The translations under genes and the position numbers were made by a program. From positions 1 to 41,714 of the forward strand of contig JAQTSI010000004.1 in NCBI GenBank assembly GCA_028711365.1: a stretch of 41,714 bases of DNA. Reading direction: 5' to 3'. Below, piece after piece: positions 1-41,714 of this stretch. Each line of letters starts with the position of its first letter. Within the stretch, counting starts at the first letter, position 1. The DNA comes from Methylococcaceae bacterium (GTDB lineage Bacteria; Pseudomonadota; Gammaproteobacteria; Methylococcales; Methylococcaceae). The notes below the pieces were generated by a model that was not told the origin of the DNA, did not search any database, and worked only from the letters and a program-made list of their open reading frames with translations.

Positions 1-485
1 AACAAAATAACTCCATCACCTGGCTGGTCGTTGCCGTGGGTCTGCTCATCGCCATTATCCTACGCATCATCTCTTTGCCCCAGGAGTTCTTTCTATACAA
101 TCCCGACTGGGTCTTGCTGTTTTTGATTTACTGGGCCATGGCCATACCCGAACGGGTGGGCGTGGGCTACGCCTGGTGCACGGGGCTGCTGACCGATGCG
201 CTGACCGGCAGGATGCTGGGCCAACACGCACTGGCCTACGCCGTGGTGTCCTATCTTTGCGTGCGGATGCACCAGCGCCTTCGGCTTTATCCATTTTCCC
301 AGCAATCCTTTTCGGTGCTGATGTTCCTGTTGCTGAGCCAATTGCTGATTTTCTGGACCCAGAGCATCAAGGCCGTCAACGCGATCGGTCTGGTTTACTG
401 GCTGCCCTCCCTCGTGGGCGCCCTGATTTGGCCGGCGGTATTGGTGACGCTACGCCGGGTTCGGCGGCGCTACAACATCTTTTGA
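1..485 (+). CDS. mreD: Rod shape-determining protein MreD, 5' end cut by the window edge
   Basis: Inner-membrane component of the elongasome that works with MreB, MreC, RodA and PBP2 in lateral wall synthesis. The open frame runs in from position 3 with no stop, so the GTG at 36 is probably internal and the true start lies left of the window. The visible 160 or so residues are strongly hydrophobic with about five membrane segments, a typical SLP turn after the first segment, and a basic C-terminal tail rich in Arg. It is followed 63 bases later by mrdA, the usual mreBCD-mrdA-rodA order. The identification rests on the pattern of membrane segments and on context rather than on a catalytic motif. 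Confidence 0.88.
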   Translation, partial: QNNSITWLVVAVGLLIAIILRIISLPQEFFLYNPDWVLLFLIYWAMAIPERVGVGYAWCTGLLTDALTGRMLGQHALAYAVVSYLCVRMHQRLRLYPFSQQSFSVLMFLLLSQLLIFWTQSIKAVNAIGLVYWLPSLVGALIWPAVLVTLRRVRRRYNIF

Positions 486-548
486 AGGTATCGCGGAGGG
501 CGGAAAGTTTCGATTACCAGGCCTAAGCGGCATACCTCAAACCGGGCA

Positions 549-2390
549 ATGATAAACTTCGAATTCAACTCCAAAGACCGGTTTTACGAGAACCGGGTAT
601 TCCTCAATCGCATCGTCGTCAGCGTGATTTTCATCATCCTGGCCACGGCCGGATTGCTCGCCAGGCTGGCCTATCTGCAGATCATCGGGCACGAGCACTA
701 TGCCTCCCTGTCCCATGACAACCGGGTGAAAATCGCCCCGCTGCCACCCACCCGGGGCATGATTTTCGACCGCAACGGAGAAGTGCTAGCGAACAACAAT
801 CCGACTTACAGCCTGGAGATCATCCCCGAACAGGTAGCGGACCTCGAGGCGACCCTGGGAGAATTGAAAAAACTGCTGAACCTGAGCGAGGAAGAGATCC
901 AGCGTTTCAACACCCTGCGCCGCCGTCACAAGAGTTTCGATAGCATCCCTCTGCGCATCCAGCTCAGCGAGGAAGAGATTGCCCGATTCGCGGTGAGAAT
1001 GCCTCATTTTCCAGGGGTGGACATCCATGCTCGCATGTTGCGCAGCTACCCCTATGGCGAACTGACCGCCCATGTAGTCGGCTATGTCGGCCGCATCAGC
1101 GAAGCCGAATTGCAAAAACTGGACCCCTCCGTTTATAGCGGCACCTACCACATCGGTAAAAGCGGGGTCGAAAAAGCCTACGAAACGGTATTGCACGGAA
1201 AAACCGGCTACGAAGAACTGGAAACCAATGTGCAGGGCCGCTCCATCAACGTGCTCGGCCAAACCGAGCCTTTGGCGGGAGGTGATCTACACCTCACCTT
1301 GGACATCAAATTACAGAAAATCGCCCAGGACGCCCTGCAAGACTACAGCGGCGCGGTGGTCGCCATCGAACCCGCCAGCGGGCATGTCCTGGCGATGGTC
1401 AGCAAACCCAGCTTCGACCCCAATCCTTTCATCCAGGGCATCAGCCGTCAGGAATACGAAGCTTTGCAGTCTTCCCCCAACCGGCCCTTGTACAACCGCG
1501 CGTTGCGGGGGATCTATCCGCCCGGCTCCACGGTCAAACCGTTCATGGCCCTGGCCGGGCTGGAACTGGAACAGACCACCCCGGGGCGGCGAGTATATTG
1601 CCCTGGTTTTTTCCGCCTGCCCAACTCGGAACATAAATACCGCGACTGGACCAAATTCGGCCATGGCGCGGTGGACCTTCGACTAGCCATCACCCAATCC
1701 TGCGACGTTTACTTCTACGATCTCGCCCTGCACTTAGGGATCGACCGCATGAACGAATACCTGGGCCAATTCGGTTTCGGCGCAAAAACCGGAATCGATC
1801 TGGACGCGGAAAAAGCCGGCATTTATCCTTCACAGGAATGGAAGCGCAAAGCTCGCAAGCAGATCTGGTTCCCCGGCGAGACGCTGATTGCCGGCATCGG
1901 CCAGGGTTACGTGCAGGTCACCCCCCTGCAGTTGGCCCGCGCCGTCGCCATCCTCGCCAGTAAGGGCAAGGTGGTCGAACCTAGGGTGGTGGACCACATC
2001 AAGACACCGATCCCGGTCGAAAATCCTTATCCCTTGAGCGAAAGCGGACAAATCCCCATCACCCCCGATAACTGGCAAGCGGTGGTGGACGCCATGATCG
2101 ACGTGGTGCATAGCCAGCGCGGCACGGCCAAGGGCATCGCCCCCGGACTGACCTACCATATCGCCGGCAAGACCGGTACGGCGCAGGTGTTCACCGTGCG
2201 CCAGGATCAGGACTACAAGCGCATGAAAGTCCAGGATAAATTGAAGGATCACGCTTGGTTCATCGCGTTCGCCCCGGCGGAAGATCCCCGCATCGCCATC
2301 GCCGTGATCGCCGAAAACGGCGGCCATGGCGGCTCGGTCGCGGCCCCCATCGCCAAGGCGGTCATTCAGCAATATTTGAAAGGCCAGTAA
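549..2390 (+). CDS. mrdA: Penicillin-binding protein 2 (peptidoglycan DD-transpeptidase of the elongasome)
   Basis: Class B penicillin-binding protein that crosslinks new peptidoglycan during elongation, as partner of the RodA glycosyltransferase. The 613 residues match the family length. There is a short cytoplasmic N-terminus, one membrane anchor (about residues 20-42), a PBP dimer domain, and a transpeptidase domain with the three active-site motifs: S327-T-V-K330, S384-C-D386 and K541-T-G-T. Having Asp rather than Asn in the second motif is normal for PBP2. The gene lies between mreD and rodA and ends 2 bases before the rodA start, which indicates co-transcription and probably coupled translation. 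Confidence 0.97.
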   Translation: MINFEFNSKDRFYENRVFLNRIVVSVIFIILATAGLLARLAYLQIIGHEHYASLSHDNRVKIAPLPPTRGMIFDRNGEVLANNNPTYSLEIIPEQVADLEATLGELKKLLNLSEEEIQRFNTLRRRHKSFDSIPLRIQLSEEEIARFAVRMPHFPGVDIHARMLRSYPYGELTAHVVGYVGRISEAELQKLDPSVYSGTYHIGKSGVEKAYETVLHGKTGYEELETNVQGRSINVLGQTEPLAGGDLHLTLDIKLQKIAQDALQDYSGAVVAIEPASGHVLAMVSKPSFDPNPFIQGISRQEYEALQSSPNRPLYNRALRGIYPPGSTVKPFMALAGLELEQTTPGRRVYCPGFFRLPNSEHKYRDWTKFGHGAVDLRLAITQSCDVYFYDLALHLGIDRMNEYLGQFGFGAKTGIDLDAEKAGIYPSQEWKRKARKQIWFPGETLIAGIGQGYVQVTPLQLARAVAILASKGKVVEPRVVDHIKTPIPVENPYPLSESGQIPITPDNWQAVVDAMIDVVHSQRGTAKGIAPGLTYHIAGKTGTAQVFTVRQDQDYKRMKVQDKLKDHAWFIAFAPAEDPRIAIAVIAENGGHGGSVAAPIAKAVIQQYLKGQ

Positions 2391-2392
2391 GC

Positions 2393-3526
2393 ATGTCCAA
2401 CGAAACCATCCTGTCCGAGATACGGCTCGAGGAAGCCAAACCCAATCCCTGGCTGCAAAAACTGCATATCGATCTGCCCCTGTTGGCCGGCCTGATGGCG
2501 CTTGCCGGCGTCGCTTTCGTCGTGCTCTACAGCGCGGGGGGGCAGAAAATCGACATGGTATTGCGTCAGGGTGCGCGACTCGGCCTGGCCTTGGGCATCA
2601 TGCTCGCCATCGCCCAGATTCATCCGCGTTACCTGCGCTTATACAGCCCGGTGCTTTATTTATTCGGCGTATTGCTGCTGACCGCCGTGCTCCTGGTCGG
2701 CGAAACCACGCTGGGGGCGACACGCTGGCTGAACTTAGGCTTGGTGCGCTTCCAGCCATCCGAACTCACCAAGCTGTCCATGCCCATGATGATCGCCTGG
2801 TTCCTCTCCTCCCAACCCATGCCTCCGGCTTTGAAGCATGTCGCGGTCGCAGGAACACTGATCCTCGTCCCTACCTTGATGATCGCCAAACAACCCGATC
2901 TGGGCACCGCCTTCCTGGTGGGGGTGGCGGGCAGCGCCGTGCTGTTTCTCGCCGGATTGAGCTGGCGTTATATCCTTGCCATTGCCGTGGCGGGCGGTAG
3001 TTTGCTGCCGGTGCTATGGCATTTCATGCATAATTATCAACGCGACCGCGTCCTCATGTTCCTCAACCCGGAATCGGACCCGTTAGGCCGCGGCTACCAC
3101 ATCATCCAGTCGAAAATCGCCATCGGTTCCGGCGGGATCTACGGCAAGGGCTGGCTACACGGCACCCAATCACATCTGGAATTTCTGCCGGAACCCTCCA
3201 CCGATTTCGTATTCGCCGTGTTCGCCGAGGAATTCGGCCTGCTCGGCTGCGTGGGATTACTGGGAATTTACTGGTTCATCCTGGGCCGTTGCTTCTACAT
3301 CGTTGTTCAAGCCCAGGACAAGTTCAACCGGCTGCTGAGCGGAGCGTTGACGGTGACTTTCTTCGTCTACGTCTTCGTCAACACCGGCATGGTCATCGGC
3401 GTACTGCCGGTAGTCGGCGTACCGCTTCCCCTGATCAGCTATGGCGGCACCTCCATGGTGACCTTGCTGGCCGGCTTCGGTATGCTGATGTCCATCCAGA
3501 CCCACCGCAAACCTTTACCTCATTAA
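2393..3526 (+). CDS. rodA: Peptidoglycan glycosyltransferase RodA (SEDS family)
   Basis: SEDS-family membrane enzyme that polymerises lipid II into glycan strands in complex with PBP2. I start it at the ATG two bases after the mrdA stop, giving 377 residues beginning MSNETILSEI; a longer open frame from 2255 overlaps mrdA and has no homology value. About ten membrane segments are visible. Family landmarks include the W-L-N-L-G-L...F-Q-P-S-E-L block near residues 115-125, the Q-P-D-L-G-T-A block near 168, the large periplasmic loop, and the C-terminal P-L-P-L-I-S-Y-G-G motif near 345. It sits in the normal order mreD-mrdA-rodA-mltB. Confidence 0.97.
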   Translation: MSNETILSEIRLEEAKPNPWLQKLHIDLPLLAGLMALAGVAFVVLYSAGGQKIDMVLRQGARLGLALGIMLAIAQIHPRYLRLYSPVLYLFGVLLLTAVLLVGETTLGATRWLNLGLVRFQPSELTKLSMPMMIAWFLSSQPMPPALKHVAVAGTLILVPTLMIAKQPDLGTAFLVGVAGSAVLFLAGLSWRYILAIAVAGGSLLPVLWHFMHNYQRDRVLMFLNPESDPLGRGYHIIQSKIAIGSGGIYGKGWLHGTQSHLEFLPEPSTDFVFAVFAEEFGLLGCVGLLGIYWFILGRCFYIVVQAQDKFNRLLSGALTVTFFVYVFVNTGMVIGVLPVVGVPLPLISYGGTSMVTLLAGFGMLMSIQTHRKPLPH

Positions 3527-3534
3527 ATTTCAGC

Positions 3535-4428
3535 ATGAAGTCATCATTTTTCGTTTTAGGCCTGGCCCTGATCCTCCCTGCGCAGCCGATCCTGGCGGAC
3601 ATCACCGAGCGATCCGAGGTTCGCGCCTTTATCCGTGAATTCAGCGTCAAGCAGCGACAGGCGGCGGCGGAGTTGGAGCCGATATTCAAACAGGTGGAAT
3701 TCCAGACTAGGATTATCGAACTCATGAATCGGCCCGCCGAATCCAAACCCTGGTGGGAATATCGCAAGATTCTGTTGACCGAAGCGCATATCCAGGGTGG
3801 GGTGGATTTCTGGGAACGCAATCGCCAGGCATTGGAAGAGGCTTCAAGCCGCTACGGGGTCGCGCCGGAGATGATCGTCGCCATCATCGGCGTGGAAACC
3901 CGCTACGGCCAGGTTCCCGGCAATTACCGGGTGATCGACGCTTTGTCCACCCTGGCTTTCGACTACCCCCGGCGCTCTGCTTTCTTCCGCAAGGAACTGG
4001 AACAATATCTGATCCTGTGCCGCGAGGAAGGCATCGATCCCACCTTGCCCCGCGGCTCCTATGCCGGTGCGATGGGTGCGCCCCAATTCATGCCCAGCAG
4101 CTACCGCCATTATGCCGTCGACCTGAACGGCGATTTACGCCGCAACATCTGGACCGATCCGGGGGACGCCATCGCCAGCGTCGCCAATTATTTCGCCCAT
4201 GCCGGCTGGCGCAGCGGCGAAGCGGTGGCTTTTGCCGCCAACGAATCGGACCTTCCTGCCGCTGCCGGGGCCAGGCGGATCGAACTGGCCGGTGAAACCG
4301 GTCCCGAATATTGGCTCACCCTGCACAATTTCCAGGTCATCACCCGCTACAACCACAGCCCCTTGTACGCCATGGCGGCTTATCAATTGGGAAGGGAGAT
4401 ACGGGCGCGCCATGACCGAGAATCGTGA
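3535..4428 (+). CDS. mltB: Lytic murein transglycosylase B
   Basis: Cleaves the MurNAc-GlcNAc bond of peptidoglycan to give 1,6-anhydro ends and helps remodel the wall during growth. I start at the ATG at 3535, 8 bases after the rodA stop, giving 297 residues. The first 21 residues form a signal peptide (hydrophobic core, then ILA-DIT). There is no lipobox cysteine, so unlike E. coli MltB this one is probably soluble in the periplasm. The catalytic Glu is E121 in the motif G-V-E-T-R-Y-G, followed by the family blocks around S-Y-A-G-A-M-G-A-P-Q-F-M-P-S-S-Y. Clustering with rodA fits a role in elongation. Confidence 0.95.
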   Translation: MKSSFFVLGLALILPAQPILADITERSEVRAFIREFSVKQRQAAAELEPIFKQVEFQTRIIELMNRPAESKPWWEYRKILLTEAHIQGGVDFWERNRQALEEASSRYGVAPEMIVAIIGVETRYGQVPGNYRVIDALSTLAFDYPRRSAFFRKELEQYLILCREEGIDPTLPRGSYAGAMGAPQFMPSSYRHYAVDLNGDLRRNIWTDPGDAIASVANYFAHAGWRSGEAVAFAANESDLPAAAGARRIELAGETGPEYWLTLHNFQVITRYNHSPLYAMAAYQLGREIRARHDRES

Positions 4429-4445
4429 GCCTACGATTCACCCAT

Positions 4446-4847
4446 TCAAACCTGAGGATCCCTCTCGGCCGAAGTCGATAGGTACGGCAATAGATATTCC
4501 CTCAATGCAACAGCCTGATTGCATTCCAGGTCTTGGGCCGAAAACAGCAGGGTCAATCGGCCCTGCGCCGTTTCATCAAGCAGCCTTGCCACGACTTGCG
4601 GTATAGCATCGAGCTCCAAAAAGTAACGAAGCTTGAAGCTCTCCCACCTCGATCGATCATGGCCGAACCACTTGCGCAGCTCGCTGCTCGGGGCCAAGTC
4701 CTTCAACCAAAGATCCGCCTGCATCCGTTCTTTCGTCATCCCACGCGGCCAGAGCCGATCCACCAGAACACGAAGACCATCGTCCGGATTCGCCGTCTCG
4801 TATACCCGCTTCGTTCGAATATCGATCATTAGGTCGGGACTGATCAT
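4446..4847 (-). CDS. DUF488 family protein
   Basis: Small conserved protein of unknown function. It has the DUF488 signature V-D-R-L-W-P-R-G near the N-terminus, then W-L-K-D-L-A-P-S-S-E-L-R-K-W-F and a C-terminal L-L-F-S-A-Q-D...N-Q-A-V-A-L-R-E-Y-L block. I prefer the ATG at 4847 (133 residues) because an AGGGA sits a few bases upstream; an ATG at 4829 and a longer frame from 4895 are also open. It runs against its neighbours, between mltB and dacA, where the elongasome cluster of many gammaproteobacteria has rlpA. Biochemical function is not known. Confidence 0.85.
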   Translation of the reverse strand: MISPDLMIDIRTKRVYETANPDDGLRVLVDRLWPRGMTKERMQADLWLKDLAPSSELRKWFGHDRSRWESFKLRYFLELDAIPQVVARLLDETAQGRLTLLFSAQDLECNQAVALREYLLPYLSTSAERDPQV

Positions 4848-4942
4848 TGCGATCCCTGTTGTTGGAGGGCGAGGTGGGCCAAGAGCGTAATCCAACCGTC
4901 GAATTCGCCCAAAACGAATTCAGGCCTTGACACCGGCTTGCA

Positions 4943-4951
4943 TGTTATACT
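4943..4951 (+). promoter_or_regulatory. Candidate extended -10 promoter for dacA
   Basis: TG-T-TATACT is a good extended -10 element (TGnTATAAT), 52 bases before the dacA start. A TTGACA at 4927-4932 looks attractive, but only 13 bases separate it from the -10, too few for a normal sigma-70 promoter, so I rely on the extended -10 alone. Confidence 0.45.
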
Positions 4952-5003
4952 GCTTACCATTTTTGCAATCCAACCGAAATAGTGCGAAAAGAGGTTTGAT
5001 CGG

Positions 5004-6152
5004 ATGCGTTTTAGTTTGTTCTGCCCTTTACTTGTCATGCTGCTCTTGCTGGTTCGTCCGGCATCTGCCGCGGACCCGGTGTTGATCCCCGCCCCCCCCG
5101 AGTTGGGCGCGAAAGCCTATATCCTGGTGGATCACAACAGCGGACGGGTCCTGGCGGAAAGTAATGCAGACCAACGCCTGGAGCCGGCCAGTCTGACCAA
5201 GATCATGACCGCCTATGTCGTTTTCCGCGAGCTGGCCAAAGGCAACCTCAAACTGGAAGACATGGTGACCGTCAGCGAGAAAGCTTGGCGCACCGAAGGC
5301 TCGCGCATGTTCGCGCAGGTGGGCGCGCAAATCTCGGTGGAAAACCTGCTCAAGGGCATGATCGTGCAATCCGGCAACGACGCCAGTGTGGCCTTGGCCG
5401 AGCATGTGGCGGGCGATGAGGCGGTGTTTGCCCAGATGATGAATCAGAACGCCGAACGGCTGGGTATGCAGAACTCCCACTTCAAGAACAGCATGGGCCT
5501 GCCCGATCCGGAGCATTACACCACGGCGAGGGATCTGTCCGTCCTCACCCGCGCGCTGATCGAAGAGTTCCCGGAATATTACAAGTGGCACTCCATCAAG
5601 GAGTTCCTGTTCAACGGCATCAAGCAAACCAACCGCAACCGTCTGCTTTGGCGCGACCCCACCGTAGATGGCGTCAAGACCGGCCACACCGAAGGCGCCG
5701 GTTTCTGCCTGGTCACTTCCGCCTTGCGCGACAACATGAGGTTGATCTCGGTGGTGTTGGGCACCAAAAGCGACAACGAGAGAGCCAACGCCAACCAGGC
5801 CCTGCTCAATTATGGTTTCCGTTTCTATGAAACCCGCGAGTTGTACAAAGCCAACGAAAAACTGGCCGAAGCCCGGGTCTGGAAGGGAGAAACCACCATG
5901 GCCGAACTCGGTCTGCTGAAGGATTTTTATGTCACCTTCCCCCGCGGTCAATACCAGAGTCTCAAGGCTTCGATGGAAGTCAACAACTCCATTACCGCGC
6001 CGGTACAGCAAGGTGACAAATTGGGCGCCATCAAGGTCGCCCGCAACGACCAACCGATAGGCCAGGTCGATCTGGTTTCCTTGAAAGCGGTTGCGGAAGG
6101 CGGATTATTCCGCCGCGCTTTGGATTCGCTGCAATTGATGTTCAAAAAATAA
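5004..6152 (+). CDS. dacA: D-alanyl-D-alanine carboxypeptidase (PBP5/6 type)
   Basis: Periplasmic enzyme that trims the terminal D-Ala from peptidoglycan pentapeptides. It has 382 residues: a signal peptide (about 1-22, cleavage after ASA), a peptidase S11 domain with S63-L-T-K66, S123-G-N125 and K225-T-G-H motifs, a PBP5 C-terminal beta domain (about 275-365), and a C-terminal amphipathic helix (G-L-F-R-R-A-L-D-S-L-Q-L-M-F-K-K) that anchors the enzyme to the outer face of the inner membrane. It is followed by a D-amino-acid aminotransferase and ybeD. The start has a GAGG-like signal upstream. Confidence 0.97.
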   Translation: MRFSLFCPLLVMLLLLVRPASAADPVLIPAPPELGAKAYILVDHNSGRVLAESNADQRLEPASLTKIMTAYVVFRELAKGNLKLEDMVTVSEKAWRTEGSRMFAQVGAQISVENLLKGMIVQSGNDASVALAEHVAGDEAVFAQMMNQNAERLGMQNSHFKNSMGLPDPEHYTTARDLSVLTRALIEEFPEYYKWHSIKEFLFNGIKQTNRNRLLWRDPTVDGVKTGHTEGAGFCLVTSALRDNMRLISVVLGTKSDNERANANQALLNYGFRFYETRELYKANEKLAEARVWKGETTMAELGLLKDFYVTFPRGQYQSLKASMEVNNSITAPVQQGDKLGAIKVARNDQPIGQVDLVSLKAVAEGGLFRRALDSLQLMFKK

Positions 6153-6201
6153 GCGGCCTCAGATAACATTTTTAGACCTCAAGTTTCCGATCCGGCTTGC
6201 G

Positions 6202-7056
6202 ATGACCCAACAATTTCCCATGGTTTACCTGAACGGCGAATATCTGCCCCTGGATCAGGCCAAGGTTTCCGTTCTCGACCGAGGCTTTCTGTTCGGAGAC
6301 GGTGTCTACGAAGTGGTTCCGGTGTACGGCGGCGAACCCTTGCGCTTGGCCTCACACCTGGAACGACTGAACGACAGCCTGCGGGGTATCCGCATGGCAT
6401 CGCCTCTTTCCGCCTCCCAGTGGGAAGCCATCTTCAGGCGCTTGATTCAGGGTGAGCAAGACCAGTCCATCTACCTGCAAATCACCCGCGGAGCGGCGCC
6501 CAAGCGCGACCATGCCTTTCCCCAAGGCGAGTTGGCCCCGACCGTGTTCGTCATGTGCACGCCCATCACCCCGGCTCCCGCTACCGGTGTCCGCGCCATC
6601 ACCCTACAGGACATCCGCTGGCAATGGTGTCATATCAAGGCCATCACCCTGCTGGCCAATATCCTGTTGCGCCAGCAGGCAGTGGACGAAGGCTGCGCCG
6701 AGGCGATCCTGATACGCGACGGCTATGCCATCGAAGGCGCCGCCAGCAATCTGTTCGCCGTGGTGGACGGCATCCTGCTGACGCCTCCCAAGAGCCAGCA
6801 AATCCTGCCCGGCATCACCCGCGACCTGGTGGTGGAACTGGCCCAATCCAACGCCATCCCTCTGGAAATACGCAATATCGGCGAGGAAGAATTGCACCGC
6901 GCCGAGGAAATCTGGGTCACCAGTTCCACCCGCGAAGTGTTGCCCATCGTCGAGCTGGACGGAAAGCAAATCGGGATGGGCGAACCCGGCCCGGCCTGGC
7001 AACGGATGAACGAGCTTTACCAGACACTCAAGACACGGTTGCGCAAAAGCGTATGA
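6202..7056 (+). CDS. dat: D-amino-acid aminotransferase (PLP fold type IV)
   Basis: PLP-dependent class IV aminotransferase that interconverts D-alanine and 2-oxoglutarate with D-glutamate and pyruvate, feeding peptidoglycan precursors. The 284 residues show the family landmarks: L-D-R-G-F-L-F-G-D-G-V-Y-E near the N-terminus, the PLP lysine K146 in H-I-K-A-I-T-L-L-A-N, and the C-terminal P-G-I-T-R and T-S-S-T-R-E motifs. Branched-chain aminotransferase or aminodeoxychorismate lyase share the fold, but the N-terminal block and the wall-synthesis neighbourhood favour Dat. Its stop overlaps the ybeD start. Confidence 0.9.
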   Translation: MTQQFPMVYLNGEYLPLDQAKVSVLDRGFLFGDGVYEVVPVYGGEPLRLASHLERLNDSLRGIRMASPLSASQWEAIFRRLIQGEQDQSIYLQITRGAAPKRDHAFPQGELAPTVFVMCTPITPAPATGVRAITLQDIRWQWCHIKAITLLANILLRQQAVDEGCAEAILIRDGYAIEGAASNLFAVVDGILLTPPKSQQILPGITRDLVVELAQSNAIPLEIRNIGEEELHRAEEIWVTSSTREVLPIVELDGKQIGMGEPGPAWQRMNELYQTLKTRLRKSV

Positions 7057-7313
7057 GCAAATCCCTACTGACGTTCCCTTGCGAATTCCCCATCAAGGCC
7101 TTTGCCCACAACCGGGAAGGCTCGGGCGATCTGATCGCGGCCATCGTACGCCGCCATGTTCCCGGCCTTGGGGAGGATGCCTTCAGCAACCGTCCGAGCA
7201 AAGGCGGCAAGTTTATCGCCATGACCGTGACCATACAGGCTCACAGCCAGGCGCAATTAGATGCCATCTACCGAGACTTGAGCGCCTGTCCCGAAGTGCT
7301 GATGTCGCTGTAA
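7053..7313 (+). CDS. ybeD: YbeD/DUF493 family protein
   Basis: Short (86 residue) ferredoxin-like-fold protein of the UPF0250/DUF493 family, found next to lipB in many proteobacteria and suggested to act in lipoylation or its regulation. Its role is not established. The start ATG at 7053 overlaps the TGA of the aminotransferase gene (ATGA), showing translational coupling. The core F-P-C-E-F-P-I-K-A and S-K-G-G-K-F-I-A-M-T-V-T-I blocks match the family. Here mgtE is inserted between ybeD and lipB. Confidence 0.92.
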   Translation: MSKSLLTFPCEFPIKAFAHNREGSGDLIAAIVRRHVPGLGEDAFSNRPSKGGKFIAMTVTIQAHSQAQLDAIYRDLSACPEVLMSL

Positions 7314-7404
7314 GCCAAGATGTTCCCATGGGCATGAGGAGGTAGCTCCAGCCGGCCGCGAGGTCATCCAGTTCCCCCATCCGCACCGACCCACCCCCGG
7401 CATC

Positions 7405-8853
7405 ATGGTAGATTCGAACACGAACAACACCCCCACCGACGACCTGCTCAAGCACCATCTGGAACAGGTCATCGAACTGCTAGGCAAGCAGAGACTGGAA
7501 GAGACCATCCTGCAACATCAGACCATGCCCCGCCATGATCTGGTCGAAACCTTGCTGCACAAGCGCCACCAGGCCAGCCTCAAGCAAAAGCTGGATCAGC
7601 TCCACGCCGCCGACATCGCCTACATCCTCGAAGCCCTGCCGCTGGAACAGCGCCTGGTGGTATGGAACCTGGTCAAATCGGAACTGGACGGCCAAATCCT
7701 GTTGGACGTATCCGATGCCGTGAGGCATACGCTGATCTCCGACATGGACGCCGGCGAGTTGCTTACCGCCACCGAACAGCTGGATACCGACGAAATCGCC
7801 GACCTCGCCCCGGACCTCCCGGAAGAGGTCATGCAGGAACTGCTGGAGTCGCTCAACGGGCAAAGTCGTGCCCAACTGGAATCGGTGCTGTCCCGCGAGG
7901 AAGACACCGTGGCTTCGCTGATGGATTTCGGCATGGTCACCATCCGCGACGACATCACTCTCGGCGTGGTGCTGCGCTATCTGCGCCGGCGTGGCAATCT
8001 GCCGGAACACACCGACAAACTATTCGTGGTGGACAAGCAGAATGTGCTGAAGGGCGTACTTTCCCTCAAACGCCTGCTGATCCATAGCCCGGAAGCGCCG
8101 GTGGACGAAATCATGTCGCGGGAAGTGGTCAGTTTCAAGCTCGACGACGAAGCCGCCGACGCTGCCCGCGCATTCGAGCGTTACGACCTGCTCACCGCAC
8201 CGGTGGTGGACGAGAACCATCGATTGCAAGGCCGCATTCGCGTCGACGCCATCGTCGACTATATCCGCGAGCAATCGGACGACGAAATGCTGACCCAGGC
8301 CGGGTTGCTGGAAGAGGAAGACCTGTTTTCCGGGATCTGGCAGAGCCTCAAAAACCGCTGGTTCTGGCTCGGGATCAACCTCATCACCGCTTTCGTCAGC
8401 ACTCGCGTCATCGGCCTGTTCGAGGGCACCATCGAAAAGATCGTCGCCCTGGCTTCGCTCATGCCCATCGTCGCCGGCATCGGCGGCAATACCGGCACCC
8501 AGACCAGCACCCTGATCGTGCGTTCCCTGGCCCTAGGACTCATCAGCGGCACCAATGTACGCAAGCTCATCGCCAAAGAACTGGGCATCGCCGTTCTCAA
8601 CGGCACGGTGTGGGGTTCCCTCATCGGCATAGTCGCTTATGGCCTTTATCACGATATCCATCTCGGCATCGTCATGGCCACGGCGATGATGCTCAACCTG
8701 CTGGTCGCCGCCGCCATGGGCGTGAGCATCCCCCTGGTGCGCCACCACCTCAACCTCGACCCTGCCGTCGGCGCCAGCGTCCTGCTCACCGCGATCACCG
8801 ACAGCATGGGGTTTTTCATCTTCTTAGGGCTGGCGACGGTGTTTTTGATCTGA
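7405..8853 (+). CDS. mgtE: Magnesium transporter MgtE
   Basis: Mg2+-gated magnesium channel of the inner membrane. The 482 residues show a cytoplasmic MgtE N domain (about 1-135), two CBS domains (about 145-275) that sense Mg2+, a connecting helix, and a five-helix membrane pore from about 310 to the end. The pore contains the family motif G-I-G-G-N-T-G-T-Q near residue 360. The 91 bases between ybeD and this gene hold no clear Shine-Dalgarno close to the ATG, so a slightly different start is possible. The stop overlaps the lipB start. Confidence 0.95.
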   Translation: MVDSNTNNTPTDDLLKHHLEQVIELLGKQRLEETILQHQTMPRHDLVETLLHKRHQASLKQKLDQLHAADIAYILEALPLEQRLVVWNLVKSELDGQILLDVSDAVRHTLISDMDAGELLTATEQLDTDEIADLAPDLPEEVMQELLESLNGQSRAQLESVLSREEDTVASLMDFGMVTIRDDITLGVVLRYLRRRGNLPEHTDKLFVVDKQNVLKGVLSLKRLLIHSPEAPVDEIMSREVVSFKLDDEAADAARAFERYDLLTAPVVDENHRLQGRIRVDAIVDYIREQSDDEMLTQAGLLEEEDLFSGIWQSLKNRWFWLGINLITAFVSTRVIGLFEGTIEKIVALASLMPIVAGIGGNTGTQTSTLIVRSLALGLISGTNVRKLIAKELGIAVLNGTVWGSLIGIVAYGLYHDIHLGIVMATAMMLNLLVAAAMGVSIPLVRHHLNLDPAVGASVLLTAITDSMGFFIFLGLATVFLI

Positions 8854-9512
8854 TGGGGCCGATGAAGCTGCGACTCAAACACCTGGAGATTGGCGACTAT
8901 CGGCAAACCTGGGCGGCCATGCGGGAATTCACCGAATCACGCACCGACTCTACCGAAGATGAGATCTGGCTGGTGGAACATCCCCCCGTCTATACCCTGG
9001 GGCGTAACGGCGACCCGGCGCACATCCTGACTCATCATCCTTCGGCCAGGGATTTGCCGGTCGATATCGACGACATTCCCATCGTAAAAACCGATCGCGG
9101 CGGGCAGGTCACCTACCATGGCCCCGGCCAATTGATCGTCTACACCCTGTTCGATATCAATCGGCTCGGCATCGGCGTCCGCTCCCTGGTATCCGGTCTG
9201 GAAAATGCCGTCATCGCCACGTTGTCCCAGTACGGCCTGCGCGGCGAAGCCCGCCGCGATGCGCCGGGTGTTTATATCGACGGCAAGAAAATCGCTTCCT
9301 TGGGACTACGCATTCACAAAGGACGCAGTTACCATGGCTTGAGCCTGAACGTGGACATGGATTGTCGCCCCTTCACCGCCATCAACCCTTGCGGCTATGC
9401 GGGGCTGGAAGTCACTCAATTGCGTGATCTGGGCGTTCGGGTCAAACCGATGGAAGCCGCGATCCCTTTAATCCGGGCGATGGCGGATGAATTTGGATAT
9501 CAATGTTTCTGA
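8853..9512 (+). CDS. lipB: Octanoyl-[acyl carrier protein] transferase LipB
   Basis: Transfers the octanoyl group from acyl carrier protein to lipoyl domains of 2-oxoacid dehydrogenases and glycine cleavage protein H, the first step of lipoate assembly. I start at the ATG overlapping the mgtE stop (ATGA), giving 219 residues; M4 is an equally plausible start. The conserved [12 protein letters not shown] block, the catalytic lysine K146 in G-K-K-I-A-S-L-G and the catalytic cysteine C180 in N-P-C-G-Y are all present. LipA follows directly and overlaps the end of this gene. Confidence 0.96.
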
Positions 9513-10515
9513 TGCGATAGAGATTCCCATGGCCGACCCTTTCCAAGCCCCCTCGCGGCAAACCCCTGAAACCCACCAACGCAAGGCCGACAAGCTTTCC
9601 CGCATTCCGGTCAAGGTCGAAACCGACCAGGCGATGCTACGCAAACCCGCCTGGATTCGCGTGCGCGCCGGGGATAACACAGAAAACCTGCGCATCAAGC
9701 GCCTGCTGCGGGAAAACGGCCTGCACTCGGTCTGCGAGGAGGCCGCCTGCCCTAACTTGGGCGAATGTTTCAGCCACGGCACGGCCACCTTCATGATCAT
9801 GGGCGATATCTGCACCCGCCGCTGCCCCTTTTGCGACGTAGCCCATGGCAAGCCCATGCCATTGGATGAACAGGAGCCGCAGCACCTGGCCCGCACCATC
9901 GCCGCCATGGGGCTGCGCTATGTGGTCATCACCTCGGTGGACCGCGACGACCTGCGCGATGGTGGAGCCGGTCATTTCGCCGCCTGTATCCAGGCTATTC
10001 GCCGGGAAACGCCGACTACGCGCATCGAAATCCTCGTGCCGGATTTTCGCGGAAGGATGGATAAAGCGCTGCAAGCCCTGAAGGATGATCCGCCGGATGT
10101 GTTCAATCACAATCTGGAAACGGTGCCCCGACTTTACCTTCAGGCCCGCCCTGGCGCGGATTACCCAAGTTCGCTGGAACTGTTGCGTCGATTCAAGGCG
10201 GCGCACCCGGATGTTCCCACCAAATCCGGCCTGATGCTGGGACTAGGGGAAAACCGGCCGGAAGTAGAGCAGACTCTGAAGGATTTGCACGAACAAGGCT
10301 GTGAAATGCTGACCCTCGGCCAATATCTACAGCCCAGCCGGGATCACCTCCCCGTCGCCCGCTACCTCGACCCGCAGGAATTCGACTCGCTGGCCGCCAC
10401 CGCCAAGGCGCTGGGTTTTGCCAGCGTCGCCAGCGCTCCTTTGGTCCGATCTTCCTATCACGCGGATTTACAGGCGGCGGAATTATCGCCAAACCTTTCA
10501 AACTCTGAACACTGA
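9487..10515 (+). CDS. lipA: Lipoyl synthase LipA (radical SAM)
   Basis: Radical-SAM enzyme that inserts two sulfurs into the octanoyl chain placed by LipB. Both iron-sulfur clusters are visible: the auxiliary cluster cysteines C83, C88 and C94, and the radical-SAM cluster C109-x3-C113-x2-C116. The C-terminal serine ligand motif (V-R-S-S-Y-H-A) is also present. The frame opens at 9487, 26 bases inside lipB, giving 342 residues; the ATG at 9529 would give a length closer to the typical family length and is a real alternative. It forms the end of the + strand block. Confidence 0.96.
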
Positions 10516-10787
10516 ACTCGCTTGGTCAAAGAGTGCTATCGCCTGAAGACGGTTCGCGAAAGTCGCAGGACGTTTCAACCCCAGTCTATCGCAATATTGC
10601 TGAGCCCGGCTGCCAAAGTACCGAAGCGCCGTCTTGCTGGATTCTATGTTCCAGCGCGAACTGGCCCAATCGTTCCGGCAGTTCCTTCTCGAATCGCCGC
10701 GTGTTGCAGAGGCTCCAGCCAAACCTCCCAGTTCAAATGGGTGCGGGGAGCGCCTTAGGGCGGCGCAAACCCCTTCTCCAGTCGCCG

Positions 10788-11990
10788 TCACCCTTGCTCG
10801 AACCGCGCAGGCAACAGGGTCAGTCCCTGGTAAGCGGCATCGCCTGGCTGCACGACATGGATCTTCAGCAGGCGCCCCGCATAGGATTCGATTTTCCCGG
10901 CGACGGAAAATTGCGCCGCCAGACGGTAAACGCCCGCCGTCAGCGACAGGAAGGGGATTTCCAGACGGATGCGGCCTTTGCCTCTAGGCAGCTTGAATAG
11001 TGTGCCGGTTTGAGCCGAGTCGACCGAGGCGATCAACACCTCGGCGGCGTTCCAGAACTGCACGATCAAAGCAGCTTCCAGTTCCGAATTCGCCTCATAC
11101 TCCACCATAATCCCCAAGGCTTTGCCTGTCTGGATCGGGGATTCGTCTACCCGCAGCGAGCCGATCTTTACTAACCCCAAGCAATCCATGGGGGGCTTCA
11201 TCAAGCTGCCTAGGGGTTGGAGTTGCCGGTTGAGGTATCCCACCGACTCGTAATATTTATAATAAAGGGCATCCGGCTCGCCCCAGCCGATTTGCCGGCC
11301 ATCGAACAGCAGCAGGCAGCGGTCGGCCACCTGGCGTATGTTCATTTCCGAGTGCGACACGAACACGATGGCCGTGCCGTTGCGCTTGATCTGATCGAGT
11401 CGGTCCAGGGCGCGGATTTGAAAAGCGATATCGCCCACCGCCAGCACCTCGTCCACCAGCAAAATATCGGTATGCAGGCTGGTGGCGATGGAGAATTCCA
11501 GGCGGGCGTACATGCCATCGGAATAGGTCTTCACCGGTCGGTCGATGGCTTCTTCCAGTTCGGCAAAAGCGACGATCTCACCCAGCTTGGCGTCCGTTTC
11601 CCGGGTGCCTAGTCCCAGTTGCTGACATTGGATATAGATGTTTTCCCGGCCGCTCAACAGGGGGTGGAAACCCGAGCCGATGCGGATCAACGATTTGATC
11701 GGCCCCAAAATCAGCAGACGCCCGGCATCGGGGCGATATTCGCGGTTGATCAGCTTGAGCAGGGTGCTCTTGCCGGCCCCATTCGGACCGATCAAGCCCA
11801 GGCATTCCCCCCGTTCCACGCTGAATGAAATATCCCGCAAGGCCCAGAATTCATCCTTGCGCAGATGCTCCGCTGGCTTCAGATGTAGGAGGCTGCGCGA
11901 GAAATCCTGCAGGCCATGGAGGATGCCGCCAGCCCAGGAGCGATGGAATTTCTTGCTGACACGGTCGACCAGGATGAGTTCGTTCGGCAC
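10788..11990 (-). CDS. wzt: Wzt-type ABC transporter ATP-binding protein, without a neighbouring permease
   Basis: ATPase of the polysaccharide/O-antigen ABC exporter family (Wzt/TagH/RfbE type). The 400 residues have Walker A G-P-N-G-A-G-K74-S-T, the signature Y-S-D-G-M, Walker B I-L-L-V-D-E-V and the H-loop V-S-H-S. Roughly residues 250-400 form a beta-rich C-terminal domain of the kind that binds the exported glycan in Wzt. A Wzm permease gene normally precedes it, but the 840 bases upstream hold only degraded sequence, and no glycosyltransferases are nearby. It may work with a permease elsewhere or be left over from a lost locus. Confidence 0.85.
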   Translation of the reverse strand: MPNELILVDRVSKKFHRSWAGGILHGLQDFSRSLLHLKPAEHLRKDEFWALRDISFSVERGECLGLIGPNGAGKSTLLKLINREYRPDAGRLLILGPIKSLIRIGSGFHPLLSGRENIYIQCQQLGLGTRETDAKLGEIVAFAELEEAIDRPVKTYSDGMYARLEFSIATSLHTDILLVDEVLAVGDIAFQIRALDRLDQIKRNGTAIVFVSHSEMNIRQVADRCLLLFDGRQIGWGEPDALYYKYYESVGYLNRQLQPLGSLMKPPMDCLGLVKIGSLRVDESPIQTGKALGIMVEYEANSELEAALIVQFWNAAEVLIASVDSAQTGTLFKLPRGKGRIRLEIPFLSLTAGVYRLAAQFSVAGKIESYAGRLLKIHVVQPGDAAYQGLTLLPARFEQG

Positions 11991-12114
11991 GGGATTGAGA
12001 GTTTAAGCGTGGATATTCGGCAGTTCTAAGGATCAAGTGTTTGAGCCGGTACCTGCCGGGAAAGGAACCGGCCATGGCAAGGTGACCGGCACCCACCCGA
12101 TGGCATGGACCCGC

Positions 12115-12420
12115 TCAAGCGTTGAACACGCCTTCCAGCGAAGTGGCGGTCAGCACCGTATCACCCCAACGAAGCAGCGTTTCTATATCGGCCCGGCGTA
12201 CGAGAGCCCTATCGGTTTCGTTCAAGGGATCAAATCGAAGTTCCAGAAGTCGAAGCACAACCTCACCTTCCTGCCGACCCTGCGTTTCCATTCTTCCGTC
12301 CACTCGGTGACTCGCTCTGCCAACATGCTCTGAACCTCGGTCAAGTCGCTGATGCTGCCCAATTCTACGCCCGGCCTCTTGCCCGGTAAAAACCCCCGTT
12401 TCAGCCAAACGGTGAAGCCC
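12115..12420 (-). pseudogene. Frameshifted remnant of an Rpn/PD-(D/E)XK-type nuclease gene (C-terminal DUF4351-like part)
   Basis: Two adjoining minus-strand frames read like consecutive parts of one protein. The upstream part (about 12410 down to 12285) gives F-T-V-W-L-K-R-G-F-L-P-G, then D-L-T-E-V-Q-S-M-L-A-E-R-V and T-E-W-T-E-E-W-K. The downstream part (about 12280 to 12115) gives E-G-E-V-V-L-R-L-L-E-L-R-F and L-L-R-W-G-D-T-V-L-T-A-T-S-L-E-G-V-F. This order is that of the C-terminal third of Rpn family recombination-promoting nucleases/putative transposases. A frameshift near 12280 separates the two, and the N-terminal nuclease part is absent. I assign the family by recall of its C-terminal pattern, not by a search. 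Confidence 0.6.
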
Positions 12421-12489
12421 CCCGCAATGACGTTTGCCCCGGTACCTGCAAGCTAAGTGACCAAGGCTGCGATCGCTTCCAATGCGCCG

Positions 12490-12584
12490 TCATACCGGCA
12501 GGGAGCCCGTATCCAGGTTGCCGGGATGTTTCTGGGCTATGCCATCCCCTGGAGGCTGGGTTCCGGCAATCCCTACCGGTATGA
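12490..12584. repeat. REP/MITE-like inverted repeat
   Basis: TCATACCGGCAGGGA at 12490-12504 is repeated in inverse orientation at 12570-12584 (TCCCTACCGGTATGA, one mismatch). The arms also share flanking GTATCCAG/CTGGAG-like sequence further in. It looks like an intergenic repetitive element able to form a long hairpin. It lies between the nuclease remnant and the porin gene, in DNA with no convincing coding sequence. Confidence 0.5.
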
Positions 12585-12833
12585 GTGCGCCTGTGAGAGC
12601 ATATCATCAACAGAGTGAAAGTCCCTGTCAAAGGAAGCTATCAACTTTGTAGCCGAAGGTCGCTACGTCGCCGCTATCAAAGCCCTTCTTCGACATCGGC
12701 CATTTCCTGGGGCAAGGATGGTCTTTAGGGTAAAAAAACCTCGCTTCCGCCGGGGCTGCAAGAATGATAGCGGACGTCAGCCAAAATCCTGAAATGGATT
12801 CGATAATAGCTGGAACAGTGGATAGGGCTCGCA
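12585..12833. other. Gene-free stretch downstream of the porin gene
   Basis: No frame here has convincing protein character. A run of T preceded by a weak GC-rich hairpin on the minus strand (about 12727-12751) could end the porin transcript, with one mismatch in the stem. I see nothing else I can support. Confidence 0.3.
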
Positions 12834-14012
12834 TCAGAACTGGATGACCGCGTCCAGACCCAACAGAACTTGGTCATGCCTGTGTCCGCCGTCAAAAGGC
12901 GCGAGTTGCGCCTGTGCCCTGTCGTAACGAATTTCCGGGCGGATCGTCAGCCAGTTCTCGGGTTTCCAGTTCAAACCCGCCGTCAGGGCGTAATAATTGG
13001 CGGCACCTGCCGAATAACGGAATCCGTCGTCATCCCGAAACCATTCACCGCGCAATCCTAAGCCCCAAGCATCGCTCGCCTGGTAGATGAGGTAATGGAC
13101 GATGGAATGCCAATCGGCATTTTTCCCCTGAACGGCATGGACCTGGCTTCCTCCATCGTGCTGGAGCACATAGCGCCACCGGCCGAAGTTTTGTTGGAGG
13201 ATCGCCGAGTAATACACCAGTTCGGAACTGTGGTGTTCGTAGACATCGCCCTGCAATACCGAAAAGGAAATACTGGTACCCGTGTCGGCGTTGCTCCAGG
13301 TCAGCCCGCTCATATGGCTCCAGGCCCCGAAATCGCGGTCGAAATTATCCGCACCGGTGACCGCACCGAGATTGAGGCTCCATTGCTCGTCGAGTGCATA
13401 ACTGAACAGGGCTCCAGTGGTGGTGAAAGGAGAGGACTTGAAGCTATAGGTGTGGGAGGAAAAGAAGTTCGGCGACGAAGGGACCGACTCGTAGCCGATG
13501 ATGGTGTAAAAATGGCCAAGTTTTGCGCTCAGGCCGTTGCCGATGGGGGCAAAGACTTCCACATAGGCTTGCGGAAGGGCGATGCGATAGAAGCGCAAGT
13601 CGCGCCCGCTGATCAAATCCATGTCCCAATGGCCGCTCGCCTGGGTATAGCGGGTATCGGTGCCGAACATGAAGTCGAAGCGTCCGCCCACATCCCAGTT
13701 CGCCGTTTTGGTGACGGCTTTTTCGATGAAAAGGTTCAACTGGTACAAATGAAACTCGCCGGATCGATCGGTCATGGAAACCGGACCGTTGTTGTGATCG
13801 TCCGGATCGTCGGTGTTATAGTGGATACCCGCAGTCGCCCAGCCGCCGAGATTCACTCCGTAGGCTTGCAGTCTGGTCCAATTGGAAGCATCCCTGCCCG
13901 TGAGCGCGGCGATTAGGCCGGTCGACGCGGTATCATCGGCGCTGGCCGTGAAGTGCAAGACCATCAAGGCGCAAGCGCCGAACAATGGTCGGAAGTTAAG
14001 ATGGCGTGTCAT
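12834..14012 (-). CDS. OmpL-like outer-membrane beta-barrel porin (BBP2 family)
   Basis: Predicted outer-membrane beta-barrel of 392 residues. It has a signal peptide (about 1-25, ending TASA-DD), then alternating amphipathic strands rich in aromatic residues with loops rich in Asp, Gly and Asn. It ends in V-I-Q-F, with the terminal Phe expected for assembly by the BAM complex. Blocks such as N-L-F-I-E-K-A-V, L-P-Q-A-Y-V-E-V-F-A-P, G-H-F-Y-T-I-I-G-Y-E-S-V and F-S-S-H-T-Y-S-F fit the 'putative beta-barrel porin-2, OmpL-like' family. The substrate is not known. It is monocistronic, with gene-free DNA on both sides. Confidence 0.82.
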   Translation of the reverse strand: MTRHLNFRPLFGACALMVLHFTASADDTASTGLIAALTGRDASNWTRLQAYGVNLGGWATAGIHYNTDDPDDHNNGPVSMTDRSGEFHLYQLNLFIEKAVTKTANWDVGGRFDFMFGTDTRYTQASGHWDMDLISGRDLRFYRIALPQAYVEVFAPIGNGLSAKLGHFYTIIGYESVPSSPNFFSSHTYSFKSSPFTTTGALFSYALDEQWSLNLGAVTGADNFDRDFGAWSHMSGLTWSNADTGTSISFSVLQGDVYEHHSSELVYYSAILQQNFGRWRYVLQHDGGSQVHAVQGKNADWHSIVHYLIYQASDAWGLGLRGEWFRDDDGFRYSAGAANYYALTAGLNWKPENWLTIRPEIRYDRAQAQLAPFDGGHRHDQVLLGLDAVIQF

Positions 14013-14186
14013 GGTCGTTCGAGTTCGTGATGGTCGTGGCCAGGATTGCGGAAATCCGATAACGCGTCCGGATCCTGTTTTAACATACTACCCCGTTGGA
14101 TCGGGTAGTGAACCAGTGTGTCAACGCCGCGGCCGTTCACAGTCAGCGGAATTTCATGTAGGCTTTACCGCCCAGCCTCTCGCCAA

Positions 14187-14214
14187 CTGAAAAAGCCCCT
14201 TGAATGAAACGGGG
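14187..14214 (-). terminator. Rho-independent terminator on the minus strand
   Basis: Reading the minus strand, GCCCC...GGGGC closes a hairpin that is followed at once by TTTTT. It would end a minus-strand transcript arriving from about 14500-14215, where no clear gene exists. Confidence 0.55.
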
Positions 14215-14500
14215 CGCCCCGAGGTCTACGCCTAAAGGGGAAGCCCGGCAAGCGAACGCGCCGGGGCATGGCCGCACCGATACTCTCGATTCGATCCACG
14301 ACCCTCACTGCTAGGCCTGCGGTCGGGTTTTGGCCCTCTGCCCAAAGCCCATGCCAGATCAGGGGTTACCCGTCGGGGCGAGCGCAAGACCCCTCTTCGA
14401 ATTCGGACCCGATGGCCGGCGCGGCGATCATGGATCAAGCCGTCAGTTGAAGGTATTCGGGGAAAACCGCGTTTCACTGCATCGTTAGCAAAGGTAGACA
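14215..14500 (-). ncRNA. Possible non-coding RNA between the porin gene and mpl
   Basis: About 290 bases without a convincing protein gene lie directly upstream of a minus-strand terminator. A frame of about 100 codons (14232-14540) is open but has the Arg/Pro/Gly-rich composition of translated GC-rich noncoding DNA. Several local inverted segments (for example CCCCGGCGCG...CGCTTGCCGGG near 14240-14265) suggest RNA structure. I do not recognise it as 6S, 4.5S, RNase P or tmRNA. It could instead be repetitive intergenic DNA. Confidence 0.25.
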
Positions 14501-14502
14501 AA

Positions 14503-15882
14503 GTGCACATACACATCTTGGGAATTTGCGGCACCTTCATGGGTGGATTGGCCTTGATGGCCAGGGAGTTGGGTCATAAGGTCACCGGTTCGGACCAGAA
14601 TGTTTATCCTCCCATGAGCGTTCAACTGGAGGAACAGGGGATAGCCTTGTTCAAGGGTTACGATCCGGCCAACCTGGAACCGCGCCCCGATCTGGTCGTC
14701 ATCGGCAATGCCCTGTCGCGGGGCAATCCCGAGGTGGAAGCGGTGCTGAATCTGGGATTGGCCTATACCTCCGGTCCGCGCTGGCTGTACGAGACCCTGC
14801 TGAAAGACCGCTGGGTGCTCGCCGTGGCCGGAACCCACGGCAAGACCACCACCTCGGCCATGCTGGCCTGGATCCTGGAATGCGCCGGATCGCGCCCCGG
14901 TTTTCTCATCGGCGGCATTCCACTGAATTTCGGCATCTCCGCCCGGTTGGGCCGTTCCCCTTATTTCGTCATCGAAGCCGACGAATACGACACCGCCTTC
15001 TTCGACAAACGCTCCAAGTTTCTCCATTACCGCCCCCGCACCGCCATTCTCAACAACCTGGAATACGACCACGCCGACATTTTCCCCGACTTGATGGCGA
15101 TCCAGCGCCAGTTCCACCAATTGGTGCGGATGGTGCCGGGCAATGGCTTGATCATCGCCCCGGCGGTGGACGAGAACCTGGCCGAAACCCTGCGCATGGG
15201 CTGCTGGACGCGGGTGGAAACCATCGCCCTGGCCGAGGAAACCGCATCCTCCTACTGGCAGGCACGGCTCAAGCAGCCGGATGGTAGCGAATTCGAAGTA
15301 TGCAAGGGCGGCGGGAAACGCGGAACGGTCAGTTGGGAGCTAAGCGGCCTGCATAATGTGCGCAACGGTTTGGCCGCCATCGCCGCCGCCTGCCATGCCG
15401 GCATCGAACCGGAAAAGGCCGCATCCGCCCTATGCCGCTTCAAGAATGTCAAGCGCCGGCTGGAAGTGCGCGCCCGCGTGAACGGCATTACCCTGTACGA
15501 CGATTTCGCCCACCATCCCACCGCCATCGCCACCACCTTGGAGGGTTTGCGCGCCAAGGTCGGCAATGCGCGCATCGTCGCCGTGCTGGAGCCGCGTTCC
15601 AACAGCATGCGCTTAGGGGTACATGCCGATGCCCTGGCCGGCTCGCTCAAGGCCGCGGACCACGCCATCATCTACCAGCCTCAGCAACTGGGCTGGGATG
15701 TCCGCCAATCGGCGGCAGGAACGCCGGGCCTCAGCGTCATGGAATCGGTGGACGAAATCGTCGTCAAACTGGCCGCCGAATCCCACCCCGGCGATCATTT
15801 GGTGTTCATGAGCAATGGCAGCTTCGGGGGAATTCATTGCAAGGTGGAGGAAGCCTTGCGGCAAGGATTCCAGCACCCGTAG
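14503..15882 (+). CDS. mpl: UDP-N-acetylmuramate:L-Ala-gamma-D-Glu-meso-DAP ligase Mpl
   Basis: Peptidoglycan recycling enzyme that joins the recovered tripeptide L-Ala-gamma-D-Glu-meso-DAP to UDP-MurNAc. It belongs to the Mur ligase family, with 459 residues and a GTG start. There is an N-terminal Rossmann-like domain (M-H-I-H-I-L-G-I-C-G), the ATP-binding loop G-T-H-G-K114-T-T-T, the central block E-A-D-E-Y-D-T-A-F-F-D-K-R-S-K-F, and a C-terminal domain with Y-D-D-F-A-H-H-P-T. That last set distinguishes Mpl from MurC. It is probably transcribed alone and ended by a hairpin at 15891. Confidence 0.96.
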   Translation: MHIHILGICGTFMGGLALMARELGHKVTGSDQNVYPPMSVQLEEQGIALFKGYDPANLEPRPDLVVIGNALSRGNPEVEAVLNLGLAYTSGPRWLYETLLKDRWVLAVAGTHGKTTTSAMLAWILECAGSRPGFLIGGIPLNFGISARLGRSPYFVIEADEYDTAFFDKRSKFLHYRPRTAILNNLEYDHADIFPDLMAIQRQFHQLVRMVPGNGLIIAPAVDENLAETLRMGCWTRVETIALAEETASSYWQARLKQPDGSEFEVCKGGGKRGTVSWELSGLHNVRNGLAAIAAACHAGIEPEKAASALCRFKNVKRRLEVRARVNGITLYDDFAHHPTAIATTLEGLRAKVGNARIVAVLEPRSNSMRLGVHADALAGSLKAADHAIIYQPQQLGWDVRQSAAGTPGLSVMESVDEIVVKLAAESHPGDHLVFMSNGSFGGIHCKVEEALRQGFQHP

Positions 15883-15890
15883 CGAAGTTT

Positions 15891-15915
15891 GAGCGCGTCA
15901 AGCGCTCGATTTTCT
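15891..15915 (+). terminator. Candidate terminator after mpl
   Basis: GAGCGC (15891-15896) pairs perfectly with GCGCTC (15902-15907) over a 5-base loop, followed by GATTTTCT. The stem is short and the T-run is modest. Confidence 0.45.
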
Positions 15916-15970
15916 CTATCCTGCTTGAGACGGCGTACACTATCGCATCCCTCTCAGGCAGGAGCATGAC

Positions 15971-18900
15971 ATGAGACCATTTTCCCTCATCGCCCTATGG
16001 CTCGCCATTTTCCTTTCCCAGACCCTCGCCGCCAAACCCCTGGCCCCCCAGGATGCGCCCGAACCGCTCAAGCCCTGGATAGGCTGGGCGCTGTACGACG
16101 AAGAGCAGCGGCTTTGTCCCTTTCTCTATAGTCATTTCGAGGAGCGCCGTTGCGCCTGGCCTTCCCGGCTGGAGTTGAACCTGGAAGAGCGCTACGGCAG
16201 TTTCACCGCGTTTTGGCAAGTGGACGCGGAAAGCTGGGTAGATCTGCCCGGCGATACCGCCCTCTGGCCCCAGCAGGTGGAACTGGACGGCAAGCCGGCC
16301 CTGGTATCCTCCCGAGCCGATGGCCCGGCGCTGTGGCTGACGCCGGGCAAGCACCGGCTAAGCGGACGCTTCGCCTGGAAGCGGTTGCCTGAGAGTCTCG
16401 CCATTCCCCGTGACAGCGGTCTCATCAGCCTGATGGTGAAAGGCAAGCCGGTCAAGCCGGTGTTCAACGAACAGCAACAGCTCTGGATACAGGGCGAGCA
16501 ATGGCCGCAACGGGAGGATGTCGCCAATGGCTTGACCCTGCGGGTGTTCCGCAAGATTACCGATGCGGCCGCGTTGCGCGTGACGACCCGGCTGGACCTG
16601 GAAGTGGCGGGGGTGCAAAGGGAAGTTCTGCTGTCCGGCAGTCTCCTGCCCGATTCCATCCCTCTGCAACTGAACAGTCCGCTGCCGGCGCGTCTGGAAA
16701 CGGATGGGCGCTTGCGCGTGCTGGTGCGCCCCGGCCATTGGCAGATCGAGCTGATCGGCCGTCATAGCGGCGAAATCTTGGCGCTGTCATTGCCATCCAA
16801 TCCGGTGGAAGACTGGCCGGACGAAGAGATCTGGTCGTTCGAGGCCAATCGCGAGATCCGGGTGGTGGAAATCGGGGGCGCGCCGGCGGTCGTCCCGCGC
16901 GAGACCGAGATGCCGCAGGAATGGAAGAACCTGCCCGCTTATCGCCTGCAGGCCGGCGGCAAACTGGATTTCAAGCCATTGCGTCGCGGCGATCCCGACG
17001 CCGCTCCGGACCGGCTGACTCTGCGTCGCCAGTTTTGGCTGGATTTCGACGGCGGCGGTTATACCGTCCGCGATGAAATCGACGGCAGCCTAAGCCGCGA
17101 TTGGCGGCTGGAGGCTTTGGCCGGCGGGAAACTGGGGCGGGTGGACATCGACGGTGCGCCGCAATTGATCACGTTCAGGGATGCATCCGGCCCATCCGGC
17201 GTGGAGATTCGCCGGGGCCAGGTGCGGTTGGGAGCCGACAGCCGAGTGGAAAACGGCCTCTCGCGCCTTTCGGCGACCGGCTGGGCGCGGGATTTCCAGA
17301 GCGTATCCGCCGAGCTGAACCTGCCGCCGGGCTGGCGCTTGTTGGCCGCCACCGGGGTGGACAATGCACCGGGGACCTGGGTGGGGGCCTGGACTTTGTT
17401 GGACCTATTTCTGGCGCTCATCGCCACCCTCGTCGTCGTTCGCCTGCGCGGCGGGTTGCCGGGAATCCTGGCGGCGGCGGCTTTGGCCCTGCTTTGGCAT
17501 GAGCCGAATGCCCCGCGCTATGTCTGGTTGAATCTGCTCGTCGCCATCGCTTTGCTGCAAGAGCTGCCGACGGGGCGCATCGCCCAGGCGCTCAGGTTTT
17601 ACCGCAATCTCACCGCTCTGGTTTTGGCCTTCATCGCCCTGCCCTTCATGGTGGAGCAGGTGAGGCTGGGGATTTATCCGCAATTGGAATCGCCCCGGGC
17701 GCAGGCGGGCGCCTCACCCAGACAGGATAAAGCCCCAGCCGCACCTCAAGCGATGGCCCCGCCGGTGTACGAGTCGAAAGCGATGTCGTCCGATCAGATC
17801 GAAGAGCCTGCCACCGCGCCTCCCCCCGCCCTGGAATCGGTCCCCAGACCCGCGCCTTCACGCGGGGAACTCCGTCAACGCCAGGCGCCGGAAAAACACG
17901 CCCTGCTCAAGAAACACAGGCCCGAGGTCGAAGGCGGTGCGGAACAATTGAGCGAGACCGATCCGGACGCCATCACCCAGACCGGCCCCGGATTGCCCCA
18001 ATGGCATTGGAATACCGTGGTTTTGAGTTGGAACGGTCCGGTGCTGGGGAGCCAGGAATTCAGGCTGTTCTTGCTCTCGCCCTCGATCAATCTGTTGCTC
18101 AACCTGCTGCGGGTGATCCTGCTCATCGCCCTGGCCTGGGTGCTGCTCATGGGGGGCAGGACGATAAGCCAATGGCCCTGGCCGGGCATCAAATCCCTGT
18201 CCCTGCTGGTTCTGGCCGCCTTGTGCGTTCCCCAGGCCAAGGCCGATATGCCCGCCAAGGAATTGCTGGAAGAATTGAAGACCCGCTTGCTGGCCCCGCC
18301 GGAGTGTCTGCCGGAATGCGCGCAAATCTCGCTGATGCGGCTGCGCTTCGGTGCCGATGAGTTGAGCCAGGTGCTGGAAATCCACGCCCAGGCGGCGACG
18401 GCCGTGCCCCTGCCGGCCCAGGAAGGGCAATGGCTACCCAGCCAATCCAGCGTGGACGGCGCTGCGGCGGAGAGGCTGTTCCGCTCCGCCGACGGCGGAC
18501 TGTGGCTGGGTTTGCCAGCGGGGCGTCATGAAGTCGTGCTGGCCGGCCCATTGCCGGCACGCGGCCAGGTACAACTGGCTCTGCCCCTGCGCCCGCATCG
18601 GGTGGAGCTGGAAGGCGGTGGCTGGCGAGTGGAAGGCATCAAGGAAAACGGCGAACCGGAACCGCAACTGCAACTGACCCGCACGCTCGGGGCCGAGCAG
18701 GCCGCGCCGGAACTGGAGGCGAGGCCCCTGCCGCCATTCCTGGAGGTGCAAAGAACCCTGCATCTGGGATTGAACTGGCGCGTTGTTACCCGGGTGGTCC
18801 GGATCTCGCCGACCGACTCGCCGGTGGTGGTCGAAATCCCGTTGCTGGAAGGCGAGTCGGTCACCAGTTCCGGCTTGCAGGTGAAAAACGGCCTGGTTGC

Positions 18901-20107
18901 CGTCAGCCTCGCGTCGGGACAGGAGGAGATGGACTGGGAATCGACGTTGGAAAAGCGCCCCGCCATCACCCTCAAAGCTCCCGATACCACGGTATGGACC
19001 GAGATCTGGCGGGCCGATGTCAGCCCGGTTTGGCATCTGGAAAGCTCAGGGATCGCGGTGGTCCGCCAACAGGATGGCAACGGCAATCGGATGCCGGAAT
19101 GGCGGCCCTGGCCGGGAGAGACGGCGACGTTGCAATCGACCCGACCGCAGGGCGCGCCAGGCGCCAGCCTGACCATCGACAGCAGCCGCCTGCGCCTCAG
19201 CCCCGGGCTGCGCGCCACGGATGCCAGCCTGAACCTGATCATCCGCAGTTCCCAAGGTGGCCAGCATAGCATCAAGCTGCCGGAAGGGGCGGTCCTGCAA
19301 TCGGTGATCGTCGACGGCGTCATCCAGCCCATACGCCAACAAGGCCGGACCGTGACCTTGCCCGTCCATCCCGGGTCACAGAATCTGGATCTGAGCTGGC
19401 GGGAGGATAGGGGCATTTCCCCCCGCTTTGTTTCCCCCGAGTTGGATCTGGGCATTCCTAGCGTCAATAGTCTCATCACCATCGTATTGGGCAGGGACCG
19501 CTGGGTATTGCTCACGGTCGGTCCTCGGCTGGGGCCTGCGGTTCTGTTCTGGGGAGGGTTCGTGGTGTTGGGCTGGCTGGCTTTCGGCCTGGGGCGTTTG
19601 CAATGGACTCCCCTGGCCGCTCGGCAGTGGTTCCTGTTGCTGATCGGGCTCAGTCAGGTGGAGCTGTTCGCGGCGGCCTGCGTGGTGGCCTGGCTGTTCG
19701 CCCTGGGTTGGCGCGGAAGGCGGGGATCGGAACTGAGCGACATCCGCTTCAATAGCCTGCAATTGGGGCTGGTACTGCTCAGTCTCTTGGCCCTGCTGAG
19801 CCTGTTTTTCGCCGTTCACCAGGGACTGCTGGGGATGCCGGACATGCAGGTGGCCGGCAACCATTCCAGCCCCTGGAACCTCAACTGGTACCAGGATCGC
19901 AATGGCCAATTCCCGCCTCGGCCCTGGGTGTTGTCCGCTTCCCTCTGGACCTACCGCATCCTCATGCTGGCCTGGGCATTATGGCTGGCCTTGGCTTTGC
20001 TGAACTGGCTGCGCTGGGGTTTTGGATGTTTCGCCGGCGGCGGCCTGTGGAGGCCGAGAAAACCGAAGATTGCGGCGTCAGGCGAAAAGGGCGGAAAGTC
20101 GGCTTAA
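15971..20107 (+). CDS. Large uncharacterised inner-membrane protein with two similar periplasmic modules
   Basis: I do not recognise this 1378-residue protein. A signal peptide (about 1-20) leads a beta-rich region to about 470. Three or four membrane segments (about 476-560), a Pro/Ala/Glu-rich linker (about 575-660), one membrane segment (about 706-727) and a second signal-like stretch ending in Q-A-K-A (about 741-758) follow. A second beta-rich region runs to about 1165, and five or so C-terminal membrane segments finish the protein. The two beta-rich regions look related: each opens with a C-x(n)-C pair and runs through matching W/LP-L-DG-LWL-G-H blocks. The start has AGGAG upstream. It converges with and overlaps the end of a DUF58 gene by 4 bases, opposite a MoxR-DUF58 pair, so a shared role at the membrane is possible but is inference. 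Confidence 0.8.
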   Translation: MRPFSLIALWLAIFLSQTLAAKPLAPQDAPEPLKPWIGWALYDEEQRLCPFLYSHFEERRCAWPSRLELNLEERYGSFTAFWQVDAESWVDLPGDTALWPQQVELDGKPALVSSRADGPALWLTPGKHRLSGRFAWKRLPESLAIPRDSGLISLMVKGKPVKPVFNEQQQLWIQGEQWPQREDVANGLTLRVFRKITDAAALRVTTRLDLEVAGVQREVLLSGSLLPDSIPLQLNSPLPARLETDGRLRVLVRPGHWQIELIGRHSGEILALSLPSNPVEDWPDEEIWSFEANREIRVVEIGGAPAVVPRETEMPQEWKNLPAYRLQAGGKLDFKPLRRGDPDAAPDRLTLRRQFWLDFDGGGYTVRDEIDGSLSRDWRLEALAGGKLGRVDIDGAPQLITFRDASGPSGVEIRRGQVRLGADSRVENGLSRLSATGWARDFQSVSAELNLPPGWRLLAATGVDNAPGTWVGAWTLLDLFLALIATLVVVRLRGGLPGILAAAALALLWHEPNAPRYVWLNLLVAIALLQELPTGRIAQALRFYRNLTALVLAFIALPFMVEQVRLGIYPQLESPRAQAGASPRQDKAPAAPQAMAPPVYESKAMSSDQIEEPATAPPPALESVPRPAPSRGELRQRQAPEKHALLKKHRPEVEGGAEQLSETDPDAITQTGPGLPQWHWNTVVLSWNGPVLGSQEFRLFLLSPSINLLLNLLRVILLIALAWVLLMGGRTISQWPWPGIKSLSLLVLAALCVPQAKADMPAKELLEELKTRLLAPPECLPECAQISLMRLRFGADELSQVLEIHAQAATAVPLPAQEGQWLPSQSSVDGAAAERLFRSADGGLWLGLPAGRHEVVLAGPLPARGQVQLALPLRPHRVELEGGGWRVEGIKENGEPEPQLQLTRTLGAEQAAPELEARPLPPFLEVQRTLHLGLNWRVVTRVVRISPTDSPVVVEIPLLEGESVTSSGLQVKNGLVAVSLASGQEEMDWESTLEKRPAITLKAPDTTVWTEIWRADVSPVWHLESSGIAVVRQQDGNGNRMPEWRPWPGETATLQSTRPQGAPGASLTIDSSRLRLSPGLRATDASLNLIIRSSQGGQHSIKLPEGAVLQSVIVDGVIQPIRQQGRTVTLPVHPGSQNLDLSWREDRGISPRFVSPELDLGIPSVNSLITIVLGRDRWVLLTVGPRLGPAVLFWGGFVVLGWLAFGLGRLQWTPLAARQWFLLLIGLSQVELFAAACVVAWLFALGWRGRRGSELSDIRFNSLQLGLVLLSLLALLSLFFAVHQGLLGMPDMQVAGNHSSPWNLNWYQDRNGQFPPRPWVLSASLWTYRILMLAWALWLALALLNWLRWGFGCFAGGGLWRPRKPKIAASGEKGGKSA

Positions 20108-21045
20108 AGCCCGAACAAAGCCAGTTTTTCCAAACAAAGCTTGAGTTGGGCGGGGCCCGTGGCCGGCTTGATGTCGGTACCCGGCAGACGCAGGCCATAG
20201 TTCATGCCGGCCCGCTCCGCGTCCAGCGCCCAGCGGCACAATCGGCTCAATCTGGCCTCGCTGTCGAATCCCGGGGTTTGGCTCCAGTCCAGGTAAAGCA
20301 GGATCCCTTCCTCGCCCCGGTATTCCTTCACATGGACGCCCTGGCCCTTGGCCACGCCTTTCCAGTGGATGCGCCGCAGAGGGTCTCCCGGCTGGTAGGT
20401 TTGAAAGCCGTGGAAGTCGCCCTCATGGGTTCGACTTCGGCTGCCGACCTCACCCGGCGCTTCGGGAAAGGGCAGGTGATCGGACGCGGGCCGGGGATAG
20501 ACCAGCGCCCGTTGTTTGAGATTGAGGGGTGACCAGGCGCGGAATAGCCCCAGGGGAAAGGTGCCGAACAGGGTGATGGTGGGCAAATCCAGCCAGCCGC
20601 GCCGGTTCGTTTCCACCGTGAGGGTGACCCTCCGGCTCTCGCCGGCGGGCAAGTTCAATTCCTGAGCCGGGCCGTGACGCAGGCCGATATGGACGCCGAT
20701 GCGGGGGGTGGAGGAGGGATTGTCGAGGTAGAGGTTGAATTCTGCCGCTTCGCCTGCGAACACAGGCTCCGAACGGCCGGTTCGGATGCTCAGTCCCGCC
20801 AGGTTGCGGAAGCAGTAGAGGATGCCGAGCAGGGCGATGCTGCCCAGCAGGAAAGTGAGGATGAAGCTCAGGTTGTTGCTGTAATTGATGGCGGCCAGGA
20901 ACTGGATGAGCAGCAATATACCCAGCCCGAAGCCGCGCCGGTTGGGAATGATGAAGACACGGCGCTGATTCAGGACGATGGGGCCTTCCACCGCTTTCTC
21001 GCCGGCGAAAAATCGGCGCAGGTCCAGGCGCTCGCGAAGTTCCAT
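20104..21045 (-). CDS. DUF58 domain protein
   Basis: Membrane protein of 313 residues of the DUF58 family, usually encoded next to a MoxR ATPase. Two adjacent N-terminal membrane helices (about 38-80) are followed by a beta-sandwich region and the DUF58 signature G-D-P-L-R-R-I-H-W-K-G near residue 222, then a partial von Willebrand-like fold. The family is tied to envelope stress and metalloenzyme or complex maturation, but this member's client is unknown. It begins 1 base after the MoxR stop, so the two form an operon. No separate VWA-domain gene is adjacent. Confidence 0.93.
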   Translation of the reverse strand: MELRERLDLRRFFAGEKAVEGPIVLNQRRVFIIPNRRGFGLGILLLIQFLAAINYSNNLSFILTFLLGSIALLGILYCFRNLAGLSIRTGRSEPVFAGEAAEFNLYLDNPSSTPRIGVHIGLRHGPAQELNLPAGESRRVTLTVETNRRGWLDLPTITLFGTFPLGLFRAWSPLNLKQRALVYPRPASDHLPFPEAPGEVGSRSRTHEGDFHGFQTYQPGDPLRRIHWKGVAKGQGVHVKEYRGEEGILLYLDWSQTPGFDSEARLSRLCRWALDAERAGMNYGLRLPGTDIKPATGPAQLKLCLEKLALFGL

Positions 21046-21046
21046 G

Positions 21047-21961
21047 TCAGGGAATGTCGACTTCTTCCAGCAGCGGGGCGACCACCGATTGCGAATCCAG
21101 GGCGCCGCTGGCCGTCAGCTTGAGCCTGTGGCCGGCGACGGAGGGCAGGACCAGTTGCACGTCCTCGGGCAGGACGGCGCTGCGCCGGTCCATGAAGGCC
21201 CAGGCACGGGAGGCGTTGAGCAGGGCCAGGCCGGCGCGGGGCGAGAGCCCGCCCTGGTAGGCTCCGGATTCGCGGGTGTGGCGGATGAGCGCCTGGAGAT
21301 AATCGAGCAGGGCCTCCGCGGCATAGACCTGTTTGACCTCGGACTGAATCGCGCGAAGTTCCTCCGCGCCCATACAGGCGGGCAGTTTCTCCAGCATGCT
21401 CTGGCGCTCCTCGCCCTTCAGCAGCGCCCGCTCCGAGCGGCTGTCCGGATAACCCAGGGCAATGCGCATGAGGAAGCGGTCGAGCTGGGATTCGGGCAAG
21501 GGGAAGGTGCCGATCTGGGTCAGCGGATTCTGCGTGGCGATGACGAAGAAGGGCTCCGGCAACGGACGAGTCTCGCCTTCTATCGTCACCTGCCGCTCTT
21601 CCATGGCTTCCAGCAGGGCGCTTTGCGCTTTGGGAGTGGAGCGGTTGATCTCGTCGGCCAGAACCATCTGGTGAAAGATCGGACCCGGCTGGAAACGGAA
21701 ACTGTGGGTCTGGCCGTCGAAAATGGACGAGCCGAGCACATCGGCAGGCAACAGGTCGCTGGTGAACTGGATGCGCTGGTAATTCAGGCCCAGTAGATTG
21801 GCCAGGGTATGCGCCAGGGTAGTCTTGCCCACCCCCGGTATATCCTCGATCAACAGGTGGCCTCGCGCCAGCAGGCAACACAGGGCGAGGCGGATTTGCC
21901 TGTCCTTGCCGAGGATGACGGTATTGGCCGCAGCCAGGAGCCGGTTCATGTTATCGTGCAT
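21047..21961 (-). CDS. MoxR-family AAA+ ATPase
   Basis: AAA+ ATPase thought to act as a chaperone for assembling or activating membrane or cofactor-containing complexes. I prefer the ATG at 21961 (304 residues) because AGGGA lies upstream and Walker A then falls near residue 42 as usual; an ATG at 22015 would add 18 residues, and the frame stays open further up. Walker A is G-V-G-K-T-T, Walker B is V-L-A-D-E-I-N-R, sensor 1 is A-T-Q-N-P, and a C-terminal lid domain is present. It forms an operon with the DUF58 gene. Confidence 0.94.
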   Translation of the reverse strand: MHDNMNRLLAAANTVILGKDRQIRLALCCLLARGHLLIEDIPGVGKTTLAHTLANLLGLNYQRIQFTSDLLPADVLGSSIFDGQTHSFRFQPGPIFHQMVLADEINRSTPKAQSALLEAMEERQVTIEGETRPLPEPFFVIATQNPLTQIGTFPLPESQLDRFLMRIALGYPDSRSERALLKGEERQSMLEKLPACMGAEELRAIQSEVKQVYAAEALLDYLQALIRHTRESGAYQGGLSPRAGLALLNASRAWAFMDRRSAVLPEDVQLVLPSVAGHRLKLTASGALDSQSVVAPLLEEVDIP

Positions 21962-22076
21962 GTTTCCCTGTCCCGGAGCGAATGAAGTTGGCGCATCAAG
22001 CTGGCTGTCTCCCATGGTAACGTTGCACTCAATCCTAACATCGCGGCGCGCATTTCGCTTCAATCTACCCGGCAAC

Positions 22077-22242
22077 GGGTGTGATTCAAAGTGATGCAAA
22101 CCGCAGGGAGGGCGAGGGGCTTGCGAGACCGTCGATGGCAGGGAAGCCATCGCCGAGTCTGCAGGGACGTATTCACGGCGTGTCTCGCAAACCCCTCGCC
22201 CCTCCCTGCGGGGTTCGACCGGCATCACTTTGAATCATACCC
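22077..22242. mobile_element. MITE-like palindromic element of about 166 bp
   Basis: The left arm (22077-22129) and right arm (22182-22242) are imperfect inverted copies. Both start GGGT-R-TGATTCAAAGTGATGC, continue through GCAGGGAGGG and CGAGGGG, and end in TTGCGAGAC; the right arm carries about 8 extra bases. A small hairpin (CGATGGC...GCCATCG) sits at the centre. No coding capacity is present. The right end overlaps the cobQ stop. I could not identify a clear target-site duplication. Confidence 0.65.
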
Positions 22243-23725
22243 CTCGGCAGCCCCGCTCGAGGATGGAAAATATCCTCCCGATGTCCAGTTCCTCCTCCAG
22301 GGTATCGGCCAATGAGTCGATGCCCCGCTCGCGCTCGGCCTCCATGTCCAAGGCTTGGCCGCCGGCCAGTCCGGCCCAGCCCAACAGTTGATTGCAGGCC
22401 GGGGCCGAGTCGAACAAACCATGCAGGTAGGTGCCGAGGATTTGTCCGTCCTCGGACATCGCGCCTTCGGCTCTGCCCGCCAGGATGCAGGCGGGGCGCC
22501 GCAAGGCCGGCCCTTCGCAAGTGCCGGCATGGATCTCGTAACCGCGCACCTCGGCTTCGGCGAAAGCGAGTTTGCCGGCGACGTTGAGCAGGCGTTTGTC
22601 CTGGCGCAGGGTGGTTTCCATCTCCAGCAGGCCCAGGCCGGGGCTGCTGCCGGCTGGGCCCTCGATGGCCAAAGGATCGTGGATGGCTTTGCCCAACATC
22701 TGGAAGCCGCCGCAGATGCCGATCAGTTTGCCGCCGTAGCGAAGATGCCGGCGGATGGCTTCTTCCCAGCCTTGGCTGCGCAGCCAGGTCAGGTCGGCGC
22801 GCACCTGCTTGCTGCCGGGCAGGATGATGAGATCCGCGCAGGGAATGGGTTGCCCCGGCCCGATTAGGCGCAGTTCCACTTCGGGATGAAAGCGCAGGGC
22901 GTCGAAATCGGTGTGATTGCTGATGCGGGGGAAGACCGGAGCGATGATCTTCAGTCCCGTTCCGGACTTGGGGCGCGGGTTTTCCGCCACTGCGTCCTCG
23001 GCTTCCAGATATAAACTCCGCAGATAGGACAACACGCCCAGGTTGGGCTTGGCGGTACGCCGCTCCAGCCATTCCACGCCCGGTTTCAGCAGGGAAGGGT
23101 CGCCGCGAAAGCGGTTGATGATGAAGCCCTTGGTGCGATCCCGTTCACTGGCAGTGAGCAATTCCAAAGTTCCCCACAGATGGGCGAACACGCCGCCCCG
23201 ATCGATGTCGGCCACCAGCAGCACCGGGCAGTCCACCGCTTCGGCGAAGCCCATGTTGGCGATGTCATCCTCGCGCAGATTGATCTCCGCCGGGCTTCCC
23301 GCTCCTTCCACCAGGATGGCCTCGTATTGGCGGCTCAATCGCCCATAGGATTCCAGCACGTAGTCCATGGCGCGGCGCTTGTAATCCTGGTAGCTGCGCG
23401 CGTCCATGTTCGCCACGGCGCGGCCTTGGACGATCACCTGGGCGCCACGGTCGGCCGTGGGCTTCAACAGGATGGGGTTCATGTCGGAATGGGGCGCTAG
23501 CCCACAGGCTCTGGCCTGCACCGCCTGAGCCCGGCCGATTTCCCCGCCGTCTACGGTCACCGCGCTGTTGAGGGACATGTTCTGGGGCTTGAAGGGGGCG
23601 ACGCGGACGCCACGCCGGTGCAGCACCCGGCAAAGGCCGGTGACCAGGGTGCTTTTGCCCGAGTCGGAGGTGGTTCCCTGGATCATCAAGGTAGGGGGGC
23701 GGGAAGTGTCCGAGAGCTCCGTCAT
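22235..23725 (-). CDS. cobQ: Cobyric acid synthase CobQ
   Basis: Glutamine-dependent amidase that amidates adenosyl-cobyrinate a,c-diamide at four side chains in cobalamin synthesis. The N-terminal dethiobiotin-synthetase-like ATPase domain has G-T-T-S-D-S-G-K-S near residue 17. The C-terminal class I glutaminase-like domain has the nucleophile cysteine in G-I-C-G-G-F-Q-M-L and the histidine in Y-L-H-G-L-F. Length (496) is normal, yet the stop codon lies inside the end of a palindromic element, so the last residues may come from that insertion. The start overlaps the tsaD stop by 4 bases. No other cobalamin gene is in the window. Confidence 0.96.
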
Positions 23726-24738
23726 CGCGGCGGCTCCAGCTCATCCAGCGGCCAACGGGGCCGGGCATGGATTTCGGCGGGCTCGGCGTGGCCGGCCTGC
23801 AATCGCTGGCAACCGGCGAAAGCGATCATCGCGCCATTGTCGGTGCAAAACTCCAGGCGGGGGAAATAGACCCGGCAGCCCTCCTGTTTGGCCATTTGGC
23901 CGAGCTTGTCTCGCATCAATCGATTGGCGCTGACGCCTCCGGCGGCGACCAGCCGTTCCAGCCCGCATTCGCGCAAGGCGCGCCGGCATTTGAGCACCAG
24001 GGTATCCACTACCGCCTCCTGAAAAGCCCGCGCCACGTCGGCCTGGTCTTGCCGCTTGCCTTCGGTGGTGGCCAGGGTGCTGAGGGTGTGGGTCTTCAAG
24101 CCGCTGAAGCTGAAATCCAGCCCCGGACGGTCACACATGGGGCGGGGAAATGAGAAGCGTCCGGGAACGCCCTCTTCCGCCAGTTTGGCCAGCTCCGGCC
24201 CGCCGGGATAGCCCAGGCCCAGCATCTTCGCGGTCTTGTCGAAAGCTTCTCCGGCGGCGTCGTCCAGGGATTCGCCCAGAGTTTGGTAGGCGCCTACACC
24301 TTCCACCCGCACCAGTTGGGTATGGCCGCCGGAAACCAGCAGGGCGATGAAAGGGAAAGGCGGCGGGTCGGGTTCCAGCAGGGGAGCGAGCAGATGGCCT
24401 TCCATGTGATGCACGGCCAGGCAGGGGATGCCCCAGGCCCAGGCCAGGCTGCGCGCCACCGAAGCGCCCACCAGCAGGGCGCCGATCAAGCCCGGGCCTG
24501 CGGTATAGGCGATCCCGGCGATGTCGGAGGGTGCCGTTCCCGCCGCGCGCATCACCCGGCGGATCAGGGGAATCAGTTTGCGGATATGGTCGCGGGAGGC
24601 CAATTCCGGCACCACGCCGCCGTATTCGGCATGAAGCTTCACCTGACTGAACAGGGCGTGGGACAATAGGCCCTGCTGCGAGTGGCAGATGGCCACGCCG
24701 GTTTCATCGCAGGAAGTTTCTATGCCGAGCACATTCAT
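23722..24738 (-). CDS. tsaD: tRNA threonylcarbamoyladenosine transferase TsaD
   Basis: Essential ASKHA-fold enzyme that, with TsaB and TsaE, transfers threonylcarbamoyl to A37 of ANN-decoding tRNAs. The 338 residues show the N-terminal [11 protein letters not shown] block, the metal-binding histidines in H-H-M-E-G-H, the S-G-G-H-T phosphate loop and the C-terminal C-T-D-N-G-A-M-I-A. It is divergent from rpsU, a widely conserved gammaproteobacterial arrangement, with the shared 116-base intergenic region holding the rpsU promoter. Confidence 0.97.
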
Positions 24739-24752
24739 GGGTTCAAAGGCTT

Positions 24753-24780
24753 TTGATTTGGACGAGTTGGCGAGTATAAT
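24753..24780 (+). promoter_or_regulatory. Sigma-70-type promoter of the rpsU-dnaG-rpoD operon
   Basis: TTGATT (24753-24758), a 16-base spacer and a perfect TATAAT (24775-24780) lie 75 bases before the rpsU start, in the divergent region with tsaD. A leader of about 65 bases with a small hairpin follows. Confidence 0.7.
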
Positions 24781-24854
24781 CCCATGTTTATTTTATCAGG
24801 GTAGCCCCTTATTCGGGCGTCGAATTCATATTTGGTTATAAATCGGGAAGTTAC

Positions 24855-25088
24855 ATGCCGTCCATCAGAATCAGAGAGAACGAACCTTTCGAAATCGCCA
24901 TCCGTCGCTTCAAGCGCGCATGCGAAAAAGCCGGCGTCCTGTCGGAAGTGCGTCGCCGCGAATTTTACGAGAAGCCGACCGAAGAGCGTAAGCGCAAGGC
25001 CGCCGCGGCGGTTAAACGTCATCTGAAGAAGCTCTCCCGTGAACGTTTCGCCCTGCAGAACCTGCGCAAAGGCCGTCCCCAGATTTGA
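24855..25088 (+). CDS. rpsU: 30S ribosomal protein S21
   Basis: Small basic ribosomal protein needed for initiation. The 77 residues include the invariant [17 protein letters not shown] and [20 protein letters not shown] blocks. It is slightly longer than the usual 71 residues because of a C-terminal tail (N-L-R-K-G-R-P-Q-I). GGGAAG precedes the ATG. It leads the macromolecular synthesis operon, with yqeY starting 8 bases after its stop. Confidence 0.98.
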
Positions 25089-25096
25089 TCGTCGCC

Positions 25097-25549
25097 ATGA
25101 CCGAAATTACGCTGAAACAGCGAATTCAGGACGACATGAAAGCCGCCATGAAGGCGGGCGAAAAAGCACGGCTGGGCGTGATTCGGCTGATCATGGCCGC
25201 GATCAAGCAGCGCGAGGTGGACGAGCGGATTCAGCTCGACGACGCTCAGATTCTGGTCGTGCTGGACAAGATGGTGAAGCAGCGCCGTGATTCCATCAGC
25301 CAGTATACGGCGGCGAATCGTGCGGACTTGGCCGATATCGAAAGCGCCGAAGTCGCGGTGATCCAGGACTACCTGCCCAAGCCGCTGAGCGAAGAGGAAA
25401 TCGATGCCCTGATCGGCCAGGCCATGACCGAGACCGGTGCGTCGGCCATGGGCGACATGGGCAAGGTCATGGCCGTACTCAAGCCGAAGATGCAGGGTCG
25501 CGCCGATATGGCGCAGGTCTCGGCCCGCATCAAAGCTCGGCTGAGCTGA
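25097..25549 (+). CDS. yqeY: GatB/YqeY domain protein
   Basis: Protein of 150 residues related to the C-terminal tRNA-binding domain of GatB, of uncertain function, commonly found between rpsU and dnaG. I start at the ATG at 25097; a TTG at 25085 overlapping the rpsU stop is open but less likely. Family landmarks are L-K-Q-R-I-Q-D-D-M-K-A-A-M-K, the Y-L-P-K-P-L-S-E-E-E-I motif and the glycine-rich M-G-D-M-G-K-V-M-A-V-L block. Confidence 0.95.
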   Translation: MTEITLKQRIQDDMKAAMKAGEKARLGVIRLIMAAIKQREVDERIQLDDAQILVVLDKMVKQRRDSISQYTAANRADLADIESAEVAVIQDYLPKPLSEEEIDALIGQAMTETGASAMGDMGKVMAVLKPKMQGRADMAQVSARIKARLS

Positions 25550-25608
25550 TCGCTTCCGGTCCGTGCCGGGGAGACGGGCCGGTCATGCGCTCGTCCTGCG
25601 GTTGAACC

Positions 25609-27345
25609 ATGGCCGGTAGGATTCCACGCGAATTCATCGACGATCTGATCGCCCGCGTCGACCTGGTCGATCTCATCGAGGCGCGCATCCCGCTCAAGAA
25701 AGCCGGCAGCAACTATCAGGCCCGATGTCCCTTCCATAGCGAAAAAACCCCCAGCTTCAACGTCAACCGGGACAAGCAGCTCTACCATTGCTTCGGTTGC
25801 GGCGCTCATGGCAATGCCATCGGTTTTCTGATGGATTACGAGCGGCAAAGCTTCGTCGAGGCGGTGGAGACCTTGGCCGATTCCTTAGGGCTGGACGTGC
25901 CGAGAGAAGCGGAAACCGGCGAGCGGCGCGAACGCGAGACGGAGGCTCGCCCACTCTATGAGGTGCAGGAACAGGCGGCGGAATTCTATGCCCGCCAGTT
26001 ACGGGAGCATCCCGAAGCGGCGCGGGCCCGGGAATATCTCAAACGGCGCGGCCTCAGCGGTGAAATCGCCAAGCGCTTTCAGCTAGGTTTTGCTCCGCCG
26101 GGCTGGCGTTCTCTTCCCGATACCCTTTCCGCAGAGAATCTGCTGGCGGCGGGGCTGTTCATCAGCAAGGAGGGGGGGCAGTACTATGACCGTTTCCGGG
26201 ATCGGATCATGTTCCCCATCCGCGACCGACGGGGGCGGGTGATCGGTTTCGGCGGACGGGTGCTGGGTGAGGAGACGCCGAAATATCTCAATTCGCCCGA
26301 AACTCCCTTGTTCAAAAAGCACAAGGAAGTTTACGGCCTTTTTGAACTACTCGAGTCGCGGCAGAAAATCGAGCGCATCCTGGTGGTGGAAGGCTACATG
26401 GACGTCATCGCCCTGGCCCAGCACGACATCCACTATGCCGTCGCCACCCTGGGCACGGCGACCTCCGCCGACCACGCCACGCTGCTGTTCCGCTACGCGA
26501 GGGAGCTGGTGTTCTGTTTCGACGGCGACAAAGCCGGTCGCAACGCCGCCTGGAAAGCACTGGAGGCCAGTCTGCCCGCATTGCGCGAAGGCCGCTCCAT
26601 CCGCTTTCTCATGTTGCCCGAAGGACATGACCCGGATTCTTTGGTACGGGAGCAGGGGCGGGAGGATTTCGAGCAACGGCTGGCGAAAGCGCAGCCGCTT
26701 TCCGATTACTTCTTCCAGCATCTGAGTGAAGACCTGGATCTTGGCAGCATCGAAGGTCGGGCATCCCTGTATCAGGCGGCCAAGCAATTGATCGACAAAC
26801 TGCCCCAAGGCGTCTTCAGGGAGATGATGCAATCCAGGCTCAAGGAACTGACCGGCTATGGCAAGGTCGAAGCACAGGCTAGTTCGGCCAGGCTGAAACC
26901 CTGGGTGCAAAAATCGGATTCTTCTCGCGCCAGACCCTCGACCCTGCGCGTCATCCTGGCGCTGCTGATCCAGAATCCCAACTGGTTTGAACTCATCGAC
27001 CTCGAGACCAGGTCGGCGTTGCGGCGAGCGGAAAAAGCCGGCATCCTGGTGACGAAGCTGTTCGAACTGCTCGACGAAAAGCCGGATATCCGTTGCGCCG
27101 GCATCGAGGAAAGATTTCGGGAGGAAGCCGAGGACGCGCAGGTTAAAAAGCTGAGTGCAATGGAAATTCCGCTTTCGGGAGAAGAAGCTAGAGCCGAATT
27201 CCGTGACGCTTTGGCGCAGTTTTGCAAACAGCAGCGGGAAAAGCGGCTGGAAGCCCTGCTCGCCAAGCAGGCCCGCGAAGGATTGGGGGAGGAAGAAAGG
27301 ATCGAATTGAAGCACCTGTTCAAGCAACAGGTAACGAAAAGTTAA
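25609..27345 (+). CDS. dnaG: DNA primase DnaG
   Basis: Synthesises RNA primers at the replication fork. The 578 residues begin with the CHC2 zinc finger (C40, H43, C61, C64), followed by the RNA polymerase core with the TOPRIM domain. The latter shows the glutamate motif V-V-E-G-Y-M-D-V near residue 260 and the acidic F-D-G-D-K-A-G motif near residue 304. The C-terminal DnaB-binding helical domain fills the last 150 residues. It lies between yqeY and rpoD in the classic order. Confidence 0.98.
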   Translation: MAGRIPREFIDDLIARVDLVDLIEARIPLKKAGSNYQARCPFHSEKTPSFNVNRDKQLYHCFGCGAHGNAIGFLMDYERQSFVEAVETLADSLGLDVPREAETGERRERETEARPLYEVQEQAAEFYARQLREHPEAARAREYLKRRGLSGEIAKRFQLGFAPPGWRSLPDTLSAENLLAAGLFISKEGGQYYDRFRDRIMFPIRDRRGRVIGFGGRVLGEETPKYLNSPETPLFKKHKEVYGLFELLESRQKIERILVVEGYMDVIALAQHDIHYAVATLGTATSADHATLLFRYARELVFCFDGDKAGRNAAWKALEASLPALREGRSIRFLMLPEGHDPDSLVREQGREDFEQRLAKAQPLSDYFFQHLSEDLDLGSIEGRASLYQAAKQLIDKLPQGVFREMMQSRLKELTGYGKVEAQASSARLKPWVQKSDSSRARPSTLRVILALLIQNPNWFELIDLETRSALRRAEKAGILVTKLFELLDEKPDIRCAGIEERFREEAEDAQVKKLSAMEIPLSGEEARAEFRDALAQFCKQQREKRLEALLAKQAREGLGEEERIELKHLFKQQVTKS

Positions 27346-27346
27346 T

Positions 27347-27374
27347 TTGCCAATTTTTTTTTGCGGGCTAGAAT
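27347..27374 (+). promoter_or_regulatory. Internal promoter for rpoD
   Basis: TTGCCA (27347-27352), a 16-base T-rich spacer and TAGAAT (27369-27374) start just after the dnaG stop and end 45 bases before rpoD. This would allow sigma-70 synthesis independent of the upstream genes. Confidence 0.6.
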
Positions 27375-27418
27375 AACCGGTTCAGTTTCGCGGACATTAC
27401 AGCAAAGGTGATTAGTTA

Positions 27419-29218
27419 ATGAATCAAGAGCAGCAGCAGTCCCAGCTCAAAGAACTCATTGCCAAGGGCAAGATGCAAGGTTTTCTCACCTATTCCGAGG
27501 TGAACGACCATCTGCCCAGCGACGTCGTCGATCCCGAACAGATGGAAGAAATCATCGCCATGATCAATGACATGGGGATCGAAGTTCATGAAGACGTGCC
27601 GGAAGACGCGGAAATGATCCCGGACGCCGCCGTGGTCAGCGATGATGACGAAGACGAGGCCGCGGAAGTCGCCGCCGCTTTGGCTTCCTCGGTGGATGCC
27701 GAATTGGGCAGGACCACCGACCCGGTGCGCATGTACATGCGCGAGATGGGTACGGTCGAATTGTTGACCCGCGAGGGCGAATTGAACATCGCCAAGCGCA
27801 TCGAGGAAGGCATCAACCAGGCCGCAAGGGAACTGGTCCGTTTTGCCGCTTCCATGGAACATTTCATCAAGGCTTTCGAGCGGATCGAGAGCGGCGACAT
27901 CCGCCTTTCCGATCTGATCTCCGATTTCTTCGATCCCGCCCATCCAACCGAATTGGTGATCGAAGAGGATGCCGAGGCGGAAATCATCGAAGAAGCCGAA
28001 ACCGGGCCTGATCCCGAACTGGTCAGGCAAAAACTGGAGGCTTTCAAGAAACAGTTGAAAACCGCCATCAATGCGCAGAACAAATACCATCACAATCACG
28101 AGCGCACCCAGAAAGCTTTCGATGTGCTGGCGGAAAGCTTCCTGGAATTCAAGAAGACCCCGCAGTTCTTCAAGGAACTGACCGACATCCTGCATTCCAC
28201 GGTGGAGAGAATCCGCGAACAGGAACGCATGATCCAAGATTTTGCGGTGCACAAAAGCAAAATGCCGCGCTCGGAATTTCTCAAGACCTTCATCGGCAAC
28301 GAAACCGATCCGGCCTGGATCGAGCGCCAACTGGCTTGCGGCAAGCCTCACGCGGAACCTTTGGCTACCTATACCGATGAAATCAAGCGGGCTCAGTTCA
28401 AGATGGCGCAGATCGAGAAGGAGAACAACCTCAGCATCGGCGAAATCAGGGAAATCTACCGCCGCATGTCCGTGGGTGAAACCCAGGCTCGCCTCGCCAA
28501 GCGGGAAATGATCGAAGCCAACCTGAGATTGGTAATTTCCATTGCAAAGAAATATACTAACCGCGGTTTGCAGTTCCTCGACCTGATCCAGGAAGGCAAC
28601 ATCGGTTTGATGAAGGCGGTGGACAAATTCGAATACCGCCGCGGCTATAAGTTTTCCACCTACGCCACCTGGTGGATTCGCCAAGCGATCACCCGCTCCA
28701 TCGCCGATCAGGCGCGCACCATCCGCATCCCGGTGCATATGATCGAAACCATCAACAAGCTGAACCGGATATCCCGGCAGATGTTGCAGGAGATGGGCCG
28801 GGAGCCGACACCGGAAGAATTGGCCGATCGCATGGAAATGCCCGAAGACAAGGTACGCAAGGTGCTCAAGATCGCCAAGGAACCGATCTCGATGGAAACC
28901 CCCATCGGTGACGACGAAGATTCGCACTTGGGCGATTTCATCGAGGATTCTCGCGCCATGTCGCCGATCGAATCGGCCACGGTGGCGGGTTTGCGCGAGA
29001 CCACCCAGCAAGTACTGGCGGGCCTCACGGCGCGGGAAGCCAAGGTACTGCGCATGCGTTTCGGCATCGACATGAATACCGACCACACCCTGGAGGAGGT
29101 TGGCAAGCAGTTCGACGTCACCCGCGAACGCATCCGTCAGATCGAGGCCAAGGCACTGCGCAAGCTGCGCCATCCCTCCCGCTCGGAGCAACTACGCAGT
29201 TTCCTTGATCTGGAATAA
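27419..29218 (+). CDS. rpoD: RNA polymerase housekeeping sigma factor RpoD
   Basis: Primary sigma factor. The 599 residues contain region 1.1 (about 1-80), region 1.2 starting at [10 protein letters not shown], and a long acidic non-conserved region between 1.2 and 2 as in gammaproteobacteria. Region 2 includes [18 protein letters not shown] and the -10-reading [12 protein letters not shown]. Region 3 follows, and the region 4 helix-turn-helix [20 protein letters not shown] reads the -35. The tRNA gene starts 22 bases after its stop. Confidence 0.99.
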
Positions 29219-29240
29219 AATGCATCTGGAATAAAGTTCC

Positions 29241-29324
<84 letters not shown>

Positions 29325-29334
<10 letters not shown>

Positions 29335-29352
29335 AGCGATGTAAGCCTTTTT
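29325..29352 (+). terminator. Terminator of tRNA-Ile2 at the left junction
   Basis: AAAGGCTTAC (29325-29334) pairs with GTAAGCCTTT (29341-29350) across the 6-base loop AGCGAT, followed by more T. The first arm belongs to the attachment repeat, the second arm to the element. Confidence 0.8.
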
Positions 29353-29362
29353 CATTTTAGCC

Positions 29363-29414
29363 GGGGTTACACGGGGGTTACACCATGGCGGAAAACAGGG
29401 CAGGGTGTTACCCC
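29363..29414. promoter_or_regulatory. Left integrase arm-type sites
   Basis: GGGGTTACA occurs at 29363-29371 and 29374-29382, and an inverted near-copy TGTTACCCC at 29406-29414, all between attL and the first gene. The same motifs occur beside the integrase at the other end (40039-40112), as expected for the arm sites of one integrase. Confidence 0.7.
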
Positions 29415-29422
29415 GCTTCCGG

Positions 29423-31066
29423 TCAATAAACCGTGTGGCTGATCCGGCTTCCACCATCAGCGATTTCAGGATCGCTAAGCCCGCCCGTGGCGATATGCGC
29501 AAACCGTCCACTAGGGCGCTCGTTTCCATTGGCCCCCTGAACTTCCACGTTCATACTTCTTTGCCGCTCCCGGCTCCCCAGCGGTTCAAACAGCGGCGGC
29601 GCTTCCTCGATTGCTTGCGGTTGCCTGCGAATGATCGGGCTTGATACGGTGGGAACGGCTGTCGAAACCGTTTGCGCTTCACGCGCGACTATGGGCGGCT
29701 TGCGGGTCTTCCTGGTGGGTGCTTTGCGTGTGGTCGGTGCGTCTGGTGAGGACTGCGCGCCTGGTGCTTTCGTGGACGGCGATGGTGGTGCGTTACTGCT
29801 CAACAGTCTGTCAACTGGCTGCGACGGTTCTTCCAGGGGTGCCCCCACCGGCTGGCCCGCTGGTGCTGGCTCATTCGCAAGCTCCCGCTGGTAGCGCTCA
29901 AACCGGGCTTGACGGTCAGCCAGGCCGTTTGATCCGCCGTTGATCCGCCTTGTGACTTCGCCCACATCCCCGCGCCTTGCCGGTGCTCCCAGGTTTCTAG
30001 TCCGCCAATACCAGGTAGCAATCCGCGCGGCGGTCGCGGGCTCTTCGGCCAGCTCAGGACTTCCCACAAGGTCTATCCCCAAGTCACGGCCAGCGGCTTC
30101 GTAGTTCGCTCGCCCGGTCAACTGGGTGAAACCTCGACCGCGATACTTGAAACCGTCTCCCGGCTCGGTGTTGCCCATGCGCCCGTCGTACATTAGATTT
30201 CCGACAGCTTCCGGTCCTTCATCAATCGCGGCTTCCACGGCAGGCCGTCCAGCTTTACGGGCTGTCTTCGACACTTCCATGATCCGATCCGCGCTGCGAT
30301 AGGCGAATGATTCCCGCATGTGGGTGAAGCCCGAAGACTCATGCTCCATCTGGCTCAGAAAAACCGCTTGCTCGGTCGGGTCTTTAATTCCAGCTTGGTG
30401 CATTTCGGCAATCAACGCTGACTTACGCTCGGCGGATGTCCCGCTGACTGGCTGTGTGGCTTCCACGGGTCGCGCGGGTCGGGCGGTCGGCCTACCCCTG
30501 GACGATTCACGCGGTGGTCGGGTTTCGCTGTCCCCGGCGGTCGGTGTATCGTATCGTATCGCCGATTTCGTATCATATCGTACCGTATCGCGCTGTATCG
30601 TATCGCCCTTGCCGTCCAGGGGTTTGCCATCGAAGCCTTGCAGCTTGATGTCTGGGTGAAAGCCAGCTAGCCAGCGGGAAACCATCGCGCCTATGCCAGC
30701 GCCCGCTACAGCACCAGCAGGACCGGCTGCTAGACCGCCCAGGCCAGCGCCAATCCCCATTGCGGCAATCGATGGTGCCGGTTTCACTGGTGGCTGCGGT
30801 GTGGCTGGATCTTCCAGCATGTCACGCGGCTTGGGTGTTGTTGCAGTGATAGCGGCGTACAGTCCAGCAATCGCTGCGGCAATACCAGCCAATGGTGCCA
30901 TTCCAGCGCCCCCAGCGGCGGCTTGCGGCTTGTCCCGGATGTCTTCCAGCGCTTTGACACGCGCCTTTGAAAACGTCGTTTCCTCTTTGCGAAATCGTGA
31001 AATCTCGCCAGCGGTGCGTCGAAGCCAGTTTGCGTCTCGCTGTACGTTCATACGTTCGTATGTCAT
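29423..31066 (-). CDS. GH19 (chitinase-like) endolysin domain protein with hydrophobic N-terminal region
   Basis: A 547-residue protein predicted to cut peptidoglycan or chitin-like glycans. I start at 31066, where ATG overlaps the preceding stop (ATGA). A basic helical N-terminus (1-45) is followed by an Ala/Gly-rich hydrophobic stretch (about 48-77), a Gly-zipper-like hydrophobic segment (about 100-135), and a linker containing repeated R-Y-D-T. The GH19 lysozyme/endolysin-type domain (about 212-400) has the catalytic-type H242-E243 in Q-M-E-H-E-S-S-G-F, M-Y-D-G-R-M-G-N and the substrate block Y-R-G-R-G-F-T-Q-L-T-G-R-A-N-Y. A Pro/Thr-rich tail ends the protein. There is no classical signal peptide. 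The fusion of a membrane-active-looking segment to a lysin suggests delivery or lysis. Confidence 0.8.
   Translation of the reverse strand: MTYERMNVQRDANWLRRTAGEISRFRKEETTFSKARVKALEDIRDKPQAAAGGAGMAPLAGIAAAIAGLYAAITATTPKPRDMLEDPATPQPPVKPAPSIAAMGIGAGLGGLAAGPAGAVAGAGIGAMVSRWLAGFHPDIKLQGFDGKPLDGKGDTIQRDTVRYDTKSAIRYDTPTAGDSETRPPRESSRGRPTARPARPVEATQPVSGTSAERKSALIAEMHQAGIKDPTEQAVFLSQMEHESSGFTHMRESFAYRSADRIMEVSKTARKAGRPAVEAAIDEGPEAVGNLMYDGRMGNTEPGDGFKYRGRGFTQLTGRANYEAAGRDLGIDLVGSPELAEEPATAARIATWYWRTRNLGAPARRGDVGEVTRRINGGSNGLADRQARFERYQRELANEPAPAGQPVGAPLEEPSQPVDRLLSSNAPPSPSTKAPGAQSSPDAPTTRKAPTRKTRKPPIVAREAQTVSTAVPTVSSPIIRRQPQAIEEAPPLFEPLGSRERQRSMNVEVQGANGNERPSGRFAHIATGGLSDPEIADGGSRISHTVY
30546..30604. 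repeat. Degenerate pentanucleotide (GTATC) repeat inside the GH19 gene
   Basis: GTATC recurs in a 5-base step: three perfect units at 30546-30560, then further exact or one-mismatch units between 30570 and 30604. A unit of five bases is not a multiple of three, so slippage would shift the frame. The encoded linker shows a matching five-residue period (D-T-x-R-x). Confidence 0.6.
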
Positions 31067-31830
31067 TTTTTCCGCATCGCCTTCCAGTCGTTCCGATCCA
31101 GCGCCGCCAGACTGCACAACGTCAAACCCAATGAAAGTTCAACCAGATTGCCATCCTTCGTGATCGGCCCTCCCAGGGGGTAGGTGACGTTTTCGATGAC
31201 CAGTGGGTAGTAATTTCGGCCCTTGTACGTCATGGCAATGAGCGATGGCGACTTTGACGGTAACAGCGCTTCGATCGGACTTTTCTTACCCTTGACGGCA
31301 TCCACGGCGTTACCCAGCAATGAAGAATCGCGCGCAAGCTCGGCAGGTAGCGCCCAGGCCATGATTTGATCCGATGGCCGTTCGACTTCTTCGAACGTAT
31401 CGCGCCAAGCTCGAAATATCGCAGTCGCCTGAATCTTGACCGGTTGCATACCGACGAAAACCTGGACGCTATTCAGTTTTGTGATGCCGGTTCGACCGAC
31501 AAACTGCTGAAGAACCCCGGTGGCCGAATCTCCCGATGATCCAGTCAGCTTCGCAAAAGCATCTACGGTCGGCTGAAACGCTCCCGATTGCAGCATTTGA
31601 AAAGCAGTCGGCGCGGCTGATTCCAGCGATTTGCCTTCAAACGGGCTTTGCCAGTTCAGCGAAACGTCCAGGCTGCATTCGGTCAGCGGTGCCAACACGG
31701 TGACGGCTTCATTCAATCGCTTGCCTTGTCTGTCAACCTCGAAAAACTTGGCGATTAGGTTGGTGTTCAATCCGTCCCATCGGGATGAAAGTGGCCTATT
31801 AAGACTGGCAAATGGGTTTTCTGCGCTCAT
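31063..31830 (-). CDS. Hypothetical protein of 255 residues, possibly structural or tail-associated
   Basis: Not recognised. I use the ATG at 31830 rather than a TTG five codons upstream. The protein looks mixed alpha/beta and soluble. It begins N-P-F-A-S-L-N-R-P and has a W-Q-S-P-F-E-G-K-S-L-E block near residue 62. Its C-terminal part, Y-K-G-R-N-Y-Y-P-L-V-I-E-N-V-T-Y-P-L then L-S-L-G-L-T-L-C-S-L, has the strand-turn-strand look of phage baseplate or tail proteins. That is a resemblance only. It shares an ATGA overlap with the GH19 gene, so the two products are probably made together. Confidence 0.65.
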   Translation of the reverse strand: MSAENPFASLNRPLSSRWDGLNTNLIAKFFEVDRQGKRLNEAVTVLAPLTECSLDVSLNWQSPFEGKSLESAAPTAFQMLQSGAFQPTVDAFAKLTGSSGDSATGVLQQFVGRTGITKLNSVQVFVGMQPVKIQATAIFRAWRDTFEEVERPSDQIMAWALPAELARDSSLLGNAVDAVKGKKSPIEALLPSKSPSLIAMTYKGRNYYPLVIENVTYPLGGPITKDGNLVELSLGLTLCSLAALDRNDWKAMRKK

Positions 31831-32016
31831 GGTCGATATAACCAAACGTTATAAATAATCAATTGTTTATCACACTTTGTGAAGATAACCGCGAGTGAAC
31901 TAACCATGGTTCACTCGTGGTTCACCATGGTTCACTCGCGTTTCACGAAGTGCATGGCGCTTATTACAAAAGGTTATGAACCATTCGAGAAAAAAGCGCC
32001 TACGGTGGTTGCGAAA
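31831..32016. promoter_or_regulatory. Operator-like region upstream of the GH19 module
   Basis: The motif GGTTCACTCG occurs at 31909-31918 and 31929-31938, its inverse CGAGTGAAC at 31892-31900, and shorter GGTTCAC at 31919-31925, with ACCATGGT palindromes between them. An AT-rich stretch (about 31835-31880) between these repeats and the ATG would suit a promoter. This is the only gene-free DNA between the 51-residue RHH gene and the two-gene module, so a repressor site is the simple reading. Confidence 0.55.
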
Positions 32017-32172
32017 TTACTCGGTTTTTTCGAGTGATTTCAACAAGATACGCTTGACTACATTCCCCGCCGTTTCATTGTGCTTTTGGTGCTTTCGGCA
32101 CAATTCTTGAATGATCGTTTTGGGCAGACGAATCTTGACAATCAGGCTATCCGACTTGGGTGCGGCGGTCAT
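32017..32172 (-). CDS. Small ribbon-helix-helix-like DNA-binding protein (51 residues)
   Basis: A short minus-strand gene whose ATG overlaps the stop of its upstream neighbour (ATGA). The sequence after the N-terminus, S-L-I-V-K-I-R-L-P-K-T-I-I-Q-E-L, followed by a helix and N-E-T-A-G-N-V-V-K-R-I-L, fits the beta-strand-helix-helix plan of Arc/CopG/MetJ proteins. Such proteins bind DNA as dimers at short tandem operators. Its position right beside the repeated GGTTCACTCG region makes it a natural candidate regulator of the next operon. Family assignment is by pattern only. Confidence 0.65.
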   Translation of the reverse strand: MTAAPKSDSLIVKIRLPKTIIQELCRKHQKHNETAGNVVKRILLKSLEKTE

Positions 32173-32678
32173 GCGGCCTCCAGGGTGGTTCCTTCCAGCA
32201 GTTCAACGCGGAAATGCGGTTCATCGCCCAGGAACTGGCCAAGCTTGTCGATTTCGGCTTGCAGGGCAGCCTGTCGCGCGGTGCTTGCGGAAATTTCATC
32301 ATCGCCCAGGTGGGGAATCTGCTGCGCGGCCAATTCATGCGACAAGCCTTTTTTAATCAATTCCGCGCGTAGCGCCTCGACAGTTCGCCCCCTGCCTTCA
32401 AGGTGAGCCTTTTCGCTGGCAAGATCGGCCAGCAAACCGAACAGGCGACGACTTGCCCTTTGACGAAGCTCGGCAGTCGCTTCCCGGCGCCCCGCGTGCT
32501 CGCCATTGATCCTCAGTTTGAACGACTCGATCATGCCGCCCAGGACAGTCTGCGCCTTTTCCAGGTCGGCCAGCGCCCGGTTGGGCTCTGCACCATGGCT
32601 AGCTGATACCGCGTCGCCCAGATGCGTGCAGGTGGCTTCGATGGCGGTTTCAAAGATGTTTCTTTCGTTTTGATTCAT
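32169..32678 (-). CDS. Hypothetical helical protein (169 residues)
   Basis: Not recognised. I start at the ATG at 32678, which has GAGGA seven bases upstream and opens 10 bases after the previous stop; ATGs at 32711 and 32726 are open in frame. The protein is hydrophilic and mostly helical, with likely coiled-coil stretches (R-Q-R-A-S-R-R-L-F-G-L-L-A-D-L-A-S-E-K-A-H-L). It has a single cysteine near the N-terminus and no membrane segment. It is the fourth gene of a tightly packed five-gene operon. Confidence 0.6.
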   Translation of the reverse strand: MNQNERNIFETAIEATCTHLGDAVSASHGAEPNRALADLEKAQTVLGGMIESFKLRINGEHAGRREATAELRQRASRRLFGLLADLASEKAHLEGRGRTVEALRAELIKKGLSHELAAQQIPHLGDDEISASTARQAALQAEIDKLGQFLGDEPHFRVELLEGTTLEAA

Positions 32679-32688
32679 GGGTTTGTCC

Positions 32689-32901
32689 TCAATGTGTTGT
32701 TTCGTTTTCATTCCCGATCCAGGCAAAAACCTGATCGCGTAGGGTTTCGGTCAACTCTTTTAGTTCGCAAGCGGCCTTGTCGATTTCCAGGATAAGGGTG
32801 CTCACGTCGGTTTGCTGACTCGCGGTTTCCAGGCACTCACGCGCCACGGTGAGCCTTTCCTGGACGGTTGCCGGGTCAATTCCAAGCTCATTCAGCGTCA
32901 T
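32689..32901 (-). CDS. Hypothetical small helical protein (70 residues)
   Basis: Not recognised. It starts at the ATG at 32901, overlapping the end of the HTH gene by 14 bases in another frame, so translation is probably coupled. The product is acidic and helical (T-V-Q-E-R-L-T-V-A-R-E-C-L-E-T-A, then L-I-L-E-I-D-K-A-A-C-E-L-K-E-L). It could be a partner of the neighbouring regulator, which is a guess from position. Confidence 0.55.
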   Translation of the reverse strand: MTLNELGIDPATVQERLTVARECLETASQQTDVSTLILEIDKAACELKELTETLRDQVFAWIGNENETTH

Positions 32902-33514
32902 CAGCTTGCGCCTCTGTCGCAGGCGAATGCCTGTCAAATATTGTCGGCTCAACCGCTTGAGTTTTTGCAAACCTCCGCATGGCGGACATGGCAACCTGTG
33001 CGGCCAGTTGTGCACGCTCGACCGATGAAAGTAACGGTGAGCCTGCCGCCATATCCTGAAATTCAGGGTTAAGCTCCATGAATCGATCCAGGGCCACTTT
33101 GATTGACTCAACTCCAGCCGGTAGGGTTTCGACGGCGAGAACACACGCGGAAATTTTGTTATGCAGCTTCCGGCTTTCGTTTACAGTCTCGGCCAGGCCC
33201 TCCATGTGTTGCCTGACGAGCGAAACGTAAACATCTCGCTCCCGGCGAGCCTCTAGGCACAATTCCCAATCATCGGGAGACAATCCATACAGCCAATCGA
33301 TGCTGACCGCGTATCGCTCAGCGGCCCGCAGGACCACCCAGGGGGCTGGCGCGTCCTCAACGCTTTGCTCGATTGCAGTAAGCTCATCTCGCGTGACGCC
33401 GAGCAGGTGCGCTCCCTCATCGGGGTTGAAACCACAGATTTCGCTGCGGGCTTCCCGAAGCCGCCGGCAGATTTTTTGGGTGACTTTGCGCTTTTCGTGC
33501 TTTGTTGGGGTCAT
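32888..33514 (-). CDS. HTH (XRE-like) regulator with C-terminal helical domain
   Basis: Protein of 208 residues. Residues about 15-80 resemble an XRE-type helix-turn-helix, with a phage-repressor-like recognition region (A-H-L-L-G-V-T-R-D-E-L-T-A-I-E-Q) and the common follow-on motif A-E-R-Y-A-V-S-I-D-W-L-Y-G-L-S. The remainder is helical and may oligomerise. Its start overlaps the upstream gene (ATGA). A role in controlling the element's replication or lysis-like genes is plausible from position but not shown. Confidence 0.72.
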   Translation of the reverse strand: MTPTKHEKRKVTQKICRRLREARSEICGFNPDEGAHLLGVTRDELTAIEQSVEDAPAPWVVLRAAERYAVSIDWLYGLSPDDWELCLEARRERDVYVSLVRQHMEGLAETVNESRKLHNKISACVLAVETLPAGVESIKVALDRFMELNPEFQDMAAGSPLLSSVERAQLAAQVAMSAMRRFAKTQAVEPTIFDRHSPATEAQADDAE

Positions 33515-33972
33515 GCCGTCCTCCAGCGTAGCCCATGCACCACGTCGCCAATGACCTCGACGGGCAGCGCAAGCCCACGGACGACCGCATCAAACCGCTT
33601 CATGAAAGCTCGCGGCGTTTCGTTCGGGTAATTTTCGTTCGGGTAATCAACGAACTCGATAAACCCCTGATTCACGTCAAACAAGGGCAATCGTCCTCTG
33701 CGGTCAAGCTTCATCCTTTCAATCACGAACGCGGCCAGGCGGTCGGCTGCGGCGGTTGGCCGCGCTCTGTGCAAGTGGTCGCGGGTTTGAAAGCCATTTA
33801 AGAAATCAAGCAGGGGTGCCTTGTGGCGGCTCAGCAGGTGGAGCATCCCTGCGTGCCTTGGGAGGGTGTCTGAGCCGATTTCGATTCGCCCACGGTTTGG
33901 GTATAGCTCGACGCGCGCCCAAGCTGCTTGGCGAAGCGCTTGGATAATGTCTTTTGTGGTTGATTTGCTCAT
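33511..33972 (-). CDS. TubC N-terminal docking-like domain protein (153 residues)
   Basis: First gene of the five-gene operon that follows the origin-like region. Residues about 12-60 (L-R-Q-A-A-W-A-R-V-E-L-Y-P-N-R-G-R-I-E-I, then L-L-S-R-H-K-A-P-L-L-D-F-L) resemble the TubC N-terminal docking fold often found on accessory proteins of mobile elements. The remainder is unrecognised. A tandem Y-P-N-E-N/Y-P-N-E-T repeat near residue 112 comes from a 15-bp tandem duplication (about 33618-33647). Function unknown. Confidence 0.6.
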   Translation of the reverse strand: MSKSTTKDIIQALRQAAWARVELYPNRGRIEIGSDTLPRHAGMLHLLSRHKAPLLDFLNGFQTRDHLHRARPTAAADRLAAFVIERMKLDRRGRLPLFDVNQGFIEFVDYPNENYPNETPRAFMKRFDAVVRGLALPVEVIGDVVHGLRWRTA

Positions 33973-34106
33973 GTTTTTTTCCCCATGGTGGGTGGGTTTG
34001 TTGACGTGAGCAAAAGTATGCGCCCCTGCGCACCCGGTCCTCGGTCAGATTTTCCTTATTTCGTCGGTCGGCGGTCGATTCTTCCAGGGGGCAAATCGGC
34101 AGGCAC

Positions 34107-34129
34107 AAAAAAACCCGCTTGAAGCGGGT
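34107..34129 (-). terminator. Rho-independent terminator between the origin region and the small-gene operon
   Basis: On the minus strand ACCCGCTT and AAGCGGGT form a tight hairpin followed by seven T. It would stop transcripts that run through the origin-like region from the primase side. Confidence 0.75.
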
Positions 34130-34143
34130 CGGTGTGATGAAAT

Positions 34144-34471
34144 GATTGGTAGAGGAACCTCTACCAATCTATCAATCCTGAAAGCCACGGCTGGCGCGGG
34201 TTTCAGGATTGGTAGATTGGTAGATGTCTGATATAAGATGTTTATCTTTTTAAGGGTTATTTCTCCCTTAAGAGCTTTTATTTTTAGGGGGGGGTCAGAC
34301 TGGGGGGGGGCTGTAGTGAACCTCTACCAATCTACCAATCATTTTTTTGCCCTGAAACCCACGGCTGGCGCGGGTTTCGGATTGGTAGATATTGGTAGAG
34401 GTTCCTCTACCAATCATTCAGAATTTGAATGATTTCATAGACATAGGTAAGTGTAGCGGTTATCTACCAAT
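34144..34471. repeat. Origin-like array of ten ATTGGTAGA iterons with palindromes
   Basis: The 9-mer ATTGGTAGA occurs in direct orientation at 34145, 34208, 34216, 34381 and 34391, and inverted (TCTACCAAT) at 34160, 34323, 34331, 34406 and 34463. Two pairs form near-perfect palindromes (34144-34169 and 34391-34414), and two pairs are head-to-tail with a one-base overlap. A second repeat, CCACGGCTGGCGCGGGTTTC, occurs at about 34185-34204 and 34360-34379. AT-rich DNA (34230-34286) and two G-runs (34287-34294, 34302-34310) lie in the centre. Adjacent to the PrimPol gene, this looks like a replication origin. Confidence 0.75.
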
Positions 34472-34493
34472 GGCGCAAGTGGAAGGTGTATAT

Positions 34494-37085
34494 CTATCCA
34501 TCCAAACGCCGGACAAACTTGGTTGAAACCAGCAGCGGTGGCCGGTCTGCCTTGGTTGATTCGACTTCAACGATGTCGCGGTCCGCGATCAGGGTTTGAA
34601 GCAGATCAAACCGCTTTTCTTGCGAAAGGTTTTTGAAGGCCCAGCAGTCAGACGCGAGCCTTCCACGGCCAATGCCTTTTTTCCCCTTTCCTTCAATGAA
34701 GGCAAGAATCTTTTGCATCACACTCTGCTTGCCGTCATCGCTTTCAGCTTTGGCAACGGCATCCAGTATTTGCGCGCGTGATCGTGCAAGGTACTGGCTC
34801 GCCCAGCGAATATGCCCGGCATCCACAGTGGGCGATGACGGGCGCTCGCAAATGGCCAACAAGCTTGCCAGTTTGCGCAGATGGCTGGCGTGCGCTGCGC
34901 AAAGATTTCGCTCCAGGCGGCTGCGCGTTGGGCGCTCGTCGTCCCATTCCGCTCTGGGATAATGCTCATCAAAGTCTATGCCAGTGGAAAGCGCTACGAT
35001 CCGGCAAGTGGGCTCGTGATCGCTGGCATCGGGATCAAGCAAGATGTCGTCACCAATGTCCACTGTGGGCGGTCGAATCGCAGCGAACAGGTCAGCAAGC
35101 CCCCCTGGAAGCCCTAAGCGCCTGTCGGGCGTTGAAAGAGGATCGCCCTTAGTGTCATCTGGGGTAAAGTAGAAAATCGTCTGCTGGACAGTGCCTTGCG
35201 CGGCCTCAGCACCACGAAACAATGGCCCGGTTTGGTTCTTCGCAACCACGGCAAGCTGATTCAGGCAAGGCTCAAAAATGACCGGCTTCCCTGGAAGCTT
35301 GCGGCCCTCAAGCTGGGAAAGGTTAAGTTGCTGCTTTCCGTCCAGCTTGATTTTTGGGCTGTCGAAATGCTCGGCGGTCAGTGCCAAAACCTTGCGAATG
35401 AGTCCCGACGGTTGCCGGCGGCAAAACTCAAGCCGCCCAGCATGGTCGGTTTCTACTCTCAAAACTACGGGGTTTTCAACCAGTTCGGTATAGAACTGCA
35501 TCGGACTGTCGCACGACTGGCCAATAAAGAGCCTGTCCAGTCCAGTTTCATCCAGCGCCTTCTGAATTGCGTTTTTCAGCGGTGAAACGTCATTGACATA
35601 ATCCGCTATTAGCGCCGCGAACAGGTTCAGATTATCGCCCGAAACGGTTTTGTATCTTCGACTTGCCACGGTCGCCAGGGTGACGATCGCCGCAAGCTGG
35701 CAGGCTTCCATGGACCGCACGCCAGAAACGGCTGAAATCCAATGTGTCAAATCGCGCACAGCCTGGACGGGGCAAATCCCTACCGATGGTTCAACCGGCT
35801 CAAAGGTTTCATATCGAGGCTTAGGTTGTGCTTGTCGCATTTCCTCTTCATGCTCAAAAACAATCATTTGCGCGCGCTGAAGCTGGCTGTACTCCGCGTC
35901 CAGGCGGGCATCTTCCTTCAAGCGGTAAACTTGATCCGTTACCGACTTGGCTACGTCGTTTGGAATGCTATCCTGCTGCGTTTCCCCCGTGGCCGGAACT
36001 TCCTGTTTTGGTGGCCTCGGTTTGCCATCCCCCCATGGTCTAACATCCCCCCTGGACGGTTCAGGATCGGCTTTCGGCGCTGCCTCTTCCACGTCCCCAT
36101 CGCTTAAATCGACCGACTCAAAAACTGGCTTTGGCGTCCATCCATAGGCCAGCGCTTCCTTGAAGATCGATTCAAGGTTTCGTCCTCCCCCATTGAACGA
36201 TTGCCATTTAGTGACGCAGGCTTTCGCGCTGTACTTTGCGCTTCGCTGTGACCAGGTGTCCCAAAGCTCGAAACCGGCTCCTTCGTCGATGGTGGACAGC
36301 GCCATGCCGGTGTTGATCCATGAGTGATAGTCATCGGCGTCAATATGCTCAAGCGCCGACCGAAGCTCTTCCAGACGGTATGGATCGACGTAAACCGTGC
36401 CCGTGCTTTCTGTGAGGTCGATGGCATGACCGGCTTCTGGTGCGGTCCAAACCAGCTTTAGCAACCATTCCGGGCAGTCCGAGATAGCCTGTCCTTCCAG
36501 GGGATCGGATGAACCTTCCCATTCATAAGGACCGTTCTTGTTACGCGAAGGCCAGACGCAAATGTGATTTTTGGTCTTGATTTCGAGCCCTTTGTAGTGC
36601 TCGACATAGCCCTTGAACTGGCCTTTCGGTGCGCGAAACAGATAGTGAAACCCGCCACTTCCGGTAATCTGAACGGCGGTATCAGGAAGACTTCCATGCC
36701 TCACCTGCAAGTCGGCCAGGTCATCATCGTTAAGGTAGTTCCGTGGATCAACGTCCAGGACGATCAGGATTTTCGACTCTTCGCCGGGGATCGGCTGACC
36801 GCAAACTAACCCGATGCCGGCAACCGGTCGCTTCTTCCACCATTCCTTGATTTGAACTGGATCGGTTGATCCCTCAAGGTAGGATCGAGCGTATAAAGGA
36901 TGCTTGCCTTCGGAGCGGCACCCTGGATCATTACAGGAGCATTTGCCGGTCGGACCAAGCCAATTAAGCGGAATGATTTTCAATCCAAGGGCGGCGTATT
37001 GCAGCGCGGCATCGCGCATAACCCCATGGGCGGGTAAGCCGTTTGGCTGGAATTGTTGAGGACTTGCGTGTTCTTGTTTTGGCAT
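34494..37085 (-). CDS. PrimPol-type replication protein (bifunctional primase/polymerase with C-terminal DUF3987-like region)
   Basis: Element replication protein of about 863 residues. I start at the ATG at 37085; a TTG five codons upstream is open. The N-terminal prim-pol domain (about 25-225) has a cysteine cluster K-C-S-C-N-D-P-G-C, the catalytic acids D111-V-D113 in V-L-D-V-D-P-R-N, and H147 in G-S-G-G-F-H-Y-L-F. A PriCT-2-like domain follows (about 250-325, R-S-A-L-E-H-I-D-A-D-D-Y-H-S-W-I). After an acidic, Pro-rich linker comes a region of about 370 residues reminiscent of DUF3987. I could not find a clean helicase Walker A in it. This suggests priming at the nearby iteron array with host helicase help. 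Confidence 0.85.
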   Translation of the reverse strand: MPKQEHASPQQFQPNGLPAHGVMRDAALQYAALGLKIIPLNWLGPTGKCSCNDPGCRSEGKHPLYARSYLEGSTDPVQIKEWWKKRPVAGIGLVCGQPIPGEESKILIVLDVDPRNYLNDDDLADLQVRHGSLPDTAVQITGSGGFHYLFRAPKGQFKGYVEHYKGLEIKTKNHICVWPSRNKNGPYEWEGSSDPLEGQAISDCPEWLLKLVWTAPEAGHAIDLTESTGTVYVDPYRLEELRSALEHIDADDYHSWINTGMALSTIDEGAGFELWDTWSQRSAKYSAKACVTKWQSFNGGGRNLESIFKEALAYGWTPKPVFESVDLSDGDVEEAAPKADPEPSRGDVRPWGDGKPRPPKQEVPATGETQQDSIPNDVAKSVTDQVYRLKEDARLDAEYSQLQRAQMIVFEHEEEMRQAQPKPRYETFEPVEPSVGICPVQAVRDLTHWISAVSGVRSMEACQLAAIVTLATVASRRYKTVSGDNLNLFAALIADYVNDVSPLKNAIQKALDETGLDRLFIGQSCDSPMQFYTELVENPVVLRVETDHAGRLEFCRRQPSGLIRKVLALTAEHFDSPKIKLDGKQQLNLSQLEGRKLPGKPVIFEPCLNQLAVVAKNQTGPLFRGAEAAQGTVQQTIFYFTPDDTKGDPLSTPDRRLGLPGGLADLFAAIRPPTVDIGDDILLDPDASDHEPTCRIVALSTGIDFDEHYPRAEWDDERPTRSRLERNLCAAHASHLRKLASLLAICERPSSPTVDAGHIRWASQYLARSRAQILDAVAKAESDDGKQSVMQKILAFIEGKGKKGIGRGRLASDCWAFKNLSQEKRFDLLQTLIADRDIVEVESTKADRPPLLVSTKFVRRLDG

Positions 37086-37100
37086 GTTTTGGATTTCCAA

Positions 37101-37393
37101 AAATGCCGCACGGTTGGACGTAAAAACAGCGAAAAGACTTGCGCATGGCCATCACAATTAGTAATATGCGCAACGTGTTCTTACAAAATCCGCGTGCGGC
37201 GGGTTGTTGTTCTTGGCCAAGCGACTTGGTGGGTCATGGCCGAATCTAATGGGGGGTTGCCTTTCGGGGCAATCCCCTTTTGCTTTGGGTCCGACAGAGT
37301 ATCTTGCCATGGCCCCACACAGCAACCCACAAGCCCGCTCGCGACGGGCTTTTCAGGCAGAAAGTTGTTGGCGCTGTAAGACAAAAAATATTT
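37101..37393 (-). promoter_or_regulatory. Long structured leader between the HTH gene and the primase gene
   Basis: About 300 bases without a convincing gene. Two hairpins are prominent: GGGGTTGCC...GGCAATCCCC (about 37253-37278) and GCCCG...CGGGC (about 37335-37351), each followed by TTTT on the + strand. A minus-strand frame (37181-37384, 67 codons) is open but has no recognisable features. In P4-like satellites the leader of the replication operon encodes a small immunity RNA that works through termination, so an RNA-based switch is possible here. Confidence 0.35.
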
Positions 37394-37630
37394 TCAGACG
37401 GTGGGAAGCAGGACGTATCGCGCCACGCCTCGATGACGTTTTCCGCGCCTGGTTTCGGCTCTAATGCGCTCTGTTGCGATGCTGTGGCCATCCAGGCGAA
37501 GCTCCTTGACGCGGGCTGCCGGCATCATGATGTCAAGCTGTTTTCGCGCTTCCACGGTTGTTACAGGCCCTTGGCGCAAGCGGTCAAGCAAGCGCTCTCG
37601 CTGACTGGATGAACTGTTCTCATTGCTCAT
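37394..37630 (-). CDS. Small winged-HTH-like protein (78 residues)
   Basis: I start at the ATG at 37630, which overlaps the stop of the AlpA-like gene (ATGA). The core R-E-R-L-L-D-R-L-R-Q-G-P-V-T-T-V-E-A-R-K-Q-L-D-I-M-M-P-A-A-R-V-K-E-L-R-L-type pattern fits the HTH_39 family common in phages and islands. The C-terminus is basic (R-A-E-T-R-R-G-K-R-H-R-G-V-A-R-Y) and could bind nucleic acid. It is co-transcribed with the AlpA-like gene. Confidence 0.72.
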   Translation of the reverse strand: MSNENSSSSQRERLLDRLRQGPVTTVEARKQLDIMMPAARVKELRLDGHSIATERIRAETRRGKRHRGVARYVLLPTV

Positions 37631-37860
37631 GCCGCCTCCATTTGCCCGGTGTGTGACATGATGCGGCCATCGATGAAAGCCAAAAGGTCGCCCGCGCGGT
37701 AACGCACAAGACGCCCGATTTTGACGAAACGCAGCGCAGGATAACGTCCGGTGGAGCGCCAAACTTCCAAGGTGGCCTTTTGAACGCCCAAGCATTGGGC
37801 GGCGGTTTCAGTGTCAAGCATGTGGCCGGCGGGAAGTGCTCGAAGATCGATAGTTTTCAT
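37627..37860 (-). CDS. AlpA-like/MerR-type HTH regulator, possible excisionase
   Basis: A 77-residue DNA-binding protein with the pattern L-D-T-E-T-A-A-Q-C-L-G-V-Q-K-A-T-L-E-V-W-R-S-T-G-R-Y-type helix-turn-helix, then R-F-V-K-I-G-R-L-V-R-Y-R-A-G-D-L-L-A-F-I, typical of AlpA/excisionase proteins (HTH_17). GAGG lies upstream of the ATG. Such proteins act as excisionases or activators of integrase genes in P4-like elements. GTTAAG motifs lie upstream of this gene and again between the integrase and the right attachment site, which would suit a common binding site. Confidence 0.8.
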   Translation of the reverse strand: MKTIDLRALPAGHMLDTETAAQCLGVQKATLEVWRSTGRYPALRFVKIGRLVRYRAGDLLAFIDGRIMSHTGQMEAA

Positions 37861-37878
37861 GGTGCCTCATCAAGTCGC

Positions 37879-37916
37879 GTTAAGTGAGGCAACACTATGA
37901 CATGCTCGGTTAAGCT
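37879..37916. promoter_or_regulatory. GTTAAG sites upstream of the AlpA-like gene
   Basis: GTTAAG occurs at 37879-37884 and GTTAAGCT at 37909-37916. GTTAAGCT recurs at 40113-40120 and 40156-40163, beside the integrase. They may be operators or excisionase sites. Confidence 0.4.
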
Positions 37917-37950
37917 CGATTTTCCGATTTTTCCTATTTCGCATGGTCAC

Positions 37951-37984
37951 AAAAAAACCCTGGACGCGGCAAAGCGCCCAGGGT
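37951..37984 (-). terminator. Terminator after the 74-residue gene
   Basis: On the minus strand ACCCTGGGCGC and GCGTCCAGGGT pair (one internal mismatch) around a 6-base loop and are followed by seven T. It starts 13 bases past the stop of the gene at 37998. Confidence 0.8.
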
Positions 37985-37997
37985 TCATGGTCGGTGC

Positions 37998-38222
37998 TTA
38001 TTCGGTGGGCGCTAGCAAGGCTTCGCACGCGTCAAGCCGTTCGGTCGCATCGCTCAAGGTCAAAAGCAACCCGTCCATCGCGCACGGGCTCAATGTCTCA
38101 GGCTGGCCAAACCCCAGCGTTTCGATGGCGTACCGTAGTAACGTTTTGACTCGATACAGTTCGTCTCGAGCCTCGACGATTGACTTGTTAGCGCTAACGT
38201 TGCTATTTTCATTTTCAGACAT
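37998..38222 (-). CDS. Hypothetical small helical protein (74 residues)
   Basis: Not recognised. Its start is preceded by a strong AAGGAG, and a TATATA-like -10 lies just upstream, so it seems to be expressed from its own promoter and ended by its own terminator. The protein is acidic and mostly helical (E-A-R-D-E-L-Y-R-V-K-T-L-L-R-Y-A-I-E-T-L, then L-S-D-A-T-E-R-L-D-A-C-E-A-L-L). The size and layout recall DUF3077-like proteins, but I cannot confirm that. Confidence 0.6.
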   Translation of the reverse strand: MSENENSNVSANKSIVEARDELYRVKTLLRYAIETLGFGQPETLSPCAMDGLLLTLSDATERLDACEALLAPTE

Positions 38223-38255
38223 GAATCGACTCCTTATATAGTCGGTTTGTGTTTA

Positions 38256-38289
38256 GGGCTGGCATGTGGTTGTCAGCACATGCTGGCCC
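38256..38289. promoter_or_regulatory. 13-bp inverted repeat upstream of the 74-residue gene
   Basis: GGGCTGGCATGTG (38256-38268) pairs with CACATGCTGGCCC (38277-38289), with two G-T wobble positions and an 8-base loop. No T-run follows on either strand, so an operator is more likely than a terminator. It lies just upstream of the putative -10 of the 74-residue gene. Confidence 0.5.
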
Positions 38290-38323
38290 GCTTAGTTTCC
38301 AGGATAACCCCCTGGTCGGTATC

Positions 38324-38339
38324 AAGCGCGATCGCGCTT
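38324..38339. repeat. Perfect 16-bp palindrome after the DUF2283 gene
   Basis: AAGCGCGATCGCGCTT is its own complement and ends 4 bases before the DUF2283 stop codon. It could be a weak transcription stop or a binding site. Confidence 0.4.
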
Positions 38340-38343
38340 CAAT

Positions 38344-38541
38344 TCAGGCTGCTTGCTTGTCCTCAGTCATGGCAGGATAGATACCCTCCTTTTTCGCGTC
38401 CAGGATGGTCATTTCAACTAAATCCCCATCCGCCGCATAAGCCATATTGATATACCAGTTATGTGAAACCTCGCGGACTATGGGCTTGTCGTTGAACCGC
38501 ATATATAAAATATCATCGTCGGGGTAATAGATCGTTTTCAT
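38344..38541 (-). CDS. DUF2283 family protein (putative antitoxin-like partner)
   Basis: A 65-residue protein with the DUF2283 pattern Y-Y-P-D-D-D-I-L-Y-M-R-F and a later D-G-D-L-V-E-M-T-I-L-D-A-K-K-E-G. Its ATG overlaps the upstream DUF4258 stop by one base (TAATG), the coupling typical of two-gene toxin-antitoxin modules. DUF4258-DUF2283 pairs are widespread in mobile DNA and are regarded as toxin-antitoxin-like. Activity has not been shown for most. Confidence 0.8.
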   Translation of the reverse strand: MKTIYYPDDDILYMRFNDKPIVREVSHNWYINMAYAADGDLVEMTILDAKKEGIYPAMTEDKQAA

Positions 38542-38798
38542 TAAATTTCCTCAAGTTGAAAATGGTGCATCACGGTCTTGATGATAAGGTAATCCTCCAG
38601 GACTGCCGCCGCACATATCAGGTTATCGCCGCGCCCTGGATAAGCTTTGAATATCCAAATGCGGGTATCATCTTTCTGTTTTGTCGTGCCGGTTTCGACC
38701 AGATCGAATAATAAATCCTCGGAAATACCCCGTTCAGCCATGCGCTCCTTGGCATGACGGGTTATGTGGATAGGCCGGTCAAATCGAAGACTATCCAT
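38541..38798 (-). CDS. DUF4258 family protein (putative RelE-like toxin)
   Basis: An 85-residue protein with the DUF4258 features I-T-R-H-A-K-E-R-M-A-E-R-G-I-S near the N-terminus and a later I-K-T-V-M strand, a small fold related to RelE/HigB-type RNases. Its start lies inside the end of the integrase gene (8-base overlap), so it is transcribed with the integrase. Together with the DUF2283 gene it may be an addiction module that keeps the integrated element in place. Function is inferred from family and context. Confidence 0.8.
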   Translation of the reverse strand: MDSLRFDRPIHITRHAKERMAERGISEDLLFDLVETGTTKQKDDTRIWIFKAYPGRGDNLICAAAVLEDYLIIKTVMHHFQLEEI

Positions 38799-40026
38799 GT
38801 TGGCGCTTTTGTTCCAGGCTGATAACCTCGGCAGTTTCCTTAATACCTGCCGACTTCAAAACGTAGTCGGTGATTTTCTGCATAGGATCGCGCAAGCGTT
38901 CCACGTTTGCCACGATGTAACCAGCGGTCACGTCCGCGCCATTGGCATGGTTCAACAGCCTCTTGAGGGCATAGGCGGGAATGTCCAGGCTTTCGGCTAC
39001 GGTGGCAAAGGTGCGGCGCAGATCGTGAATACAAAAGGAAACCCCGCTCGCCTTCTCGATTGCGGCTTGAGCGCATCGGAAATTGGAAACCCTGCGCCCC
39101 AGGTGGTCGGCAAAAACGAACTCGGACACGGTGACGGCCTTGCGCCGGGTGAACAGTTCGAGCAGGAAATCGGACAAGGGCAGGGTGTGGTCCCGGTGGT
39201 TCTTCGGGTCCACGATGGTGAAGGTCTTTCCGTCCATGTCCACATTCCCCCAGGTTAGCTTTAGGGCTTCCTGCCTCCTCAAGCCGGTCAGCAGCACGGT
39301 CATGAAGTAATCGCGCATCTCCGCGCCTGGTAGGGCCAGCACGGCGTTAACCCATGCGCCCAATTCATGCGGCTTGATGACGGTCTGCCGGCGGTCCACG
39401 CGATACCATGCCTTGGTTTGACTGAGTTTCCTTACCGGGTTCACGTCCACTAGGGGCTTTCCTTCGTCATCCTGGTACTCCGCTTGGGCGTAGTTGAACA
39501 GCGCCCGCAAGTAGCGCATGGCCAGGTTGGCGCGGGCTTCTGAATGGTCCTTGCCGTGCTTTGCGTGACGCTCCTGCACCATCGTTGGGGTAATTTTGTC
39601 CAGTGGCTTACTAAGCCAGTCGGCGAACGTTTCCTTTAGCGCTCGCTCCATGTCCGCGACGGTTGTTTTCTTCAAGTCCTTGCGGGCGGTCTGGTAGTCG
39701 ATGAACACTTCGGCCAGGGTTTTGGCCTTGATCTTAGTCAGCTTTTTCTCAGCCACAACGCTTTGCCCGCCCGCCAGTTTTGATATGGCTTCCAGGGCGC
39801 GGCGCTTGACTTGCTCGGGTGACAGTCCGGGATAGCGTCCCAGGGTTACACGCTCAGGCTTCTTGCCAGCCGGTCGCATGACGATGGAAAAGGTCTTGAC
39901 GCCGGTCGAACTGACGCGAAGCTCAAGCCCGGCGATGCCATCAAAGTGATAGATTGCCCGCTTTCCGGCGGGTGGAAGGGGAACGGCATCGATGGCCGCT
40001 TTGGTGAGTTTGATCGTGGTCGCCAT
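38791..40026 (-). CDS. int: Tyrosine-recombinase integrase with N-terminal DUF4102 arm-binding domain
   Basis: Integrase of 411 residues of the P4/DUF4102 class. Residues about 1-90 form the arm-type DNA-binding domain (L-R-V-S-S-T-G-V-K-T-F, then L-G-R-Y-P-G-L-S), followed by a core-binding domain and the catalytic domain. Catalytic residues visible are R250 (T-G-L-R), probable K275, H334-D-L-R337, H360 (L-N-H-A) and the nucleophile Y370 (A-G-Y-I-V). GGAG lies upstream of the start. The gene is 168 bases from attR and next to matching arm-type repeats, so it is the likely enzyme for this element. Confidence 0.95.
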   Translation of the reverse strand: MATTIKLTKAAIDAVPLPPAGKRAIYHFDGIAGLELRVSSTGVKTFSIVMRPAGKKPERVTLGRYPGLSPEQVKRRALEAISKLAGGQSVVAEKKLTKIKAKTLAEVFIDYQTARKDLKKTTVADMERALKETFADWLSKPLDKITPTMVQERHAKHGKDHSEARANLAMRYLRALFNYAQAEYQDDEGKPLVDVNPVRKLSQTKAWYRVDRRQTVIKPHELGAWVNAVLALPGAEMRDYFMTVLLTGLRRQEALKLTWGNVDMDGKTFTIVDPKNHRDHTLPLSDFLLELFTRRKAVTVSEFVFADHLGRRVSNFRCAQAAIEKASGVSFCIHDLRRTFATVAESLDIPAYALKRLLNHANGADVTAGYIVANVERLRDPMQKITDYVLKSAGIKETAEVISLEQKRQHG

Positions 40027-40038
40027 GGTCTACGCTCC

Positions 40039-40112
40039 GGGGTTACAGTCTGATCCGGGGTTACACCGGGGTAACACGGTGGGTTAAAAACTGGCTAATT
40101 TCGTGTAACCCC
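40039..40112. promoter_or_regulatory. Right integrase arm-type sites
   Basis: GGGGTTACA at 40039-40047 and 40057-40065, GGGGTAACA at 40068-40076, and the inverse TGTAACCCC at 40104-40112 lie between the integrase start and attR. They match the sites at the left end and probably also overlap the integrase promoter, allowing self-repression. Confidence 0.72.
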
Positions 40113-40193
40113 GTTAAGCTTAGGATAGGCGCAAATGACTGTTTTGTAAAGCTTCGTTAAGCTCAGTTAATCCCTGTATAGCTGGCAAAAATA

Positions 40194-40259
40194 GGACTCA
40201 TAATCCCTTGGTCCTCCGTTCAAATCGGAGAGGGCCCACCAAGAAAATCAAAGGCTTAC
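40194..40259 (+). repeat. attR: 66-bp direct repeat of the 3' part of tRNA-Ile2
   Basis: Exact copy of 29269-29334. It lacks the 5' half of the tRNA (acceptor and D arms), so it is not a working tRNA gene. Confidence 0.93.
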
Positions 40260-40284
40260 GCGGTTATCCGGGTAAGCCTTTTTT
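40250..40284 (+). terminator. tRNA terminator at the right junction
   Basis: AAAGGCTTAC (40250-40259) pairs with GTAAGCCTTT (40272-40281) over a 12-base loop and is followed by T. The loop differs completely from the left copy, while both stem arms match it. Confidence 0.75.
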
Positions 40285-40405
40285 CATATCTGTGTAATTC
40301 TGGTGTAATCGTGGCAAGGGTGGCACCAACATTCCAAGGCTTAACGGCGATCCCTGCCCGACCCTCTCCTTTTTTCAATTCCTGGCCTTTGCGACAGTTC
40401 CTGGT
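40285..40405. other. Gene-free DNA between attR and the second integrase
   Basis: GTGTAAT is repeated at 40292-40298 and 40303-40309, which may be arm-type sites for the second integrase. I see no gene here. Confidence 0.35.
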
Positions 40406-41587
40406 TTACTTCCTTGCGATGGTTATCGGCAAAACCGTGGTGGCTTTCGGTTTCGCGGAGTGGTAACGATCTTCTAGCTTATCCATTGCGGCGCCGATAT
40501 GTTCACCGTTCTGATGGGCGTACCTTACGACCATTTGCAAGGTCTTGTGTCCGCTGATCCGCTGGACGGTGGGCAAATCGACCCCGGCTTGTACAAGGTG
40601 CGTGATGGCCGTATGCCGCAAGGTGTGGCGGACAATCTCCTTCGGGTCCATGCCGGCGGCAGTGACAACCCGGCGGAATTGCTTTTCGATGTTCATCACG
40701 TGCCCACTGGCGGACGTTTTCGAGGGAAACAGCCACACTTGCCCCGATTCAGCCGTTTCGACATACTCCCGCAAAAAATCAGCCAGTCCGGCGGTGATAG
40801 GCTGTTCCCTGGCTCCGGCTTTGGCTTGTGGAATGAAAATCACGCGGCGGGCAAGGTCGATGTTTTCAAGCCGGATGCTGAGTATTTCCATTCTACGCAT
40901 GGACGTTTCCAGGCCGATGACGATGAACGGGTAAACGTCGGGGCTTTGATCGAAACGGGCGGCTTCCAATAATCGCGCGGCTTGGTCGATGGTGAGGTAG
41001 GTTATTCGTCCGGCTTGTTCCCTGGCCCGTTTGATGTGGGCGGACTTGTGGTCGATCCATTTCCAATCAACGGCTTTGGTTAGTAGGTGCGAAAGCGTGG
41101 CAAGTTCCCGGTTCAATGTACCCGGCGTGATACCGGCTTCAAGGCGGGCTTTCTTGTAGCGTTCCACGTCGAAGCCTGCGATCTTTGCCAGCGGCTTGCT
41201 TCCGAAGAATGGCCCCAAATGATCCCGGATATGCTGGGCTTTCTTCGCAAGATTCTTCCCCCCTTCCTCTTTCGACTTCTCAAGATATTTCGCGGCGGCT
41301 TGCTGAAAGCCCAAGGCAACCTTCCGACCTTTGGGTAGATTCAAGCGGCCTTCGCGGGCTTCCGTGCGTAGTTTCTCAATGACGTTTTCAGCCTGTTCAC
41401 GGGTTACGCCTGCGGATTCCATACCGATGACGCGGTGCACGCGCTGCCCGTCCACCATGATATTGATCTTCCATCGTGCATCGCCGTTCGCCGTGCGTTC
41501 AAAGCTGATGCCGTGTTCGATGATCGTTTCCCCTGGCTTGGCCTTGCGGCAGGCATCGCGGGTGAGTAGGGCAAATTTAAGAGCCAT
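40406..41587 (-). CDS. Second tyrosine-recombinase integrase
   Basis: Integrase of 393 residues, of a different subfamily from the first one: its N-terminus is not a DUF4102 domain. The catalytic residues are all visible: R231 (E-T-S-M-R), H321-T-L-R324, H347 (S-G-H-K-T) and the nucleophile Y356 (V-R-Y-A-H). It sits 146 bases beyond attR, pointing at it, as expected for the integrase of a second element inserted at the same tRNA. The body of that element would lie beyond the right edge, starting with an IS1595-type insertion. Confidence 0.93.
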   Translation of the reverse strand: MALKFALLTRDACRKAKPGETIIEHGISFERTANGDARWKINIMVDGQRVHRVIGMESAGVTREQAENVIEKLRTEAREGRLNLPKGRKVALGFQQAAAKYLEKSKEEGGKNLAKKAQHIRDHLGPFFGSKPLAKIAGFDVERYKKARLEAGITPGTLNRELATLSHLLTKAVDWKWIDHKSAHIKRAREQAGRITYLTIDQAARLLEAARFDQSPDVYPFIVIGLETSMRRMEILSIRLENIDLARRVIFIPQAKAGAREQPITAGLADFLREYVETAESGQVWLFPSKTSASGHVMNIEKQFRRVVTAAGMDPKEIVRHTLRHTAITHLVQAGVDLPTVQRISGHKTLQMVVRYAHQNGEHIGAAMDKLEDRYHSAKPKATTVLPITIARK

Positions 41588-41676
41588 CCTGATTAGAAAG
41601 CTTCTTCAGCCAATCCAGATTCTTTCCTGCAGAAGGCGCATACTGGTGGCCTACCCACCTTCTGGAGGCTGCTGTC

Positions 41677-41714
41677 ATGGCGATGAACCGCATCCAATTT
41701 CAACCCGGCTTGTC
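41677..41714 (+). CDS. IS1595-type transposase, N-terminus only (cut by window edge)
   Basis: The last 38 bases start a frame reading M-A-M-N-R-I-Q-F-Q-P-G-L-S, the characteristic N-terminus of IS1595-family transposases, with GGAGG about 8 bases upstream of the ATG. The gene continues beyond the window. The left end of the insertion sequence should lie between 41588 and 41676, but I could not identify its terminal repeat. Confidence 0.65.
   Translation, partial: MAMNRIQFQPGL

Follow-up and report, generated by a model that had tools for sequence, protein, structure and literature searches.

According to the available text of PMC6092414, the origins of PICIs lie 3' of the primase/rep gene and consist of two iteron sets placed around an AT-rich region, and one such origin has been shown to work. 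In the plasmid pRN1, a region that immediately follows the PrimPol gene on its 3' side is required (PMC4234260), and winged-helix C-terminal domains have been proposed as origin binders in AEP proteins (PMC5862659). The locus described here is a dense repeat array at 34144-34471 of the window (the whole 41.7-kb stretch of DNA that was analysed). It lies directly 3' of a PrimPol gene and, judged from its sequence, is very probably the replication origin of a 10,925-bp integrated element.

The integrated element and its candidate initiator

The element is bounded by a perfect 66-bp direct repeat, the att-to-att distance being 10,925 bp. The left copy (attL, 29269-29334, plus strand) comprises the 3' part of a tRNA-Met gene (29241-29316) and the following bases, and attR (40194-40259, plus strand) is identical, so that direct repeats at a tRNA 3' end occur together with an integrase, as in integrative elements. 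Every recognised gene of the element, integrase included, is carried by the minus strand, in the order integrase, DUF4258/DUF2283 pair, HTH_17, HTH_39, PrimPol, array, unknown proteins, PmgG-like and endolysin-like proteins. The tyrosine integrase (38791-40026, Arm-DNA-bind_3 and Phage_integrase domains) has an intact frame. Beyond it are encoded a 77-aa HTH_17 (AlpA/excisionase-like) protein (37627-37860), a winged-helix HTH_39 protein (37394-37795, with its real start probably inside the frame) and the 868-aa PrimPol, the candidate initiator (34494-37100). On the far side of the array lie the genes for a 153-aa protein of unknown function (33511-33972), which is the first gene beyond the putative origin, an Xre-like HTH protein below the Pfam cut-off (32888-33514), a PmgG-like head-morphogenesis family protein (31063-31845) and a protein with a GH19/endolysin-like domain (29423-31117). 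Given the perfect att repeats and the intact integrase frame, excision of the element is plausible, and the element looks like a satellite-type or prophage-derived island.

Several other features accompany these genes. The DUF2283/DUF4258 gene pair at 38344-38798 possibly encodes a toxin-antitoxin system, and two tandem 21-bp repeats (ACCATGGTTCACTCGTGGTTC, 31903-31944) stand ahead of the PmgG-like and endolysin-like genes in an operator-like manner. Similar GGGGTTACAC repeats are located just inside both att sites (29361-29395 and 40055-40089) and are possible integrase arm sites. A second tyrosine integrase (40406-41587), just outside attR, probably belongs to a neighbouring element.

The PrimPol protein contains a Prim-Pol domain (residues 32-212) and a PriCT_2 domain (247-316), followed by a DUF3987-like ATPase fold. 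Its structure model, of middling quality (pLDDT 69), predicts a C-terminal winged-helix-like H-H-H-E-E order, and the best PDB match of the model is 6a9w, the PrimPol of phage NrS-1, with weaker matches to ORC/MCM-type AAA+ proteins. A Walker A motif (GxxxxGK[ST]) is absent from the DUF3987-like part of this protein and of three relatives (L153, L155 and L156); the ATPase-like fold nevertheless seems to be kept in these four PrimPols. Among the features of pRN1-type AEPs, Prim-Pol and PriCT_2 are present here, the winged helix is predicted and Walker A is lacking. The absence of Walker A makes self-powered melting of the origin doubtful, and melting may depend on a host helicase.

The repeat array and its relatives

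Ten exact copies of the 9-mer ATTGGTAGA, five per strand, fall within 34145-34471, and none occurs in the rest of the 41.7-kb window; for the whole window 0.14 copies would be expected by chance, and 0 of 100 shuffles reach ten. An 11th copy with one mismatch is found at 34168-34176, and the first 350 bp past the PrimPol stop have a repeat-pair score of 197, where shuffles average 2.15. These counts reproduce the initial annotation, which had described ten copies in both orientations within about 330 bases as well as two palindromes; both palindromes are exact, comprise two iterons each and form the outer palindromic pairs on the left (ATTGGTAGAGGAACCTCTACCAAT, 34145-34168) and on the right (ATTGGTAGAGGTTCCTCTACCAAT, 34391-34414). 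Head-to-tail iteron pairs are also present, but they number four rather than the two first described (34160/34168, with one mismatch, 34208/34216, 34323/34331 and 34381/34391). The GC-rich block, given earlier as 20 bases, is indeed duplicated but longer, extending over 28 nt with 96% identity (34177-34204 and 34351-34378). On both sides of each block the iteron pairs point away from it, giving the arm order <- <- block -> ->. Within the blocks lie two copies of a core motif on the plus strand, AAAGCCACGGCTGGCGCGGGTTT at 34181-34203, inside the hairpin-capable stretch 34177-34207, and AAACCCACGGCTGGCGCGGGTTT at 34355-34377, inside the hairpin-capable stretch 34351-34379.

The spacer between the arms (34228-34319) is the candidate melting region and consists of an AT-rich part and two G-runs. 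The AT-rich character claimed for it holds for the 59 bp at 34228-34286 (75% AT), whereas the whole middle including the G-runs reaches only 58% AT. The G-runs of eight (34287-34294) and nine (34302-34310), both correctly recorded at the outset, are the two longest in the window. The PrimPol gene ends 22 bp from the last iteron, in agreement with the original placement directly downstream of the replication protein, and a terminator-like stem (34112-34130, minus strand) lies beyond the array along the direction of PrimPol transcription. The DnaA box TTWTNCACA is absent from the entire window, and a direct DNA search of the origin region against phages and plasmids returned no match. The GC-skew check that had been suggested was uninformative, with no clear turn of the element's skew at the array. 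As a lead only, the iteron ATTGGTAGA resembles the template site TTTGGTTA given for NrS-1 PrimPol in the available portion of PMC8718748.

Arrays beside other PrimPol genes were scored by comparing repeat pairs in two 350-bp flanks, one following the stop and one preceding the start, with dinucleotide shuffles (p<=0.01). The genomic set comprised 15 PrimPol loci, the window's own among them, from members of the window's class and mostly of its order; a significant array was present 3' of the gene in 13 and 5' of it in none. Among 46 non-redundant viral relatives the 3' side is significant in 22 and the 5' side in 3 of 40 (p=2.8e-5), the remaining 24 of the 46 being without a significant 3' array at the sensitivity used; neither the 15 loci nor the 46 viral relatives are phylogenetically independent. 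A search with the single protein for close PrimPol relatives yielded one weak match in the genome contigs and none in the viral contigs. The search for the array in related elements, proposed earlier, uncovered arrays of other sequence in the same place. Their repeats differ (GGGACGGAT, CCTAAGTTAC, CACGTCCCC, AGGTTACTT and others), although both orientations and the 3' position are kept, as expected for initiator-specific sites. In one viral relative (L180), two motif copies and inverted TGCCGACA repeats flank AT-rich DNA immediately 3' of the PrimPol stop. The 3' arrays of relatives, together with the precedents of PICIs, pRN1 and SGI1, make a replication origin by far the best reading; the position of these arrays 3' rather than 5' of PrimPol and the published PICI layout support the initial annotation on this point.

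Other functions of the array are far less probable. An operator, at which an HTH protein of the element would control the genes beyond (33972 on) or the PrimPol operon, might be expected because HTH proteins are encoded nearby and iterons often serve as operators too. However, no sigma-70-like promoter was found at 33500-35000, the terminator-like stem separates the array from the next gene, the arrays of relatives stay 3' of PrimPol whatever gene comes next, and in other replicons the core motif accompanies replication genes, which together render this function improbable. An RNA function, as a folded 3' terminus of the PrimPol transcript active in processing, stability or copy-number control, would agree with the location between stop codon and terminator-like stem and with the strong single-strand folding of each arm (z about -8). 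It is nonetheless very improbable, as the repeats are strand-symmetric, the region has no match in Rfam, base-pair covariation is lacking, and the motif occurs also upstream of rep genes and inside a phage O gene. Equally improbable is that the array serves a phage satellite, the kind of element to which the PmgG-like and endolysin-like proteins could belong, in packaging or partition (as a pac/cos/parS-like site), since Pfam and PHROGs scans found neither a terminase nor ParB in the element, and the place 3' of the primase and the recurrence beside initiators fit an origin.

A 23-bp motif shared with other replicons

The core of the GC-rich block is, by its sequence, a motif common to unrelated replicons, a relationship missed in the initial annotation: AAASCCANNGMTGGCGYGGSTTT, of 23 bp, is found beside iterons in origins with unrelated initiators. 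These comprise at least seven kinds, namely Rep3, TrfA, RepA (ICE), lambda-O-like, Toprim, VapE and PrimPol. An exact 20-mer of the block occurs in one IMG/VR contig, beside iterons and a Rep3 gene, and BLAST located the block beside trfA in an 8-kb Azotobacter plasmid (A. chroococcum), adjoining the Rep3 gene in pLM12P1, and adjoining repA in ICEs (e.g. a Delftia ICE) that, from their gene order, we take to be Tn4371-like. The AAASCCANNGMTGGCGYGGSTTT pattern matches 28 stretches in IMG/VR and its reverse none. Sixteen of 17 non-redundant viral matches lie in repeat-rich DNA, as do 5 of 120 control windows taken from those contigs, and this test is not circular because the motif was removed before repeats were scored.

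The neighbourhoods of the motif are diverse. It coincides with the stop codon of a PrimPol+PriCT_2+DUF3987 gene (L122), neighbours a Toprim_3 primase (L115) or a primase fragment (L117), and stands 170 bp 3' of a VapE-like helicase gene (L142). In two contigs (L119 and L123) motif and repeats are situated inside a lambda-O-like gene, in two others (L062 and L074) the motif is upstream of rep genes, and in Aeromonas plasmids it is placed between an AT-rich stretch and the TrfA iterons. In the genome that supplied the window, a second locus (L143, G000:C214, 2414-2436) has a single motif copy together with CCCCACT repeats, both located 3' of a primase-like frame of 726 aa.

In 301 genomes of the order, a search allowing one mismatch gave 26 motif places against 3 for the reversed control, about half of the 26 belonging to a MITE-like family. 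Across 398 genomes of the phylum, the exact motif was confined to the window's own class. One of the matching genomes (G144) coincides in coordinates with a Hydrogenophaga plasmid also found by BLAST, and the class is accordingly the Gammaproteobacteria as delimited by GTDB, with the NCBI Betaproteobacteria inside it. Outside the element itself this sample holds six exact places, of which five fall in one family (f110) and two (L173 and L177) are without iterons, and the association of motif and iterons is therefore strong but not absolute. A near-exact search in E. coli produced a single match, to a plasmid. No published description of the motif was found, which, given partial coverage of the literature, is weak evidence of novelty.

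Several sets of matches were set aside. The 17-mer ACGGCTGGCGCGGGTTT alone gave 11 viral matches, most of them apparently by chance in coding sequence, and the longer pattern was used instead. Several plasmid BLAST matches (L077, L079, L081 and L083-L088) showed no sign of lying at origins and were treated as chance matches or as stretches without annotation. Matches beside GGGTGCGTTTAAACAAACGACA repeats belong to a MITE/IS-like repeat family rather than to origins. This family of the order, with GGGTGCGTTTAAACAAACGACA ends, carries a motif look-alike (AAAGCCAC..GTGGCTTT) and was seen at nine places (L093, L096, L097, L099, L101, L103, L105, L107 and L110).

Among 23 motif variants the invariant columns are A2, CCA 5-7, G13, C15, G16, G18, G19, T21 and T22, conservation statistics that are partly circular because the pattern was derived from the first matches. 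The pairs of the potential stem show no covariation, two of the seven being mostly mismatched, and several copies, L074 and L123 among them, fold no better than shuffles; the stem-loop was accordingly rejected as the conserved feature, and the motif is conserved as sequence, not as helix. Priming by DnaG at a CTG within the motif was likewise rejected, as some copies have another triplet there (ATG in 7 of 38). In the oriV of the Tn4371-like ICEs, whose RepA proteins are about 88-98% similar, the motif occupies one site but in opposite orientations in two groups (L076, L174 and L176 versus L078, L082, L175 and L178), with its flanks (ATCGGCCGC... and ...TTCCCTAACTTA) kept. Its direction relative to rep is thus not critical, which argues against a strictly strand-specific priming signal.

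What these replicons have in common is the host, and a host replication factor is therefore our best guess for the reader of the motif. We tentatively propose that AAASCCANNGMTGGCGYGGSTTT represents an undescribed origin module of gammaproteobacterial (GTDB sense) mobile replicons with unrelated initiators, read by such a factor. In the main alternative, which we consider somewhat less likely, no host factor is involved and the motif would be an ancient mobile or hairpin-forming unit that has spread from origin to origin. Inversion in place between two groups of one ICE family is what a recombining inverted repeat would produce; however, only about 23 bp are common while the flanks are unrelated, the motif is nearly always beside iterons, and it is kept although the initiators differ.

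Proposed replication and comparison with known systems

For replication of the element we infer the following course. Integrase and excisionase would excise the element between the att repeats, and several PrimPol copies would then bind the ATTGGTAGA iterons, probably via the winged helix at the C terminus. Occupation of both arms, each of the form <- <- motif -> ->, may open the AT-rich stretch between them, whereupon the PrimPol domain, the host or both would make primers for the host replisome to extend. The two 23-bp motif copies may serve as sites for a factor common to many replicons, most likely a host replication factor.

The array offers a candidate, testable origin for a large and mostly uncharacterised class of PrimPol elements, and its short motif recurs in origins with at least seven initiator kinds. 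If one host factor reads the motif, many plasmids, ICEs and phages would depend on that factor and would share it as a weak point. In addition, the motif could help to locate origins in sequence data.

Compared with described systems, the locus combines familiar features in a distinct manner. P4-type satellites employ an alpha-type initiator with a Toprim primase, whereas the initiator here is of the Prim-Pol and PriCT_2 type. NrS-1 supplies the best structural match (6a9w) and the template site TTTGGTTA, but its PrimPol is a phage replicase, and the accessible part of PMC8718748 describes no iteron array in connection with the site. Iteron plasmids of the Rep3/TrfA type and RepA ICEs likewise have iterons beside an AT-rich stretch with the same 23-bp motif between, but use unrelated initiators, and their direct repeats, of about 20 bp, are longer than the 9-bp repeats that occur here in both orientations. 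A DnaA box beside the iterons, which characterises DnaA-assisted iteron origins, is lacking here. The oriV of SGI1 resembles the present locus as an iteron origin of an integrated island, immediately downstream of rep and with an AT-rich flank, but its RepA_C initiator, 17-bp iterons and putative DnaA box (PMC7433901) have no counterparts here.

The crenarchaeal plasmid pRN1 and phage BIP-1 encode a PrimPol with a C-terminal winged helix, as predicted here, and possess, immediately 3' of that gene and beside a terminator, a stem-loop region that is essential (PMC4234260), a placement similar to that of the array. However, pRN1 has no iterons, and its 100-nt stem-loop is kept in structure rather than in sequence (PMC4234260), whereas the present element has iterons and a motif kept in sequence.

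PICIs (SaPI and Gram-negative; PMC6092414, as far as the available text extends) share with the element the small att-bounded form, the origin immediately 3' of primase/rep and the iteron sets flanking an AT-rich region, and the Gram-negative PICIs also share genes running in one direction. The element differs in its PrimPol/PriCT_2 initiator and in having no identified PICI-specific gene or terminase, while a PmgG-like protein is present; in that available text, moreover, PICI origins are not described with the 23-bp motif. The element is not filed as a PICI, as such an assignment would rest on layout and gene direction, with no PICI-specific gene identified. By analogy, the layout of the putative origin is a variant of the published PICI-type layout.
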